The notes below the pieces were generated by a model. That model did not search any database and had not been told where the DNA came from. It saw only the letters and a list, made by a program, of their open reading frames with translations. This document shows positions 1 through 64,000 of a stretch of 64,000 nucleotides of DNA, in pieces. This DNA is from Halorubrum cibi (GTDB taxonomy: Archaea > Halobacteriota > Halobacteria > Halobacteriales > Haloferacaceae). Made by a program: the position numbers and the translations under genes. The stretch covers positions 1 to 64,000 of the forward strand of contig NZ_FXTD01000010.1 of assembly GCF_900182635.1 (NCBI RefSeq), read 5' to 3'. Numbering within the stretch: position 1 is the stretch's first letter; each line of letters begins with the position of its first letter.

Positions 1-464
1 GTCACGCGCTGAACCTCCTGGTCGGCCGCGTACTCGACGGTCGTGCCGTTCACGGTCTGACTCTCCGGCTGCCAGTAGACGATCACGGCCTCGTACTCGC
101 CGGTCGACCGCGAACCGAACACGGTCGAGTACAGCTCGATCTGGTCGGTGTTCAGCGTCGTGCCGCGCTCGAGGTGGACCGGCTCGTTCTCGAGCGGCCC
201 GGCCGGCGTGTATCGGATCGCCATCGCGCCGGTCGGCGGTGAACCGCCCACGTAGCGGACCGCCGGCGGTGCCGCTGCCGGCTGGTTCCCGCCAGTCCGC
301 AGCTCCGAGATCTCGAACGGGCCGGGCGAGTCGAAGTCGACGTCGCCCGAGTCGACCTGTGGTGCTGGTGCCCCGGCCGCCATCGCGGGCATCGCCGCCC
401 CGAGCGCCGACAGCACACACAGGACTGCGAGGCTTGCCGCGGCGACCGCGGCACCCCGAGTCAT
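1..464 (-). CDS. secreted/surface protein of accessory element, 3' part cut by window edge
   Basis: The frame is open from an ATG at 464 to the left edge, so only about 154 N-terminal residues are seen. Residues 1-24 form a hydrophobic Ala/Leu-rich signal peptide ending near AMPAMAAG. The mature part is polar, Pro- and Gly-rich with extracytoplasmic character, and carries no motif I recognise. The start overlaps the stop of the preceding gene (ATGA), so it is translationally coupled to the small membrane-protein cassette. A structural or surface protein of a virus or vesicle element is an inference from neighbours only. Confidence 0.75.
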   Translation of the reverse strand, partial: MTRGAAVAAASLAVLCVLSALGAAMPAMAAGAPAPQVDSGDVDFDSPGPFEISELRTGGNQPAAAPPAVRYVGGSPPTGAMAIRYTPAGPLENEPVHLERGTTLNTDQIELYSTVFGSRSTGEYEAVIVYWQPESQTVNGTTVEYAADQEVQRV

Positions 465-811
465 CGAGCGCCCTCCGTGGATTCCGTTCGCGTCTCTGTG
501 GTTTCCTCGTTTACCCCCCACTCGTCTTCCCACGGTGCGAGTGGCCGGCCGTTAGCCTGCCATTCTTCGGCATCGAGCAGTTGCGAGCCGGGGATCCACC
601 GTCCGAGTACCACCAAACAGACGCTAGCCAAAGCAGCCAACCCACCGAGGTCGGCAGATATCGGGAGTACAGAACCGGCTCCGATCCCGCAGAGGAGAGT
701 GGCCGCCATGATGATATCTGCTGCCGGAGTAGATACTTCGTCGATGACCGCGGTCTCCGGACGATCACGGTGAACGAGATTGACGAGACCCCGCAGGATC
801 AACCGGATCAT
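461..811 (-). CDS. small two-TM membrane protein
   Basis: 116 residues. The ATG at 811 is chosen because it overlaps the upstream stop (ATGA) and gives a protein-like N-terminus (MIRLILRGLVNLV). Two hydrophobic helices lie at about residues 31-50 and 55-72, followed by an acidic hydrophilic tail of about 40 residues rich in Glu and Thr. I recognise no family. It is the second-last visible gene of the minus-strand membrane cassette and is probably inserted in the host or particle membrane. Confidence 0.7.
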   Translation of the reverse strand: MIRLILRGLVNLVHRDRPETAVIDEVSTPAADIIMAATLLCGIGAGSVLPISADLGGLAALASVCLVVLGRWIPGSQLLDAEEWQANGRPLAPWEDEWGVNEETTETRTESTEGAR

Positions 812-1044
812 CGAGCGCCCTCCGTCTTCTCGAGCTCGTCGAGCGCCGCGGCTTCGAGGTACGCGTCGGCGGTGCCAAGCGCGAACGCCAGCAGGCCGCC
901 GGCGATCACCCACCCCTCGAGGAGCGTCGACGGGCCGACCGCGAACGTCTGGACCGCGAGGTAGAACCCTATGAGTGCGAGTCCAACGCTCACCGCGATA
1001 CGGCTCGGCGTCGGCTCGTCGGCCCACAGTCCCGAGACCGCCAT
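808..1044 (-). CDS. small two-TM membrane protein
   Basis: 78 residues with hydrophobic helices at about 15-36 and 43-61 and a charged C-terminus. A GGAGGTGA ribosome site (1051-1058 on the plus strand) sits 6 nt before the ATG. The gene overlaps the upstream stop by one base and couples downstream through ATGA. The size and double-TM layout resemble small membrane proteins of haloarchaeal pleomorphic or spindle viruses, but no homology can be asserted from sequence alone. Confidence 0.7.
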   Translation of the reverse strand: MAVSGLWADEPTPSRIAVSVGLALIGFYLAVQTFAVGPSTLLEGWVIAGGLLAFALGTADAYLEAAALDELEKTEGAR

Positions 1045-1421
1045 CAGGCGTCACCTCCGAAGACGGCGTAGCCGATCACGAACACGACGACCCCGATCAG
1101 CAGGAACTGTACACCGGTGAGCGACCCGAGGAAGCCCCCGGTGCCGAGCGCGCCGGCGATCCCGGCGACGGCCGCGACCGCCCACCCCGGATCCGCGAGG
1201 ATCGCGTTCACCAGCTCGTTTCCGTACTGGATGCCGACCCCCGCACCGAATATGCCCGCGGCGGCCGTCGACCGGAGCCCGCGAGAGGCTGCCGACCCCG
1301 CCGTCGACGCCGCCGAGCCCGCGGTCGAACCGGCCCGTGAAGCCGCGTCACGGCTCTCCTCGAGGCCGACCGCATACACCAGCGCTCCGACCGCTACGAG
1401 GCCGAGCGCGAGCGTCAGCAT
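1044..1421 (-). CDS. Ala/Gly-rich multi-TM membrane protein
   Basis: 125 residues. A hydrophobic N-terminal helix (1-20) is followed by an Ala/Ser/Gly-rich linker with the repeated motif AGSAAS (about residues 30-47), then two or three hydrophobic stretches (about 53-70, 78-98, 103-122). A strong ribosome site, GGAGGTGA at 1428-1435, precedes the ATG. The low-complexity linker between membrane segments is unusual. No family recognised. Confidence 0.7.
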   Translation of the reverse strand: MLTLALGLVAVGALVYAVGLEESRDAASRAGSTAGSAASTAGSAASRGLRSTAAAGIFGAGVGIQYGNELVNAILADPGWAVAAVAGIAGALGTGGFLGSLTGVQFLLIGVVVFVIGYAVFGGDA

Positions 1422-1486
1422 CGGCGCTCACCTCCGTCTCTCTGCGTGCGATTCGACTCGGTTCGTCCGCTGTCGTTGTGTATCAT
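1415..1486 (-). CDS. possible 23-residue coupled microprotein
   Basis: A tiny frame (starts MIHNDSGR, ends GGERRC) whose ATG overlaps the upstream stop at 1483-1486 (ATGA) and whose TGA lies 4 nt inside the next gene's start region. It fills the only gap in an otherwise contiguous coupled operon, so ribosomes may pass through it. It is very polar and could equally be only a coupling spacer. Confidence 0.35.
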   Translation of the reverse strand: MIHNDSGRTESNRTQRDGGERRC

Positions 1487-1761
1487 AGTTCTCGATCGAT
1501 GTTGCCGTAGATCTGCTGTCCCAGGTACGCCAGGAACACCACGCCGGCGGCGACCACGGCCCATTCGCCCGCGTTCGACGGCGGGAGGACTTGTGGAAGC
1601 GTCAGCGCGGACAACGAGATCACTGAGAACAGCTGCGGTCCCGACGCGATGAGCGCGTCCGTCAGCGCCCACACGACCTCGGGATTCAGCAGCGCGATGA
1701 TCCCGCTCAGTCCCGCGGTGAGCTGGGCTAGCGGATCCTCTGCGAGTTCTTTCAGTGTCAT
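1483..1761 (-). CDS. small membrane protein
   Basis: 92 residues. A moderately hydrophobic stretch spans about 32-58 and a clear TM helix spans 66-84 (AVVAAGVVFLAYLG), followed by a short charged tail. The start overlaps the upstream stop (ATGA at 1758-1761). It belongs to the contiguous membrane cassette. No family recognised. Confidence 0.68.
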   Translation of the reverse strand: MTLKELAEDPLAQLTAGLSGIIALLNPEVVWALTDALIASGPQLFSVISLSALTLPQVLPPSNAGEWAVVAAGVVFLAYLGQQIYGNIDREL

Positions 1762-2285
1762 TCTGTGAGCCCTCCGAGCTGGAGGAGGTCGGCGACGATG
1801 TACACGATCCGTCGGAAGAGGACCAGCGCGACGACGATCTCCCCGACGACGATCACGGTCACGACGATCGGCGAGAGCGGTCCAGCCGCTCCCGCCGCCT
1901 CGAAGATTCCACCGTTGATCGTCCGCACGGTCGATATCAGCGTGTCTCCGATCGACTCTCCGACTCCGCCGAGGTCGCCGGCGATCTTCACCGGAATGTC
2001 GGCGATCCCGAGCGTCTCGCCCGGCGCGTCGAACGTCGACGGCTCCGAGCCGGCGAGAACCAGCAGGAAGCCGTCGATCACGATCTCGACGATACCAAAC
2101 GTCGACTCGAGGAATGCCGTCAGTACGGCACCGAGGACGAACCGACGCGGCGAGTCGAGGAACGCCTGAAGCGTCGCCGGAATCGACAGATCGCTTAACT
2201 CCGAGATCCCCGAATCCGTGTCCGGATCGTTGTCGAACTTGTCGCGGTCCGGTTGGCTACCGTCTTCGAGTGGGCCACTCGGCAT
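1758..2285 (-). CDS. membrane protein with acidic N-terminal domain
   Basis: 175 residues, started at the ATG at 2285, which has a GGAGGTGA ribosome site at 2293-2300. The N-terminal ~35 residues are acidic and hydrophilic. Hydrophobic segments follow at about 50-82 and 128-160, the last being a long Val/Ile-rich helix pair. The C-terminal pattern (GPLSPIVVTVIVVGEIVVA, then charged residues and a final helix) resembles the next two genes, suggesting a diverged paralogous set. Confidence 0.7.
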   Translation of the reverse strand: MPSGPLEDGSQPDRDKFDNDPDTDSGISELSDLSIPATLQAFLDSPRRFVLGAVLTAFLESTFGIVEIVIDGFLLVLAGSEPSTFDAPGETLGIADIPVKIAGDLGGVGESIGDTLISTVRTINGGIFEAAGAAGPLSPIVVTVIVVGEIVVALVLFRRIVYIVADLLQLGGLTE

Positions 2286-2287
2286 GG

Positions 2288-2758
2288 TCAGCTCACCTCC
2301 CGGATGCGGTCGATACCGCGACCCATCACCCAGAACGACGCGACGACGACGCCGATCCCGACGGGATACGCGAGCGGGCCGAACTGCGTCAGCGAGAACG
2401 ACCACGCGCCACGGATCGCCGCGATGCCGCTCCCGAAGATGACCTCGATCAGTCCGTCGAACTCCTGCTCGAAGCCGCCGACCGCGTTCGGGTTGTTCAC
2501 GAACTCCGTGCCGCCGGCGAGGAACTCGCTGACGCCGTCGACGAGACCGGTGTAGGCCTCGGTCAGCGCTCCGATGACTGTGTTCACACCCAGCGCGACC
2601 GCGAACACGATCGACCCGGCGATCGCTCTCCCGACGCGCCCGGCGTTGATCCCGGATGCCAGCCCGAAGCTGAGATCCTCGCTGATCGACTCGGTGCCGG
2701 TGAGGAACGACTCCTCCTGGTCGTCAGTCAGCACGCTGTCGTCGCCGTCAGACGCCAC
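2288..2758 (-). CDS. membrane protein, paralogue-like to 2804-3295
   Basis: 156 residues from a GTG at 2758. An acidic N-terminus of about 35 residues is followed by helices at about 40-65 and near 115-148. The C-terminal segment, ending near VGIGVVVASFWV, matches in layout the neighbour at 2804-3295 (VGVVLGAFWM), including a preceding Phe-Gly-Pro turn. I infer an ancient duplication. It is probably a structural membrane protein of the element. Confidence 0.68.
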   Translation of the reverse strand: MASDGDDSVLTDDQEESFLTGTESISEDLSFGLASGINAGRVGRAIAGSIVFAVALGVNTVIGALTEAYTGLVDGVSEFLAGGTEFVNNPNAVGGFEQEFDGLIEVIFGSGIAAIRGAWSFSLTQFGPLAYPVGIGVVVASFWVMGRGIDRIREVS

Positions 2759-2769
2759 CGCTCACCACC

Positions 2770-2781
2770 CCCGCATGCGGG
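2770..2781. repeat. 12-bp perfect palindrome between membrane genes
   Basis: CCCGCATGCGGG lies in the only gap (45 nt) between the two paralogous membrane genes. It could form a short hairpin in the polycistronic RNA that tunes relative expression. No T-tract follows on either strand, so a classical terminator is unlikely. Confidence 0.35.
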
Positions 2782-2803
2782 TTGGGTCGCGATGGCCGGG
2801 TCA

Positions 2804-3295
2804 TCAGTTCTCGTCCTCCTCTCCTTCCTCGGTGACCCCGACGTCGATCGGGCCGATCGCGGGAACGTCCGGAAAACCAGGCACCGCGAGGGTGTCACTC
2901 GTCTCCTCTTGCTGGAGATAGGCAGTTATCATCCAGAACGCGCCCAGTACCACGCCGACGCCGGCGAGCAGCGCGAACGGTCCGAACTGTGCGGCGATCG
3001 ACGTCGCCGACGTTTCGGCGGTCGTCGAGATGATGCCGAGCGGCTCGAGCACGGTCGCGTCGATGAACTGGCCGATCGCCGCGGCCATCGCGTCAAGCGG
3101 CGCAACGACGAGGGCGAACACGCTCTGGATCAGGTTCACACCGCCGGTCGCGACCGAGACGAGCGTGCCGAAGATCGCGCCCTGAAGCAGCGTTCCGAGC
3201 GTCCCGTCGGCGTTGAGATACCCGATGGTGCCCGTCAGCACCGTGTTCGGGCTCGGATCGTCTCCGGACGGGAGCTTGTCGGCCGCGTCGGACAT
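2804..3295 (-). CDS. membrane protein of structural cassette
   Basis: 163 residues. A hydrophilic N-terminus is followed by hydrophobic segments at about 35-60, 65-85 and 118-142, and an acidic tail ends in a run of Glu/Asp. The start overlaps the upstream stop by one base (TAATG). Its FGPFALLAGVGVVLGAFW region parallels the neighbouring gene. It lies directly downstream of the putative surface protein, as internal membrane proteins often do in pleomorphic haloviruses; that parallel is an inference. Confidence 0.7.
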   Translation of the reverse strand: MSDAADKLPSGDDPSPNTVLTGTIGYLNADGTLGTLLQGAIFGTLVSVATGGVNLIQSVFALVVAPLDAMAAAIGQFIDATVLEPLGIISTTAETSATSIAAQFGPFALLAGVGVVLGAFWMITAYLQQEETSDTLAVPGFPDVPAIGPIDVGVTEEGEEDEN

Positions 3296-4752
3296 TACGA
3301 CCCTCCGCCGCCGAACAGGCGGAACCCGACGAAGCCGGTGATCGAGCTGACGATCAGACCGGGAACCGACAGGAGCCAGCTGATGAACCCGCCGTCACCC
3401 GAGGACATGACCGCCGCCCCGCCGCTCGAGGCCGCGCTCTGGATCGCCGAGACCTCGTCGTTCGTGAGCACGACGTCGTAGCTCACGACGTAGGCCGTTC
3501 CCGGCGAGACTGTGGAGTCGAGCGTGATCTCGGTCGACCCGTCGTAGCTGCTCGCGACCGACGTGTAGTCGATCTCCGAGAACTCCGTGTCCCCAGTTCC
3601 CTCGGCGATCTCGACCGCCTTGTAGCGCTCCGACGGCAGGTTCGGCTCGTCGACGAACTCCGGACCCGAGTAACTCAGGTCGAAGGCCGTCGGCAGTTCG
3701 AGTCGGTACGCGATCTCGCCGAGCTGGTCCCACTGCGGGTAGTCACTCGTCGGGCCGAACTCGGCGGAAACGTCCTCGTCGTCGGTGATGTCGGACGCTT
3801 GGAAGACCGCGTCGACGGTGACGCCGTAGATCGTCGCGTCCGACATGACCTCGTCGAACGTGCCCATGCCGGTCACGGAGTACGCGCCGTGCGGCTCGGT
3901 GATCGTCACGGTCTCGAGCTCGTCATCGTCGTCGGTGTCCTCGAGGCGCTCACCGAAGGTGAGAGCGCGCGTCCGCTCGGCGTCGAGGACGGAAACGTCC
4001 ACGTCAGCGTCGCCGGAGATCGTGATCTCCTCGGTGGACCCGAAGGAGCCGTCGCCGGTGCCGGCGACAGTCATGTCACCGACCTGCTGCTGGAGGACCA
4101 TTCCCTCACCCGTGGAGTTCGCGAGAACGTCGTCGTCGCTCGCGGACGCCGACGAGTCGTAGAGCGTGACCTCGACGTAGTCGCCGTCACCGTCGGTCAG
4201 CTGGAGCGTCGGAGTGCCCGACGCGGAGTTGATGTCGGCGGCGATCGTGAGGTACGACTTCTCGCCGTCCGCAACCGAGAAGTTGCTGTAGGTCGCCGAG
4301 TCGGAGCTCGCCGAGCCGGCGTAGTTGAGCGCGTCGACGCCCGGCGCGGTCGACGACTCGCTCACGGTCGCTCCCGAGGTGGTCCACTCGCTCGAGTCGA
4401 GCGCGGACGCCGAGTTGTCCGAGCCCTCGTCGTTCTTTCGCGGGAACTCGTTGCGGTCCGCGAAGTCGATGTCCGTCGCGGTCAGCGTGACCGGGTTGTC
4501 GTTACTGGAATTGAGTGAAGCTGGCAAGGTGGCCGGGTCGCCGGCGTCGTCGTAGTACTCGACGGCCGTGTCGAAGTCGGCGTTCGACCACTCGTCGATC
4601 GTGACCTCGGTCGCGATCTCGGGATTCGGCGTCTTCGTGTCTTCACTCCAGCCGATCCCGCCCGCCGCCATGACGGGGGTCGCGACCATCGACGAGAGCA
4701 CGGCGAGCGCGATCAGCGCCGCGAGCCCCGTCTTTTTGATGTCGATATTCAT
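3295..4752 (-). CDS. large secreted surface (spike-like) protein with C-terminal anchor
   Basis: 485 residues. Residues 1-29 form a Sec signal peptide (hydrophobic core ALIALAVLSSMVATPVMAA). A long acidic Ser/Thr/Asp-rich ectodomain follows, with beta-rich character and no Cys. A C-terminal hydrophobic segment at about 455-480 ends in a Gly-rich tail. This signal/ectodomain/anchor layout is that of haloarchaeal virus spike proteins and S-layer-like surface proteins. It is the largest gene of the cassette and sits between two short upstream genes and the small TM proteins. I infer a particle or vesicle surface protein; an adhesin is an alternative. Confidence 0.72.
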   Translation of the reverse strand: MNIDIKKTGLAALIALAVLSSMVATPVMAAGGIGWSEDTKTPNPEIATEVTIDEWSNADFDTAVEYYDDAGDPATLPASLNSSNDNPVTLTATDIDFADRNEFPRKNDEGSDNSASALDSSEWTTSGATVSESSTAPGVDALNYAGSASSDSATYSNFSVADGEKSYLTIAADINSASGTPTLQLTDGDGDYVEVTLYDSSASASDDDVLANSTGEGMVLQQQVGDMTVAGTGDGSFGSTEEITISGDADVDVSVLDAERTRALTFGERLEDTDDDDELETVTITEPHGAYSVTGMGTFDEVMSDATIYGVTVDAVFQASDITDDEDVSAEFGPTSDYPQWDQLGEIAYRLELPTAFDLSYSGPEFVDEPNLPSERYKAVEIAEGTGDTEFSEIDYTSVASSYDGSTEITLDSTVSPGTAYVVSYDVVLTNDEVSAIQSAASSGGAAVMSSGDGGFISWLLSVPGLIVSSITGFVGFRLFGGGGS

Positions 4753-4937
4753 ACCGTTCCTCCGTAGCTACCGCTTTGGGTTCGAGTTCGTGTCATGAGT
4801 CTGCGAAACTGCCCGTTTCCGGTGGGCACACCGTGTTTCTCCGCTAGATCGGCATCGATCGGATGCCGTTCTCGGAAGGTCCGAAGATACTCGAGGAATC
4901 GATCGCCGGCGACGAGGCCGCGAGGCCCGTCGCTCAC
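4749..4937 (-). CDS. small basic hypothetical protein
   Basis: 62 residues from a GTG at 4937 that overlaps the upstream stop (GTGA); its stop overlaps the surface-protein start (ATGA). Charged and hydrophilic, with no TM segment. The coupling on both sides argues that it is translated. Function unknown. Confidence 0.55.
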   Translation of the reverse strand: MSDGPRGLVAGDRFLEYLRTFRERHPIDADLAEKHGVPTGNGQFRRLMTRTRTQSGSYGGTV

Positions 4938-5020
4938 GAGTCAGCCCCCTCGAAAACCGCGCTCCAGTCCCTCCACCGCCGATCCTCCGCGCCGTCATCG
5001 TCGTCGGCGATGGCGCTCAC
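4934..5020 (-). CDS. 28-residue acidic microprotein at operon head
   Basis: It starts at a GTG at 5020 with a GGAGGTGTG ribosome site about 10 nt upstream (around 5031-5039). The product begins MSAIADDDD, is strongly acidic and ends GADS. Its stop overlaps the next start (GTGA). It is probably the first gene of the structural operon, transcribed from the promoter near 5100. A leader peptide is an alternative. Confidence 0.45.
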   Translation of the reverse strand: MSAIADDDDGAEDRRWRDWSAVFEGADS

Positions 5021-5094
5021 GCGAAGCGCACACCTCCGACCGGGTTCACACCGTTCATGGTGCGCCCAGAAAACCGGGTGTTGAGGTTCTAAAC

Positions 5095-5130
5095 CTCCGT
5101 ATTTAAGTGAAATAAAGCCAATAAGCCGAT
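5095..5130. promoter_or_regulatory. candidate divergent promoter between structural operon and AbrB-like gene
   Basis: An A/T-rich island (tatttaagtgaaataaagcc) in a GC-rich setting. Read on either strand it offers TATA-like boxes: TTAAATA on minus, facing the membrane-protein operon, and TTTAAGT on plus, facing the regulator at 5175. Its position between divergent genes suggests a control region for switching the structural operon. Confidence 0.5.
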
Positions 5131-5174
5131 TAAGACCGAAGGTTGAATAGCCCGGAATTCGTCCGTAAGAGTGG

Positions 5175-5351
5175 ATGTCCCGCGAGATTCGGAAGGTTCG
5201 AGACCTCGGGAACGGGAGCGGCGGGGTGACGATCCCGAAAGACACCCTCCGCGACTGGGGACTCGTCGATGACGATGGTAGAGTTGGTGACGGCCACGTG
5301 GCCGTCGACGAAACTGATGACGGTGCGATAACGGTCGAGCCGGTTCAGTAG
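5175..5351 (+). CDS. AbrB/SpoVT (MazE-like) DNA-binding protein
   Basis: 58 residues, starting MSREIRKVRDLGNGSGGVTI and continuing with a PKDTLRDWGL-type element. This is the swapped-hairpin beta-strand pattern of AbrB-family regulators, in which a G-S-x-x-V-T-I-P core leads into a short helix. It lies divergent to the structural membrane operon across an A/T-rich promoter island, so it is a good candidate repressor of that operon. It is the only plus-strand gene in the left element. A stand-alone antitoxin is an alternative, but no toxin is adjacent. Confidence 0.75.
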   Translation: MSREIRKVRDLGNGSGGVTIPKDTLRDWGLVDDDGRVGDGHVAVDETDDGAITVEPVQ

Positions 5352-5371
5352 TTCGGCTCGATCCTGTCCTA

Positions 5372-6085
5372 TTATCCGCCGAGTTCCTCGAGATCCTTCT
5401 CTCCAGCCTCGACTTTCGCCCGCTCGAGCGTCCACTCGTCGTTATCGAACTCGACACCGTACAGTTCGTCGGCGCGCTCGAGGATCGTCGCGATGCTCCC
5501 TTCTGGGATCTCGAAGAAGCGGGCGGTCGGCCGCTTCGCTCGCCCCTCACGGACCTCACGGATGAACGCCTGAACTCGCTCGTAGCCCTCTCCCGGCACC
5601 GGAACCCCCATCTCGTTTTTCGTCATTCCGTGCGGGGCCTTCCCGAACTGAACACCGCGGTCGATCGCCCTCTCGATCCCCTCCTGCCGACGCTCACGGT
5701 TCAGCTTCAGCTCCATCTCAGCGACCATCGACATGAACTTTAGCATCATTTGACCCATCCCGTCATCGGGGTCGACGTTGAATCCCTGCTGAACGAGGTG
5801 GAGGCCGACGTCCTGGTCCGAGCACGTGTCGACGAAGTCCGCGACCTCCGCGGTCGAGCGACCGAGTCGATCGAGCTTCGCGGCGACCACCTTCTCGGCT
5901 TCGCCGGCCTCGACTCGATCACGCAGCTCGACGTACTCGTCACGAGTCGGATCATCCCCCGAACCGACGTCGGCGTAGATGTTCTCCGCAGGAAGGTCCG
6001 GGTAGTGTTCACGGATCGACTCGAGCTGACCATCACGGGATTGGTCGCTCGTCGAAACCCGGGCGTAGGCGAGGATTTCGGACAT
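5372..6085 (-). CDS. serine recombinase (resolvase/invertase family)
   Basis: 237 residues. The N-terminal resolvase domain shows YARVSTSDQ with the catalytic Ser near residue 12, then VAAKLDRLGRS with the conserved Arg residues, a long helix with MSMVAEMELKLNRER, and a basic C-terminal region with a possible HTH. It catalyses strand exchange through a phosphoserine intermediate. It likely resolves multimers or inverts DNA in the element; it is too short to be a large serine integrase. It is transcribed separately from its neighbours, between the structural operon and the small wHTH gene. Confidence 0.9.
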   Translation of the reverse strand: MSEILAYARVSTSDQSRDGQLESIREHYPDLPAENIYADVGSGDDPTRDEYVELRDRVEAGEAEKVVAAKLDRLGRSTAEVADFVDTCSDQDVGLHLVQQGFNVDPDDGMGQMMLKFMSMVAEMELKLNRERRQEGIERAIDRGVQFGKAPHGMTKNEMGVPVPGEGYERVQAFIREVREGRAKRPTARFFEIPEGSIATILERADELYGVEFDNDEWTLERAKVEAGEKDLEELGG

Positions 6086-6152
6086 GGTTAGAAACGCACA
6101 GCCAGCTACTTAAAGAACGATGGTTCAAAAACAGCAGTCTAGAGGTTACTTC

Positions 6153-6296
6153 TCAAACGCTTCCGAGATCGAGCGTCGGGTCAGTTGCTCTGTAGTACGT
6201 CTCGCCATCTTCTTCGTACGTTTCGACCAACCCCATCCGAATCAGATCATCTAGTGCCTGCTCGAACTCCTCTTCTGAGAGCTTATCTGACTCCAT
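6153..6296 (-). CDS. 47-residue winged-helix-like small protein
   Basis: Starts MESDKLSEEEFEQALDDLIR and continues with MGLVETYEEDGETYYRATDP. This is the recognition-helix-plus-wing pattern of the second half of a wHTH regulator. A TATA-like CGATAATAAG sits about 25-30 nt upstream, implying a leaderless message. It may be a minimal DNA-binding protein or a truncated regulator. Confidence 0.55.
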   Translation of the reverse strand: MESDKLSEEEFEQALDDLIRMGLVETYEEDGETYYRATDPTLDLGSV

Positions 6297-6362
6297 AGAA
6301 ACCAACTCGCTCGATGACGACTTATTATCGAGCCACGTCCTCGGCGAAAGTGAAGGTAGAAT

Positions 6363-6470
6363 TCAGTTGGCCCCGATCGGACTCGTCAGCACTACGTTCG
6401 GATTCGACGGCGGCATGAGGTCTGTGAGGTCGTGACCGTCTCCGTCCGGTTGTTGATCCTTCCGCGACAT
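6363..6470 (-). CDS. 35-residue hypothetical protein
   Basis: The ATG at 6470 follows the upstream stop by one base and has a GGAG ribosome site just before it. The product begins MSRKDQQPDGDGHDL and ends in a Pro/Asn-rich stretch. Polar, with no recognised motif. It appears to be the last gene of the long minus-strand operon. Confidence 0.45.
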   Translation of the reverse strand: MSRKDQQPDGDGHDLTDLMPPSNPNVVLTSPIGAN

Positions 6471-6471
6471 C

Positions 6472-6960
6472 TCAGATCTCCACGACCTCCAGATCTTGTA
6501 CAGTCGCTCGGATCAGATCACACGAACTCGCCAGTTGCGGTGCTTCGAGCCGCCACCGGCCGCCGGTTCGCGGCGCTTCGGTCGTGATCGTCGCCTCCGT
6601 TGCGCTTCGCGCCGGGACATCAACCGAGACCGACGTGACGAAGCGTTTCTCCATGACCTGCCCTTCTTCGAGTTTTGCGAGTCGAAGGTTTGCCTCGTAC
6701 GTCCCCATCTTCCCGCCGCTGTTCTTCAGCATCAGTGTGCTGTCGAACGGTTCTCCAGCCGTCACTGGCTGCCGTACCCGCTCGAAGTGCCCGCGGATCC
6801 AAGACATCGTCTCCATCTCCGCTTCCGAAGGGCACCAACCGCCAGCACCCGACGCCGAGCGGCGTTCTGTGAAGATGTACGCGCCGCAGCCGACCACGCC
6901 GCCGAGGGCAGCTAACAGGCCGCGGCGCGGAATACGGCCCGAATCTTCGTCACTCGCCAT
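6472..6960 (-). CDS. Tat- or lipoprotein-type exported protein
   Basis: 162 residues. The N-terminus (RIPRRGLLAALGGVVGCGAYIF) has a twin-Arg motif, a hydrophobic core and a Cys at the end of the core, as in haloarchaeal Tat signals or lipoproteins. The mature part is about 130 residues with beta-strand alternation and an SVDVPARS-type edge typical of an Ig-like fold. It overlaps the preceding membrane gene by 11 nt. Probably an exported, membrane-tethered protein; ligand unknown. Confidence 0.65.
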   Translation of the reverse strand: MASDEDSGRIPRRGLLAALGGVVGCGAYIFTERRSASGAGGWCPSEAEMETMSWIRGHFERVRQPVTAGEPFDSTLMLKNSGGKMGTYEANLRLAKLEEGQVMEKRFVTSVSVDVPARSATEATITTEAPRTGGRWRLEAPQLASSCDLIRATVQDLEVVEI

Positions 6961-7531
6961 CGTCCTTGTACACCTCCGACAGATCATGTTCGAGTCGCTC
7001 CTCCAGTTCGTCCTCGTCGATCTCTCCGTCGACGTAGGCGGCCCGCGTATGGTCGGTCGGGTCGGTCGAGAGCATGTCCGGATCGACCTCGATCGGCTCT
7101 CCTTCGTGCTCGGCCACCCATGCGTACCGATCACCGACACGGATCCGTTTCGGATCGAAGCTGTCGGCGTCGAATACGACCGTCTCGCCGTCGACATCGC
7201 GGAGTGTGATCGTCTCCCCGGAACCGTCACCGTCGTCTGCCTCGTGGAAGTGATCCCCGAGATCACTCTCCTCGTCTCTCTCGATCTCCTCGAGGTAGAT
7301 CTCCGAACCCCCGGTGAAAAAGAGTATATAGGCCCAGAACGCCCCGAATACAGAGAACGTGACGAATGGGATCGTCGATCCGACGACTCCGATTCCCCGA
7401 GACATGAGAGTGATATACGGAGTAGCGGCCGCGGAGACGGCGTCGACGAACGTACCCGCGGCCGGGAACCCGAGGTATCCGTCCGCCGCGATGATAGTCG
7501 CCATCACGACGACGAAACCGCGGTCGCTCAT
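6950..7531 (-). CDS. membrane protein with acidic cytoplasmic tail
   Basis: 193 residues from the ATG at 7531 (ATGA overlap with the upstream gene). Hydrophobic segments lie at about 5-25 and 40-75. A ~110-residue very acidic soluble domain follows, with a beta-like stretch around VDGETVVFDADSF and a Glu/Asp-rich end. No family recognised. It is coupled to the exported protein downstream, suggesting a membrane pair. Confidence 0.65.
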   Translation of the reverse strand: MSDRGFVVVMATIIAADGYLGFPAAGTFVDAVSAAATPYITLMSRGIGVVGSTIPFVTFSVFGAFWAYILFFTGGSEIYLEEIERDEESDLGDHFHEADDGDGSGETITLRDVDGETVVFDADSFDPKRIRVGDRYAWVAEHEGEPIEVDPDMLSTDPTDHTRAAYVDGEIDEDELEERLEHDLSEVYKDDGE

Positions 7532-7794
7532 TCCGAATCTCCCCCATCGTCCCGGAACCGATGACCACGGGCCGCGTCCTCGAGCTGGATCAGCAGCGCG
7601 CCGAGGTCGTCGATCTCGTCGAAGATCGGCCCGTAGTACCCATCTTCCTCGCGGTACTCCAGCGTCGCCTGCGTCAGTTCGCCGAGTTCTTCCTGTGCGG
7701 CGAGCAGCAGCGTCTCGAGTGACTGCTCGCCCCACTCCTCGACGTTCTCCTCTGCCTTCTCTTCCCAGCGGTCCGTGACAGCGTCGCGAGTCAT
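7528..7794 (-). CDS. MazG-like nucleotide pyrophosphohydrolase fold protein
   Basis: 88 residues from the ATG at 7794 (ATGA overlap). The core LLLAAQEELGELTQA followed by FDEIDDLGALLIQLED matches the two-helix ExxE ... ExxD metal-binding pattern of MazG/phosphoribosyl-ATP pyrophosphatase-like proteins. Viral MazG proteins hydrolyse (d)NTPs or alarmones. The placement in an accessory DNA-metabolism operon fits nucleotide-pool control. The protein is short and lacks the full set of extra helices, so activity is inferred. Confidence 0.65.
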   Translation of the reverse strand: MTRDAVTDRWEEKAEENVEEWGEQSLETLLLAAQEELGELTQATLEYREEDGYYGPIFDEIDDLGALLIQLEDAARGHRFRDDGGDSE

Positions 7795-8234
7795 CGATCT
7801 AACCTCGCTGGCATCCGCACGTCTCGAGCAGTCGTCCACGGTCGGACTCGCGCCGCTCCGCCCCCGTAGGCCCACACCGTCGCTCCGAGGAGATGCTCAC
7901 GAGCTATCGACACCGAACTACGTTCGGAACCGTCTCCGCGTCGATCCCGACCGCCATCCGTGACGAGCTTCGTTTGCCCCGTAGCGTCGTCTTCGTCGAA
8001 CGCCTCGTTTTCCTCGCGATGCTCCTCCTTGATCAGTCGCCAGCGCGTCTCGAGAGACGACGTGAACCGCTCCCAGAAGCCGACGTACGGGTACTCTTCG
8101 TTGACGTAGCCGCCCGGGAACTTGTGTTTGATGTGGACGCATCGGGTACAGACTCGAGCAGTTCGTGCCGCCGACTCGACGGCCGTAGCCGACATGACCG
8201 GGTGATCGATCTCGTCTCCGGATTGATCGCTCAT
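7791..8234 (-). CDS. hypothetical protein with CxxC zinc-knuckle half
   Basis: 147 residues. There is one CTRC motif near residue 30 followed by His residues (HIKHKF), so possible metal binding. An aromatic stretch (GFWERFTSSLETRW) follows, and the C-terminus is Arg-rich. It is coupled by ATGA on both sides. I do not recognise the family. Confidence 0.55.
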   Translation of the reverse strand: MSDQSGDEIDHPVMSATAVESAARTARVCTRCVHIKHKFPGGYVNEEYPYVGFWERFTSSLETRWRLIKEEHREENEAFDEDDATGQTKLVTDGGRDRRGDGSERSSVSIAREHLLGATVWAYGGGAARVRPWTTARDVRMPARLDR

Positions 8235-8419
8235 AGATCGACCCTCCATCCACAGACACGACACTCGGCGTAGCGTTCGGTGCGCTCAGTAACGACGAAC
8301 GTTTCGCCGTACATTTCCTGGACGCGCGGCGAGTCGAGAGGGATCGTTTCCTCACGTTCTCGAACCGTGCGCGTGCCGTACTCGGCGGTGTGGCAGCCGC
8401 GAGGGCACTCACTCGGCAC
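8231..8419 (-). CDS. small zinc-ribbon protein
   Basis: 62 residues from a GTG at 8419 preceded by GGAGGTGA (8425-8432). Begins MPSECPRGCHTAEYG and ends AECRVCGWRVDL, giving two Cys pairs (CxxxC and CxxC) about 50 residues apart. This is a zinc ribbon, one of at least five in this operon. Likely a nucleic-acid or protein-interaction microprotein. Confidence 0.65.
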   Translation of the reverse strand: MPSECPRGCHTAEYGTRTVREREETIPLDSPRVQEMYGETFVVTERTERYAECRVCGWRVDL

Positions 8420-9035
8420 GGAACTCACCTCCGTCCGTCGCGACCGGCGCCGTGCGACCGGCGAACCGCCCGAGACCGGTCTGCTGTTCGCTCTCGCCGC
8501 CGTCCGGCTGGCGAAGGTCCTTGTCGACCGCCCGGCGGATCCATCCCATCTGCTCGCCGATGCCGCCGAGGTCCGCCTCTCCGAACACGTCAACTACGTC
8601 GAAGTCGAGCGGCTCGAACGCGATCTCGTTCTCCTGCTCGATCGCGTCGGCGTAGATGCTGGCGTAGTCGCGACCGGCGAGCAGCAGGACCTCGTCGACG
8701 TGCGAGTGATCCGTGAACGGCGACCGGAGTGACCACGCGACCTCGTCGACGATCGCCTCGCTGTCGCGGTCGTCGAGCGTGGTGTCGTAGGGTTCGATCG
8801 TCCGCTTCGACCAGACGAGCCCGTGTTCGGCGCTGAGGATGACGACCCGGTCAGCGAAGTGTTCGGCGTACTCGCGTTTCAGCGCGAAGTAGTTTGAGGT
8901 GTAGAGGTCTCGCGCCTTCGACGCCTCGTCACGCTTCGCGTTCCCGCAGCCGATGACGGCGAGCGTCTGATCAACTTCATCGGCGGATCGATCGTCACCG
9001 CGATCAACTCCGCCTCCGGATTGATCGGCGGTCAT
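8409..9035 (-). CDS. DUF6884/YaaA-related protein
   Basis: 208 residues. The middle region contains VIGCGNAKRD, ARDLYTSNYFALKREYAE and VILSAEHGLV, the ordered motif set I associate with DUF6884 (related to YaaA/DUF328), which occurs in phages and DNA-modification loci. Biochemical function is not established. N- and C-terminal extensions are acidic or polar and look disordered. Overlaps on both sides couple it to zinc-ribbon genes. Confidence 0.7.
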   Translation of the reverse strand: MTADQSGGGVDRGDDRSADEVDQTLAVIGCGNAKRDEASKARDLYTSNYFALKREYAEHFADRVVILSAEHGLVWSKRTIEPYDTTLDDRDSEAIVDEVAWSLRSPFTDHSHVDEVLLLAGRDYASIYADAIEQENEIAFEPLDFDVVDVFGEADLGGIGEQMGWIRRAVDKDLRQPDGGESEQQTGLGRFAGRTAPVATDGGEFRAE

Positions 9036-9193
9036 GGTTTGTACCCCGGCTCGTTACCGCCGAACCATTGGACCTCCTCGCGGCCGAAGTAGTAGGCACC
9101 GCACTCCGGGCACTTCTTCCGGTGCGGGTTGACCTTGTCCTGTCCCGAGAGTTGCCACCCGCAGTCGGAGCAGATTTGAACGTCAGTCGCCAT
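9032..9193 (-). CDS. 53-residue zinc-ribbon protein
   Basis: ATG at 9193. CSDCGW near the N-terminus and CPECGAYYF about 25 residues later form a classic CxxC/CxxC zinc ribbon. It overlaps the downstream gene start (ATGA at 9032-9035). Probably a nucleic-acid-binding accessory protein; such proteins are abundant in haloarchaeal viruses. Confidence 0.65.
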   Translation of the reverse strand: MATDVQICSDCGWQLSGQDKVNPHRKKCPECGAYYFGREEVQWFGGNEPGYKP

Positions 9194-9338
9194 CGAGGAC
9201 CTCCGCGGTGTCGAATAAGCCACCGCACCAGTGGCAGAAGAAGTCGTTTTCAGGATCGTCCTCGACGCGGTCGAGGTTCTCGTTGCCGCAACGCTCGTGT
9301 GGGCAACTAACCTGATCAACACCATCGGCGTCTTTCAC
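9183..9338 (-). CDS. 51-residue zinc-ribbon protein
   Basis: GTG at 9338 overlapping the upstream stop (GTGA). The product carries CPHERCGNEN and FFCHWCGGLFD, two Cys pairs about 18 residues apart. The next gene starts 11 nt inside it. Small, acidic, probably zinc-binding. Function unknown. Confidence 0.6.
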   Translation of the reverse strand: MKDADGVDQVSCPHERCGNENLDRVEDDPENDFFCHWCGGLFDTAEVLDGD

Positions 9339-9709
9339 GCCGACCCACCACCGTTGACCAGCCGATCGGCGGCTGCGTGGACCTTCTGTGACTGTTCAGC
9401 GTCCGCCACCGGCTCGTGGCACTCCGCACAGTGAGCCGGGCCTCCGGGCTCGAAGCGCCAGCGTCGGGAGTCGCAGGCACCCCGAGGACACTCGGGGAAC
9501 TCCACGATCTCGCGTGACTCCAGCTCGCGCCAGAGCTCGAGGTGTCGCTCCCATCGCTCGTCGTCTTCGACGGTCGACAGCGCACCCACGTCGAACGTCT
9601 CGTATTCCGCACGAAGTTCCTCGACCGACATCTCGGCGGGCTCCGGTCGCTCCGCGATCGGCGTGTTCATGATCTCGACGTGGCGATCAACCTCGGATTC
9701 GTCTTTCAC
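9335..9709 (-). CDS. hypothetical protein with C-terminal zinc ribbon
   Basis: 124 residues from a GTG at 9709 with a GGAGGTGA site at 9716-9723. The N-terminal ~70 residues are helical and acidic (SVEELRAEYETFDVG). The C-terminal part has CPRGACDSRRW and HCAECHEPV, a zinc ribbon. It overlaps its neighbours at both ends. No family name can be given. Confidence 0.6.
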   Translation of the reverse strand: MKDESEVDRHVEIMNTPIAERPEPAEMSVEELRAEYETFDVGALSTVEDDERWERHLELWRELESREIVEFPECPRGACDSRRWRFEPGGPAHCAECHEPVADAEQSQKVHAAADRLVNGGGSA

Positions 9710-9975
9710 GCCGACTCACCTCCGAGTTCCTCCACGATCTCGCCCATCAACTCGCGGATCTCCACCGCCTGCTCGCGGTTCACCAGCAGCGCCACGTTCC
9801 CGTCCATGTCGACCGCGTGGCCGTCGTAGTCCTCCTCGAAGAGGATCGCGTACATCCGCTCTCCTCCCGCGTACTCCGGCTCCTCGTCGAGCGCCTGAAC
9901 CGTCAGCTCGTTCAGCGCCGGGATCGATCCCCCGTCATCCGTGGTCGTTCCGTTCATGGTAGTCTCGTCAGTCAT
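9706..9975 (-). CDS. hypothetical acidic protein
   Basis: 89 residues. Alternating beta/alpha character (RMYAILFEEDYDGHAVDMDG, then NVALLVNREQAVEIRELM). No Cys and no TM segment. Its GTGA junction and 8-nt overlap place it between the Toprim-like gene and the zinc-ribbon series. Not recognised. Confidence 0.55.
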   Translation of the reverse strand: MTDETTMNGTTTDDGGSIPALNELTVQALDEEPEYAGGERMYAILFEEDYDGHAVDMDGNVALLVNREQAVEIRELMGEIVEELGGESA

Positions 9976-10981
9976 CGGTTCCCTCCAGCGCGTCTCGGTC
10001 GATGTCGATACACTCCGACAGCTGCTCTCTTCGTTCGCGAATTCGGTTCTCGACCTCGCTCTTCTTCTCCAGATCGACGTGTTCCTCGATCGAATCCCGA
10101 ACGAGATCCTCGAGGAACTCCCGTTCGAACTCTTTCAGCGCGTTCAGTTCGACGTTGGTGTCGCGTCCCTCGGAGACGTACCTGCGGAACGACCGCTTGA
10201 TCGTCGCATCCTTGTCCGAGGACGAAGGCACCGGATTCTCCGGGAGTCCGAACCGCTCAATGTGTTCCGTGTTCAACGCCTTCCGTTCGAGTGCGAAGCT
10301 ACCTCCGTTCGGATCCTCGAACGGAGCTCCGTGCTCGGCGTCGTAGTATCGATGATCGTCTGAACTCGGGAACTCCCGAGGGAGGCCGATACCGTAGTAC
10401 CCCATCGCATCGAGGATGCTGACGGGGGCATGGAACCCGGACGGGTTGTAGTCGCCGAAGTAGAGGATCCGGACATCTTTTCCCTCGTGGATCTTCTCGG
10501 CGAGCCGGTTGCTCGCTTGGTAGACCTTCGAGTCCGACCAATCACCACGAGTCGCCTCCAGCCGGACGTTGAACTTCTCGCAGATCGGTCCGAAGACCGA
10601 CGCGAGGCTTTGCTTCTCGAGCCAGACCTCGACGTAGGACTCCTGCTCGCGCCAGAAGTCCTCCCAGTAGTCGGTCCACACCTCGTCGACACGATCGTCG
10701 ACGAAGTGCTCGGGATCGCGCCAGCCGGTGGCCGCGACGTTCTCTGCCGTTCTCGAGGCGTCGACGATCTGTGCGGGATCGATGTAGCCGGCACGTCGGC
10801 CCTTCTTGACCGCTCGCTTCACGTAGCGGTACTCCCACTTGTGACCGCGAGACTCGAGCGCGTAGTAGACGTCGCGTACGGTCCGCTTCTCGCCCGAGGA
10901 CAGCACGTCCTGGATCTGCGAGAGGATCGCCTGGTACTTCCTGCCGGGGTTCCACTCGCCCTTCGTCGTCTCACTCGCCAT
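9968..10981 (-). CDS. TopVI-A/Spo11-like wHTH plus Toprim protein
   Basis: 337 residues from the ATG at 10981. The N-terminal wHTH (about 15-80) contains TVRDVYYALESRG, resembling the catalytic-Tyr motif of topoisomerase VI subunit A; Tyr39/Tyr40 are the candidates. A Toprim-like domain follows, with VWLEKQSLASVF (acidic Glu) and ILYFGDYNPSG (Asp motif). The C-terminus is helical and charged. TopVI-A/Spo11 proteins cut DNA through a tyrosyl linkage. No B subunit is seen here, so this may act alone or as a nuclease in replication or recombination of the element. Confidence 0.72.
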   Translation of the reverse strand: MASETTKGEWNPGRKYQAILSQIQDVLSSGEKRTVRDVYYALESRGHKWEYRYVKRAVKKGRRAGYIDPAQIVDASRTAENVAATGWRDPEHFVDDRVDEVWTDYWEDFWREQESYVEVWLEKQSLASVFGPICEKFNVRLEATRGDWSDSKVYQASNRLAEKIHEGKDVRILYFGDYNPSGFHAPVSILDAMGYYGIGLPREFPSSDDHRYYDAEHGAPFEDPNGGSFALERKALNTEHIERFGLPENPVPSSSDKDATIKRSFRRYVSEGRDTNVELNALKEFEREFLEDLVRDSIEEHVDLEKKSEVENRIRERREQLSECIDIDRDALEGTDD

Positions 10982-10995
10982 CGAAATCACCCCGT

Positions 10996-11517
10996 TCAGA
11001 CTTCGATCGGCTCGCCGTCGCACTCTCGTCTCGCACACTCCAGGCACCGCTCGCCGGCGAAGCCGGGCGACGTAGCGAGGAGCTCCGCGACCTCACCGCA
11101 GCCGTCGCAGACATCGTCGTCGGAGACGCCGGCCGCCCGCCGTTCCCGCTCTCGCTTCTCGTCTTCGGCCCACGCCCGGACCTGCTGCTGGGTGATCGAC
11201 GCGTGACGAGCGTGGTCGACCGGCTCGATGTTCTCGCTCCGGTTGTCCCACTTGATCCCGTTGCGATGATGGACGTCCTTCTCCGCGAGATCCTCGAGGA
11301 CCGACTCGATCGGCTCGTCGATCGGGTAGCACTCGACGACCGCGAGCAGCCGGTGGTGTGCGACGTAGACGTCTTCGCGCCGCTCTCCCGGCGTGTGCGG
11401 TCGGTACTCCGTTGAACGCCAGCGCTCGTAGCCGGCTCCGCTGCCGTGGCCCGCTTTCGCGTGTTCGAACCGGGCGTACCGCTGTACCCGGTTCGAACCG
11501 AGGTGATAGTTTGACAC
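10996..11517 (-). CDS. HNH endonuclease
   Basis: 173 residues from a GTG at 11517. The core YVAHHRLLAVVE ... DVHHRNGIKWDNRSENIEPV is the HNH motif found in homing endonucleases and phage nucleases. The C-terminus adds a zinc ribbon (CDGCGEV ... CLECARREC). It makes metal-dependent nicks or breaks in DNA. It sits between the PCNA-like and TopVI-A-like genes and may be a genome-processing nuclease or a free-standing homing endonuclease. Confidence 0.82.
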   Translation of the reverse strand: MSNYHLGSNRVQRYARFEHAKAGHGSGAGYERWRSTEYRPHTPGERREDVYVAHHRLLAVVECYPIDEPIESVLEDLAEKDVHHRNGIKWDNRSENIEPVDHARHASITQQQVRAWAEDEKRERERRAAGVSDDDVCDGCGEVAELLATSPGFAGERCLECARRECDGEPIEV

Positions 11518-11529
11518 ACGATCATCACC

Positions 11530-12396
11530 TCAGTCATTCTGGATCCGCGGCGCGAGCATCATCCTCACGTGACCGAAGCCGTCGGCGAAGTCGTAGTCGA
11601 GGAAGATCGGCATCTCGTCGTCGATCTTCCCGGACAGCTCCGTCCCGCTTCCCAGCGGCTTCAGGATCCCCTTGTACTTGCTCCCGCCGGTCGATCCGCC
11701 GACCAGATACGCCAGCGAGAACATCGATTTGACTCCCTTTGAGAAGTTCGCGCCGAGCAGATCATCCCCTTCGATCACGGTTTCGATGTTGTCTGTGTCG
11801 CCTTCTCCGTTGACGACGAGAGCACCATCGTCGTCGTCCGCTTCGAGACTGACGTGATCTGAAACCAGTTGTGCGTTCTCGACTGCGTCCCTGAGTACCT
11901 TCGCGTCAGCCTCGAACTCAGCACTGTGATCGATTTCGGGGACGTCCGGCTCACCCCGCATGTAGTCCGGGTCGATCCCAGCCATCTCCACTTCGACGTT
12001 CGTGTGTTCGACGAGGATCGACCGATTCTCTGCCACGTACTGGAGCGTCACCGGATCCCCACCGCTCGCTCCGTCGATGTAGTCGTCGAGTCTCTGGATG
12101 TTGATACCGATCGGAAACATCCCGTCTCCGACCGACTCGAACGCTCCCGGCTCCACTTCGAGATCTACCATCGCGACGTTCGCCGGGTCGACAGCTGCGA
12201 CCGACAGCCCGTCGTGGCCTATCCGGAAGATCGCCTCGTCGACGACCGTCAGCAGCTGGTCGATCACCTGCTGGAGCACTTCCGCGCGGATAACGACGGT
12301 TAGACTGCCGACCGCGTCCGCCTCCGCGTTCGAGACGTCTTCCGCTTCGTCGTCCGCGGTCGCCTCTTCTCCCCCTTCCGCGTCAGCGGCCGCCAT
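11530..12396 (-). CDS. PCNA-like sliding clamp
   Basis: 288 residues: an acidic N-terminal extension of about 28 residues, then the two-domain clamp fold. Diagnostic stretches are DEAIFRIGHDGLSVAAVDPANVAMVDLEV and the C-terminal MPIFLDYDF ... VRMMLAPRI. It forms a trimeric ring that tethers polymerases and nucleases. A second, element-borne PCNA is typical of haloarchaeal viruses and large plasmids. The ribosome site GGAGGTGGTG precedes the start. The N-terminal extension is absent from host PCNA and may be a disordered tail. Confidence 0.9.
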   Translation of the reverse strand: MAAADAEGGEEATADDEAEDVSNAEADAVGSLTVVIRAEVLQQVIDQLLTVVDEAIFRIGHDGLSVAAVDPANVAMVDLEVEPGAFESVGDGMFPIGINIQRLDDYIDGASGGDPVTLQYVAENRSILVEHTNVEVEMAGIDPDYMRGEPDVPEIDHSAEFEADAKVLRDAVENAQLVSDHVSLEADDDDGALVVNGEGDTDNIETVIEGDDLLGANFSKGVKSMFSLAYLVGGSTGGSKYKGILKPLGSGTELSGKIDDEMPIFLDYDFADGFGHVRMMLAPRIQND

Positions 12397-12701
12397 CAGG
12401 CACCACCTCCGAGGTCGTCGTCGGTCGCAGCTTCGGCGTCGGTACTCCCGTCGATCTCGGTGGTGTCGTCACTCATGGTCGGTGTCTCCGCGAACCGCTC
12501 AGTCGTCCGCTCGATGCTCTCCGGCACGCCGTTCAGCGTCGCCTCTAGCTCCTCGGCGGAGATCCCCGCCGGCGCTTCCACGACGATCGAGACGTCGCCC
12601 CGCTCGACGCTCGCTAGCGCTCTATCCCCGACGACGTCGACGTCGAGGACCGTCGGCTGCTCCGATGCTGCCGTCTCCGGCGTCGGCTCACTCGTCGCCA
12701 T
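12396..12701 (-). CDS. hypothetical protein upstream of PCNA
   Basis: 101 residues from the ATG at 12701, overlapping the upstream RHH gene by 14 nt and the PCNA start by 1 nt. A central beta-alpha segment (VLDVDVVGDRALASVERGDV) lies between disordered acidic ends. The tight junction suggests a clamp-associated role, but no motif supports a function. Confidence 0.55.
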   Translation of the reverse strand: MATSEPTPETAASEQPTVLDVDVVGDRALASVERGDVSIVVEAPAGISAEELEATLNGVPESIERTTERFAETPTMSDDTTEIDGSTDAEAATDDDLGGGA

Positions 12702-13203
12702 CGGCCACCTCCACCCCCGCCGCCGCCAGCTCGTCGAGTCGTTCTCGCGTCCCGCCGTCCGCGACCGCGTCACCGGACGCCGTCGCCGGCGGTTCGCGCG
12801 GTTCGACTTCGTCGCCGTCGAGTCGCCCGATCACCAGCGTCACCGTGTGGATCCCCTGGTGGACACGGAGCGCGTCTTCTCGCTTCAGCGGGTAGATCAC
12901 CGTCTTCCGAACCGCTTCCTTCTGGATGTTCAGCTGGTTCGCGAGTACCGACTCCGCCGTGTCGAGCTCGAGACGACCGCCGATCCCGGCCCACTCGACC
13001 AGCTCGCGGTGTGCGTCCCTCGCTTTCACCGGGATCTCGTCGGTGCCTTCGTTCGTCTCGTCGCTGTCGCCGACGTACGTCTCCCGTACTGCCGCCCGGA
13101 TCGCCTCGGAACGCGACCCCATCTCTTCGCTCGCCGCTTCGAGTGCGTCCACCAGTTCCGGGTCGCGGATCCGCGACGTCACGTGGACTCCGTCGTCGCT
13201 CAT
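12688..13203 (-). CDS. ribbon-helix-helix regulator
   Basis: 171 residues. The N-terminal ~45 residues (VTSRIRDPELVDALEAASEE, then GSRSEAIRAAVRETY) are a clear RHH/CopG DNA-binding fold. The C-terminal two thirds form a separate alpha/beta region with no recognised family. Likely an operon regulator or partition-type protein. Coupled to the next gene by ATGA. Confidence 0.75.
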   Translation of the reverse strand: MSDDGVHVTSRIRDPELVDALEAASEEMGSRSEAIRAAVRETYVGDSDETNEGTDEIPVKARDAHRELVEWAGIGGRLELDTAESVLANQLNIQKEAVRKTVIYPLKREDALRVHQGIHTVTLVIGRLDGDEVEPREPPATASGDAVADGGTRERLDELAAAGVEVADGDE

Positions 13204-13613
13204 TCCGAATCGCCCCCGTACTTCTGGTTTAGCCGGTCGAGTTCATCGATCAACTCAGACGTCTCCGAGAGGTTGAGTCCGGACACTTCCGAGAGGAGAC
13301 GCTCCACGGGGCGGTCCGCCCGGCCGTCGGTGATCTGGTCGACCGCGTCGAAAATCGCCTCGATCTCCGTTTTCGTGAGGTGATTGTTCCGACCGTAGAT
13401 CAGGTCTCTCGCGTCGTCGTCGGAGAGCCCGGTCTTCCGGAGTCGCTCAAGATCGTGGGCCATTCCCGAGACCACCTGAGCGGCATCAGACAACATTTCG
13501 AGCCGGGCGACGAACTCCGACGCGTCCATCGTCGTCAGCTCGTCGACGACGATCTCGTCGGGGCGCTCACTCCGATCCTCGACGAACAGCCGATCAAGTG
13601 GAGTCTCGCTCAT
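13200..13613 (-). CDS. helical hypothetical protein
   Basis: 137 residues from the ATG at 13613. Almost wholly helical, acidic, with heptad-like stretches (ASEFVARLEMLSDAAQVVSG) and a C-terminal LNLSETSELIDELDRLNQKY helix. No Cys or TM segment. It stands at the downstream side of the inverted-repeat cluster, so it may be the first gene of a transcript starting there. Confidence 0.6.
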   Translation of the reverse strand: MSETPLDRLFVEDRSERPDEIVVDELTTMDASEFVARLEMLSDAAQVVSGMAHDLERLRKTGLSDDDARDLIYGRNNHLTKTEIEAIFDAVDQITDGRADRPVERLLSEVSGLNLSETSELIDELDRLNQKYGGDSE

Positions 13614-13663
13614 CGGCCCACCCCCCAACGCCTGCGAGCGGACCCACGGCCGCATAATGCGCG

Positions 13664-13679
13664 GCGGCGCGCGCGCCGC
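13664..13679. repeat. 16-bp perfect GC palindrome
   Basis: GCGGCGCGCGCGCCGC reads the same on both strands. It is flanked by A/T-containing ATAATGC and GCATAAA, which extend a looser symmetry. It lies about 50 nt upstream of the gene at 13200-13613 and could be an operator or a hairpin. Confidence 0.45.
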
Positions 13680-13739
13680 ATAAAGTCCGCGCGCCGTCGC
13701 ACGGGTGCGCCACGTGGGCAGCGATTTCGACGCCCCCCC

Positions 13740-13882
13740 GTACCTGTGTTACAAAACACAGTTCCGACGGTAGAGGTGTCGAAAGACTCGATTCCGGTGA
13801 AATAGTCTGTGTTACAGGCCCCGCAGTCTGTAACACAAGATCCGTTCCACTTGTTCCACACGAAACAGTGGAAACGAGGGTT
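13740..13882. promoter_or_regulatory. inverted-repeat cluster: candidate operator or replication origin
   Basis: Three nested symmetries are visible: CTGTGTT/AACACAG around 13744-13761; TGTGTTACAG (13808-13817) with its exact complement CTGTAACACA (13828-13837); and GTTCCACT (13844-13851) facing AGTGGAAAC (13866-13874). The last half, CAGTGGAAACGAGGG, resembles my recollection of the haloarchaeal Orc1/Cdc6 box (ORB) half-site. This is the only sizeable gap in a dense operon that encodes a clamp and nucleases. A 91-residue Cys-containing frame (13610-13885, minus) crosses it but turns Arg-rich, so I favour regulatory or origin DNA. Confidence 0.5.
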
Positions 13883-14349
13883 CATCGGTCGACACCTCCG
13901 TCGGCCGCGACCGGCTGACTCGCGTCGGCATCGACGCGATCGTGCTCGACGTCGTCGACGGTGAGCCACCATGGCGGCGAGAGGTGGGTGCGACCGGTGT
14001 CGAGGTCGGTCACACCGAGGTCGTCGCGGCTCCACCTCCACCACAGCAGCGCGACGTGAGCGCACCAATCTCGGAACCGGTAGCCGTCGCAGTCGCACTC
14101 GGTGACTAAGTCACCCTCGTAGACCGCGAATAGCACGCGGTGCCGTGAGAGCGCCGTCTCGTCGTCCTCACGGCCGAGCAGCACATCGAACTCTGCTGGG
14201 TTGACCGCGCTGACCGTCGACGGCGCGGCCTGTGCGCGCCGCCAGCTCGCCGACGTAGTCCATCCGCTCGGGAATTGGAGTCGATCCGGCTCGCCGAGGC
14301 GGTTCGCGATCTGCTCGCGATGCTCGTCGACTGCGGTCTCGGGACTCAT
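13882..14349 (-). CDS. SWIM zinc-finger protein
   Basis: 155 residues. The motif ECDCDGYRFRDWCAHVALLWW fits CxC...CxH of the SWIM domain, found in DNA-binding and recombination-associated proteins. N- and C-terminal parts are polar. It is coupled by ATGA to a 35-residue zinc ribbon upstream. SWIM proteins are common in haloarchaeal mobile elements; the function here is unknown. Confidence 0.75.
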   Translation of the reverse strand: MSPETAVDEHREQIANRLGEPDRLQFPSGWTTSASWRRAQAAPSTVSAVNPAEFDVLLGREDDETALSRHRVLFAVYEGDLVTECDCDGYRFRDWCAHVALLWWRWSRDDLGVTDLDTGRTHLSPPWWLTVDDVEHDRVDADASQPVAADGGVDR

Positions 14350-14453
14350 AGCTCACCCCCGTAGCTACACTCGGTACACGTGTCGTAGGGGATCGCGCTG
14401 CCGGGCTTCGAGGTCCGCGTCAGCTTCGCTCCGCAGTCCGGACAGTGCCTCAT
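14346..14453 (-). CDS. 35-residue zinc-ribbon microprotein
   Basis: ATG at 14453. Begins MRHCPDCGAKL and contains DTCTECSYGGEL, giving CxxC twice about 20 residues apart. Both ends overlap neighbours through ATGA. Too short for an enzyme; likely a zinc-binding adaptor. Confidence 0.6.
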   Translation of the reverse strand: MRHCPDCGAKLTRTSKPGSAIPYDTCTECSYGGEL

Positions 14454-14577
14454 GGACGGCACACCCCGTTGTCGAGCGCGGCGCACCGCTGGTTGACCTC
14501 GGTGATGTACAGTCCGCAGAACTCGCAGATCTTCGGCTCTACCTTTACCTCAGGTTCACAAAGGTTTAATTTTAGGA
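14450..14577 (-). pseudogene. 5'-truncated zinc-ribbon frame at the tRNA junction
   Basis: An open frame ending at 14450 (ATGA overlap with the next gene) encodes a protein-like tail with ICEFCGLYITE and several Cys. No ATG, GTG or TTG exists between the tRNA-Trp 3' end and the conserved part. A TATA-like AAAATTAAAC lies next to the tRNA end. The gene may have lost its 5' end at integration, its start being at the far end of the element in the circular form, or it may use a non-standard start. Confidence 0.45.
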
Positions 14578-14751
14578 TGGGGCCGGAGGGATTTGAACCC
14601 CCGATCGACTGATATCTCCGGTACGCCTCGGAACTCCAGAGGGTCGTCAACGCGAGCGATGATCAGTCGCCCGCTCGGTATATCAGTCTGGAGCGTCGTC
14701 CCGGGCGTGGCCTCTGGAGTCAGTCGCCATGCCTGGCTTGGCCACAGCCCC
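14578..14751 (-). tRNA. tRNA-Trp (CCA) with a ~100-nt intron
   Basis: On the minus strand the 5' exon begins GGGGCTGTGGCCAAGCC and ends in the anticodon loop CTCCAGA (anticodon CCA). The 3' exon starts ATCAGTCGATC and ends GGTTCAAATCC plus CGGCCCCA. The acceptor stem GGGGCTG pairs with CGGCCCC, and the anticodon stem ACTGA with TCAGT. The intervening segment of about 100 nt (roughly 14614-14713) is the well-known haloarchaeal tRNA-Trp intron, removed at a bulge-helix-bulge. The discriminator base is encoded at 14578, exactly where the left element begins. Confidence 0.95.
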
Positions 14752-14783
14752 GCTGTCTGCGATCGAGTGTTGCCGAAACGCGG

Positions 14784-14794
14784 ATAAAGGGGTT
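14784..14794 (-). promoter_or_regulatory. TATA-like box of tRNA-Trp
   Basis: On the minus strand CCCTTTATCC lies about 35-40 nt before the tRNA 5' end, within A/T bases of an otherwise GC-rich stretch. The distance fits an archaeal TATA box with a short 5' leader. Confidence 0.55.
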
Positions 14795-14832
14795 TCGATC
14801 CCACGCGATCCGCGGACGCGACGGCCCTCGTC

Positions 14833-14926
14833 TCACTCCCGGTCGTCGTCGGACCAATCGCACTCCTGGCACTTGTATCCGGTCACGAACTCCGTGACGC
14901 TGGGCATGTACCCGACGCTGATGACG
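14833..14926 (-). pseudogene. displaced 3' fragment of the DUF5795 gene
   Basis: Read on minus it encodes VISVGYMPSVTEFVTGYKCQ followed by ECDWSDDDRE and a stop. This is the C-terminal third of the protein encoded intact at 32659-32886. It has no start and lacks the N-terminal CxxC pair. It sits beside tRNA-Trp, presumably the original position, and was separated from the rest of its gene when the 17.8-kb element integrated. Confidence 0.9.
14860..14926. repeat. attL: left 67-bp direct repeat of integrative element
   Basis: The 67 bases are identical to 32689-32755 except for G at 14917 against A at 32746. The repeat lies within the coding sequence of DUF5795. Base composition drops on its right side. 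With the integrase next to the other copy, these are the attachment sites of one element. Confidence 0.92.
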
Positions 14927-15345
14927 GCAAGTACTGAGCAGCGCGCAACCGGTTGACTGCTCGCACGCGACAAGTACCAGTTTGCCCATAGGAGGCACTC
15001 TAGCACCTGATTTAGGGCTAGTTTCGTCGCAAGCCCTCTCGCGATCGGGTCGACACTGCTGGCTAACCACGTCTACGAACAGTGAGAGTAGGTCTATAAA
15101 ACGTCGCGGTGATGGCTAAACCTACAGTTACGAACTACTAGTCAAATACGTTTAATTGAACGAACAGCAGAGAAAACACGGGGTGGTCATTATCGCGGTA
15201 TAATCAATTGTAGATAATTCGACTAATCTAAGCCAACAGTGACTAATCTAGTTGGCGAATGTCTCATTGGTTCCGTGATGATATTAGAACTGCCATAGGT
15301 GTAGAACGATGTTCAGACAGATCTTGGTTGACGTGATGTCGACAA
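14927..15345. other. A/T-rich tract inside attL without a supported gene
   Basis: About 420 nt between attL and the HEPN gene. Open frames are short and have no family signal. TATA-like strings (gtctataaaac near 15093, tttaattg near 15150) could be promoters. Nothing else recognisable. Confidence 0.4.
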
Positions 15346-16329
15346 TTAGGTTTCACCGTCGATCTCGTCCTGTATTTCGCTAAGTTCCCTTAAATTCGCT
15401 CTATGCTCAGAGAGTACGGAGAAAATAAAGAGAGACTGGGCAGCACAACGAGCTTCAACCGCAAGGTCACGAACCTCTGAGTAAGAGAATACCTCGTCCT
15501 CTCCACCAACAGCCAATTGAACTGTTTCCTCAATCGGGTCGATGAAGTAGTCGTCGTGAGTAATTGCGTTCCTACGGTCATTATCAATTGCTTCCGCAAA
15601 GACCTTGATTCGGTCCCTAGTTCGACACATGTCGACGAGGTTATGTAGATTATCGTTCAGCCGGTTATCTAGTTCCCCATCACCAGTCTTGATGACGTTC
15701 ACGCTGTAAATAATGAAAGGCGAGAGAGTTTTGAATTGCTCACAGTAGTCTTCGTACATCCCGAGATATTCCTCTACAGTCGAACTATTTTCGACTTCTG
15801 GATTTCCAAAAATATACCATAAGTCACTATCGTAGCGAGCGAACATCCGTTGTTCCTTTTTCTCTCCAATCTTTTCCCAGCCCTCTCGGATGGTGTTGAG
15901 ATAGTCTCGGTAGTCTTCCTGCTCTATCAGTTCATCAGCGACATTCTCAACAGTATCAAAGTATTGGGGATAGCCAAATGATTCTCCTTCTGCCCTGAAT
16001 TTGCTGAGTTTGGAGTCTATCTGCTCAAAGATTACTTCTAACCCTTCTAACGAATCTAAATCTGACGTATTTAACCCCAACGCTCGAGCAGCAGTTTCGT
16101 TATATTTCTCAAGGAGGAATTGGATTGCTTCCTCCTCGTCTGGGTCAGACTGTTGGAAGGATCTCAGTTCAGTAAGAATCCCTTTCGTCTTCTCTTTAGC
16201 AGATTCCATGTCTGAATCATCGATATCCTCCGAAAAGTTTTGTCCGAATGTTTTAGAGATGATATTTATTACTTCCTCAGTCATCTCCTCTGCTAGGTTA
16301 TCGGGATCAAACTCGGCAGAATCCGTCAT
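15346..16329 (-). CDS. HEPN-like putative defence protein
   Basis: 327 residues from the ATG at 16329; an ATG nine bases upstream is an alternative start. The protein is helical and acidic. Near residues 253-260 RRNAITHDDYF carries the Rx4H signature of HEPN RNases (R-NAIT-H), followed by a helix with EARCAAQSLFIF. HEPN proteins cleave RNA in toxin-antitoxin and abortive-infection systems. The N-terminal 200 residues have no recognised fold and may be a sensor. It stands alone, divergent from the replication genes, at the left end of the element. Confidence 0.6.
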   Translation of the reverse strand: MTDSAEFDPDNLAEEMTEEVINIISKTFGQNFSEDIDDSDMESAKEKTKGILTELRSFQQSDPDEEEAIQFLLEKYNETAARALGLNTSDLDSLEGLEVIFEQIDSKLSKFRAEGESFGYPQYFDTVENVADELIEQEDYRDYLNTIREGWEKIGEKKEQRMFARYDSDLWYIFGNPEVENSSTVEEYLGMYEDYCEQFKTLSPFIIYSVNVIKTGDGELDNRLNDNLHNLVDMCRTRDRIKVFAEAIDNDRRNAITHDDYFIDPIEETVQLAVGGEDEVFSYSEVRDLAVEARCAAQSLFIFSVLSEHRANLRELSEIQDEIDGET

Positions 16330-17102
16330 ATGAACCATGTAAGGTTTTGCGCTACAGGTACTAATCAATAGGCCCGGTTGGCTGCCGAGGTGTCTGGCCA
16401 ATAAGCCTTGGATGAACCTATTAATATCCTCGTTCCTGATGAAAATACCAACCAACTGAGTTCGACTGACCGGACAGCAGAGAGAACACGGAGGGGGTTT
16501 ACTACGATACAGTCAATCGTACACAACTCATCCACTTCTTCGTCAACGAAGAATGAGACACTCCAACAACAGAAACCCAGACCAATTAACAGTTCTCTGG
16601 AACACTTGCTAACTAAGCAACGAACAATTATCATCTTGCGTCAAATCTGGTTCCACATCGAACTACTATTCGTTCGAACCTTCCATCACAACTCCCTCCA
16701 CTCTATACTATGCCCATCGTAGGTTTGGACTGTACAGCGCTACTCACGAATCGGCCGATCCTATAGCAAAGTAGCTCAAATTTTCTGAGACAACCACCCC
16801 CATCGCGAGTAGCACCCCATTTGCGACTATTTAAAAAAAAAATGGTCGAGCAAAACTCCGTTAGCGCTTTTGTCGAAACGGTTTTGTTGAAGCGAGTGTA
16901 TGTTCGAGTGTACTCAATACCTGACTCGGTAGTGGTTCAGTTCAGGTACTGTCGCATGTGTCGCGCTGCTCAGACAACTGTGCTCGCTCCGAACCCAGTA
17001 GTCTACTCTAGGCTCAGATATGAGCTGAATACCAGACTCGAGTAGAATCGACTGGGTCTACAGTCGAGTTAGGACAGTGTCAGCAGGTGGCCATGTGGCA
17101 AT
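16330..17102. other. gene-free A/T-rich spacer
   Basis: About 770 nt between divergent genes. Short frames (for example 16821-17045) lack any protein-like composition. The low GC content and the position upstream of PrimPol make it a possible control or origin region, but no repeats like those at 20 and 28 kb are seen. Confidence 0.35.
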
Positions 17103-17735
17103 ATGAAAGAGCAAATCGATACAGTATCAAGAGTACCGAACAATAACTCTCCCACCCAGACGGATGGTGCCAACGGTATCAGACCCTATCACGAGGAACC
17201 ATTCGGGGGGCAACGAGACGACTGGGCCACCTACAACCACGCAGACGTCAGGTATAATGGTAAAAGATGGGACCAGACCTCAAGCAGTGAAGGAGTCTAC
17301 GGCAGTTCTGCTCGAACAACATTCAGGTCATTTGAGGCTCCGAGTTCAGACGAACAAAAATATGATGACCTGTGGACACTACAGATGGGTTTCGGTCAAA
17401 CCTACGAGGATGGACGAAATAAAAACCGAGTCCGAGATGATACAACCTGGAAGCTCTGTGATGCTGTCCTCCAACAGTGTGAGGTTCCTGATCGGGAGCG
17501 CTATACAGCTCTTCGCAATGTGCTTCAGCGCGATCTACAGGGATTCAGTAGCCACTACAGTGGCGCTGACGGAGCCTGTGTAGGGTTCGCTCTCATGGAG
17601 CTATGTGACTGCCCAGAAGCAGCCGAAGACTGTTGGGTGGCAGACAAAGCTGTGGATATCCTCCCTGGCTTTGACCGACAAAATGTAGAGGCGCTAATTG
17701 ACTACGTGTTCGACGACGAAAGGGAGTACAATTGA
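17103..17735 (+). CDS. hypothetical protein coupled to PrimPol
   Basis: 210 residues. The N-terminal ~95 residues look disordered (Asn/Ser/Gly-rich). The C-terminal part is helical, with RVRDDTTWKLCDAVLQQC and DRERYTALRNVLQRDLQGF. Its last codon overlaps the PrimPol start (TTGATG), so the pair are co-translated. It could be a replication accessory or DNA-binding protein. No family recognised. Confidence 0.65.
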   Translation: MKEQIDTVSRVPNNNSPTQTDGANGIRPYHEEPFGGQRDDWATYNHADVRYNGKRWDQTSSSEGVYGSSARTTFRSFEAPSSDEQKYDDLWTLQMGFGQTYEDGRNKNRVRDDTTWKLCDAVLQQCEVPDRERYTALRNVLQRDLQGFSSHYSGADGACVGFALMELCDCPEAAEDCWVADKAVDILPGFDRQNVEALIDYVFDDEREYN

Positions 17736-18691
17736 TGTGGGAATCTGAATCGGCGAGAGAACACGGTGTGGGGTCTGTCCCGGAACCCCTTCGTGAGCGA
17801 GCTCAGTGGATAGTCACGAAGGACAAAGCCCCAATCCAGCCGAGCAACGGATGGAATCTGCCAGAAAATCAACTACCGATAGATGAGGTACTAAAACTAT
17901 CCAAACAGTTCGTTGGAGAACCAGCGTACGTGCTCCAACCAGATGATCCATTTGTGATTGTCGACCTCGACGATGTCGTTCCCGAAGGCTCGTCCAGAGT
18001 CACTCATGAGGCTGAAAGGATCGTTCAGGACCTACGCACCTACACTGAGTGGAGCAGGTCGGGTGAGGGCCTACATTTGATCGCTGAAGGGGAACGTTCC
18101 CTTGAACGAGGTGAAAAAGGAACTCTGGACGACGTTGGTGAGATCGAGATCTACGACCGTGATCAGTTTGTCGTGTTGACTGGGGATCGATCCAACCCTA
18201 CTGAGAGGAGCGCAGGTGAACATGGTATTCGAGATGATATTGAAGAAGTCATAGCCAACCTCGAGCGTGAGTATCTACCCAGGCGAACAGAATCAGGTGG
18301 ATCTGATGAGTCTGTCTCCACAGATCTAGACTCGGCATCTGGCAATTCTACTGGCATCAGTGTGGAGGACATCCGGCGCACAATCGAGGAGTACGCAAAA
18401 AGTGGCTACGCTAAGGCGAAGCGGGTGTTGGACCGGTGGGACTCTCCTGCTAGTTCGAGCGCCGGCCTATCATCTCCGTCAGAAGCAGATCTTGGCTTCG
18501 CCTCCGACCTCGCGTTCTGGTGTAGAGAGGACCCACAATTGATAGACGACTGCTTCCGCCAATCGAATCGAATCCGACCCAAGTGGGATGAAACTCACTA
18601 CTCGGATGGGCGGACCTATGGAGATGTCACTATCCAGAAAGCAATCAAAACGAACGGTAGTACGTTCTCAGGTCATTATGTGGTAGGATAG
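17732..18691 (+). CDS. PrimPol-type primase/polymerase
   Basis: 319 residues. The N-terminal half has the archaeo-eukaryotic primase layout: FVIVDLDDV (catalytic acidic pair, about residue 72), then SRSGEGLHLIAEG with the conserved His, then EIEIYDRDQFVVLTGD. The C-terminal part (DLAFWCREDPQLIDDCFRQS and YGDVTIQKAI) matches the helix bundle of NrS-1-like phage/plasmid primases. It would start and perhaps extend replication of the element. No SF3/D5 helicase domain is fused and none is encoded nearby, so a host helicase must be recruited. Confidence 0.82.
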   Translation: MMWESESAREHGVGSVPEPLRERAQWIVTKDKAPIQPSNGWNLPENQLPIDEVLKLSKQFVGEPAYVLQPDDPFVIVDLDDVVPEGSSRVTHEAERIVQDLRTYTEWSRSGEGLHLIAEGERSLERGEKGTLDDVGEIEIYDRDQFVVLTGDRSNPTERSAGEHGIRDDIEEVIANLEREYLPRRTESGGSDESVSTDLDSASGNSTGISVEDIRRTIEEYAKSGYAKAKRVLDRWDSPASSSAGLSSPSEADLGFASDLAFWCREDPQLIDDCFRQSNRIRPKWDETHYSDGRTYGDVTIQKAIKTNGSTFSGHYVVG

Positions 18692-18831
18692 TAGTCAGAC
18701 TAAGCTGGGTCTTCCCTACTCATACCCCTGTTAAAATCCTCAGACACTAGTGATTTGGCGAATTCTTTCTGAATACAGCATACGTAGTTAGCAGTAGAAA
18801 GAATTGTAATAATGGGTTTTAATTCTCAAAT

Positions 18832-19449
18832 ATGACCAGCTCATTTTCAGATAAACATCACCGACTGTATCGATGGTTCTTTGAAGAATATAATAAACAA
18901 TATATAAACTATGAGAAATATTACGAAGCATCTGAACATTATCGGTGGAGAGCCAAACAGGTTCGATGGGGGACGGGAATTCTAAGCTCCCTAATCATTA
19001 TTATTGTATTGACGATCGTACAGGGGTTTTATCAAAACATTCTCACACCAGTTGTAGTCGGCTTATCACTACTTACAGGTGTGATATCTTTAATCGGTTC
19101 AATTGGCGATTTCGAAAGGAAATATATAATCTACTATAATTCGGGGCAAGAACATGATGATCTCTATAGTGAATTTGATAACATGATCAAAGTAAGGCTG
19201 CCAGATCCGAGTGCCGATTTTGACGAACTAAAAGAGGAGTGTGATAGACTGGTAGAGGAGAAAGATGAATTGAATGGATTAACTCCACAACTAGAAGAGC
19301 GCTGGTATAATAAGATGGTAGAAGAGAGGGGGGAAGATGCCGTTCATTGGGATCCTCAACCGCTTGAAAAAATGCGAGAAGCGAAATTCAAGCCAGATTC
19401 GGAAGAGACCGAGTCCAATTCAAAAGAAACCGAGACTACGTCTGAATAA
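18832..19449 (+). CDS. SLATT-like two-TM protein, putative defence effector
   Basis: 205 residues. An N-terminal amphipathic helix (HRLYRWFFEEYNKQYINYEK) is followed by two TM helices at about 44-66 and 72-92 and a long charged cytoplasmic tail with coiled-coil character. This matches SLATT proteins, pore-type effectors of nucleotide-signal or abortive-infection systems. Codons are A/T-rich. No cyclase, SLOG or reverse-transcriptase partner is adjacent, so its trigger is unknown. Confidence 0.7.
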   Translation: MTSSFSDKHHRLYRWFFEEYNKQYINYEKYYEASEHYRWRAKQVRWGTGILSSLIIIIVLTIVQGFYQNILTPVVVGLSLLTGVISLIGSIGDFERKYIIYYNSGQEHDDLYSEFDNMIKVRLPDPSADFDELKEECDRLVEEKDELNGLTPQLEERWYNKMVEERGEDAVHWDPQPLEKMREAKFKPDSEETESNSKETETTSE

Positions 19450-20010
19450 ATCCTCTGTATTCAGTAACCAGTACCTATTAGCCTCTGAATATTATCACGT
19501 GGCCATCTCTGTATTGTCTTAAACTCCTACAGTGCGCATAGTATGTATTGAGGGGAGTTGGTCAAGGTACGTTCTCATTGTGTCGTAGCTGGTAACTATA
19601 CGAACTCTCCTAATAAACTGGAATTGACCTTTTGTCCTTCAGCTACTCGTATTCTATTGACTGATTGATGGTCTGTTGTCGTCTACTATTTGTACATTTC
19701 TAATTGCTGAAACCGAACTTGAATATGTAGTGTACGACTGTTTGTGCGATATCAACCCCCACCGTGTTTTCTCTGCTTCCTTGAAGGTACCATTGTGAGA
19801 TCAGTTAACCCGACTTAGAACCATTCACAGTCGTACCAAGCCCTTCGCAAATACTCAGCTGCTATTTTAAACAGTTAGTAAATTCTTATAGAAATGAATC
19901 CTTCCGCGCGTGTACGCGAGGCTCCATGTGTTTGTTACAGTATTCTCATTTTGAGCTCATGGAATTGACTAAAACGTACACATAGAAGCCTCTATTACGT
20001 TCTGGAAGGC

Positions 20011-20205
20011 TTCATTGGTCTTACTGGACCCGGCTCGGCACAGCTCACCAGTATCTCGACCGAGGGCTCCATGCTGGACCCCAACTACGCAGTCTGGGAT
20101 ATCGACGACAAGGCAGACTCAAGAGTCACCACCGAGATCGATGCTCGTCGACACATCTAGCAGGCGATTTAGCACCTGATGGAAGTTGGCTACATCGACT
20201 TACAC
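20011..20205 (+). pseudogene. broken coding remnant with two in-frame stops
   Basis: One plus frame reads protein-like (SMLDPNYAVWDIDDKADSRV, then TTEIDARRHI), then a TAG, QAI, another TAG, then HLMEVGYIDL. The helix-turn flavour before the stops suggests a degraded wHTH protein. GC content is higher than the surroundings. The reading runs straight into the first repeat of the cluster. Parent family not identified. Confidence 0.45.
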
Positions 20206-20989
20206 ACCACTTTGCGAGTGTCTTCTATAGCAGAGTTTGGGATCATCGAAGTCAGGGGTGAGCTACGTGAGGTGGAACACACCACTTTTCCGCAATTTGA
20301 ACGCGGAACACGGCTGTTTTCGGGTGGCAGACACCACTTTTCCGTAATTACTATGACGTACCGTTAGCGGAACCAACTGTAATCTCGGGATTCTAACTAC
20401 CCCACACCACTCTTCCGCAATTACTTGTTCCCTGATCAGGGATCGCATCATCCGCATCTTTGTCTGTCTCACCATCTGCGAATGAGAACACACCACTTTG
20501 CGAGTGTTCTTATCGCGATCTACGGGAGATGTAACCCCCCATTTCCGCATAATTACACGTGACGTAACCCCCTGTTTCCGCATAAATTCGCAGGACATAA
20601 GCGCGGTATCGTTAGTTTCCACGGATCAGCTCGACTGATAACCCACTTAATCTCAGGTGGACACACACCCCCCGTTTCCGCATAATCCTCTACGAACTAT
20701 TTCTAGATTGCTAGGTACATGGACCTCCTCGCCGACTAACTGCTCGCTTGGGGATCAGTTGCTGAGAGAATCCACTTGCTAAGGATACCCTCGACACCGC
20801 TATTGCCTCCGCCTGTCGTTCAATGCCAGCAGGTGCCACCAGATGTCCTCACAGCTAGTCGGAGGACAGCTCCTGCTATACACTTGTTTGCGTCAAACGC
20901 AATTCCCCGTGAGTCGGTGCCGACAAAGTACTGATTTCCACATTTACGAGCACTTCAGGTGGCTAGAACACCGTTCTTCCGCAATTGTT
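20204..20989. repeat. repeat cluster A: at least nine degenerate 17-29-bp units
   Basis: Three related classes occur. Class 1, ACACCACTTTGCGAGTG: 20204 and 20485-20510. Class 2, ACACCACTTTTCCGYAATTA: 20279, 20331, 20404 and a variant at 20967. Class 3, ACCCCCTGTTTCCGCATAAT: 20531, 20564 and 20665. Spacing is irregular (about 30-280 bp). The 20485 unit forms a perfect AGAACAC/GTGTTCT stem. The class-3 core (CCCCx-GTTTCC) recalls the reverse complement of haloarchaeal ORB half-sites. Not a CRISPR: unit length, spacing and sequence vary. Confidence 0.75.
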
Positions 20990-21151
20990 CAAACTACCAA
21001 TAGTAGGATCTTACTCTAGCACGATTAGATGACCCCAGCTGTACAGGTGAGCCCTTCACAGAGTAGGACGAATGCTACAGTCTTTGTCACAGCTGGTTCT
21101 CACAGGGATAAATCAAGTAGTGGGGCACGTCGATCAGAGAGGCCGTAGTGC

Positions 21152-21274
21152 CTAGTTGGGGTCGACACGGTACTCCTTCGGGATCCCCAATTGTAGAAAC
21201 TTCTTCAGCAACCGAGTGCTGGCGACGTCGGCCTCACTGGCGTGTGCCAATTCGGGGCCGACCGACCTAGTCAC
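21152..21274 (-). pseudogene. C-terminal remnant of an unknown gene
   Basis: A 40-residue minus frame, possibly from a GTG, ends RLLKKFLQLGIPKEYRVDPN. Composition and helix pattern are clearly protein-like and more GC-rich than the flanks, but nothing upstream in frame continues it. Either a tiny gene or, more likely, the tail of a decayed one. Confidence 0.4.
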
Positions 21275-21639
21275 TACCTACATCAGCTGGTGCTGGTCAT
21301 TCTAGATGGCATTCTTGTCATAATCATATACATAACGGGTGGAACAGATGACAATCAGCCGTGATGAATTACGTTTAACGAAATCCCTCAGGATTGATTT
21401 TTGACTCAGGACAGAACTCCGCTGAGGCAGAGTTGGGGCGACTCTCACCAGATTCGGTTCAAATAAGCACACAGTAGGCATCGACAGACAGCTGTTCGCC
21501 TGAGTTGAGTACTAATCAGTATCTGTCATGTTGGAGGACATTAAGTAGGCTACAACCCCAGAAATCACCATCTTTACCTACCCTACAAGTAGTCTACCAA
21601 TTGACCATCGCTTGGAAACTACAAAGTACAGTTACATCC

Positions 21640-21704
21640 CTAGATATATACAGCAGTTACCGCTACTGTGTTGTGTTGGACTGCGGTGCTGACTGTATAT
21701 CTAG
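21640..21704. repeat. inverted repeat with ~40-nt loop
   Basis: CTAGATATATACAG (21640-21653) faces CTGTATATCTAG (21693-21704), 12 pairing bases with one 2-base bulge. No gene spans it. It could be a recombination end, an operator pair or an RNA stem. Confidence 0.45.
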
Positions 21705-22571
21705 CGTCACATATGCTGTCTCGACACTGCTGAGCTGTTGCTAGTGCTGTTGTCGAGATCGACTTGGTCAGGAGAGCTATTAGCCAGCCGTAGGAATCAA
21801 ATCATCACAGATTCGACACAGACAATGCTGGCGTCGTTTCTAACAGCTTCCAGTTGGTGGGAAAGTTGCTGATTTCTTCGAAATCTAAAGCCAATAGGAG
21901 GCCACTCACACGCCTCTGTATAGAACTATAATTCTCTGAATTGGAATCATATACAGTTAGGATTAGTTGAGATCCCGTGAGAGGTATCACGAGACGTCGC
22001 ACAGCTCTCCGAGTCACCTACCACTCTGACGGGGTGCGGAGTCGCTTAGGACGGACAGTGGATACCACAGAATCGATCCTGACTGATGGGCCGATGATGT
22101 TTCCAGTTGAAGGTCTATTTACAAGGGACTGTAGCCACACTCTGGACACCAATAAAAAAAATACCAGCTTCAATAATTCTCATACTACTATATTACTTAC
22201 ACTTTTTAGTTTTTATCACTATTAGTATATAATTTGCTGGTTCTAACGGTGTGGGCTTGTCTGTGACGCAAGTACGACTGTTACGTGACTGATGACCCGG
22301 TTAGAGGTACAGACCCGGTTTTTCTAAGATTGGTTTCGAGACGGTTCCGTGCCTGTAGATCGCGAGACAGCCCCAGTGCCACACATCGATACTGACGTGT
22401 CGTCACACTGCTTTAGCTTGCGCCGACGTCGTCGACGAGTGGGGATACTCTACGTTGAGGTCGCAGTCAACAGGCACAGCTGTAAGTGTGTATCGACAGA
22501 TGACGCCTGTTGGACATATTGGTTGGAACTTGTACCTGCTGGGCGAAAAAAACGCTGTTGGAGGGACTGCC

Positions 22572-25500
22572 TTACTGTGCTGCTAACTCGTCGAACTTCT
22601 TGAGCACGAGATCGAAGTACTCGTTTGTCATAACCCTCGGACTTCGGACCTTGTGGAAGTCTTCCAGTATAAACTGGGTCTGGGTGTGATCGAACCCATA
22701 CGCATGGAACATCGCTGCGTCAATCTCTGCCTGTAATATTTTTCTCTTTGAACTACTGGATACGAGGTTAATACCAAGGCTCTCCCTAATCTCTTGGAAT
22801 TCCTCACCGTAACAATTCAGTTTGGCCGATCGGCTCCACACAGGTTCGAACCATTCGTCACCCTCTGTCAATCGGGGTGCTTGACATTCTTCAAACATAT
22901 TCATGCTAAGGCTCGTGTCTAGCTTTGTACGAACGATATAATCGAATGGGATACTGTTCAGTATACCAAGAACAGCAAATAGTTCCTTGTCTGTGAAAAT
23001 TCGATCGTAGACTCCGTGGGCCGGACTCTCCTTTAGATCCTCTTCAGATGGGTTAATCTCGTAGGGCCGGATCGTCGGGCACTTGTTATGTGTGACAATC
23101 CCCGGTGGGAGAACAGCAGCGATGGCACTTCTTTCGTTGGTGTTGTTCGCAATTTGTCTTATACCAATTCGGTACGCTGAGCAGTCTAATAGCACATCGT
23201 CTTTGGAGAACTCGCTCCCGCGGTGTTTCTTGAATAAATCATCGAGATAGTCTGTTTGTACCCCAGAACCATCGAACGAATGGTAGATGGCAGATTTCAG
23301 GCTGCGGAAATTCTTGTTACGAATACGTCTTTTTGCGCTCTTGTCAGGATTGGCGTCTTCGTCTACACTCCATAATGTGGGAGCTGAGAGATTGTCCCAG
23401 AATGTGTTGTCCCAGCTGTACTGCCAGATATTCCCTCCGCCATACACCGGATAGTCACCTTTGTCACGATCTTCAATAAACCGATCAGAGTCTCGAGTCC
23501 GATTGAGTTCTTCTTTGTAGAGGTCAATATACCACCCTGGTGTCGATTGATCGTTGATTGGGGGCTGCTCAACTATCTTCTCTAATAGCGGAACTTCCTC
23601 TTTTCTCGTGATTTGTGGATAAATCGCTGTCCGTGGGGAGTAATCTCGTAAGACTTGAACAGGGACAGCAAATGTTTGCTCCTCAATATTCTGTAGGACG
23701 TCAGTATCCCTGTTTAAGAACTTACAATGAAGTTGCTCCGTATTGCCTGAGTTTTTGAATGTTACAATGCCAAATTTATATCGATCGTCAATTCCAGAGA
23801 ATATTCCCTTATTCTCAAACCCGACTATATGTCCAACTTCTGTATCTGTAAGTAGATGATTCCGTAGATCTTTTGCTCCAGTCCCAGTAAACAACTTTCC
23901 TGGGAGTAATTTTGCGGTGTATCCTTGTTCATCTGTAAGAGAGAAGATCCGTTCAAGGAACAGCATCGATAAGTCTGGGCGAGCTTGCCCCCCTACATCT
24001 GGGCTTTGTAGTTTGTACGACTGGCTTTTTTTGAAATACGATACTAAGATTTCACGGCGACGCTGGTGCTCTATCCATCCCTTCGCAATATCCTGATCCT
24101 TGAGCAATTTCCGCTGTTCCTCATTCTTTTCCTCTAGAATACGTGTCCGGAATAACGGATCGTAGCTTGAGAAGAAATCTTCTCTGTTTGACATTAAGAC
24201 TTCCCACGGCGGGTTGCCAACTACGACGTCGAACCCGCCGTGAGCATAGACTTCAGCGAACTCCAGAATCCAATGGAACGTATCAAACTCATCTATGTCG
24301 CTTTTTGTGATCCCGGTGGCAAGATCATCATCAATTGCCTCAAATATCTCAGAATCCACTTCTTCGCCGTAATCGTCGCGTAAAGTATCTGAATTTATAC
24401 TAACGTCTAAGTCGAGAAATTCATCATAGATTAGTGAATCTAACTCAGGCCGATACTCCTCCAATAAATCGTGGGCCTTCTGATAATGCTCATCAGCACG
24501 TTCCGATAGCCCCTGTTCTCCTGCCTTCTCGTACTTGTTTATTTGTTCAATCACATCCTGATAGCGCGATCGCACACTATCCTCATTAAATGCCTCAAGT
24601 GTGTAGCCTCCATCGTCAGTCGACTCAGGGAATGTTGTGAATCCGATCAGACTGTTTCCAGTCCGAAGATTAAAAGCGATATTAGGAAGCGCGAGCTCGG
24701 CCGTATCGAGGGTATCAATCTCGTCTTTAGATAACTCAGCAACTATTGATAGCCAACAGCGGAGTTTTCCAATTTCAACTGCTGGGCCAACAATATCCAC
24801 CCCGTAGATGTTGTTCTGGACAGTCGTCTTTTTGAGCCGGAATCGGCTCGGATGTGAGTCCATCTGGGTATACAGTGCGGTACGAATCGAAACGATCTCC
24901 TCTAACACGGAGGTGAGGTAGTGCCCACTTCCACAGGCAGGATCCACAACGTAGAATTCGTCAACAACGTCCACAAGTAGACCATTAATAAGCGAATTTT
25001 TCGGTGCGAGATCGTTGATTAGTTCATACACAGTCTCACTCTGCTGTACTTCTGCTTCTGGCCATCCACGTTCTTCAATCAGATATTCTTGGAAACGTTC
25101 GTGGAGTGCTGGCTGAACAGTCTGTTCAGCAGAGAACCGTGTGATTTCACTCGGAGTGTAATAGGCACCCAATTGCTTGTTTTGATCGCCAGATTCGGTT
25201 GTGAGGTAGTTAATCGTCTTTTCAAAGACAGAACCCAATACGCTTGGGTCAATATCCATCGGTCCCCCATCAGCGGAGAATTGGTAGCGCTCCAGTAGGT
25301 TGATAATTGATTTGAGAACGCTGTCTCGAACGTCGAACTGGCGCTCATCGACCTCGGTATCAGTACTGAGCTCTGGACGGAATAAGCCACCATTGAGATA
25401 CGGGATGTCTGAATATAGCTCGATTACATCCGTTCGTTTTCCGTCCTCCCGCTCGGGCTTGACGTTCATAACGTCATAGAAGAGCGGATCGAGGAACGTG

Positions 25501-26516
25501 TTGTACATCGACTGGGGGTAAACCCCATCCTCGTACGTGTCCACAATCGTGCGCAGTAAGTCGGTACGAACGATGCGCTTGTCCTCCAAGAACTTGATAA
25601 AGATGAGCCGATTCATTAATTCGACAGAAAACAGGCGTGTGTCGTCACCAGTTGCCTCGGTCGGTGGGACGACACCGTCGCCGACAAGACTCCGAGCTCG
25701 TCGTTCCCCGTCAACGTCGTTCTCGTCGACGCCGAAGACATATCGAATGTAATCGTCGTAGAATTCATCCGTAATTTCCTCTTGCTTCTCTTTGAGCACT
25801 TCCTGTGCGTCGTCGATAATCGAGCGGAAATTGTCGAAATTAAAGGTGCGAATGAGCTCAGCGATGACCTCGCGCTGCTCTTTGGAGACCGCGTCTGTGG
25901 GGGACTCCGACACCCCCGTTTGGTTCTCGAATAGCGTCAGAAAAACGGGTTGAAGATCGACATCAGCAACAGTGGTGTGTGTGTACGAATCAGCATCATA
26001 TCGGATGAAGATCCATCGAAGTCCGTCCGTCGCAAAGCCGAAATCAGACTCGAACTCACGCTGGCTTAACCACGACTTCACTTGATCGACACCGTGTCCC
26101 CGGTTTTCGAGTTGCTTTTTGAGGGGTTCTGCCTCAATCAGTAGCCGAGTTGAGTCGACGCTGTCGATGTCACGGAGTGATACGGCGTAATCTGCCTGTT
26201 CGCCACGAGTAGAAGAGAAGTCACCAGCCTCAGCTCCGTAGTCAGAGTACCCAAGTACCTCGAGCAATGGCTCGATGACCCGATCCTGCGTTAGCGGTTC
26301 CGGGTCAAGCTGATCCCGTGTATAGTCCGATCGGGGGACGTATTCGCCTCGTCCCCGAGAGAACGTCTTATCGAGATCGTCATCATCCGTATACTGATCG
26401 CGAAGACTGCGGATACACGAGTCGATAGTGTTGATTACAATATCGACATCGTCGTCTGAGACCGTGGTGTCAAACTCATCAAAATCAAACTCAGTCTGTG
26501 CGTCGGAGGCCGACAT
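22572..26516 (-). CDS. type IIG restriction-modification enzyme (Eco57I-like)
   Basis: 1314 residues. The N-terminal domain has the HsdR_N-like layout (DYAVSLRD ... LLIEAEPLKKQL ... VKSWLSQREFE). The middle holds the adenine methyltransferase: GAYYTPSEITRF, motif I VVDPACGSGHYLTSVLEE (about residue 522) and motif IV VVGNPPWEVL (about 767). The C-terminal ~450 residues would be the target-recognition domain. One chain would methylate and cut DNA at the same site. The expected E-x-K of the nuclease reads E128-A-E130, a possible loss of cutting. BREX PglX-like enzymes are an alternative, but no BREX genes are present. Confidence 0.85.
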   Translation of the reverse strand: MSASDAQTEFDFDEFDTTVSDDDVDIVINTIDSCIRSLRDQYTDDDDLDKTFSRGRGEYVPRSDYTRDQLDPEPLTQDRVIEPLLEVLGYSDYGAEAGDFSSTRGEQADYAVSLRDIDSVDSTRLLIEAEPLKKQLENRGHGVDQVKSWLSQREFESDFGFATDGLRWIFIRYDADSYTHTTVADVDLQPVFLTLFENQTGVSESPTDAVSKEQREVIAELIRTFNFDNFRSIIDDAQEVLKEKQEEITDEFYDDYIRYVFGVDENDVDGERRARSLVGDGVVPPTEATGDDTRLFSVELMNRLIFIKFLEDKRIVRTDLLRTIVDTYEDGVYPQSMYNTFLDPLFYDVMNVKPEREDGKRTDVIELYSDIPYLNGGLFRPELSTDTEVDERQFDVRDSVLKSIINLLERYQFSADGGPMDIDPSVLGSVFEKTINYLTTESGDQNKQLGAYYTPSEITRFSAEQTVQPALHERFQEYLIEERGWPEAEVQQSETVYELINDLAPKNSLINGLLVDVVDEFYVVDPACGSGHYLTSVLEEIVSIRTALYTQMDSHPSRFRLKKTTVQNNIYGVDIVGPAVEIGKLRCWLSIVAELSKDEIDTLDTAELALPNIAFNLRTGNSLIGFTTFPESTDDGGYTLEAFNEDSVRSRYQDVIEQINKYEKAGEQGLSERADEHYQKAHDLLEEYRPELDSLIYDEFLDLDVSINSDTLRDDYGEEVDSEIFEAIDDDLATGITKSDIDEFDTFHWILEFAEVYAHGGFDVVVGNPPWEVLMSNREDFFSSYDPLFRTRILEEKNEEQRKLLKDQDIAKGWIEHQRRREILVSYFKKSQSYKLQSPDVGGQARPDLSMLFLERIFSLTDEQGYTAKLLPGKLFTGTGAKDLRNHLLTDTEVGHIVGFENKGIFSGIDDRYKFGIVTFKNSGNTEQLHCKFLNRDTDVLQNIEEQTFAVPVQVLRDYSPRTAIYPQITRKEEVPLLEKIVEQPPINDQSTPGWYIDLYKEELNRTRDSDRFIEDRDKGDYPVYGGGNIWQYSWDNTFWDNLSAPTLWSVDEDANPDKSAKRRIRNKNFRSLKSAIYHSFDGSGVQTDYLDDLFKKHRGSEFSKDDVLLDCSAYRIGIRQIANNTNERSAIAAVLPPGIVTHNKCPTIRPYEINPSEEDLKESPAHGVYDRIFTDKELFAVLGILNSIPFDYIVRTKLDTSLSMNMFEECQAPRLTEGDEWFEPVWSRSAKLNCYGEEFQEIRESLGINLVSSSSKRKILQAEIDAAMFHAYGFDHTQTQFILEDFHKVRSPRVMTNEYFDLVLKKFDELAAQ

Positions 26517-26705
26517 TGATCACGGCTTTCGCGCCCGACGACATGAAAGTGTGTGTACGTATCTACACTGTCATCGGAAACGTGGTGTTGGGCATTTGTT
26601 CAGATAGAGCGATGGGTGGTGGTAAAGACGCTCCGTCACCCACCGACTGAATACGCGAGTGATGTGAGCCGATACAAACATGAGTTCACATACAAATAAT
26701 AACGC

Positions 26706-27494
26706 ATGACTGTCTCTGCTGACGAAGTTGACGAATATATTGACGAACTAGACAGCCTCGCTGAGGACGTCATCGAGAACACAGAGTCGTTCTTTGAGAG
26801 CATGGAGGCAGAACACAACACTGGTAAAAATGGGCTATACATTGGAGGGTGGCAGACTCCGACGACAGATCAGAAAGAGTCCCAACGAGAGATACTTGAA
26901 ACATATCATGAGTGGTATGCTAGTTCTCGTGTGCTAGTCAAGGAGTATATGGAAACAGAGCTGGAAGATTTCGAGCGATTACGAGATAACTTCGACGAAC
27001 TCATCAGGTTACAGATTAGTCCAGACAGTATTTCTGGTATGGGTGTGTATAGCACAATACATGATGTAATCGTGACTCAACGTGGCATCGTGAATGCGAT
27101 ACCACGGAAAATCAGTGCTGAGCGATTCAAAGTCAAAGAGCAGATCTCGAAGTCTGTCGCAAAAGACGAGGTAAAGCGAGCACGAGACTTGCTTCAAGAG
27201 GGACTCCCTCGAGCAAGTGGAGTCACAGCCGGCGTTTCGCTTGAACGCCACTTATTAACCATGTGCCAGGAGACAGACGTCAAGCTCGAGTACAACTATG
27301 ACGATGGGATCAGAAAACTCGCAGACACCCTCTACAAATCTGATGTCATCGAACAGACGACACTCAGTTCGTTGAAAACGCTGTCATCTATCCGCAACGA
27401 CTGCGCCCATGCGAATCAAACAGCCCCGAACGAACACAAAGTGAAACGGCTGATCGAGGACACGGATGACTACATTCGGGGACGAGGAATATAG
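26706..27494 (+). CDS. HEPN/DUF4145-like protein
   Basis: 262 residues, wholly helical. The C-terminal domain has SGVTAGVSLERHLLTMCQ followed by SSIRNDCAHANQTAP, an Rx4H HEPN signature (R-NDCA-H, about residue 230), and a final helix. The N-terminal 150 residues form an acidic helical region. Divergent from the type IIG gene with a 190-nt spacer. HEPN proteins beside restriction enzymes often act as back-up RNases or sensors. Catalysis is inferred from the motif only. Confidence 0.62.
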   Translation: MTVSADEVDEYIDELDSLAEDVIENTESFFESMEAEHNTGKNGLYIGGWQTPTTDQKESQREILETYHEWYASSRVLVKEYMETELEDFERLRDNFDELIRLQISPDSISGMGVYSTIHDVIVTQRGIVNAIPRKISAERFKVKEQISKSVAKDEVKRARDLLQEGLPRASGVTAGVSLERHLLTMCQETDVKLEYNYDDGIRKLADTLYKSDVIEQTTLSSLKTLSSIRNDCAHANQTAPNEHKVKRLIEDTDDYIRGRGI

Positions 27495-27619
27495 CGCTAA
27501 GCACGGACCCGCGGTTGACACAGGTGTGTGTTGATGAAGTACACGTATCCTGAAAAGATATACTGTCAGTGCGACAGGCCCTGTCGGACTCGTACAGGTG
27601 GATAACATCGCGCCTGAGC

Positions 27620-27660
27620 TATAACAGCAACTTTCGTTGTCGCAGGCGACTAACGTGGAT
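27620..27660 (-). repeat. copy 1 of a duplicated CDNE coding remnant
   Basis: About 35 bases centred on TTCGTTGTCGCAGGCGAC align with 28840-28880 (TTCGTTGTCACAGGCGAC). On minus they encode LVACDNESCCYSSG and IVACDNEYYCYEFG respectively. Changes preserve the Cys-Asp-Asn-Glu core, as expected of two related small genes now decaying. Confidence 0.4.
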
Positions 27661-27779
27661 CGGCGGTCCGGCGAGAGGCTTGCGGTAATTATCCGGGTAT
27701 ACAACGACACGCCGAGCTGTGGGCGTTAATGTCGGGCTCGAACGGGTGACTGGTGGGATGTCTCTCAGGTTTGTGCGAA

Positions 27780-27801
27780 GAGGCGGAGTCCAATCCGCCT
27801 C
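27780..27801. terminator. hairpin downstream of HEPN gene
   Basis: GAGGCGGA, 6-nt loop, TCCGCCTC: eight perfect pairs, GC-rich in an A/T-rich tract, about 290 nt after the HEPN stop. It is followed by taagtgtta rather than a T-run, so intrinsic termination is uncertain. Confidence 0.35.
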
Positions 27802-27985
27802 TAAGTGTTACGTCCAAACGAGCGTAGATGTTGAGCAACTCGTTTAGAGTGCCGTCGAACTGACGGCATCTACTGGTTAGCTATATATTGGCATAAATGC
27901 TTTTATTTTACTCACATATTTCATTTTGTGACTATTAGTTGATCGAATAAGTATTAATTGTCCCGGAACCATATGCGTCAGTAGA

Positions 27986-28690
27986 CAACTCCATTTGCGA
28001 GTGTTGACCGCCTTTGCGAGTGTTTCGAGTGTTTCGAGTGTTGTTGTTCCTTTATATAACACCCACACCCCACTTTGCGAGTGTTACAAGTCAGTATCCA
28101 ATTGAGAGATACACCACTTTTCCGTAATTACTCTGGCACACTGTGTTGTTTGAACCAACCCGCATTTACACCACATTTCCGTAATTACTGCGACGCACCG
28201 CGTTGATGAATCAAGTAGGGATTTTCCACCCGCGATCTCCACATAATTTCGGGTGATGTAACCCCCTGTTTCCGCATAATCAACACACTATCATACGTGG
28301 AATGAGTTAGAATCAGATTCCCAACATCCACATGGATTCTTCAGTACAACTGAGCCGACGTCAACTGCGAGCGTCTAGGTGGGATTAACCAACGTAGGAG
28401 TAGAGGCAGATACCATGTTGGTTAATCTCAACTGATGAGCAGACACACACCACCGGTTCCGCAACTTCCGCAAAGTAGCTCTTTTATATGTTGATCAACC
28501 CCCTATTTCCGCATAAATTCGCAGTACGTGAGTGAGGAATCTCCGATTTTGACGGTTGACTCAATAGACATCATATCCAATCTCGAGTGAACCCACATCT
28601 TTCGAGTGGTGACCACCGTTTCAACTGTTTCATGTGTTTCGAGTGTCTGATTCTGGTTATAAGCATCCACACACTACTTTGCGAGTGTTA
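27986..28690. repeat. repeat cluster B: about ten degenerate units related to cluster A
   Basis: Class 1 (TTTGCGAGTGTT): 27986, 28008, 28057-28086 (TAACAC/GTGTTA stem) and 28669. Class 2 (ACACCAC-TTTCCGTAATTACT): 28111 and 28168. Class 3 (ACCCCCTGTTTCCGCATAAT): 28258, 28495 and weaker copies at 28226 and 28447. The unit at 28495 shares an extension, CATAAATTCGCAG, with the one at 20564. A GTGTTTCGA microrepeat runs through 28020-28043. Clusters A and B flank the type IIG/HEPN genes. Confidence 0.75.
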
Positions 28691-28839
28691 GAACACGGTT
28701 CACCACCATTCCACGATTGCGCTCGGTACACATAGGCGACGTCGATCACGGATATCTGGGTGAAATTAACTGACGTAGGGAGACGAGCTTTCATGTTTTG
28801 ATGAGGAGCAGCACGCTACGCCCCAAGACCCCGAACTCG

Positions 28840-28880
28840 TAACAGTAGTATTCGTTGTCACAGGCGACAATGGAGATGAA
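28840..28880 (-). repeat. copy 2 of the duplicated CDNE coding remnant
   Basis: Partner of 27620-27660; on minus it encodes VACDNEYYCYEF. It lies at the right end of cluster B, so the two remnants bracket the repeat cluster. Confidence 0.4.
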
Positions 28881-29112
28881 CGGTCCATCAGAGGATTGCT
28901 GAAGATTGTCTGCTGGCGTACCCACGACAGGCAGAGATGCGGGAGTCTCTGGTGTAGGACAAAACAATTCCTGTCTAAACGGCAATCGGATGACTCCCCC
29001 TACACGTCGATTCAATAGGCCATTCCAATTCTCGCTCTTAGCTAAATACAAGCAGTATTTGCTCCATATACGCTAATAGTCATCATTATGGTTTATTTAT
29101 CGTCAGATATGA

Positions 29113-30828
29113 ATGACACATATGCCCAGCGGAATCGGACTTTCTGCGACGGAAGACACTGTGGAACAAGTCTTGACTCGGAACTATCGATATACCGTCC
29201 CTGACTACCAACGTCGATATTCTTGGGAGGAAGAACAGTGGGCAGCCCTATGGGCGGATCTGAATTCAATTCAAGAGAATTCCACACATTTCCTAGGTTC
29301 TGTCGTCCTCATTGAGCGCTCGGGAGGACTTAATGAGTTGAACAAACTGGAGATCGTTGACGGCCAACAACGAATTGCGACGATTACTGTCGTTCTCTCT
29401 TTGATGAGAGAAAAATACTATGAGATGGGAGAATCTGAGCAGGCGGAGGATATTGAGAACAAGTATCTCAAGAAGAGGGATCTCGATCGGAATGAGTATC
29501 AAAACCTCACGCTCAGTACTTTCGATAATCCGGACCTCAAGAAAGTGATTGAGCGTGATTATAATAAGATGGATGATGGGCAACTACGGGAAGCTGTCCA
29601 ATTCTACGTTAAAAAGTTGGAGAGCCTTGATGTCGACAAACTTGATACACTCAGAAAACGCCTTCTTGCCTCAGTTACGCTCGTGTCAATTCGATGTGAG
29701 GGCGAACAGTCAGCTTTCCGCCTCTTTGAGACATTAAACGATCGTGGGATGGAACTGTCGTCCGTCGATCTCATGAAGAACTACACCTTCAGCAAAGCAG
29801 CGAGCGCCTCAGATTCCGAGATTAGTTACGAGAAAATCCAGGAGGACTGGGAGCGACTCATCAAGACACTCATGCCGAATATGAGCCAACCGAGCCGGTT
29901 CTTCCGTCACTACATAATGTCCGCGGCCGAACCAGACTACGATGGCGATGTATCCGACTACAAACTCTATGACGAGTACCAGAAAATAGTCGACTCGAAA
30001 CTCCCTGATTCGGGAATATCTCTGAACGAGTACGTCGAGGAACTAGCTGACAAAGCAGAACTCTATGCGAAAATACTCAATCACGAGATTGACATGTATG
30101 ATGACGATGGGAACGAAGCAATCAATTCCAAACTCGAAGACTTAGAGATCATCAATTCGGTACAGGCTCGAACATTGATGCTACGCGTCTTTGAGGAGTA
30201 TGGCACTGCGAACAAGGTGATGGAGAGCCTGTTACTACTGGAGAGTTTCCTGATGCGTTGGAAGGTATCGAGTTACCCCACTGGAGGTGAACTCGATCGG
30301 ATCTACTCTCGAATCTGTTCTGAGGCGTTTGAGAAGGACAACTCTATCCGAGAAATATACAATGGCTTGTCCGACCGATGCCCCAGTGACGAGGAGTTCG
30401 TCGCTTCTATTGAAAACAAGCGGGTTAGGCTAAACGATCGGACGAATTACATTCTCAGTCGTCTTGAGATGGACTATTATAACGGTATAGAGCTGAATTT
30501 CGATGAACTCGATCGCGAACACATCGCTCCGCGAGCATCATTCACGGCTAAGAAGTACAGTGCGTGGCCCTCTACCCTAGGTACAACTGAAGCCCAATTC
30601 GAGCAATTCCGCGACAAGCTTGGCAATCTTACTCTACTTGAAACAGATAAGAACATCTCAATCGGTGCCGATCCATTCGAGAAAAAGAAAGAGGCATACG
30701 CAGAGTCAAAACTAAAAATGAATCAGCAGCTGTGTGAGGATTACGATAGTTGGGGAACTGATGAAATAGAACAGCGAACGTCTGAATTGGCTAATGCGAT
30801 GGTTCAAATCTGGAACTTAGATAGCTGA
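29113..30828 (+). CDS. DUF262/DUF1524 (GmrSD-like) putative type IV restriction protein
   Basis: 571 residues; the second ATG at 29122 fits a leaderless start about 25 nt after the TATA-like TTTATTTATC. The N-terminal DUF262 shows VPDYQRRYSWEEEQ, FLGSVVLIE and EIVDGQQRIATI (ParB-like NTPase). The C-terminal DUF1524 HNH region has ELDREHIAPRASF and GNLTLLETDKNISIGADPF. GmrSD and SspE proteins of this build cut modified phage DNA using NTP. It stands alone between cluster B and the integrase, so it is probably a self-contained modification-dependent nuclease. Confidence 0.85.
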   Translation: MTHMPSGIGLSATEDTVEQVLTRNYRYTVPDYQRRYSWEEEQWAALWADLNSIQENSTHFLGSVVLIERSGGLNELNKLEIVDGQQRIATITVVLSLMREKYYEMGESEQAEDIENKYLKKRDLDRNEYQNLTLSTFDNPDLKKVIERDYNKMDDGQLREAVQFYVKKLESLDVDKLDTLRKRLLASVTLVSIRCEGEQSAFRLFETLNDRGMELSSVDLMKNYTFSKAASASDSEISYEKIQEDWERLIKTLMPNMSQPSRFFRHYIMSAAEPDYDGDVSDYKLYDEYQKIVDSKLPDSGISLNEYVEELADKAELYAKILNHEIDMYDDDGNEAINSKLEDLEIINSVQARTLMLRVFEEYGTANKVMESLLLLESFLMRWKVSSYPTGGELDRIYSRICSEAFEKDNSIREIYNGLSDRCPSDEEFVASIENKRVRLNDRTNYILSRLEMDYYNGIELNFDELDREHIAPRASFTAKKYSAWPSTLGTTEAQFEQFRDKLGNLTLLETDKNISIGADPFEKKKEAYAESKLKMNQQLCEDYDSWGTDEIEQRTSELANAMVQIWNLDS

Positions 30829-31417
30829 AGTCGACGTTGGACGAGACAAATATTCGTGGGGCGGTCAAAGAGTGAGGATAGCTCGATACTGTGCCGAAGG
30901 TATCGAGATGGGTAGATGCTTTTTGTGGAAATTGTTTTACGACAATCAGTTCTGTCAGCTGTCGCAGTCGTGCCGAGTTGTTGCGGATTATCTTGCTGGA
31001 GTATGCTGTCCACGACATGCGGAGCTGTATCGTCGTTGATATCGAATCATACTGATCAAATTAACCAACAGAACTGCTCTGTGTCTTTTTCGTTGGTTAA
31101 TTACATATTCACAGCTATTAACTACCGATAACAACTAAACGGAAGTCTGGATCAGACGATTCATCACTTGGTTCAGAACCGTCGAGTAGCCTCCCACGCA
31201 GTATCTTGAATATCCAACAGATTTGTGCTGTCGTGCGCGCCAACTTTGAGCTAGATGCCACACCTGAGAAGGTTCCACTCGGTCACCAAACGAACTCCGT
31301 CCTCAAACACGCCGGTTCCAGGTCGATCATGTCGTTATCATTGGTCTATACAACTCAAGAGGACCCTCTTCAAAGGGACCCACTGAACTATTATAGCGAT
31401 CTGGTTCCTGAGAATAC
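30829..31417. other. gene-free spacer before integrase
   Basis: About 590 nt. Short frames (30916-31131, 31206-31466) lack usable starts or protein-like composition. No repeats of the A/B type. Possibly downstream control DNA. Confidence 0.35.
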
Positions 31418-32524
31418 CTATCCAATCTTGTCTAGCGCATCACGTCGTCGCTCCGGAGGGCTCTGATCGTACACTGCGGTCGTCTCTATGTTCTTATGCC
31501 GAAGTTGATCCCGAGCAGTACTCAGGTCTGCCTCGTCGATTAGACCAGTTGCGAGCCCACGACGGATCGAGTACCATGTCACCTGCCTATTTTCAGTCGC
31601 AATACCTGCTGTCTCGCAGAGCTGATCAATAAGGTATGACAGTGAACGAGAGTTATACGGGTTCCCTTTCGTGGTCATCCAGAGCGTTTCACTGTCGTCG
31701 TACATCGGTATTGAGGAGCGCTGATCGAGCCAGCGCTCTAGGATCGTCGCAGTACGCTCACTGATGACCGGATCCCAAGCCTCGTTACTCTTCGAGGACT
31801 CGGCTTGCGGGATACGCAATGTACAGGCACTCGTGTCTGCCCAGTGAGTTTTAGCACGGTTGACCTCAATTGGTCGGAGGCCGGTGTCGAGTGAAACGAA
31901 GACCAGCGAAGCGATCTTCCACCCGTTTGCCCGTTCCCAGTGCTCTAGGCCAATATCTTCTTTCGGCACGTTGAATCGGCGCGCGAGGAATCCCTTATAG
32001 CGATCTCGTTCTGTGGGGGTACAGCTGTTGTAGTTTGGGATCGAACCGTACTCAAGTGACGCATCACGTAGCCGGGTACGCTCATCTTTTGTCAGATAGT
32101 CTCTCGACGTCGACGTGCCACTGCCAGACGAGAATGTGAGCTCGGGCTCCCACGGTTCCATGTCGAAAGCGTGTTCTCGCCACCTGAACAGGGTCTTGAG
32201 CGACTTGTGGATGTGCGCTTTTGTCGTGTCCGCATAGTCTGTGAGAGCAATCTCTCGGAGATAGGTGTCGGCATCGTCATGAGTCACCGAAGTTGTGTAG
32301 CCTCGATCTTCCCAGATGGATTGGTAGAATGTGTTCACACGGTAGTGACGGACATTCATCGTTGACTCCGAGTAGCCTGTGCTGGTTTCAGGTGACTTAC
32401 CTTGTGTGAGACACCAGGTGAGGAACTTCCCGCGGTGATGCTTGTAGTCCTCCACCTGTCGTTGGTTGAGAGTCGATTCAGTTCCGTTGGGAATCAGTGG
32501 GATCCCCTTGATGTTATCACTCAT
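31418..32524 (-). CDS. tyrosine recombinase / integrase (XerC-like)
   Basis: 368 residues from the ATG at 32524. The N-terminal SAM-like core-binding domain (about 25-140) is followed by the catalytic domain with LDTGLRPIEV (Arg), TWYSIRRG (Tyr-x-x-Arg in place of His-x-x-Arg, as I recall for many haloarchaeal integrases), LRHKNIETTAVYD (His and the nucleophile Tyr). It lies 165 nt from attR and reads away from it. It integrates and excises the 17.8-kb element at the DUF5795 gene. Confidence 0.92.
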   Translation of the reverse strand: MSDNIKGIPLIPNGTESTLNQRQVEDYKHHRGKFLTWCLTQGKSPETSTGYSESTMNVRHYRVNTFYQSIWEDRGYTTSVTHDDADTYLREIALTDYADTTKAHIHKSLKTLFRWREHAFDMEPWEPELTFSSGSGTSTSRDYLTKDERTRLRDASLEYGSIPNYNSCTPTERDRYKGFLARRFNVPKEDIGLEHWERANGWKIASLVFVSLDTGLRPIEVNRAKTHWADTSACTLRIPQAESSKSNEAWDPVISERTATILERWLDQRSSIPMYDDSETLWMTTKGNPYNSRSLSYLIDQLCETAGIATENRQVTWYSIRRGLATGLIDEADLSTARDQLRHKNIETTAVYDQSPPERRRDALDKIG

Positions 32525-32658
32525 TTGTCTACTGGCGCGCAAAATATCCAAAATCACGGGACTGCGACGGGTTTCCCGAAACTTGGAGTTCGTAACTGGC
32601 TCTGTACGCGGTGCTGTGGTCGCACCAGCAGAAGGCCAAAATACGTCGGTATTAGGCC
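32525..32658. promoter_or_regulatory. integrase upstream region
   Basis: 134 nt between the integrase start and the DUF5795 stop. It holds the A/T stretches (aaaatatccaaaat near 32539) expected of an integrase promoter. It would form part of the circular junction after excision. Confidence 0.35.
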
Positions 32659-32886
32659 CTATTCGTCCCGATCTGTAGTTTTCCAGGAGCACTCCTGGCA
32701 CTTGTATCCGGTCACGAACTCCGTGACGCTGGGCATGTACCCGACACTGATGACGTCGCCGCCGCAGTCGGGACACTCGCGGTCGGCGTCGGCGATGTCC
32801 TCGGCTTCGAGGACCGACTCGCCCTCCACCAGTTCCGCGAGCGTTTCCGGTGTCACCATCCGCCCCTGCACGACGCGATTTGACAT
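32659..32886 (-). CDS. DUF5795-family small zinc protein, C-terminus supplied by element
   Basis: 75 residues. CPDCGGDVISVGYMPSVTEF, then YKCQECSW: two CxxC pairs of a zinc ribbon, preceded by a helix (TPETLAELVEGESVLEAED). Conserved in haloarchaea next to DUF5794; function unknown. The attR repeat covers codons for VISV to QEC, so the last residues (SWKTTDRDE) come from the integrated element, while the original end (DWSDDDRE) is stranded at 14833. Confidence 0.85.
   Translation of the reverse strand: MSNRVVQGRMVTPETLAELVEGESVLEAEDIADADRECPDCGGDVISVGYMPSVTEFVTGYKCQECSWKTTDRDE
32689..32755. repeat. attR: right 67-bp direct repeat
   Basis: Matches 14860-14926 with one mismatch. It lies inside the intact DUF5795 gene, 165 nt from the integrase start. 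To its right the sequence is GC-rich chromosome. Confidence 0.92.
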
Positions 32887-32960
32887 ACTCGGCGTACGCG
32901 ACGGAGCTACCTAAAACCCGTCAAGCCGGTCGACGACGAGCACGAGACGGTGCGAACCGT

Positions 32961-33971
32961 CTACAGCCAGGGCGCACGCGAGTCGTCCTCGGTGAACGGG
33001 CTCGCGGGCTCCTCGCCGTCCCCGTCGTCGCCGGTCGCGGTCATCGCCACGTCGTCGTCGACGAGGCCGCCGGGATCGTCCGGCGCGTCCACCGGCGGAT
33101 CGGTCGGTTTCGGTGCGGCCGGGTCGACTGCGTCCTCCTCGGAACCGGCGTCGGAATCCGCCGATTCGTCGGCGTGCGACGCGTCGGCCGAGTCGTCGCC
33201 GTTCTCGTCCTCGGCGTCCGTCGCTCCGATGCCGTCCGCGTCCGGATCGTACGCGAACAGCGCGGTGACGCCGAGTACCGCCAGCGCGATGGGAGCCTCC
33301 GTCTGCATCAGCCCGAACGGCCGCAACAGGATGGGGAGCGCGAGCACGCCGAGCGCGACCGCCGACCCGAACCGGAACCGGTCGATATCGACGCGGCCGC
33401 GCAGGTGTGGGGACAACAGCGCGACCGAGAGCGCGAAGCCGACGCCGATGGCGGCGGCGGCCGTGCCGTTCACGACGTACTCCATCGACGTCTCGACGGC
33501 GAACCCGCTCGGATCGAAGCTCGCGACGAGCCCGAGTCCGATGATGACGGCCGGGCTCGGGAGATACTCGCCGAACTCGGCGCTGGCGGTCTTCGCGGCG
33601 ATGGAGAGGATGACGAGGCCGGCGAACCGCTCGAAGATGGCGAGTTCCAGGAACCCGCGGAGCGTGGGTGCGAAGGCGGCCTCGATCGCGGCGACCGGCA
33701 CGATCACCGCGCCGATGAGGAGCACGGAGGTCACCATCTCCCTGCGGCTGCCGTCCATCTCCGCGAGGATCACGGCGATCGTCGCGGAACCGCCGAAGAT
33801 GAGAATGCCAGTTTCGACGACGCCCGCCGCCGATCCCAACACGCCGGCGACGACGAGCGCCGGGAAGATCCCGTCGACGAGCGGCAGCGCCATCACGGTC
33901 GCGAGCAGCTTCGTCGCGCCGCCTACCTGTCGCTCCAGACGGAGCGCGACGGGGTGACGTGAGACGCTCAT
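32961..33971 (-). CDS. DUF5794-family membrane protein
   Basis: 336 residues. About eight hydrophobic segments fill residues 20-245 (for example VSVALLSP and ALGVLALPILLRPFGL regions), followed by a ~90-residue Asp/Glu/Ala-rich tail ending DDSRAPWL. It matches the haloarchaeal DUF5794 layout and sits beside DUF5795 in the usual order. Integral membrane protein; substrate or role unknown. Confidence 0.8.
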   Translation of the reverse strand: MSVSRHPVALRLERQVGGATKLLATVMALPLVDGIFPALVVAGVLGSAAGVVETGILIFGGSATIAVILAEMDGSRREMVTSVLLIGAVIVPVAAIEAAFAPTLRGFLELAIFERFAGLVILSIAAKTASAEFGEYLPSPAVIIGLGLVASFDPSGFAVETSMEYVVNGTAAAAIGVGFALSVALLSPHLRGRVDIDRFRFGSAVALGVLALPILLRPFGLMQTEAPIALAVLGVTALFAYDPDADGIGATDAEDENGDDSADASHADESADSDAGSEEDAVDPAAPKPTDPPVDAPDDPGGLVDDDVAMTATGDDGDGEEPASPFTEDDSRAPWL

Positions 33972-34492
33972 TCAGGGGTGATGCCCGTGACCATGGGGCA
34001 CACGGCAGGAAGCGGACGACCTCCGATGACCGAGCCGGTCATCGGAGTCGGAGCCGACCTGGGCCCGACGAGTCCGTGTAAAGGGGGAGTGCGTGTCGCC
34101 GGCTGTAAAGGGCGCGCCGAGTTCGAGCGTCGGCTGACCGGCGATACGCACGTTCACGGGACTGTCGGAGTCCATACCCATGATACGGGTTGCGTTCGGG
34201 TTAAACGTTGTGTGAGGATCGATCGCATGACTCGAGCGGTTCGACATCTTTATTTATATATTATGGTGTCGATCTTTGAGTAATTCGACGTATTTTTTGA
34301 ACATTCTCGGATAAACGGATACCGTGAGGTTCGATCCAGATCCTGTCGATGGTCTGGCCGGTTCCGCTGCCGAGGCCTCACGAACGCCGAATTAATCCAC
34401 GATCCTGATCATGCGAGCACGATCGGATGTGAGTTACCACCACATCCGTGCTGACTCGCAACGTTTTTGATTCCGCTCTCACGACGGTTTAC
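33972..34492. other. spacer between DUF5794 and guaB
   Basis: 520 nt between divergent genes. CCCCCTTTACA-like strings near 34075 (minus) may be the DUF5794 promoter, and the A/T island at 34245-34300 may be control DNA. Two ~95-residue frames here are His/Arg-rich and not convincing. Confidence 0.4.
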
Positions 34493-35980
34493 ATGGCGAC
34501 AGATTCCGACCGATTCTCGGCGAAACTCGACGTGCCGGAAGCGCTGACGTTCGACGACGTGCTGCTCCGTCCGATGGAGAGCCGCGTCGAACCCGACGAC
34601 GCCGACCTCTCCTCGCGCGTCTCTCGGAACGTCGAGCTCAACGTTCCCGTCCTCTCGGCGGCGATGGACACCGTCACCGAGAGCGACCTCGCGATCGCGA
34701 TGGCCCGCGAGGGCGGACTCGGCGTCCTCCACCGCAACATGACCGTCGAGGAGACCGCCGCGGAGGTTGAGCGCGTCAAGCGCGCCCACGAACTAGTCAT
34801 CCGCCGCGAGAACGTCGTCACGGTCTCGCCGGACGACACGGTTCGGGAGGCCGACCGACTGATGGAACACGAGGGCGTCTCCGGCGCGCCGGTCGTCGAC
34901 GACGACGACGTCGTCCTCGGCATCATCTCCGGGACCGACATCCGTCCGTACCTCGAGGTCGGCGAGGAGGACGCGGTGCGGGAGGCGATGACGGACGAGG
35001 TCATCACCGCTCCGGAATCCGTCGACGCCCGCGAGGCGCTCGAGTTGATGTACGACCACAAGATCGAGCGCGTCCCGGTCGTCGACGGCGGCGACCACCT
35101 CGTCGGGCTCGTCACGATGCAGGGCGTCCTCCAGCGGCGCGAGCACGAGCAGGCCGCCCGCGACGAGGACGGCCGCCTGCTTGCCGGCGTGGCAGTGGGC
35201 CCCTTCGAGGAGGAGCGCGCGGTCGCCGCCGACGAGGCCGACGCCGACGTGCTCTTCATCGACTGCGCGCACGCGCACAACCTCAACGTGCTCGAGTCCG
35301 CGGAGGCGATAAAGGAGACCGTCGAGGCCGACGTCGTCGTCGGCAACGTCGGCACGCGGGAGGCCGCCGAGGCGGCCGTCGACTTCGCCGACGGGCTCAA
35401 AGTCGGGATCGGGCCGGGCTCGATCTGTACCACGCGCGTCGTCAGCGGCGCGGGGATGCCACAGATCACCGCGGTCTCGGAGGTCGCGGACGTCGCCGCC
35501 GAACGCGACGTGCCGGTGATCGCCGACGGCGGGATCCGCTACTCCGGCGACGCGATCAAGGCGATCGCCGCCGGGGCGGACGCGGTCATGCTCGGCTCGT
35601 ACTTCGCGGGCACCGAAGAGGCCCCGGGACGCGTCATCACGATGCAGGGGAAGAAGTACAAACAGTACCGCGGGATGGGCTCCGTCGGCGCGATGAAGTC
35701 CGGCGGCGGCGACCGCTACCTCAAGGACGACGACGGCGACGAAGAGTTCGTCCCCGAGGGCGTCGAGGCCGCGACCCCGTACAAGGGAACCCTCGCCTCG
35801 GAGCTCCACCAACTCACGGGCGGCATGCGCTCGGGGATGGGATACGTCGGGGCCGACACGATCCCGGAGGTCCACGAGACCGCCCGGTTCGTCCGTGTCT
35901 CCAGCGCGGGCCAGACCGAGGGCCACCCCCACGACGTGATGATCACGGACGAGGCGCCGAACTACAGCCCGCAGGAGTGA
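34493..35980 (+). CDS. guaB: IMP dehydrogenase
   Basis: 495 residues, full family length. The N-terminal TIM-barrel part ([27 protein letters not shown]) is interrupted by two CBS domains (about 95-215). The catalytic loop [11 protein letters not shown] holds the active Cys near residue 310, then [10 protein letters not shown] and the flap [10 protein letters not shown]. It oxidises IMP to XMP with NAD, the committed step to GMP. It starts at the ATG at 34493; the region upstream is A/T-poor except gtttttgat near 34470. Confidence 0.97.
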
Positions 35981-36067
35981 CCGCGATCCGGCCGGGCGCT
36001 CCGTCGCCCTCCGTGAGATGGATCCCCACGCGTTGGACTTAATGCCCGCGTGACTGTGTACCGTGAC

Positions 36068-37171
36068 ATGGACACATCCGAGCTGTGCCGGGTGTTGCGC
36101 GACGCCGGCCTCTCGAAATACCAATCGAAGGCGTACACCGCGCTCCTCCGGCTCGGGACGGCGAGCGCGACCGAACTCGCGGACGAGAGCGGCGTCCCCG
36201 CCGCGCGGATCTACGACGTCCTCCGGGACCTCGAGGAGAAGGGATACGTCGAGACGTACGACGGCGACACGCTCCGGGCCCGCGCGTCGGAACCGGACAC
36301 CGTCCTCTCGGATCTGCGACGACGCTCCGAGGAGTTCTCGGAGGCCGCGGACGAGATCGAGACGCGCTGGGAGGCCCCCGCGTTGGAGCATCACCGCGTC
36401 GACATCGTCACCCGGTTCGACACGGTGTTCGAACACGCTCGGGAGGCCATCGCCGAGGCCGAGACGGAGGTACAGGTGGCGGTGACTCCCGAGAACTTCG
36501 ACGAACTTCGCGAGTCGCTGGCGGCGGCTCACGACAACGGAGCGGTCGTGAAGGCGTCGATCCACACCGCCGACGGGAACGACGAGGAGATGCCGACGGA
36601 GTACGAGGGGATCGCGACCGAGGTTCGTCACCGGACGCTCCCGACACCGTTCGTCGCCATCGTGGATCGGACCGTCACGTGTTTCGCCCCGCACCGACGC
36701 TCGGTGAACGAATACGGCGTGCTGGTCCGCGACTTCTCTCTGACGTACGTCTTCCGCTGGTACTTCGACACCAGCCTCTGGGAGGTCTGGGACGTCGTTT
36801 ACGACGGTCGTCCGGAGGACCCACCGCTCGTGTACGCCAACCTGCGCCGCTTCGTTCGCGACATCGAGCCGCTCTTCGCCGAGGGCGCGGACGTCCACGT
36901 CACCGTCGAGGGGTCGGAGATCGGCTCCGGCGACGCCATCTCGGTCTCCGGGACGGTCACGGACGTGGTGTACGCCGGCGAGCCGCGAAACGACGGCGAG
37001 ATCCCGATCGGACAGCTCGCCGGACAGGTGACCGTCGAGGTGTCGGACGGCGACCGGCGGTGGACCGTCGGCGGCTGGGGCGCGGTCATCGAGGACATCG
37101 AGGCGAGACGCATCACCGTAACCGGATACGACGGGCCGAAGGGAGCGATCCCGGGAGGCATCGACGCGTGA
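36068..37171 (+). CDS. TrmB-family sugar-responsive transcription regulator
   Basis: 367 residues. The N-terminal wHTH (ELCRVLRDAGLSKYQSKAYT ... ARIYDVLRDLEEKGYVET) is the TrmB signature, followed by a coiled coil and a C-terminal effector domain (PLD-like plus beta-rich TrmB_C). The ATG at 36068 lies about 25 nt after a weak TATA (cttaatg), so a leaderless start is preferred over the GTG at 36050. It probably controls sugar or central-carbon genes. The ligand is unknown. Confidence 0.85.
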   Translation: MDTSELCRVLRDAGLSKYQSKAYTALLRLGTASATELADESGVPAARIYDVLRDLEEKGYVETYDGDTLRARASEPDTVLSDLRRRSEEFSEAADEIETRWEAPALEHHRVDIVTRFDTVFEHAREAIAEAETEVQVAVTPENFDELRESLAAAHDNGAVVKASIHTADGNDEEMPTEYEGIATEVRHRTLPTPFVAIVDRTVTCFAPHRRSVNEYGVLVRDFSLTYVFRWYFDTSLWEVWDVVYDGRPEDPPLVYANLRRFVRDIEPLFAEGADVHVTVEGSEIGSGDAISVSGTVTDVVYAGEPRNDGEIPIGQLAGQVTVEVSDGDRRWTVGGWGAVIEDIEARRITVTGYDGPKGAIPGGIDA

Positions 37172-37255
37172 CCGCGAGAGGTCCGGGTCGCTTCGATCGC
37201 CTCTCATCGTCCGTTCCTCGCGTCGCCCGCATCCTTCGATCGGTACCGAAGGGGT

Positions 37256-37266
37256 ATTTTAATATA
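37256..37266 (+). promoter_or_regulatory. TATA box of the HalX regulator gene
   Basis: ATTTTAATATA in a GC-rich context, about 55 nt before the ATG at 37320, implying a ~30-nt leader. Confidence 0.55.
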
Positions 37267-37319
37267 GCCCGCGGCGAGACGAAGCGTGTGAGCGAACTCG
37301 TCGTCGCTCGGGTGACCAC

Positions 37320-37904
37320 ATGAGCGAACAACTGCCGCTCGTCCTCGTGGTGGAGGACGAGCCCGACCTGGCAGACCTCTACGCCGCCTGGCTCGGCGAC
37401 GAGTACCGGGTCCGGACGGCGTACGGCGGCCACGAGGCACTCGAAACGCTCGACGATCTCGACGACGACGTCGACGCGATCCTCCTCGACCGACGGATGC
37501 CCGGCCTCTCCGGCGACGAGGTCCTCGCCGCCGTCAGAGAGCGGGGGATCGACTGTCGGGTCGCGATGGTGACCGCCGTCGAACCCGACTTCGACATCCT
37601 CGAGATGGGGTTCGACGACTACCTCGTCAAGCCGGTCGCGAGCGACACCCTCAGAGAGACCGTCGAGGGGCTTCTCCGGCGCGGGGAGTACGACGCCGGC
37701 GTCCAGGACCTGTTCGTGTTGACCTCGAAGAAGGCGATGCTCGAGGCCGAAAAGAGCGCCAGCGAGCTCGCCGACAACGAGGAGTACCAGGAGCTAACTG
37801 TCCGGATCGACACGCTCCGCAAGGAAGTCGACCGCTCGCTCGAGGCGGTCACGGAGAAGGACGACTTCGAGGGGCTCTTCCGGGAGTTCGACGCCGAGGA
37901 GTGA
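37320..37904 (+). CDS. response regulator with HalX domain
   Basis: 194 residues. Receiver domain: acidic pair VVEDEPD (12-14), phospho-acceptor Asp57 in ILLDRRMPG, Thr85 and Lys104 (DDYLVKPV). The C-terminal ~70 residues are a HalX helical domain (KKAMLEAEKSASELADNEEY), a haloarchaeal output module of unknown target. No histidine kinase is adjacent, so the cognate kinase is elsewhere. Confidence 0.92.
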   Translation: MSEQLPLVLVVEDEPDLADLYAAWLGDEYRVRTAYGGHEALETLDDLDDDVDAILLDRRMPGLSGDEVLAAVRERGIDCRVAMVTAVEPDFDILEMGFDDYLVKPVASDTLRETVEGLLRRGEYDAGVQDLFVLTSKKAMLEAEKSASELADNEEYQELTVRIDTLRKEVDRSLEAVTEKDDFEGLFREFDAEE

Positions 37905-37946
37905 ACCGCGTCGGACGCGATTCCGCTCGACGACCTCCGGCCATTC

Positions 37947-37954
37947 TTTAAATA
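37947..37954 (+). promoter_or_regulatory. TATA box of helicase gene
   Basis: TTTAAATA ends 25 nt before the ATG at 37979, the spacing of a leaderless haloarchaeal transcript. Confidence 0.65.
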
Positions 37955-37978
37955 CGATCGCGGCGAATTCACGACCGG

Positions 37979-39952
37979 ATGCGCGTCCGTTCCCTGCCGC
38001 TTCCCGAGCGGTTCGTCGACCACTTCTCGGATCGGGGGATCCGCGAGCTGTACCCGCCGCAGGTCGCCGCCGTCGAGGCCGGCGTCTGTGACGGCGCGAA
38101 CGTCGTCGCGGCGGTCCCGACCGCGTCTGGAAAGACCTTCATCGCCCAGTCGGCGCTCTTGACCGCCGACGGCCCGGGCCTGTACGTCTGTCCGCTCCGC
38201 GCGCTCGCCCGCGAGAAGTACGAGGCGTTCGCGGCGCTTCCCGGCGTCGACGTGGCCGTCTCGACCGGCGACTTCGAGGCGAGCGGCGAGGAGTTAGCGG
38301 GTCACGACGTGGTGGTCGCCACGAGCGAGAAGGTCGACTCCGCGATCCGCAACGGAGCGGGCTGGGTCGACGACCTCGCGTGCGTCGTGGTCGACGAGGT
38401 CCACCTGCTGGGCGTGGAGCGGCGCGGACCGACCCTCGAAGTGACGCTGGCGACGCTTCGCCGACGGAACCCGTCGATCCAGGTCGTCGCGCTCTCCGCG
38501 ACCGTCGACAACCCCGAGGAGATCGCCGACTGGCTCGACGCGACGCTCGTGGAGTCGGAGTGGCGCCCCGTCGACCTCCGCACGGGCGTCTGCGTCGGCG
38601 GTGACGTGGAATTCGACGACGGCACGACGCGTCACGTCGAGGCGGGAGGTTCGGACGCCGGATCCGGCGCTGATGGGAGAGACCCCTCCGAGGACGGCCC
38701 CGACGCGACGGACCTGACGGCCGCGCTCGTCGTCGACGCGGTCGCGGAGGGCGGCCAGTGTCTCGCGTTCGTCCGTTCGCGGGCGGAGGCCGCGGCGCTC
38801 GCCGAGCGGCTCGCCGGGGAGGGACTCGCCGATCGGATGGGGATCGGGTCGGCCGCGACGGCGGTCGCCGACGAGGTGGCCGACATCGACGGGACGGTGA
38901 CGGGTCGTGACCTCGCGGACTGCCTTCGGGCGGGCGTCGCGTTCCACCACGCGGGGCTCCGCGCCGGCCACCGCGCCGCCGTCGAGGCGGCGTTTCGAGA
39001 CCGGAACGTCGCGTGTATCTGTGCCACCCCGACGCTCGCGGCCGGCGTGAACGTCCCCGCGCGCCGCGTGATCGTCCGCGATCAGAAGCGATACACCGGC
39101 TCCTCGATGGAGTGGCTGCCGACGCTCGAGGTCCACCAGATGTGCGGGCGGGCGGGTCGACCGGGGCTCGATCCGCACGGCGAGGCGGTACTCGTCGGCG
39201 AGGGATCCACCCGCGAGGAACTGATGGAGCGGTACGTCGACGGGGAGCCGGAGGCCGTCGAGTCCAAGCTCGCGGACCCGGCCTCGCTCCGGACGCACGT
39301 GCTCTCGTCGGTCGCGACCGGCTTCGCGGAGACGGAATCGGAGATCCTCGAGGTCCTCGACGGCACGTTCTACGCCCGCGAGGCGGGCGCGGGCGGCCTC
39401 GCCGACGACGTGGCCGTCGCGGTCGACGACCTCGTCAACGCGGGGATGGCTCGACGTCGGGGGGACGCGGAGACCTATCGACTGGTCGCCACGCCGGTCG
39501 GCGAGACCACCTCGAAACAGTACGTCCGGCCGGAGACCGGCGCGCGGATCGTCGACGGGCTCCGAACCGCGGCCGGGATGGAGAACGCCACGACGCTCAC
39601 CGTCTTCGAGGTGGTCTGTGACACCCCGGACATGCAGGACACGTACCTCGGGAATCGCGAGCGCGCGGAGATGTACCGGTTCGCCCGGAAGAACGCCGCG
39701 CGGTTGACGACCGGAATGAGCGAACCCGACGATTTCGAAGGGTGGCTGGAGTCGGTGAAGACCGCGCGGATCTTGGAGGAGTGGATCGACGGCGCGACCG
39801 TCGAGGAGCTGGTGGAGGCGTACCGGCTCGGCCCCGGAGACCTCGACTCGCGCGTCGAGCGCGCCGAGTGGCTGTTGAGCGCGGCGGAGGCGCTCGCGGA
39901 CACGGTCGGCGTCTCAGTGCCGGCGGTGGCGCGGGCCCGAAGCCGGATCTGA
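37979..39952 (+). CDS. Hel308-like superfamily 2 DNA helicase
   Basis: 657 residues, shorter than canonical Hel308. Motifs: Q-like YPPQVAAVEAG, Walker A PTASGKT, DEVH box VVVDEVHLLG, motif III ALSATVDNPEEIADWL, motif IV FVRSRAEA, HHAGLRAGHR, ATPTLAAGVNVPARRVI and QMCGRAGRPG. The C-terminal winged-helix and ratchet domains follow, with no extended domain 5. A 3'-5' helicase acting at stalled forks or in recombination. An acidic insert near residues 220-245 separates the RecA domains. Confidence 0.88.
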   Translation: MRVRSLPLPERFVDHFSDRGIRELYPPQVAAVEAGVCDGANVVAAVPTASGKTFIAQSALLTADGPGLYVCPLRALAREKYEAFAALPGVDVAVSTGDFEASGEELAGHDVVVATSEKVDSAIRNGAGWVDDLACVVVDEVHLLGVERRGPTLEVTLATLRRRNPSIQVVALSATVDNPEEIADWLDATLVESEWRPVDLRTGVCVGGDVEFDDGTTRHVEAGGSDAGSGADGRDPSEDGPDATDLTAALVVDAVAEGGQCLAFVRSRAEAAALAERLAGEGLADRMGIGSAATAVADEVADIDGTVTGRDLADCLRAGVAFHHAGLRAGHRAAVEAAFRDRNVACICATPTLAAGVNVPARRVIVRDQKRYTGSSMEWLPTLEVHQMCGRAGRPGLDPHGEAVLVGEGSTREELMERYVDGEPEAVESKLADPASLRTHVLSSVATGFAETESEILEVLDGTFYAREAGAGGLADDVAVAVDDLVNAGMARRRGDAETYRLVATPVGETTSKQYVRPETGARIVDGLRTAAGMENATTLTVFEVVCDTPDMQDTYLGNRERAEMYRFARKNAARLTTGMSEPDDFEGWLESVKTARILEEWIDGATVEELVEAYRLGPGDLDSRVERAEWLLSAAEALADTVGVSVPAVARARSRI

Positions 39953-39996
39953 TCGGGATACCGGAACGAACGGTGGAGGAAAACGGCGCGATCGGC

Positions 39997-41064
39997 TCAG
40001 TCCGCGGGCTCGAGCACTCGGTGGTACGGCGTGTCGGCGATCGTCTCTCTCAGCTCCGCGAGCGAGTCGCGGCCGGCCTCGCCGGCGACGGACATCACCG
40101 CGAACACCTCCTGTCTGGAGACCTTCACGCCGCTCTCGGTCAACGCGTCCTCGGGTCGCGAGCGAAGTTCGCGGAGCGTGCCGACCGCGAGCAGGTACGG
40201 GACCGTCCACGCCTCCATGGTGTTCCCGTGAGAGAGGGGCATGGTCTCGAGATACGCCTGCGCGTCGTCGAGGAACGACCGCGCGTAGTCGGCGGTGCGG
40301 TCGACGACGCGGGCGGACGACTCGCGGTTCTCGGGGGCGATCACCGCCTCCTGGTCGACGCCCTCGTCCTCGAGCCACTTGGCGGGGAGGTAGACGTTGT
40401 TCTCCTCGGTGAAGTCGTCGTAGACGTCCTTCGAGACGTTGACCAACTGTAAGAGGAGTCCGAACTCCTCGGCCGTCTCGCGGAGCCGCTGTGCGCGCGC
40501 CTCGCCGACTTCGCCGCGCGTGAGCAGGTTCGTGATGAGGTTACCGACGGTGCCGGCGGCGTAGTAACAGTACTGTTCGAGTTCGTCGCGGTCGTCGATC
40601 CGGAGCCCGCCCTCCTCGGCGTGGCGGTCGACGAACATCGCCATCCCGTCGACCATCTCGAGGACGGGCGGGACGATCGCCTCGCGGGCCTCGGGATCGA
40701 GGTCCTCGAACGTGGCGACGATGGTCGGCGATTCGGCGACGACCGCCCAGTCCTCGTCGCGCACCTCGGGGGCGGGGAGCCACTCGTCGACGGCCGCGCG
40801 GAAGTCCCCGATCTCGGCGTCCCCGTCGGGATCGATCGCCTTCCGATAGGTCTCGAGGACGGCGGTCTGTTCCGCCGGCGGGATGTGGCCGGCGTCCTCG
40901 ACGGTGTCGGCGACGCGACAGAGGAGGTAGCCGAGACAGATCTGTGAGGCCATCGGCTCCTCCAACACGTCCACGGTCAACGCGAAGGTACGGGACACGC
41001 CTTGAACCGCCTCGTGACACCACTCGAGGTCGGGATCGGCCGTGTCGTGTTCTCGTCCGCTCAT
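39997..41064 (-). CDS. squalene/phytoene synthase family protein, squalene-synthase-like
   Basis: 355 residues. SRTFALTVDVLEEP, the first Asp-rich motif CRVADTVEDAG and the second DVYDDFTEENNVYLP bind two prenyl diphosphates through Mg. The DTVED form resembles squalene synthase more than haloarchaeal CrtB (usually DDVVD), so I favour joining two farnesyl diphosphates to squalene. Phytoene synthesis for the bacterioruberin genes at 58.9-62.2 kb is the alternative. A TATA-like TTTTTTATGG lies about 27 nt upstream. Confidence 0.85.
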   Translation of the reverse strand: MSGREHDTADPDLEWCHEAVQGVSRTFALTVDVLEEPMASQICLGYLLCRVADTVEDAGHIPPAEQTAVLETYRKAIDPDGDAEIGDFRAAVDEWLPAPEVRDEDWAVVAESPTIVATFEDLDPEAREAIVPPVLEMVDGMAMFVDRHAEEGGLRIDDRDELEQYCYYAAGTVGNLITNLLTRGEVGEARAQRLRETAEEFGLLLQLVNVSKDVYDDFTEENNVYLPAKWLEDEGVDQEAVIAPENRESSARVVDRTADYARSFLDDAQAYLETMPLSHGNTMEAWTVPYLLAVGTLRELRSRPEDALTESGVKVSRQEVFAVMSVAGEAGRDSLAELRETIADTPYHRVLEPAD

Positions 41065-41150
41065 TCAGTTACCCGTTCTTACGGCACGACCCATAAAAAA
41101 GCCTCGCGGACGGAGCGGACGCTTCCGTTCGCCGATCCGGAACCCATCTC

Positions 41151-42992
41151 TCAGCGCTCCTGGCTCTCGTCGGTCTCTGCCTCGCCGGAGCCGTCCGAGT
41201 CGTCGGCGGCGTCTTCCGCGGCGTCACCGCCGACCTCGGCCGAGCCGCCGTCGGCGTCGTCACCGCCATCGATTCCGTCGCCGTCGTCGTCGACCGCGTC
41301 CGTCGAACTCTCCTCACCGTCGGGTCGGTGAGCCACGTCGGCGTCCGAGGGGAACCGGTCGACCGCGTACCCGCCGGTATCGACGCGCTCGGCGGGCTCC
41401 GAGTAGTCGCGGGTCGACGCCGAGAAGTCGGACCGGACGACGCCCTCGTCGGGGATATCCGGGCTCTCGTCGGGCGCTTCGGCGTCCGCGTCGCCCTCGC
41501 CGTCCGTCTCGCCGTCGCCTTCGAACCACTCGAATGACCCGACCTCGCTTCGACGATCGCGGAGCGCCTCCTGGAGCCGGCCGGCGAGTTCCGACTGGAG
41601 GTCCACCGCCTCCTCGACGTCGAAGTCGACGGCCGCGGCGTCGCTCCCGGTGAGCGAGCTCGTTCCGGCGGTGTCGGCGACGACCGTCGCCACGCTCCAC
41701 CGCCGCTGGAAGACGGACCGGCTGTCGATCACGTTCTGGATCCGGTAGTACGGAACGATCCTCACGCTGCGGCTCCAGAACCCGTTTCGGGTCACGAGGT
41801 GGTCCTCGCCGAGCCAGTACCCCCGGTGTTTCCACTTCAGGTGCGCCGCGGGGGGAACCGCGAGGAGCAGCGCGGCGGGCGCGTACCACGGAATATCGGC
41901 CGCGACGTACCAATCGACCGCGAAGGCGACGCCGACGAGGACGGCGAGAAGCAGGGCGTACCGAAACGCGTACCGCCAGCGAATTCGGCGCGGGGGCCGG
42001 CGGAACGACGGGTCGCCGAACGACTCGATCTCGCGGGCCAACTCGTACACGCGGCCGGACCTCGCGATGGGGATCGCCGCCTCGCTGCCGTACTCGCCGC
42101 CCTGTCCGGGCGCGTACCCGGCGGTCTCGATCGAGAGCGTCGCGTACCCGAGCGCGCGCTTCGCGGGGTTATCGGAGACGGTCAGCGTCTGGACCTTCTC
42201 GGTCGGGATCGATCCGCTGTACCGCCGGAACAGCCCGCGCTCGTATCGAAGTTCGTCACCGGCACGCGCGAGCCGGAAGCCGTAGTAGTTCGAAAACGAC
42301 ACCGCCGCACCGATCCCCCACGAGACGAGAAACAGGGCGCCGACGGCGGCGACCGCGACCGCGCTGAGCGCCAGCGTCGACACGTCGGGAAGGTACCCGG
42401 ACACCACCGGGACCGACCCCGAGCCGGCGAACGCGAGCAGTCCGATGAGCCGGCCGTCGAACGACAGCGCGCCGACCAGTGCGAGCTCGCGCGGCGAGAT
42501 CGCGAACAGCTCCTCCTCGACGGGGCCGCGATCCTCTCCGGCCGCGTCGCCATCGTCCGCCGCCGATCCGGCGGACTTCCGTCGCTGGACTTCCCGCTGG
42601 AGTCGGGTGGCTTCCTCGGGGGTCACGAAGCGGATCGACCCCTCGGTGCTCGATCCCCCCGCGGTCTCTAAGTCGACGGCGGCGACGCCGATCGCGCGCT
42701 GGATCACGCTCCGACTCACGTCGACGTTCTGGATTCGTCGGTAGGGTATCTCCCGTTCGCGACGGGAGATCACGCCCGACCGGATGTCGAGCGTGTCCTC
42801 GGTGAGTTCGTACTCGAACCGACGGTAGTAGGCGACCTCGTACGCGCCGGCGACGAGGAGGACCGCGCCCGTCGCGCCGGCGGCCGCCGGGAAGCCCCAC
42901 TCGCTGTCGTTCACGACGAAGAAGAGGACGACGACGACCCCCGCGACCTTCTGGAGCGCGCGGTACGGGATCGACTGGGGCGCGAGCTTCAC
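41151..42992 (-). CDS. YdbT-like membrane protein with bacterial PH (DUF304) domains
   Basis: 613 residues from a GTG at 42992 overlapping the upstream stop (GTGA). Three bPH2 modules are recognisable by the repeated IPYRRIQNVDVSRSVIQR / VPYYRIQNVIDSRSVFQR / IPTEKVQTLTVSDN pattern, each next to paired TM helices. The last ~130 residues are a disordered Asp/Glu/Ser tail. The family is of unknown function, thought to work at the membrane. Forms an operon with the single-module protein upstream. Confidence 0.85.
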   Translation of the reverse strand: MKLAPQSIPYRALQKVAGVVVVLFFVVNDSEWGFPAAAGATGAVLLVAGAYEVAYYRRFEYELTEDTLDIRSGVISRREREIPYRRIQNVDVSRSVIQRAIGVAAVDLETAGGSSTEGSIRFVTPEEATRLQREVQRRKSAGSAADDGDAAGEDRGPVEEELFAISPRELALVGALSFDGRLIGLLAFAGSGSVPVVSGYLPDVSTLALSAVAVAAVGALFLVSWGIGAAVSFSNYYGFRLARAGDELRYERGLFRRYSGSIPTEKVQTLTVSDNPAKRALGYATLSIETAGYAPGQGGEYGSEAAIPIARSGRVYELAREIESFGDPSFRRPPRRIRWRYAFRYALLLAVLVGVAFAVDWYVAADIPWYAPAALLLAVPPAAHLKWKHRGYWLGEDHLVTRNGFWSRSVRIVPYYRIQNVIDSRSVFQRRWSVATVVADTAGTSSLTGSDAAAVDFDVEEAVDLQSELAGRLQEALRDRRSEVGSFEWFEGDGETDGEGDADAEAPDESPDIPDEGVVRSDFSASTRDYSEPAERVDTGGYAVDRFPSDADVAHRPDGEESSTDAVDDDGDGIDGGDDADGGSAEVGGDAAEDAADDSDGSGEAETDESQER

Positions 42993-43453
42993 ACTGCGTC
43001 CTCCCCGTCCGCGCGGATCGCCAGCCGTTTCAGCTCCTCGCGGAGGTCGCTCGCTCCGTCGGGCGTTAGTCCAGGAATGCGGACGTCGGCTCCGCGGGAG
43101 CCGGCGGTGTACACCACGCAGGAGGCCAGCCCGACGCCCCGTTCGACGGGACCGCGGCGCGAGTCGACGTGCTGGATGCGCACGAGCGGGACCGTCGTCC
43201 TGACCTGCGTGATGACGCCGCGGTCGAGGTAGAGGGCGTCCTCGCGGATCTCGTAGCTCCAGCGACGGTATCGGAGGAGCGCGTGAACGACGCCGAGGGC
43301 GAGGAGGATCGCGCCGACGACGAGCGGTGCCCACCCGGGGAGATACCCGAAGTAGAACCCGCCGGCGACGGGAGCGGTGAGTACCGCAGCGGCGAGGACC
43401 GCACGGAGGACCCAGACGACCCGGACGCGGGGATGGAGTCGCTTCGTCGTCAT
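42989..43453 (-). CDS. YdbS-like PH-domain membrane protein
   Basis: 154 residues from the ATG at 43453. Two TM helices (about 12-32 and 38-58) are followed by one bPH2 domain (VPLVRIQHVDSRRGPVERG ... CVVYTAGSRGADVRIPGL). It matches YdbS in size and order before YdbT, and the start-stop overlap implies a complex of the two. Confidence 0.85.
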   Translation of the reverse strand: MTTKRLHPRVRVVWVLRAVLAAAVLTAPVAGGFYFGYLPGWAPLVVGAILLALGVVHALLRYRRWSYEIREDALYLDRGVITQVRTTVPLVRIQHVDSRRGPVERGVGLASCVVYTAGSRGADVRIPGLTPDGASDLREELKRLAIRADGEDAV

Positions 43454-43632
43454 CGACCGTCCTCCGTCGCGTGTCGAGGGCTCATGCTCACTCGTTGTCG
43501 ACGGGCACTTATAAGATCCGGCGGAACGCCGGGACGACAGGCGTCCGGCGGCCCGTTTCCCGTCTCCGGATCCCCTTCCGTGCGTGTTAGTTACACTCGT
43601 CCGCAATATTTGCGAAAGGAATATAATCGATC

Positions 43633-44943
43633 ATGGAGGACTCTTCGATGATGGCCGACGATCCGTTCGAGAACATGCTCGCACAGATGGACCGCGCCGA
43701 GGAATACGCGGACGTCGATCACGACGTCTTCGAGCGGCTCAAACACCCCGAGCGGACGTTGAAGGTCACGCTTCCGGTCGAGTTGGAGTCGGGTGAGGTG
43801 GAGGTCTTCGAGGGATTTCGGTGTCAGTTCGACGGCGCGCGCGGGCCGTTCAAGGGCGGCGTCCGGTACCACCCCACGGTCTCCCAGCGCGAGGTCGAGG
43901 CGCTCGCGGGGTGGATGACATGGAAGGCGGCGCTCGTCGACCTCCCGTACGGCGGCGCGAAGGGCGGCGTCATCTGTGAACCGAAGGACCTGACCGATCG
44001 CGACCTCGAGCGGCTCACTCGGCGGTACACGGAGGGGATCCGTCGGATGATCGGCCCGGACATCGACGTGCCCGCGCCGGACATGAACACCAACCCGCAG
44101 ACGATGGCGTGGATGATGGACACCTACTCCATGTACGAGGGGTACACGGTCCCCAAAGTCGTCACCGGTAAGCCGCTCGAGATCGGCGGGACGCCGGGTC
44201 GCGTCGAGGCGACGGGTCGCGGCGTCTCGCTCATCACGCAGAAGCTCTTCGAGTACCTCGAGCGGGACCTCACCGACGCGAGCATCGCGATCCAGGGCTT
44301 CGGGAACGTCGGCTCGAACGCGGCCCGCCTGCTCGACGAGGCCGGCGCGCGGATCGTCGCCACCTCCGACGTGACCGGGGCCGCGTACGACTCCGACGGC
44401 CTCGACGTGGCCGCGCTGGGCGCACACGTCGAGGCGGGCGGCATGATCGAGGAGTACGTCGAGGGCGACGTCCGCGCGGCGGGCCCCGACGGCGCGCCCG
44501 AGGACGCCGCCGAACTCGTCTCGAACGCGGAGTTGTTGTCGCTCGACGTCGACGTGCTCATTCCGGCTGCCGTCGAGGGCGTGATCACCGCCGACAACGT
44601 CGACGACGTCCGCGCGAGCGCGATCGTCGAGGCGGCCAACGGTCCGACGACGGTCGCCGCCGACGAGATCCTCACCGGACGCGACGTTCCCGTGGTCCCC
44701 GACATCCTCGCGAACGCCGGGGGGATCATCGTCTCGTACCTCGAGTGGGTCCAGAACTCCCAGGAGTTCTCCTGGCCGCTCGAGACGGTCAACGTCGAAC
44801 TGGAGCGGCGCATCGGCTCCGCGTTCGACGAGACCATCGAGCGATACGACGAGGGCGAGGTCCCGGACCTCCGGACCGCCGCCTACACCCTCGCGCTCGA
44901 GCGCACCGCGAGCGCCCACGAGTACCGCGGGCTGTTCCCGTAG
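43633..44943 (+). CDS. gdhA: glutamate dehydrogenase
   Basis: 436 residues. The conserved substrate site GPFKGGVRYHP, the catalytic-Lys region MTWKAALVDLPYGGAKGGV, and the Rossmann motif IAIQGFGNVGSNAARLL are all present, with the C-terminal NAGGIIVSYLEWVQN. It interconverts glutamate and 2-oxoglutarate plus ammonia. GCAATATTTGCG about 28 nt before the ATG suits a leaderless transcript. Two further Met codons at residues 6-7 are possible starts. NAD or NADP preference cannot be read with certainty. Confidence 0.95.
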   Translation: MEDSSMMADDPFENMLAQMDRAEEYADVDHDVFERLKHPERTLKVTLPVELESGEVEVFEGFRCQFDGARGPFKGGVRYHPTVSQREVEALAGWMTWKAALVDLPYGGAKGGVICEPKDLTDRDLERLTRRYTEGIRRMIGPDIDVPAPDMNTNPQTMAWMMDTYSMYEGYTVPKVVTGKPLEIGGTPGRVEATGRGVSLITQKLFEYLERDLTDASIAIQGFGNVGSNAARLLDEAGARIVATSDVTGAAYDSDGLDVAALGAHVEAGGMIEEYVEGDVRAAGPDGAPEDAAELVSNAELLSLDVDVLIPAAVEGVITADNVDDVRASAIVEAANGPTTVAADEILTGRDVPVVPDILANAGGIIVSYLEWVQNSQEFSWPLETVNVELERRIGSAFDETIERYDEGEVPDLRTAAYTLALERTASAHEYRGLFP

Positions 44944-44962
44944 GCGGCAGGGGTACCTCCCG

Positions 44963-45904
44963 TCACCCGCTCTCGTCGTCGTCCGTCCCGCCGGATCCCT
45001 CGTCGGTCGCGTCCTTCCACTCGCCGACGCCGGAGGGATCGAGGTGGACGTGGACGTCGCCGACGTCCTCCAGTCCGCGAAGCCGCGTGACGAGTTCCGT
45101 CTCGATGTCGTGAGCGCGCCGGAGCGTCATCTCGCCGTCGACCTCGACGTGGACTTCGACCTCCAAGTCAGTTCCGTCGTAGAACACCCGCAGATCGTGA
45201 ACGCCGACGACTTCGGGGTGCTCCCGGAGCGATTCGGTGATCCGATCGCGGTCGTCCGCCGGCGGCGCGGCTCCCACGAGGTACGTCACGTTCTCTCGAC
45301 CGATCTCGACGCCCTGGTACACGACGAGCAGGCTCACGACCCCGCCAGCGATCGGGTCGAGGATCGGGAGGTCGAAGAACACGCCGAACACGCCGATCAG
45401 CGCCGCCACGGTGGTGTAGATGTCGTTGAGACAGTCGACCGCGAGCGCCGAGAGCGCGGTCGACCCGAGATCCGCGTTCACCCGCATCGTGTACCAGTAG
45501 AGGACGTACATGTCGACGAGCGCGAACCCCAGCGCGACGAGCAGCAGTCGGCTGAACCGCACGTCGGTGCCGAACCGGATCCCTTCGATCGAGCTCCACA
45601 GGAGGTTGAGTCCGAGGAGGGCGACCACCGCGCCGACGAACAGCGCGGTCAGGGGCTCGATCCGCTGGTGGCCGTGGGGGTGCTCCGCGTCGGCGCCGTC
45701 GTAGCGGGCCCCGCCCCAGACGAACACGACGCCGCTGGCGACGAGGTCGGCGACGGAGTGGGCCGCGTCGGCTAAAAGCGCCACGCTGCCGAACGCGAGC
45801 CCCGCGGCCCCCTCGGCGAGGATCTTCGCGGCGTTGCCGAGGACGTTCACCCCGGCGGCCCGCCTGAACCGTCGCTTCTCCTCTCGTCGCTGGCGGGCCG
45901 TCAT
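44963..45904 (-). CDS. cation diffusion facilitator (CDF) transporter
   Basis: 313 residues. Six TM helices; metal-site motifs LLADAAHSVADL (TM2) and DCLNDIYTT (TM5) with the HPHGHQRIEPL loop. The C-terminal cytoplasmic domain (about 210-300) is a ferredoxin-like fold with VGVHDLRVFYDG. Exports Zn or other divalent metals by proton exchange. It ends 20 nt from gdhA, convergent. Confidence 0.92.
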   Translation of the reverse strand: MTARQRREEKRRFRRAAGVNVLGNAAKILAEGAAGLAFGSVALLADAAHSVADLVASGVVFVWGGARYDGADAEHPHGHQRIEPLTALFVGAVVALLGLNLLWSSIEGIRFGTDVRFSRLLLVALGFALVDMYVLYWYTMRVNADLGSTALSALAVDCLNDIYTTVAALIGVFGVFFDLPILDPIAGGVVSLLVVYQGVEIGRENVTYLVGAAPPADDRDRITESLREHPEVVGVHDLRVFYDGTDLEVEVHVEVDGEMTLRRAHDIETELVTRLRGLEDVGDVHVHLDPSGVGEWKDATDEGSGGTDDDESG

Positions 45905-46038
45905 GCCCGACCGTCGTGCGCCGTCGGTGTTAAGTGGTGCGTCCCGGTGCGGCCTCCGACCGAGGTCGTGAGTCAGTCGCTATCAGATCCGATACCGGGC
46001 GGGCGGTGTTTAACCGTCTCGGACGACGAGGTTGGACC

Positions 46039-47493
46039 ATGTATCCCGGCGAGCGCGCCCAGAGCGAGGTGATCGGGACCGTGCTGCTCCTGGGGATCAC
46101 GATCGCCGCCGTGACGGCCACGGTGGCGACGGGAAGCGTCGCGCTCGGAGCCGTCACCGACGAGGCGCAGGCGGCGGGAGTCGAGAACGGCATGTCGCAG
46201 TTCACGTCGCAGGCGAGCCTCGTCGCGCTCGGCGAAACGGACGCCAAGCGGTTCGATCTGGGTTCCGTCGACGGCGGCGATCTCCGGCTCGAGAAGGACG
46301 CCGGACGCGTCGAGGTCCGGATCGAGCGACCCGACGGGAACGTGACGAACGAGTCGTACTCGCTCGGGGCGCTCGTGTACAGCGGCGAGAGTCGGGAGAT
46401 CGCGGTCCAGGGCGGCGGCGTCTGGTCGAGCGACGGCACTCGCGGGCGGATGGTGTCGCCGCCGGAGTACCACTACCGCGGAGAGACGCTCACGTTCCCG
46501 ATCGTTCGGTTGACCGCCGATAGCGAGCGACACACCTCCACTCGCGGAACCGGAGTCGTTCGTCGGACGAACGCCAGCAAGGAGGTGTTCCCCAACGTGT
46601 CGAACCCGCTCGAGAACGGGACGGTCGTCGTGGAGGTCCGGAGCGACTACTACGAGGGCTGGTACGACTTCTTCAGCCAGCGCGCGGAGGGCGACGTGAC
46701 CAAGGACGACGCGAACCGGACGGTGACCGCCCGGCTCGTCGTTCCGGAAGTGGTGACCTTCGACCGAGCGATCACGGTCCAGCAGTTCGACGGCTACAGT
46801 CATAAGGGGAAACCACAGAACGAACTGAACGTCGACGAGTACCGCGAGGGCGTCTCCACCCCCTCACCGAACGGGCTGATCGAGAACGAGATCGAGGCCG
46901 CCGAAGCGGACAACGACAACGCCGCGGAGAGCTGCGTGACTCCGACCGGCTTCGACGGCTGCGGGACCGTCGGGAGCGGCGTCTACCACTTCCCCGGAGA
47001 CGCGACCGTCGACGACGACTTCGAGTTCGACACGACCGGAGGCGACGTGGTCGTCGCCGTCGACGGGGACTTCGACATCGGTAACAGCGAGATGGCGATC
47101 GCCGACAACAGCAGTAACGGGGTGACGTACTACGTCAACGGCTCGCTCGACATCCAAGGGAGCGGCACTGTTGGGACGGACCCCGACCCGACGCAGGCCG
47201 ACCGGAACGTCTTCTACGTCGCCGGAGGATTCCTCGACGAGAGCGCGGGAGAGGGAAGCCCGACGATGGAGGCGATCGTCTACGCCCCGAACGCCGACGT
47301 CGTCGCGAAGGGGAAGCCCACGCTTCGAGGAGCGTTCGTGACCAATTCGCTGTCGACGGGCGGAAACGCGCGGGTCGAGTACGACACGAACCTCGGGGAC
47401 CTCGATATCAGGATCACCGGCGGCGGCGGATCGAGCCCGATCACGTACCTCCACGTCAGCGAGAACGTCGTCGGACTCCGATTCGACGAGTGA
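46039..47493 (+). CDS. pilin-like secreted protein (DUF7289 type)
   Basis: 484 residues from the ATG at 46039. The type IV pilin N-terminus ERAQSEVIGTVLLLGITIAA gives a PibD-type cleavage before a hydrophobic helix. The long ectodomain is beta-rich; its second half (DGDFDIGNS ... NGSLDIQGSGT ... FYVAGGFLDES) has polymer-forming, bactofilin-like alternation, and two Cys lie near residues 297-308. Probably an extracellular pilus-associated protein. Convergent to the pilin operon below. Confidence 0.75.
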   Translation: MYPGERAQSEVIGTVLLLGITIAAVTATVATGSVALGAVTDEAQAAGVENGMSQFTSQASLVALGETDAKRFDLGSVDGGDLRLEKDAGRVEVRIERPDGNVTNESYSLGALVYSGESREIAVQGGGVWSSDGTRGRMVSPPEYHYRGETLTFPIVRLTADSERHTSTRGTGVVRRTNASKEVFPNVSNPLENGTVVVEVRSDYYEGWYDFFSQRAEGDVTKDDANRTVTARLVVPEVVTFDRAITVQQFDGYSHKGKPQNELNVDEYREGVSTPSPNGLIENEIEAAEADNDNAAESCVTPTGFDGCGTVGSGVYHFPGDATVDDDFEFDTTGGDVVVAVDGDFDIGNSEMAIADNSSNGVTYYVNGSLDIQGSGTVGTDPDPTQADRNVFYVAGGFLDESAGEGSPTMEAIVYAPNADVVAKGKPTLRGAFVTNSLSTGGNARVEYDTNLGDLDIRITGGGGSSPITYLHVSENVVGLRFDE

Positions 47494-47553
47494 AGCGGTC
47501 TCGCCTCGACTATCGGATCGTCCTCCGGTTCTGTGGAACTCTCGGAGACGGGA

Positions 47554-48351
47554 TCAGCGTCTGAGCGAGACGTACACCCTGGTCGCACGCAGGTACACCG
47601 TCTCGTCGTGTTCGATTGCCGCGACGACCTCGCCGTCGTTCGGACGATCGACGTCGATGAACGCGTCGGATCCCTTGAAGTATCGCTCCCACGCGTCGGC
47701 GTACGGGGACTCGATCCGGATCTCGTCGATCTTCGAGGAACCGTTCAGCGGATACTGGTAGTTCTGGTCGCCGCCCTTGGTGGTCGACACCTGAACCGTT
47801 CCGTCGCCGTCGACGCTTCTCGGTCCGTTTTCGTGACGCAGTTGGACGACGGGAAGCACTGTTCGACCGTCGTCCGCCACGAACCGCGGCGAGGACCGCA
47901 TGACGCTTTCCCCGCCGTCGGACCGGAACCACGCACCGGCCTCGTAGGCGACGGTCGTGTCGCCGTTGGCGTACACGAGTCGAGAGGAATTCACTCTCTG
48001 GTCCACTTGAACACCGGTCGCGTTGGTGTACTCCAGCGTGACCGTCGTCGTCTCCTCCAGCGTCAGGCTCCCGCCGCTGAGGCGCATCTCCGTCGCACGA
48101 CTCGGATCCTCGTACCGTTGGATGTCGCGCAGGTTGTCGTCGAACACGTCGAACGCGCGCTCGACGTTCTCGACGCGCTCGGCGTTCCGCCTGTCCTCCA
48201 GTCCGGTCATGCCCACGGCGAACACCGACGCGATCGTCGCCGTGACGAGCGCGAACACCAAGACGTAGCCGATCACGTCGCTCACGCCTCGATCGTCGAG
48301 AGGAGACGAGCGTTCGCGGAGCCCCGACCCGGATCGGCGACCGCGACTCAC
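47554..48351 (-). CDS. pilin-like protein
   Basis: 265 residues from a GTG at 48351 overlapping the upstream stop (GTGA). DDRGVSDVIGYVLVFALVTA is a canonical archaeal prepilin site followed by the assembly helix. The beta-rich exported domain has no Cys. Last gene of the six-gene pilus operon that begins with the ATPase at 56762. Confidence 0.8.
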   Translation of the reverse strand: MSRGRRSGSGLRERSSPLDDRGVSDVIGYVLVFALVTATIASVFAVGMTGLEDRRNAERVENVERAFDVFDDNLRDIQRYEDPSRATEMRLSGGSLTLEETTTVTLEYTNATGVQVDQRVNSSRLVYANGDTTVAYEAGAWFRSDGGESVMRSSPRFVADDGRTVLPVVQLRHENGPRSVDGDGTVQVSTTKGGDQNYQYPLNGSSKIDEIRIESPYADAWERYFKGSDAFIDVDRPNDGEVVAAIEHDETVYLRATRVYVSLRR

Positions 48352-48917
48352 CGCTCCGTCACCTCCAGCGTGCCGGCACTCGGGTCGGCCGCGTCGGCGA
48401 CGTACGCGATCCGGATCGGCCCGCCCCGAAACGTCGTCTCCTCGACCGTCGTGTTCGACCGGTACGGAACCCTGACGCTGGCGTCCGGTCGAGTCGTCCG
48501 GAGAATCACCGCGGAATCGGCGTCGGGATCGGGACCGTCCACGATCTCGACAGTGTACGGAATTCCCGCCACCCGTCTCGGGAGGTCGACGTCGACGGTC
48601 ACGTTCGCAGTCCCGTCGGCGGCGTCGAGGTCCGGGTCGGTCCGGCCCGCCTCCGCGAGTCGAGCAAGCCGGTCCGCGGCCTCGAGGTTCGCCGCGAGCG
48701 ACTGTCCCGTGACCTCGAGGTCGCCGTGGACCGCCCGTTCGGTCTGTCCGTCGATCACGCCACCGACGCCGACCACGACGCCCGAGAGCAGCACCGCCCC
48801 GATAGCGAGCGTCAACACGTAGCCGACGGTCGTGCTCACGCCCCGATCGTCGCGGGAGAGCGAATCGTCCGAGCCGAACGCTCCGCACGGCGGGACTCGG
48901 TCACGCACGCGGCTCAC
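48348..48917 (-). CDS. pilin-like protein
   Basis: 189 residues from a GTG at 48917. SRDDRGVSTTVGYVLTLAIG is a prepilin site with a hydrophobic helix at about 25-50. The C-terminal domain is a beta-sandwich-like region. It overlaps the upstream gene by 17 nt and the downstream one by GTGA. Confidence 0.8.
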   Translation of the reverse strand: MSRVRDRVPPCGAFGSDDSLSRDDRGVSTTVGYVLTLAIGAVLLSGVVVGVGGVIDGQTERAVHGDLEVTGQSLAANLEAADRLARLAEAGRTDPDLDAADGTANVTVDVDLPRRVAGIPYTVEIVDGPDPDADSAVILRTTRPDASVRVPYRSNTTVEETTFRGGPIRIAYVADAADPSAGTLEVTER

Positions 48918-49893
48918 CCGGTGCGACCCGAACGGTGGTCTCGAAGCGGAGGTCGGCCGTCCGGTAACGGAGGTCGACCGTGGCGTCGTAGACGGCGGGC
49001 GAGATCCCGTCGTGGTCGGCTCCGGGCTCCGAACCCGCCGGCCGCGGTCGAACGGTCGCGGTCGCGGTGCCGTCGGCCGCGTCGGCGTTCTCGAACCGGA
49101 TCGCGTACGGGTCGGACGGAGCGAACAGTTCGACGGGCCAGACGCCCGGACAGGCGGTCTCTCCGAGCCGCTCGCCGGTGAGATCGAAGGTCACGTTTTC
49201 GCCCGACTCAGCCGCGATCGAGCACCGGACTTCCGGGTCGCCGCCCGCGCTCCCGTTCGCGACGGCCACGTCGCCGGAGCCGTTTCGGTAGACGTACACC
49301 TCCCGACTCTCCGAGAGCGCCGGCCCGTCGAAGACGACGTGAAACGCCTCGCCGGTCGCGTTGCTCGGGGTCGTATTCGCAAGATCGTCATCGTCGACGG
49401 AAAGCGACAGCGAGAACCCCCGCGTCCGGTCGATCCCGTCGACGAACGCGTACGCCGTCGCGTTCGTGTCGTTCGCGAGCGACGTGGCATTGCCCGCGGT
49501 GGAGAGGTACCACCCCTCGGTCACTCGGGACTCGTTGGTCTCGAGATGGACCACGCCGCCGCGTCCCGCGTAGTTCCGCGCCATCCGTTCGTCCAGATCG
49601 GCGACCCCGTCGGTCACGTTCGTCACCTCGTGTGACTCCCGTTCCTCCCGGTTCGTGGCGTCGATGAGTTCGCCGACGCCCCCGACCGCGGTCGTCCTGA
49701 CGTCTGCCGCCTCCCCGTCGGCCGCCTGGATCCCTCGAGTCGCGAGGTTCTCCGTGAATATCGTCGCGTTCAACAGGACGACGAGGGCAACGAGCGAGAC
49801 CGCCATCACGAGTCCGGCGACCACCAGCAGCTGGCCGCGGTCGGCCTCGCGAAGTCGTTTCCCGTCGGGAGGGCCGAGGCTCACATCCGCCAT
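48901..49893 (-). CDS. pilin-like protein (DUF7261 type)
   Basis: 330 residues. READRGQLLVVAGLVMAVSLVALVV shows an RGQ-type processing site and the N-terminal helix. The large exported domain is rich in N-glycosylation sequons (NVT, NAT, NES). Two Cys (about 245, 269) could form a disulfide. The long ectodomain suggests a minor pilin or adhesive subunit. Confidence 0.78.
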   Translation of the reverse strand: MADVSLGPPDGKRLREADRGQLLVVAGLVMAVSLVALVVLLNATIFTENLATRGIQAADGEAADVRTTAVGGVGELIDATNREERESHEVTNVTDGVADLDERMARNYAGRGGVVHLETNESRVTEGWYLSTAGNATSLANDTNATAYAFVDGIDRTRGFSLSLSVDDDDLANTTPSNATGEAFHVVFDGPALSESREVYVYRNGSGDVAVANGSAGGDPEVRCSIAAESGENVTFDLTGERLGETACPGVWPVELFAPSDPYAIRFENADAADGTATATVRPRPAGSEPGADHDGISPAVYDATVDLRYRTADLRFETTVRVAPGEPRA

Positions 49894-50534
49894 ACGACGA
49901 TTCGCACCTCCAAGTGGTTGTATATCGGGCCGTCGTCGACGGCGGGTGCATAGAAACCGTCCTCGTCATTTTCTGGGGGCTCGACCTCCGCGAGCGTTCG
50001 ATCCTCCGCTCCGGGGACGGTCAGGGTCGTGTCGTTCGAAACCGACAGGGTCCGACTCGCGGTCACGGCGTTGTCGCTCGGTTTCCCCATGAACACCATC
50101 TCCTGTTTTCCCGTCGAGTTCCCGTCGTGGAACCGAACGTACACGTTGAACGCCACCCGCCGGTCGAGAAACGCCCGATCGAGCGCGTCGCCGAATTCGG
50201 TCGGCGGCCCTGACTCCGTGTAGTATTGGAAGCCGTTCGGGGTACCGTGGAATCCTCGTTCGACCGTCGCGTTGCCGGGGTGCCAGTAGAGGACGGCCTC
50301 GCGGAGGTCGCCGTTCGCCGCGCTCGTCTCGAGGAGACCAGTCGCGGCCGCGCGCTGCTGGTTCTCGATGTGTTGATTCGACGTGCTCGCCGACAGCGGC
50401 GTCACCGCCGTCGCCTGAAGCGCGAACGTGAGCCCCGCGACGAGCAGGATCGCCGCCACGAACGCCTCCAGCGTGTGCGCCTGTCCTCGGTCGTCGGCGT
50501 CGGTCGGACCGCGGGAGAGGCGAGGGCTGGACAT
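49881..50534 (-). CDS. pilin-like protein (DUF7288 type)
   Basis: 217 residues from the ATG at 50534. DDRGQAHTLEAFVAAILLVAG is the RGQ-type prepilin segment. The exported part contains a VYVRFHDGNSTGKQEMVFMG segment and ends in VRIVVWRM. It sits 2 nt downstream of the preceding gene and overlaps the next by 13 nt. Confidence 0.78.
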   Translation of the reverse strand: MSSPRLSRGPTDADDRGQAHTLEAFVAAILLVAGLTFALQATAVTPLSASTSNQHIENQQRAAATGLLETSAANGDLREAVLYWHPGNATVERGFHGTPNGFQYYTESGPPTEFGDALDRAFLDRRVAFNVYVRFHDGNSTGKQEMVFMGKPSDNAVTASRTLSVSNDTTLTVPGAEDRTLAEVEPPENDEDGFYAPAVDDGPIYNHLEVRIVVWRM

Positions 50535-50536
50535 CG

Positions 50537-51154
50537 TCACCACACCCGCACCGTCAGGCGGTACTGGACCCCTCGAAGCGAGACGACGCGGCCGGAGACG
50601 GTGACGTCGTCGGCCGTCGCGGTCGAGTCCGTCGTCGATCGGTTCAACGTCGTCCCGAGCGTCCCGTGTCGGGTCTCGAACTCGACATCGGTCGCGTTCT
50701 CGGCGGTCTCGTTGAGGTCGTGGACGACGATCTGGACGTCGTCGTCGACGCCGAACAGCGCCGCGGGGTCGGTCTCGGCGTCGAACGGGCAGCCGGCGTC
50801 GTCCGCGAGCGCCGCGTTCCCGCCCGGCTCGAAGAACGCGACCGTACACGCCGGCGAGAGGACGCCCGGTTCGATCGGTGCGTGAACTGCGGCAGGGTCT
50901 CCGGAGGGATTCGCGGAGATGCCGAGCAGGTCGACGGTTCCGGCGGCGATCCGGTCGGCCACGAGCGGCGAGGCGGTCTCGCCGACCGTGAACGGCTCGA
51001 AGAGCGTCGGGACGAACGCGACCACGAACGCGAGCGTGACCAGGAACACGCCCGCGCCGACGGCGAAGTCGATCTGGGTCTGTCCGCGGTCGTCCCGTCG
51101 GGACCCGCTCGCGACGGGGGATCGAGGATGACGGGGAGGACGGTCATCCGACAT
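50537..51154 (-). CDS. pilin-like protein (DUF7287 type)
   Basis: 205 residues. RDDRGQTQIDFAVGAGVFLV marks the prepilin site and helix. The exported domain has two Cys (about residues 102 and 121) and ends RLTVRVW. It overlaps the PilC gene end by 11 nt, so it is translated with the secretion machinery. Confidence 0.78.
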   Translation of the reverse strand: MSDDRPPRHPRSPVASGSRRDDRGQTQIDFAVGAGVFLVTLAFVVAFVPTLFEPFTVGETASPLVADRIAAGTVDLLGISANPSGDPAAVHAPIEPGVLSPACTVAFFEPGGNAALADDAGCPFDAETDPAALFGVDDDVQIVVHDLNETAENATDVEFETRHGTLGTTLNRSTTDSTATADDVTVSGRVVSLRGVQYRLTVRVW

Positions 51155-53183
51155 AGATCCACACCCCCAGCGCGAGCGTCATCAGGGGGAGGGCGAACTT
51201 CACGCCGGAGAGGAGCTCGGCGTTCCGGATGTACCCGGCGATGAACCCCGAGAGCACGGCCTGGATCGTCACCGCGTGGAAGAACAACATCGAGAGCACG
51301 TCGGGATCGACCCCGCCACCGCCGAAGCCCCCGGCGGCGGCCGCCCCGCTCGACCCTCCGTCCGCCTGCGCGGCTAGCCCGCCCATCACGTCGATGAACT
51401 GCGTCTGGAGGATCGCCATCACGCCGAGCAGCGTCACGTACGTCATGACGATGATCGCCACCTGCATCCGCGTCCGCGATCGGCGTTCGCGCTCGATGTC
51501 GTCCTGGTTCTCGGAGGCCTGCGCCGCGGTCGTCAACACGTCCGTTATCTGTGAGGAGGCCTCCTGTGCCTCCGAGATCAGTTTCACCGTCCGCGCGAGC
51601 CGCGGGACCGCGTACGAGTTGTTGAACTCGACGAGGGCGTCGCGCAGGCTCATCCCGTAGTTCACCTTCGCGTGGATCACCTCGAACTCCTCGGCGAGCT
51701 TCCCGGAGGAAGTGTCCGCGACCGTCCGGATCGACTCGAGCAGCGTCTGTCCCGTGTCGTTGGCCGACGAGAGCTTCCGGAGGTTCTCCGAGAGCTTTCC
51801 CGTGACCGACCGCTTGGCGTACTGGTCCCACTCGTAGAAGGCCGTGAGCGGGATCAGCGTCAGGTACGCCGGGACGTACACCCAGATGAACGCCGACCAG
51901 ACGGGGCGGCCGATCCAGCCGTCGACGGTCGTCGGCGCGGACCCCGACGCGACCGCGACGCCGACGAGCACCAGCGCGGCGGGGATCGTCATCGCGAGAG
52001 TGTAAAGCGGGTTGTCCCGCAGGAAGTGGTGTGGAGCGGTGAGGATCCGTTTCGTCTTGTAGGTCCCCTCGCGGTCGCGGATCCGGTCGAAGACGCCCGC
52101 GCGTCCCACGAACGCCTCTATCAGCCCGAAGTGGAGCAGCCCTTCGCGGCTCGTCTGCCGGAGCCGGTCGCTGCCGCCGTCGGGCCGGAGGAAGCCGTCC
52201 CCCGGCTCGTCCTGTTTGACGGTCGAGACCAGCACGAGGAAGCCGGCTCCGGTAAGCGGGATGAGGACGTACACCGTGGCGTACAGCAGGCGGTCGTCGG
52301 CCTCCCCCATCATCCCCATGATCACGAGGATGATGATGAGGAGCAGCGGGAAAAGCGAGAGCGTCATGTACATCTCCCCGAACAGCTCCAGCGTCTCGAG
52401 GGTCATCTCGCGCTCCTGTTTGGACGTCCGGAGGTGCTTCTCCTTTTTGTCCTTCAAGAACGGCTCCATCTCCCCGCCGGAGTTGACGATGGAGAGCATG
52501 TCCGCGAGGAACTGCGACAGCTCCTCGGAGGGCGTCTCCATCGACTGGGTCCGGATCGCGTTCCGGTAGTCGGTCCCGAAGTACTCCGTCTCGTTGATGA
52601 TGTTTTGAAACTCCCGCGAGACCTCCCCGTAGGTGTCCTCGGCGGTCGCCATCGCCCGGAGGATCTCCAGTTGGTTGAGCCCGCCGACGGAGAGCGCGTA
52701 CATGAAGGAGACGGAGTCGGCGAGAAGCATGTTGATCTCGCGTTCCCGGCTCGCCGACCGCGAGTACGGGACTGCGAGGAGCCCGCCGAATCCCGTGGCG
52801 AACCCGATCGAGCCGAAGACGACCCCGCTCGTGAGGACCGCCACCGGGACCACGAGCGACCGAAGCAACTGCCGCGTTCCCGGGTTCGGCACCGGGATCC
52901 CGAGCGAGAGCGACTCCGGCGAGATCAGCCCGAGCGCGAAGACGCCGTACCCCAGGAGCGTCCCGACGACAGCGAGTGCGAGGCCGGCCAGCACTCCGAC
53001 GCCGAGCGCCCGAGAGACGTACATCTCGACGGTGTCGGGCATCCGCGCCTCCGCGAGCTTCCGCTCGACGTCTCCGATCAGGTCGCCGTCGGGGTCGAAC
53101 AGTAGGCCGAACACGGGGTAGAACAGCTGTCCGAGGAGGTCCCCGTCGACCGAGTCGCCGCCGACCCCCGCGTCGAGACTCAT
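51144..53183 (-). CDS. pilC: type IV pilus assembly membrane platform protein
   Basis: 679 residues. Two GspF/TadC-like modules (around 150-310 and 430-610), each with paired TM helices. Cytoplasmic stretches SVGGLNQLEILRAMA and MSLRDALVEFNNSYAVPRLA fit T2SSF domains. Several hydrophobic segments lie at the N-terminus and C-terminus. It anchors the ATPase encoded just upstream. Confidence 0.92.
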   Translation of the reverse strand: MSLDAGVGGDSVDGDLLGQLFYPVFGLLFDPDGDLIGDVERKLAEARMPDTVEMYVSRALGVGVLAGLALAVVGTLLGYGVFALGLISPESLSLGIPVPNPGTRQLLRSLVVPVAVLTSGVVFGSIGFATGFGGLLAVPYSRSASREREINMLLADSVSFMYALSVGGLNQLEILRAMATAEDTYGEVSREFQNIINETEYFGTDYRNAIRTQSMETPSEELSQFLADMLSIVNSGGEMEPFLKDKKEKHLRTSKQEREMTLETLELFGEMYMTLSLFPLLLIIILVIMGMMGEADDRLLYATVYVLIPLTGAGFLVLVSTVKQDEPGDGFLRPDGGSDRLRQTSREGLLHFGLIEAFVGRAGVFDRIRDREGTYKTKRILTAPHHFLRDNPLYTLAMTIPAALVLVGVAVASGSAPTTVDGWIGRPVWSAFIWVYVPAYLTLIPLTAFYEWDQYAKRSVTGKLSENLRKLSSANDTGQTLLESIRTVADTSSGKLAEEFEVIHAKVNYGMSLRDALVEFNNSYAVPRLARTVKLISEAQEASSQITDVLTTAAQASENQDDIERERRSRTRMQVAIIVMTYVTLLGVMAILQTQFIDVMGGLAAQADGGSSGAAAAGGFGGGGVDPDVLSMLFFHAVTIQAVLSGFIAGYIRNAELLSGVKFALPLMTLALGVWIYVG

Positions 53184-53210
53184 CGCCCCCTCCGGTCGGG
53201 AATCATAGCG

Positions 53211-56200
53211 TCACCCTCCCTCCTCGGCCGGCTCGACGGCCTCGAATCCCCACCCGTCGTCGACATTCTCGCCGTCGCTCGCGTCCTCGTCTTCTCCTTC
53301 CCGGTCCTCGTCCTCGCCTTCCCGATCCTCGTCTCCGCCTTCCCGATCCTCGTCTCCGCCTTCCCGATCCTCGTCTCCGCCTTCCCGGTCGTCCCCTTCC
53401 AAGTCCTCGCCCTCGCCTTCCTGGTCCATTTCCTCATCTCCGTCCGCCCACTCGCGGTCGATCGTCTCCGCGGGCGTCTCGTTCGGCTCGACGCCCCCGA
53501 TCAGATCCTTCGTCTCGGCGTCGTCCTCCGCCACCGGACCAATCACGTCGATCCCGTCGTCGAACGGTCGACCGAAATCGATCTCGCCGTCGTCGTCCGC
53601 GTCCGCGTCTCCACGACCCGCCGTGAGATCGTCGCTCCCGTCGGGCGGTCCCGTCGCCTCCGCCTCGAACTCGGTGGCGTCCGCCGCGATCTCCGCGAGG
53701 GTCTCGCGCTCGGCGTCGGGGCGGGCCTCGACGCCGCGAGCCGGCTCGACCGCGAGCAGCGCGTCGGCGACCGACTCCGGAACCGTGCCGCGGTAGGTCT
53801 CGAACACGTCCTCGGCGTCCGCGAGGATCGCGGACGCCTCCTCGCGACCCGCCTCGTCGGGGTCCGGCCGCGGAACCATCTCCTCCTTGTCGCGGTCGAC
53901 GTCGATCAGGACCGACTCCATCTCTCGGAGGTCCTCCAGTGACCGCTCCAACTCGTCGTTGGCCATCAACGCGAGGACCGTCTCGGGGTCGTTGATGAAC
54001 GCCTGGAACGTCGCGGCCACCTGCGCGTAGCTGTTGAGCCCGCGGTCGATGAGGTAGGCTAAGACGATCCGGCGCTTGCGGATCTCCTCGTCGAGCGTCG
54101 CCCGGCTCCACCCCCGGTCGAACATGATCTCCTCGAGGACGTTCGAGTCGCCCATCCGGAGGAACTCGTCGGTCTCGGCCTGCCACTGGAAGACGTCTTG
54201 AACGTTGATCTCGTCGTTCTCGGCGTCGTAGTGGTTGATCTCCGTGAGCGATTTGTTCCGACGGACCTTCCGCCCCTGGACCCGGGTCGACGTCTGGATC
54301 GACACCAGATCGAGGGCGGTGAACATCGTCTTCGAGACGTTGATCGGGTCGGTGGTGAACCGTTTTAACACCTCGCCGACGGAGTCGGCGTGGAACGTCG
54401 TGTAGGTGGTGTGACCCGTCGACATCACCTGGAAGGCGGTCCGTCCCTCCTCGCCGCGGATCTCGCCCATCACGATGTAGTCGGGGCGCTGCCGGAGCGC
54501 GGCCTCGAGCAGGTCGAACTCGTCGACGTCGCCCTTGTCGTCGTCCGAGAAGGAGGGTCGCGTGACGGAGGCGATCCAATTGCGCTGGGGCAGTTCGACC
54601 TCGCGGGTGTCCTCGATCGAGACGATCTTCGCGTTCGAGGGGATGAAAAGCGAGACCGCGTTCAGGCTCGTCGTCTTCCCGGAGGCGGTCCCGCCCGCGA
54701 AGATCAGGTTCTTGTTGTTCTCGATACACAGCCACAGGAACGCCATCTGGTCGAGCGAGAACGTCTTCCAGTTGATGAGGTCGATCGGCGTGAAGGGGAT
54801 GTCGTTGAACTGCCGGATCGTGTAGTTGGTCCCGTGATCGGAGACTTCCCTGCCGAGCGTGAGTTGCGCCCGCGAGCCGTCGGGGAGGGTCGCGTCCACC
54901 TGCGGGCGGCGCTTCGAGATCCCCTTACCCGAACGCTGGGCGAGCTTCACCACGAAGTCGTCGAGCTCGTCGGTCCCGTGGTAGACGTTGGTGATGACCT
55001 GCTCGTAGTCGGCGTGGTAGACGAAGACCGGCGAGTCGTACCCGTCACAGGAGATGTCCTCGACGTTGATGTCGTGTTTGATCGGGTCGATCCGCTCGTA
55101 CCCGATAAAGTCGCGTTTGAGGTAGTACAACAGCTTCTCGACCTGGTACGCCGAGAGGGTCCGCGCGTCCTCCTCGAGCACCGCCGGCTCCGGGCGTGCG
55201 CTGACGGTCACGGCGGCGCCCTCCGTCTTTCCCTCCTCGTCACTCCCGGCCTCCGACGGCCGGTATCCGACCGCCTCGGCGAGCCGTCCCGGAAGCCCCT
55301 CCGTCGGGTCGATCCCGAACCGATCGAGATCGACCCGTCCGAGGAGGTCGGTCACGAACTCGTTCGTGCCCGAGGACTCCTCGTAGAGGCCGTATCGGTC
55401 GAGCAGGGTTCGGGTCTCCTCGGCGATGACGTCCTCGCGAAACGTCTCGTCGCCTCCCGCGATCGACTCGTCGGCGTACTTGATCGACGTCCGGAGCTTG
55501 CCCGTGAGGAACTCGATCAAGTCCGTCTCGATCCGCGTCTGGTACGGCTGGACCGCGTAGTACTTCCGCTCGTTCTCCTTCGTCGAGCGAAACACGATCA
55601 CGAACGCGTACGGCTCGTTCACCCAGTAGCGCTCCACCTCACGGAAATGAGTCTTCTTGGGCATCGGAACCGCCTTCTCGAGGTCGTAGCGGTTCACGAG
55701 CGTGGTCGATCCGTCGACCGTCGAGAAGAACGCGTCCTCGTCGATATCGGGATCCACGTCGACGGTCCGCTCGTCGACGAGCTCCGAGAGCTCCGCGGCC
55801 GCGTCCCCGCCGGCAGAGAGCGCCTCGCCGATCCGGTCCGGGTCGAAACCCAACGCGTCGACCTTGTCCTCGTGGGTGAACGCCAGCGGCTCGTCCTCCT
55901 CATCGGTCGGGGGGTTCCCCTCTTCGTCGTAGAAGTACTCGTCGGCGTAGTCGTCCCACGTGTAGTACCCCTTGAGAACCGGGACCTCGTACTGGTCGTA
56001 CCGGGCGTGACACCGGTCCCACAGGACTTCCCCGATCGCGGCGGCCGACCCGACCCGCTCCGGCGTTTCCGTCGGGTGAAAGCCGAGGAATTCGACGGGA
56101 TCGATCGGGATCCGCTCCCAGTCGAGGTCCGTCGGCGGGCCGGCCGGAACCGGTTCGACGGCCGCGCCGGCGACGACGATCGATCCGGGAACGCCCGCCG

Positions 56201-56762
56201 AATCCACCTCCACGTCGCCGTCTACGGGGAACCGATCGCGGCTCGCGTCGCCGTCTGCGGGACCGTCGACGACGGCGTCCTCGTCGTGTCGGTCGTCGAA
56301 GACGGCACGACCGTCGACGACGACGTCGCGGTCGCCGACGACGAGCGTCCCCTCCGGCGGGGTCCCGTGGCCGCCGACGGCCTCGCTTCCGTCCGACAGG
56401 AAGGGCTCGTCGACGCCGGCCGCTCGGACGACGCCGTCGAACTCGTCGAACCGCCCCGTGACCGCACTCGCCGGTGCCGACGGAACGTTCGGCACCCATT
56501 CGTACAGGGTTTCGGCGACCTCCTCGTCGCCCCGTTCCGCGAGGAACTCCCGCCAGGTGTATTGGCCCACTCTGACGGGATCGCCCGAGGTGGGCCTCTC
56601 GGGTGCCGTACTCGTCGCTCTTGGGTCCGTCGCGGCCGTCGAAATCGAATCCGTCGTGGTCGAACTCGTCCCGTCGTCGGACGCGGGCGTCGCTTCCACC
56701 TCCCGGTCGCCGTCACCGTCCCCCGCGGTGACGGGATCGTGGCCCGCGTCCCCTCCATCCAT
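53211..56762 (-). CDS. pilB: type IV pilus / secretion ATPase
   Basis: 1183 residues, much longer than typical GspE ATPases; the ATG at 56762 is preferred to an upstream TTG at 56804. The N-terminal ~450 residues are acidic and partly disordered. The motor domain holds Walker A GGTASGKTTS, an Asp box (VSIEDTREVELP), Walker B DYIVMGEIRGEEG and the His box STGHTTYTTFHADS. The last ~120 residues are acidic with a 7-residue tandem repeat (EGGDEDR). Hexameric motor driving pilin assembly with the PilC downstream. Confidence 0.93.
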   Translation of the reverse strand: MDGGDAGHDPVTAGDGDGDREVEATPASDDGTSSTTTDSISTAATDPRATSTAPERPTSGDPVRVGQYTWREFLAERGDEEVAETLYEWVPNVPSAPASAVTGRFDEFDGVVRAAGVDEPFLSDGSEAVGGHGTPPEGTLVVGDRDVVVDGRAVFDDRHDEDAVVDGPADGDASRDRFPVDGDVEVDSAGVPGSIVVAGAAVEPVPAGPPTDLDWERIPIDPVEFLGFHPTETPERVGSAAAIGEVLWDRCHARYDQYEVPVLKGYYTWDDYADEYFYDEEGNPPTDEEDEPLAFTHEDKVDALGFDPDRIGEALSAGGDAAAELSELVDERTVDVDPDIDEDAFFSTVDGSTTLVNRYDLEKAVPMPKKTHFREVERYWVNEPYAFVIVFRSTKENERKYYAVQPYQTRIETDLIEFLTGKLRTSIKYADESIAGGDETFREDVIAEETRTLLDRYGLYEESSGTNEFVTDLLGRVDLDRFGIDPTEGLPGRLAEAVGYRPSEAGSDEEGKTEGAAVTVSARPEPAVLEEDARTLSAYQVEKLLYYLKRDFIGYERIDPIKHDINVEDISCDGYDSPVFVYHADYEQVITNVYHGTDELDDFVVKLAQRSGKGISKRRPQVDATLPDGSRAQLTLGREVSDHGTNYTIRQFNDIPFTPIDLINWKTFSLDQMAFLWLCIENNKNLIFAGGTASGKTTSLNAVSLFIPSNAKIVSIEDTREVELPQRNWIASVTRPSFSDDDKGDVDEFDLLEAALRQRPDYIVMGEIRGEEGRTAFQVMSTGHTTYTTFHADSVGEVLKRFTTDPINVSKTMFTALDLVSIQTSTRVQGRKVRRNKSLTEINHYDAENDEINVQDVFQWQAETDEFLRMGDSNVLEEIMFDRGWSRATLDEEIRKRRIVLAYLIDRGLNSYAQVAATFQAFINDPETVLALMANDELERSLEDLREMESVLIDVDRDKEEMVPRPDPDEAGREEASAILADAEDVFETYRGTVPESVADALLAVEPARGVEARPDAERETLAEIAADATEFEAEATGPPDGSDDLTAGRGDADADDDGEIDFGRPFDDGIDVIGPVAEDDAETKDLIGGVEPNETPAETIDREWADGDEEMDQEGEGEDLEGDDREGGDEDREGGDEDREGGDEDREGEDEDREGEDEDASDGENVDDGWGFEAVEPAEEGG
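53288..53391. repeat. 21-bp in-frame tandem repeat in pilB
   Basis: About five units of GCCTTCCCGATCCTCGTCTC-type sequence encode EGGDEDR or EGEDEDR. The units are nearly identical at the DNA level, indicating recent slippage. It lies in the disordered acidic tail, so length changes would be tolerated. Confidence 0.85.
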
Positions 56763-56873
56763 AGGGGGAGACACCCTTCGCCCGTTGAAAAAGGTGTCTC
56801 GCAAATATCCGGGATTGATAACCCCGGTGTCGGGAGCGTGAACTTTTAGCCACCGCTCCGCGCAGTCGGGGAC

Positions 56874-57578
56874 GTGATTCGTCTGCGTCGCCTCCGTCGC
56901 CTCCGTGATCGGCCGGTTCGCCGGCGGGTTCGGGACGCGATCGCCGAGGAACTGCTCGGGGATCCCCGGAGCCTCGCCGTCGCGTTCGGGCTGACGGCGT
57001 TCATGTTCCTCATCGGCGTGGACTACTACGCCGCAACGCTCCCGGAGGTTCCGACGGTGCTGTGGCCGCTTTACGCCGACTCAGCGGTGGCGGTCGCGCT
57101 CGGCGCGCTCTCGCTCGCGACGCTTCTGCCGACGGTCGGATCCGGCGACTCGGTGACCGAGACCCCCGCGAACCGGTCGCTCGCGTACCTCCACACGGTC
57201 TCGTTCGTCTGGCTCGTCCAGTTCGGACTGTGGCCGCTCGTCTCCCTGAACCTGGCGTTCGAGTCGTACGTGACCGCCCCCGACGCGTGGATCTACTACT
57301 GGGGCGTGTTGGGGTCGCACCTGTGTTTCGTCGGGCTCGCGCTGCTGTTTCCGGCGTTCGGGCGGACGACCCGCGGCGCGCTCGGCGTCGCGGGCACGCT
57401 CGGCGTCGCGAACGTCGCCGTCGACTACTGGTTCGGCTACCATCCGCCGCTCCTGTACGAGCCGGGCGTTGGGCTGGCGCTCGCCACCCTCGGGATCGCC
57501 GGCTTCTGCGTCTGGCTCGCGAGCCGATCGTTCCGACGGCTGGGCGCCGAACCGGCGCGATCGCGAACGGTGCGGTAG
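56874..57578 (+). CDS. DUF1405 membrane protein
   Basis: 234 residues from a GTG at 56874 about 24 nt after a TATA-like AACTTTTAG. Six TM helices. Conserved stretches YYWGVLGSHLCF and VDYWFGYHPPLLY resemble the DUF1405 (YpjA-like) family. Basic N-terminus of Arg repeats. Function unknown. Divergent from pilB. Confidence 0.82.
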   Translation: MIRLRRLRRLRDRPVRRRVRDAIAEELLGDPRSLAVAFGLTAFMFLIGVDYYAATLPEVPTVLWPLYADSAVAVALGALSLATLLPTVGSGDSVTETPANRSLAYLHTVSFVWLVQFGLWPLVSLNLAFESYVTAPDAWIYYWGVLGSHLCFVGLALLFPAFGRTTRGALGVAGTLGVANVAVDYWFGYHPPLLYEPGVGLALATLGIAGFCVWLASRSFRRLGAEPARSRTVR

Positions 57579-57670
57579 CACTCGGCTTGCGAGTGATACG
57601 ATTCGTGAGTGGTTACCTCACGGACGCTCGATCCGCAGCGCACACCGTCCCGGCCTCGTCGCCGACGTCC

Positions 57671-58096
57671 TTACTTGATCAGGAACACAGGGACGGTCGC
57701 GTCGTCGGTGACGCGATCGGAGACGCTCCCGAGCGACCGGATCCGCTCACGGGGCGATTTCCCCTCGGGACTCATCACGATCACGTCGATCCCGGCCTCC
57801 TCCGCGTATCCGACGATCTCGGTGTCCGGCGTCCCGTGGATAACGCTGGTCTCGACGTCGAGCCCAGCCTCCTCGGCCCGCTCCGCGACCGCGGCGACCG
57901 CCTCCTCGCCCTGCGTCTCGAGGTCGTCGACGATCTCGTCGTGGAGGTCGCCCGAGCTCGCGTTCGCCACCCGCCGGTCCACGACGTACAGCGCGTGAAC
58001 GGTCGCGTCGTGATGAATCGCCAGCGGGATCGCGTGTTCGAGCGACCGCTCGACTCCCTCGCTGCCGTCGGTCGGTATCAGGACGTCGTCGTACAT
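57671..58096 (-). CDS. universal stress protein (UspA family)
   Basis: 141 residues from the ATG at 58096. The fold is intact: VLIPTDGSEGVERSLEHAI at the start, VIHGTPDTEIVGYAEE, then the nucleotide loop DVIVMSPEGKSPRERIRSLGSVSDRV (G-2x-G-9x-G(S/T) variant). It may bind ATP and modulate stress responses. A TATA-like CATTCTTATG lies ~28 nt upstream. Confidence 0.93.
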   Translation of the reverse strand: MYDDVLIPTDGSEGVERSLEHAIPLAIHHDATVHALYVVDRRVANASSGDLHDEIVDDLETQGEEAVAAVAERAEEAGLDVETSVIHGTPDTEIVGYAEEAGIDVIVMSPEGKSPRERIRSLGSVSDRVTDDATVPVFLIK

Positions 58097-58176
58097 GCGC
58101 TTCCGTTCGCGCGGCACGGGCATAAGAATGGGGTCGGATCCCCGTCCGGTGGGGTTGCGCCCGGTCTCTCGGGACG

Positions 58177-58734
58177 CTACTCCGCCCGCCAGGGACCGCC
58201 GATCTCCTTGCGCGTCGCCGACTCCGCTTCTCCCTCTCGGAAGACGCTCACGCGGCCGGTCTCCTCGCTCAGGGTGACCGTCGCGACCACATCGGGCCGG
58301 ACCGACGTCTCGATGGCGCTCATGTGTCTCGATCCCATCCACGGTTCGTAGGCGACGTCGTCGGCGAGGTCCGCCTCGCCGCTTCTCGTCCCGAGGTCGC
58401 GGAACCGGACCATCTGCGATTCGACTTCTCCGTCGACCGCGACGACGATCCCGCCGTCACACTCGAGGCTCACCGTCTCCGTGGCCTCGACGAACGCGTC
58501 CTCCGCGAAGACGGACCGACAACGGTCCCGCGGCCATCGGTTGTCGCCCATCGGATCCGCGTACGACCCGTACTCGCGGTCGGCGACGACCGCGAAGTAC
58601 AGCCCCGGCCCCTTCACGTGCGGGTCCTCCCAGCCGTCGAAATCGAGACTCACGTGTTCCGCACAGAACGTCAGCCGGTCGATCACCTCCCGCACGCGCT
58701 CGTGGGTGCCGTACTCGATCGCGAGGCTACTCAT
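58177..58734 (-). CDS. dacZ: diadenylate cyclase DacZ
   Basis: 185 residues. The DisA_N-type catalytic motifs are present: DGGIVVAVDG (DGA-like) and WMGSRHMSAIETS (RHR-like), with the N-terminal CAEHVSLDFDGWEDPHVKGP block I associate with haloarchaeal DacZ. It condenses two ATP to c-di-AMP, an osmoregulatory messenger essential in Haloferax. Preceded by an overlapping short upstream ORF. Confidence 0.88.
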   Translation of the reverse strand: MSSLAIEYGTHERVREVIDRLTFCAEHVSLDFDGWEDPHVKGPGLYFAVVADREYGSYADPMGDNRWPRDRCRSVFAEDAFVEATETVSLECDGGIVVAVDGEVESQMVRFRDLGTRSGEADLADDVAYEPWMGSRHMSAIETSVRPDVVATVTLSEETGRVSVFREGEAESATRKEIGGPWRAE

Positions 58735-58780
58735 CGGTCCCCCGTTCGAAACCCGTCTCGTCGGCGACGACCGTCTCCAT
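58727..58780 (-). CDS. 17-codon upstream ORF overlapping dacZ start
   Basis: Reads METVVADETGFERGTDE, stop TAG at 58727-58729; the dacZ ATG lies inside its end, 8-base overlap. Its ATG is ~25 nt after the TATA-like CCCTTATATG, so it would be the first start on a leaderless mRNA. It could control dacZ translation by coupling. Confidence 0.5.
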   Translation of the reverse strand: METVVADETGFERGTDE

Positions 58781-58860
58781 ACTCCAAGGACGGACGGCCC
58801 GCATATAAGGGGTTTCGAGTCGGCGCCGCGGTCGCCCCAACCCCTTCGACCGGCCGGCCC

Positions 58861-59757
58861 TCACGGCCTCAACAGGCCGGCGTCGAACCGGTCCGTCGCG
58901 AGGAGGCCGAGGCCGAACGCGAGCGCGACGAGCGCGGGGAGGATGTTGCCGAACCAGACGTTGATCCCGCCCCAGAGGATCACGAAACTCACCATGTCGT
59001 CGAGCATGAACTCACAGCCCGCCAGCCGCTCTCGGACGGCGTCCGTCGCGAACGCGCGGTCCAGCGTGAACACGGCGACGACCGCCGACAACACCCAGCC
59101 CGCGTAGTTCGAGAGGGGGACGCCGTAGAACGCGCCGCCGCCGAACGTCCAGAAGCCGACGGCGACCGCACCGGGGTCCAACACCACGTCCATCGCGACG
59201 ACCGTCGCGCTCACGGCGACCAGCCGGACCGCGGCGCTCGACGCCCGCCCGCCGAGGAGCAGCAGGCAGAGCAGGTAGGCGTTGACGACGAGCGGGATGA
59301 AGAAGACCGGCAGCGCGATCGGGACCCCGCCGAGCATCGGGCCGAGGTCGATCGCGTACTCGAAGCCGCCGTACGGCCACCCGGTCCGGACCCCGACGCT
59401 CTCGATGGCGTACGTGTACGCGACGAGGACGCCGAGCCAGCCGGCCGCCCGCCGGTCGAAGAGCGGGAGGACCCCGACCACGAGCGGCGATCGCATCACG
59501 CAGACGCCGAACAGCACGAACCAGGGGTGGAAGGCGAACGGTTCTGGGATCCAGCCCTCCGCGCTTCCGACGAGCGTCACCGCTCCGACGGCCGGGAACA
59601 ACACGGCGATCGTGAAGCGGTTCTCGCGGACGACCCGGTCGAGTAACGCCTCGGTTCCCTCGCGAGTGCTCGGCAGCCGATCCCGGAGCGCCTCCGCCTC
59701 GGAGTCCGTCTGCGCTCCGGAACTCGCGTCCGTCGTCGACGCCCCGTCGTCGCTCAT
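58861..59757 (-). CDS. cruF: carotenoid 1',2'-hydratase (bacterioruberin synthesis)
   Basis: 298 residues from the ATG at 59757 (ATGA overlap). About seven TM helices; DUF422/CruF features include YTYAIESVGVRTGWPYGGFE and DVVLDPGAVAVGFWTFGGG. Adds water across the 1,2 ends of bisanhydrobacterioruberin, the last step to bacterioruberin. Gene order cruF-lyeJ-crtD matches Haloferax. Confidence 0.9.
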   Translation of the reverse strand: MSDDGASTTDASSGAQTDSEAEALRDRLPSTREGTEALLDRVVRENRFTIAVLFPAVGAVTLVGSAEGWIPEPFAFHPWFVLFGVCVMRSPLVVGVLPLFDRRAAGWLGVLVAYTYAIESVGVRTGWPYGGFEYAIDLGPMLGGVPIALPVFFIPLVVNAYLLCLLLLGGRASSAAVRLVAVSATVVAMDVVLDPGAVAVGFWTFGGGAFYGVPLSNYAGWVLSAVVAVFTLDRAFATDAVRERLAGCEFMLDDMVSFVILWGGINVWFGNILPALVALAFGLGLLATDRFDAGLLRP

Positions 59758-60647
59758 CCGAGGGCCTCCCAGACGGGGTACACCCGCCAGAGTCCGCCCA
59801 TCGCCAGCAGGGTCCCGACCGCGGTGTTGAGCGCCGGGAACCACCAGTAGGCGCGGTCGACCGCGACCGACGAGCTCGCGACCCACGTCACGAAGACCGG
59901 GTACACGCCGAGGAGCGCGCCGAGCCGGAGGTCGACCGCGGCGAACACGACCGCGGCGGCGACCCAGCAGGCGAGACAGTACGCGTACGTCCGCGGCTCG
60001 CCGAGTAGCGTCGCAGTCGTCCGGATCCCGGCCGCCCGGTCGGGCTCGATGTCGGGGATCGCGGAGAACGTGTGCATCCCCATCGTCCACAGCCACGCGC
60101 CCGCGAGCGCCGCGGTCGGGGGAACCGTCCCCGCGACCGTCGCGTACGCGGCCGCTCCAGGGAGAATATAGAGTCCGTTCGAGACGGAGTCCGCGAAGGG
60201 TGTCGTCTTGAACCGGAGCGGCGGCGCGCTGTACCCCGCGGCGAGGACGAAGAAGCCGGCCAGAAACGGCCACGCGACCCGCGGCGTGAGCGCGAACGTC
60301 CCGACCCCGAGGGCGGCCGCGACGACCACCGCGAGGAGCGCGAGTCGGTTCCCCCGCCACCGTGCCTCCCGGTTGCCCTTCTTCGGGTTGTGCTCGTCGA
60401 CGTCGGCGTCGAAGACGTCGTTCACGCCGTACAGATAGACGTTGGCCGGCACGAGGAAGTAGCCGGCGAGCGCGAGCGTCGTCGGCGTGAACAGCCCGTC
60501 CACTCCGTCGATCCCGTACGTGACGCCGACCGCGACGGGGCCGGCGAGGTAGAGCCAGAAGCGCGGCCGCGAGAGCACGATCAGGTACCGGAAGTGCTCG
60601 ACGAAACCGTCCTCGACCGCGTCGCTGGCGGCGGAGGGGGCGGTCAC
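59754..60647 (-). CDS. lyeJ: UbiA-type prenyltransferase, lycopene elongase
   Basis: 297 residues from a GTG at 60647 (GTGA overlap with crtD). First Asp-rich motif NDVFDADVDEHNPKKGNRE and second SAIPDIEPDRAAGIRTTA in an eight- to nine-TM protein. Attaches C5 units to lycopene on the path to bacterioruberin. Co-translated with crtD and cruF. Confidence 0.92.
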   Translation of the reverse strand: MTAPSAASDAVEDGFVEHFRYLIVLSRPRFWLYLAGPVAVGVTYGIDGVDGLFTPTTLALAGYFLVPANVYLYGVNDVFDADVDEHNPKKGNREARWRGNRLALLAVVVAAALGVGTFALTPRVAWPFLAGFFVLAAGYSAPPLRFKTTPFADSVSNGLYILPGAAAYATVAGTVPPTAALAGAWLWTMGMHTFSAIPDIEPDRAAGIRTTATLLGEPRTYAYCLACWVAAAVVFAAVDLRLGALLGVYPVFVTWVASSSVAVDRAYWWFPALNTAVGTLLAMGGLWRVYPVWEALG

Positions 60648-62152
60648 GAATCCGGGATCGTGTCCGCGATCCGTTCGGCGGTCAGTCCTCCGCTTATCAG
60701 ACACATCGGGACGCCGATTCCCGGCGTCGTCGTCGCGCCGGTGAAGTAGAGCCCGTCGACCGCGTTCGACCGGTGCGGCGGCCGGAACAGCGACGTCTGC
60801 CGGAGGGTGTGTGCGAGCCCGAGCGCGCTCCCGTCGTAGCTGTTGTAGCGGTCCGCGAAGTCCTCGACGCAGAACGTCTCCTCGAAGACGATCCGGTCGC
60901 GCAGCTCCGTCCCCGTGTTCTCCGCGATGTCGTCGAGCACGACTTCACGGTACTCCTCGCGGAGTTCCGGCGTGTCCTCCAGTCCGGGCGCGATGGGAAC
61001 GAGCGCGAAGAGGTTGCTGTGGCCGTCGGGGGCGACCGTCTCGTCGGTCTTCGAGGGGACACAGAGGTAGTAGGCGGGGTCTTCCGGCCAGGCGGGGTCG
61101 TCGAAGATCCGCGCGAAGTGCTCCTCCCACCGCGTCGGCAACACCAGGGTGTGGTGGGCGAGCTCCGGCACGTCGCCCTCGACGCCGAGGTACAGGAGGA
61201 ACGCCGACGGCGCGTACGTCCGCGACTCCCAGTACTCCTCCGTGTACTGCCGTTTCCGCTCCGGCAACAGCTCCTGTTCGGTGTGGGCGTAATCGGCGTT
61301 CGAGACGACGACGTCGGCGAGATGCCGGTCGCCGCCGACGGTGTCGACCGCGAACGCACCGTAGCGTCCCTCGATCCCCGTGACCTCCGCGTCGACCACG
61401 AACTCGACGCCGAGCTCCTCGGCGAGTTCGACGATGCCGTCGACGACCGCGCCGAGCCCGCCGTCCGGGTAGTACACGCCCATGTTGAAATCGACGTGGC
61501 TCATCAGGTTGTACAGCGCGGGCGTGTTCGTCGGCGACCCGCCCAGAAACACCAGCGTGTACTGCATCAGCTGCTGGAGCTTCGGGTGATCGAAGTAGCC
61601 CTCGACGTGCCCCTGCATCTTCCCCAGAAGCGAGAGCCCCCACGAGTAGCGCAGCACGTCGCGGTCGACGTAGTCGCGGAGCCGGGGTCGGTCCTCGTAG
61701 ACGAAGTGCTCCATCCCGATCTCGTAGGTGCGCTCGGCCTCCTCGAGGTAGGCGTCGAGCGCGTCGCCCGCGCCGGGCTCGTACGCCTCGAACAGCTCCC
61801 GGTTGTGCTCCATGTCCAGGAGGACGTCGACCCGGTCTCCGTCCTTCCAGAACACGCGGTAGTGCGGGTCGAGGTGGGTGAGCGTGTAGTACTCCTCGGG
61901 CGAGCGGTCGAAGTGGCCGAAGAAGCGCTCGAACACGTCGGGCATCAGGTACCACGACGGGCCCATGTCGAAGCGGAACCCCTCGGCCTCGAGGCGGCTC
62001 GCGCGCCCGCCGAGCTGTTCGTTCTTCTCGAGGAGAGTGACGTCCGCGCCGGCGTCGGCGAGGTAACAGGCCGTCGAGAGGCCGCCGAAGCCGCCGCCGA
62101 TCACGACGACGGACTCGCCGGCCATGGCGTCGGTGTCGGGGGCCGCGTCCAT
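60644..62152 (-). CDS. crtD: carotenoid 3,4-desaturase / phytoene desaturase family
   Basis: 502 residues from the ATG at 62152. FAD-binding VVVIGGGFGGLSTACYLADA, then LLEKNEQLGGRASRLEAEGF and MGPSWYLMPDVFERFF; the C-terminal GLYFTGATTTPGIGVPMCL closes the flavin site. The neighbours lyeJ and cruF mark it as the bacterioruberin-specific desaturase rather than general CrtI. First gene of the operon. Confidence 0.92.
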   Translation of the reverse strand: MDAAPDTDAMAGESVVVIGGGFGGLSTACYLADAGADVTLLEKNEQLGGRASRLEAEGFRFDMGPSWYLMPDVFERFFGHFDRSPEEYYTLTHLDPHYRVFWKDGDRVDVLLDMEHNRELFEAYEPGAGDALDAYLEEAERTYEIGMEHFVYEDRPRLRDYVDRDVLRYSWGLSLLGKMQGHVEGYFDHPKLQQLMQYTLVFLGGSPTNTPALYNLMSHVDFNMGVYYPDGGLGAVVDGIVELAEELGVEFVVDAEVTGIEGRYGAFAVDTVGGDRHLADVVVSNADYAHTEQELLPERKRQYTEEYWESRTYAPSAFLLYLGVEGDVPELAHHTLVLPTRWEEHFARIFDDPAWPEDPAYYLCVPSKTDETVAPDGHSNLFALVPIAPGLEDTPELREEYREVVLDDIAENTGTELRDRIVFEETFCVEDFADRYNSYDGSALGLAHTLRQTSLFRPPHRSNAVDGLYFTGATTTPGIGVPMCLISGGLTAERIADTIPDS

Positions 62153-62172
62153 ACTCGATCCTCGGACGGGAT

Positions 62173-62184
62173 CCGTATAAATAC
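62173..62184. promoter_or_regulatory. TATA box(es) between crtD and SDR gene
   Basis: CCGTATAAATACC on plus; on minus GTATTTATACGG stands about 25 nt before the crtD ATG, fitting a leaderless crtD message. Possibly shared with the divergent SDR gene. Confidence 0.6.
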
Positions 62185-62240
62185 CACCACGACGGCCGCG
62201 GTGAATACCACTAAGTCGACGCCACCCGTACGGATCCCCG

Positions 62241-63014
62241 ATGGAACCGACGGTCGCGATCACCGGGGCAACGAGCGGGATCGGTCGGGCGGTCGCCGGG
62301 GCGTTCGTCGACGCGGGCGCGTTCGTCGCCGTCTCCGGCCGCGACGGCGCGGCCGTCGACCGGACGGTCGCCGAGTTGAACGGGGAGACGGGCGAGGACG
62401 ACGAGACCGCCGGTGACATCGCCGAGATCGGCGACGACGGGGCGGACGACGCGGGCGACGCCGATCCCGCCGGAACCGCCTGGGGCGCTCGCGTCGACGT
62501 CCGCGACGAGTTCGACCTCGAGCGCTTCTTCGAGCGGGTCGCCCGCGAGGCCGGCCCCGTCGACGTCGTCCTCGCCAACGCGGCCGTCTTCCACGGCGCG
62601 CCCGGCGAGTCGCCGACCGACGAGGTCGGCTACCGCGAGTTCGACGACGCCATGCGGACGAACGCCCGCGGGGTGTTCGCCACGGTGCGCGAGGCGGTCC
62701 CCCACCTCGCCGACGACGCGCGCGTCCTCGTTCCCTCCGGGTCGGTCGCCCACGAGTCCAAAGCCGGGATGGGTGCGTACGCGGCCTCGAAGGCCGCGGC
62801 CGAGGCGGTCGCCCGCGGGTTCGCCGCCGACCTCGACGCGACGGTGGGCGTCGTCGATCCGGGTCTCGTCGCCACCGACCTCACGGGGATGGAGCGCGCC
62901 CGCAACCCCGACAGCGTCGCGCCGCTCTTCGTCTGGGCAGCCACCGACGCGCCGGCCGAGGACGTCGACGGCGGGCGGGTCGGGCTCCGCGAGTGGAAGA
63001 AGGCGACGCGGTAG
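62241..63014 (+). CDS. short-chain dehydrogenase/reductase
   Basis: 257 residues. Nucleotide motif TVAITGATSGIGRAVAG, VVLANAAVF (NNAG-like), catalytic Ser in VLVPSGSVAHES and Y-x-x-x-K in MGAYAASKAAAE. An acidic insert of about 35 residues (around 55-85) is unusual. NAD(P)-dependent; the substrate is not predictable. Divergent from crtD. Confidence 0.9.
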   Translation: MEPTVAITGATSGIGRAVAGAFVDAGAFVAVSGRDGAAVDRTVAELNGETGEDDETAGDIAEIGDDGADDAGDADPAGTAWGARVDVRDEFDLERFFERVAREAGPVDVVLANAAVFHGAPGESPTDEVGYREFDDAMRTNARGVFATVREAVPHLADDARVLVPSGSVAHESKAGMGAYAASKAAAEAVARGFAADLDATVGVVDPGLVATDLTGMERARNPDSVAPLFVWAATDAPAEDVDGGRVGLREWKKATR

Positions 63015-63222
63015 TTCGGGCGTCACCTCTTATCGGATGCCGGCACATCCCGTCGCGTGACACGCTCGACCGCCGCGCGGGGGAACGCGGGTGTGCGGTG
63101 CGGTCCCGCGCGGTTTCGGAGTGGGGAGAGATGCGGTTTCGCGACCGACGCACTCCCGATCGACACGCACCGCCCGTTCGCCACTTCCCCTTCGGTCTCC
63201 CGGCTCCTGGCCCACCGATCGC

Positions 63223-63272
63223 CCGCCGATCCGGACGCGCCCTTCGTCCGCCGATCCGGACGCGCCGTTCGG
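63223..63272. repeat. two-copy 25-bp tandem repeat
   Basis: CCGCCGATCCGGACGCGCC followed by STTCGN, twice in a row, in the gap after the SDR gene and before the thiE stop. Two mismatches at most. Likely simple slippage in GC-rich intergenic DNA. Confidence 0.6.
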
Positions 63273-63279
63273 AGTCGGC

Positions 63280-63915
63280 TCACTCGGAGTCGACCGCTTC
63301 CCGGAGCGCCTCGGTGGTCGCCCGCGGGTCCTCGGCGGCCGTGATCGCGGAGACGACCGCCACGCCCGTCGCGCCCGCGTCGACGACCGCTCTCGCGTTG
63401 TCCGCGTCGATCCCGCCGATCCCGATGGCGGGGACGTCGACCGCCTCGGCGACCGCCCGCACGCCCTCGGGACCGATCCCGTCCCGCTCGTCGGGGACGT
63501 CCTTCGAGTCCGTCCCGTACACCGCCCCGACGCCGAGGTAATCCGCGCCGGCGTCGACGGCCTCCCTCGCCTCCGCCGGCGTCGACGCCGACACGCCAAC
63601 GACCGCGTCGGAACCCAGCTGCTCGCGGGCGACCTCGGCCGGCAGGTCCGACTGCCCGAGGTGGACGCCGTCGGCGTCGACCGCCGCCGCGAGGTCGACC
63701 CGGTCGTTGACGACGAGCGGGACGCCCGCCTCCGCGGTCAGCTCACGGAGGCGCAGTCCGAGGCGATACCGGCTCCGTGCGTCGGTCCCCTTCTCGCGGA
63801 GCTGGACGACGTCGATCCCGCCGGCCAGCGCGTCGGCGACGATCTCTGGCGTCTCCCGCCCCGCGGAGCGATCGGCTCCCGTCACGAGGTACGTCCGCCA
63901 CGACGAGTGATTCAC
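63280..63915 (-). CDS. thiE: thiamine phosphate synthase
   Basis: 211 residues from a GTG at 63915. TIM-barrel motifs: VQLREKGTDARSRY, LVVNDRVDLAAAVDADGVHLGQSDLP, VGVSASTPAEA, DYLGVGAVYGTDSK and IGIGGIDADNARAV. It joins HMP-PP and THZ-P to make thiamine phosphate. A TATA-like CTTTTTTGTG lies about 25 nt upstream. Confidence 0.95.
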   Translation of the reverse strand: MNHSSWRTYLVTGADRSAGRETPEIVADALAGGIDVVQLREKGTDARSRYRLGLRLRELTAEAGVPLVVNDRVDLAAAVDADGVHLGQSDLPAEVAREQLGSDAVVGVSASTPAEAREAVDAGADYLGVGAVYGTDSKDVPDERDGIGPEGVRAVAEAVDVPAIGIGGIDADNARAVVDAGATGVAVVSAITAAEDPRATTEALREAVDSE

Positions 63916-64000
63916 GAGTGGTACGTTCGAGTGGTCACAAAAAAGCGGTCGGGTTCCGGCGGATCGAACGGCCGCCAGACTTGTGGGGAGGGCCGGGGGT

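Follow-up and report, generated by a model that had tools for sequence, protein, structure and literature searches.

Putative ORB-type box arrays on an orc-less integrated element of Halorubrum cibi, one of them at an origin-like locus

The window analysed here is a stretch of 64,000 nucleotides from contig C10 of the 3.18 Mb genome of Halorubrum cibi. It carries an integrated element bounded by att-like direct repeats of 67 bp that are 98.5% identical (14860-14926 and 32689-32755), and this element coincides with a low-GC island at 15-32 kb (Table 1). In Halorubrum halophilum B8 (G003; NZ_BBJP01000022.1), which belongs to the same genus, both flanks of the element are contiguous near 67.2-69.1 kb of contig C82, as expected of an empty site. 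Besides its integrase, the element encodes a primpol-like replication protein, a type IIG restriction-modification (RM) gene, a HEPN-like gene and a GmrSD-type gene. No viral-contig relatives were found for the integrase, the primpol or the neighbouring protein. Moreover, tblastn with nine orc proteins over the window, the searched G003 stretch and loci L150 and L151 revealed no orc1/cdc6 gene in the element. Note that in genome G026, which carries a related element, the att core occurs twice on contig C68 (L225; 7-73 and 3827-3893, about 3.8 kb apart), which suggests that another insert may use the same integration site.

Two fields of short repeats, clusters A and B, are located in extended non-coding parts of the element (19450-22571 and 27495-29112, respectively), and the first of these leaves more than 3 kb around and beyond cluster A without a long ORF. 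The repeats are real and well beyond chance. Compared with dinucleotide shuffles, the C1 box CACTTTGCGAGTGTT (up to 2 mismatches) occurred at 6 sites in the 64 kb against 0.04 expected, the C2 box CACTTTTCCGCAATTAC (up to 3 mismatches) at 5 against 0.08, and the C3 box ACCCCCTGTTTCCGCATAAT (up to 3 mismatches) at 5 against 0.00. The + strand carries every one of these sites, and each falls within 20.2-20.7 or 27.99-28.69 kb; a candidate additional box of cluster A lies at 20967. As the earlier note on this DNA had proposed, each of the three classes is found in both clusters, and the extended tail is indeed common to A and B, as a 19-nt exact match (TTTCCGCATAAATTCGCAG) at 20575 and 28506. Two other exact stretches, each of 22 nt, are the longest that the clusters have in common, and the C3-C3 step is 33 nt in both (52 bp at 85%). 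The same note described B as a mirror of A, which is the wrong geometry: since all boxes are on the + strand, B is a direct repeat of A, with a similar class order (C1-C2-C2-C3-C3). A CRISPR-like array was considered and rejected, since that would be a single repeat at regular spacing and the boxes belong to three classes with irregular start-to-start steps of about 33-237 nt.

Table 1. Features of the integrated element and of its two repeat clusters (positions in the window)
Feature	Position	Strand	Details
Integrated element holding A and B	14860..32755		17.9 kb, 67-bp att-like direct repeats
Primpol-like replication protein	17732..18691	+	NrS-1 HBD domain
Cluster A	20202..20687	+	C1 20202, C2 20278, C2 20330, C2 20403, C1 20488, C3 20533, C3 20566 (with tail), C3 20666
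Type IIG RM gene	22572..26516	-	1314 aa
HEPN-like gene	26706..27494	+	262 aa; RNDCAH motif; weak Pfam match below cut-off
Three-inverted-repeat (hairpin) block	27746..27904	+	left of cluster B; conserved in three elements
AT-rich stretch	27900..27999		GC 33%; between hairpin block and first boxes
Cluster B	27986..28693	+	about 11 boxes in 705 bp, intergenic
Composite unit B1 (putative ORB)	27995..28089	+	TTTGCGAGTGTTTCGAGTGTTTCGAGTGTT - TTTATATA - CACCCACACCCCACTTTGCGAGTGTT
C2 box	28110..28131	+	TACACCACTTTTCCGTAATTAC
C2 box	28167..28188	+	TACACCACATTTCCGTAATTAC
C3 pair	28228..28281	+	33 nt apart; first degenerate, second AACCCCCTGTTTCCGCATAATC
Inverted repeat within cluster B	28377..28433	+	GGTGGGATTAACCAAC / GTTGGTTAATCTC; fold z -3.44
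Degenerate C2-like box	28445..28467	+	ACACACCACCGGTTCCGCAACTT; found in G035 too
C3 box with extended tail	28497..28524	+	AACCCCCTATTTCCGCATAAATTCGCAG
Composite unit B2 (putative ORB)	28600..28693	+	orientation as B1
GmrSD-type (type IV restriction) gene	29113..30828	+	right of B
Tyrosine integrase	31418..32776	-	

Cluster B contains two composite units of about 95 bp, B1 and B2, which are 77% identical and had gone unnamed in the earlier note. An AT-rich stretch is present on its left side only, preceded by a block of three inverted repeats (AGAGGCGGA../..TCCGCCTCT, AAACGAG../..CTCGTTT and TGCCGTC../..GACGGCA). Among the 20 sources searched, this block is restricted to three B loci, those of the window, of G003 and of a further genome, G035. 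It may form RNA or DNA hairpins; the three sequences have two compensatory changes, no better than shuffles, so an RNA is not claimed. An Rfam search of 14.8-33.0 kb gave no match, and folding of the C2 stretches as RNA showed nothing remarkable. A direct repeat of about 109 bp (71%) flanks cluster B, at 27622-27726 and 28840-28946, and its right copy is partly inside a spacer common to G026.

The likely identity of the boxes came from their occurrence beside orc genes. When 146 relatives were searched with the C1 pattern, the sole other genome matched was G085, at three places within 1.8 kb. There, the C1 boxes are arranged as an inverted pair around an AT-rich centre and are each accompanied by TTTCGAGTGT; an Orc1/Cdc6 gene, whose product has Cdc6 lid and winged-helix domains, follows directly downstream. 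The plasmid Orc closest to the G085 protein is that of Haloarcula sp. JP-L23 plasmid unnamed5 (56% identity), that of Natronococcus occultus SP4 plasmid 2 is also close (47%), and both plasmids have the same inverted box type beside orc. In support of this, the composite units of B match, spacing included, orc-adjacent ORB units of several genomes, most of which are inverted pairs. In an alignment of ten units (B1, B2, G129 and G367 included) TTTGC-AGTGTT is invariant, the upstream part is common, and the spacing and a TATA-like stretch are the same. When the entire B region was used as an unbiased query, orc-adjacent units were again recovered, in G085, G129 and G097.

We compared the boxes with the 29 nearest Orc loci, G085 left out, using 200 shuffled boxes as the reference. 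C1 had a mean best mismatch of 5.72, against 7.23 +/- 0.22 for the shuffled boxes, none of which (0/200) was as good; the C4 boxes were likewise closer than all 200. At the same loci C3 was not enriched and C2 only slightly; such a dependence on class would be expected were each class paired with a different Orc. Outside the window genome, C3 matches were found in 2 of 392 genomes, each time adjoining orc genes. In G263, a short AT-rich stretch is flanked by C3-type boxes in opposite orientations, and G057 has three direct copies downstream of an orc that has different boxes of its own. In H. cibi itself, three direct GGAAAC boxes, one of them the exact C3 core CGGAAACAGGGGGT, lie downstream of the orc gene on contig C12. 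Note that this own-genome region (L162; 13869-14390) also carries two more ORB-like repeats and a 33-bp tandem repeat, and resembles an oriC2D-type region.

For C2, no orc-adjacent counterpart was found and the box was seen only in this element family; in a search of 84,980 genomes, H. halophilum was the sole archaeal match. The C2 and C3 18/19-mers are absent from IMG/VR (a 14-mer IMG/VR scan was discarded, as so short a query matches by chance), and blastn gave no plasmid match for either cluster and no phage match for B. Taken as sequence matches, these results give good support to C1/C4 as putative ORBs and fair support to C3, while C2 would be an ORB by architecture alone. There is good support for a hint in the earlier note, namely that the boxes would be bound by Orc1/Cdc6 proteins of the host type, since C1/C4 units and C3-type boxes adjoin orc genes elsewhere.

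Related elements differ in what they carry. In G003, the element comprises the primpol, the RM gene (77%), cluster A and the hairpin block, with one C1 box where B would be; it lacks HEPN, in whose place another ORF is found, and an AriA/GajA-like ATPase occupies the GmrSD position. In G035 the order is RM and HEPN, further genes, the hairpin block and then boxes C1, C1, C2-like and C3, all on the + strand, and cluster A was not found within 407-452 kb of the contig. The element of G026 is split over contigs; its primpol is 74% identical, CCACTTTGCGAGTGT is absent, cluster A has no match, and GmrSD, whose immediate left neighbour is a BREX/DISARM-like helicase, has no B beside it. On contig C45 of this genome (L223; 2222-9275), the BREX/DISARM-like methylase and helicase genes directly left of GmrSD indicate that cargo has turned over at this position. 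Thus, A and B have been gained and lost separately, and the B locus, a hairpin block followed by a C1-first array, is kept in G003 and G035 while the cargo changes. Cluster A is 89% identical to G003 over 280 bp, compared with 38-65% in its flanks and 77-78% in the element genes. This identity, which in the core (20278-20530) includes the spacers, may thus be due to a recent exchange and not to selection acting on the boxes.

These comparisons bear on the earlier proposal that the clusters bracket the RM-HEPN pair as a nested cassette, which would have been moved or exchanged by recombination between them. A and B do stand on either side of the pair, as direct repeats with up to 22 nt in exact match, and the replacement of HEPN in G003 would suit such an exchange. 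However, G035, with the pair and B but without A in 407-452 kb of its contig, largely refutes this proposal and shows that the two repeat fields do not accompany the module everywhere; G003, with A, RM and one B box but no HEPN, also speaks against it, as does G026, in which GmrSD has no adjacent B. No case of recombination between the two clusters and no fused A/B junction was observed; among the relatives, G003 and G035 showed no exchange or deletion between the repeat fields, the G026 element being split over contigs. Moreover, the A boxes are 1.9 kb from the boundary of the pair. Since A and B are kept and lost independently, they are not the marks of an intervening cassette, and we regard the proposal as very improbable. 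Control of the module by the same factor from both sides, also suggested, fits the gene layout poorly, because RM and HEPN are divergent, with their start region at 26517-26705, and both clusters are situated past the 3' ends of these genes.

Another possibility could be that the arrays are decaying origins of plasmids that fused with the element, in which orc was lost and the boxes are now idle. The degenerate boxes at 28228 and 28445, the missing orc, the long non-coding stretches around A and B and the shrinkage of the B array to one box in G003 would all be consistent with decay. Against it, the identity of A to H. halophilum is above that of flanks and genes, although recent exchange could also explain this, and the position and first box of the B locus are kept in three elements. 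We consider decay unlikely. About equally unlikely, in our view, is that the boxes are iterons for an initiator or regulator encoded by the element, such as the primpol or the small neighbouring protein, with an ORB likeness inherited from an ancestral plasmid origin. The element does encode a primpol-like protein and no orc, and C2 is known only from this family; but C1/C4 and C3 match orc-adjacent sites with the same unit spacing and TATA-like stretch, and G026, in spite of its similar primpol, has neither CCACTTTGCGAGTGT nor a match to cluster A.

The explanation that we favour, and hold to be probable though by no means assured, is that A and B are ORB-type arrays on an orc-less, integrated plasmid-like element, and that B is not a cassette end but an ori-like locus using Orc in trans. 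B would then be a conserved locus made of the hairpin block, the AT-rich stretch and a one-directional array with a C1-type box always first. Most likely, it would bind Orc1/Cdc6 supplied in trans by the host or by co-resident plasmids. Such binding might help the excised element to replicate with its own primpol; alternatively, it might tie up the initiator, as proposed for the ORB-rich oriC2D of Haloarcula hispanica. The boxes, their agreement with orc-adjacent ORB units and the conserved surroundings of B are observed; binding of Orc in trans, with either replication aid or titration as the outcome, we infer from a layout that is origin-like yet lacks orc and inverted boxes, and from oriC2D as the nearest described arrangement. 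Several observations count against this explanation: all boxes point in one direction without an inverted partner, C2 lacks an orc-adjacent counterpart, and the B array of G003 is one box. In addition, the own-genome Orc closest to the C1-type protein shows no more than 40% identity to it and has another ORB, so that this host may lack the trans factor for C1; no close C1-type Orc is present in the assembly, although the cell itself could have one. The C1 sites may thus serve the Orc of a co-resident plasmid, or none at present. A further and distinctly unlikely variant is that the mixed-class arrays serve as a sponge for initiators. By binding the Orc1/Cdc6 of incoming plasmids that belong to several incompatibility types, they would block the establishment of these plasmids and form a DNA-only defence beside the restriction genes. 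A host lacking the C1-type Orc would then be expected rather than puzzling.

Compared with known systems, the arrays are closest in sequence to the ori-cdc6 plasmid origins of haloarchaea (JP-L23/N. occultus type; Wu et al. 2012, PMC3528665), with the same composite ORB core, spacing and TATA-like stretch, and the C3 boxes of A and B carry a C/G-string like haloarchaeal ORBs. In contrast to these origins, the boxes have one orientation, each array holds several ORB classes, and neither the window nor the G003 element stretch has a directly adjacent orc1/cdc6; matches to orc-adjacent ORBs exist for C1/C4 and C3, not for C2. With no orc and no inverted boxes, B is not a canonical ori-cdc6 origin, despite its origin-like layout. 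Like the iteron arrays of plasmid Rep systems, A and B are clustered direct repeats beside an AT-rich stretch, but they comprise three classes instead of one repeated unit, and their matches lead to Orc origins and not to a Rep gene. To our knowledge, haloarchaeal origins have so far been predicted only where ORBs adjoin an orc gene. Orc-less mobile elements with mixed ORB arrays would be missed by such orc-based surveys; they would replicate on borrowed initiators or drain them, and draining, if true, would amount to plasmid exclusion by sequence alone in archaea. Finally, oriC2D of H. hispanica, with its 11 ORBs in 722 bp, lacks origin activity and was proposed to titrate Cdc6E (Wu et al. 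2014, PMC3936714). B resembles it as a dense, intergenic cluster of about 11 ORB-like boxes in some 700 bp, separate from an origin. Unlike B, oriC2D adjoins an origin and its own cdc6E, the gene that it controls and that lies directly upstream of it, whereas B belongs to an orc-less mobile element and mixes its box classes.
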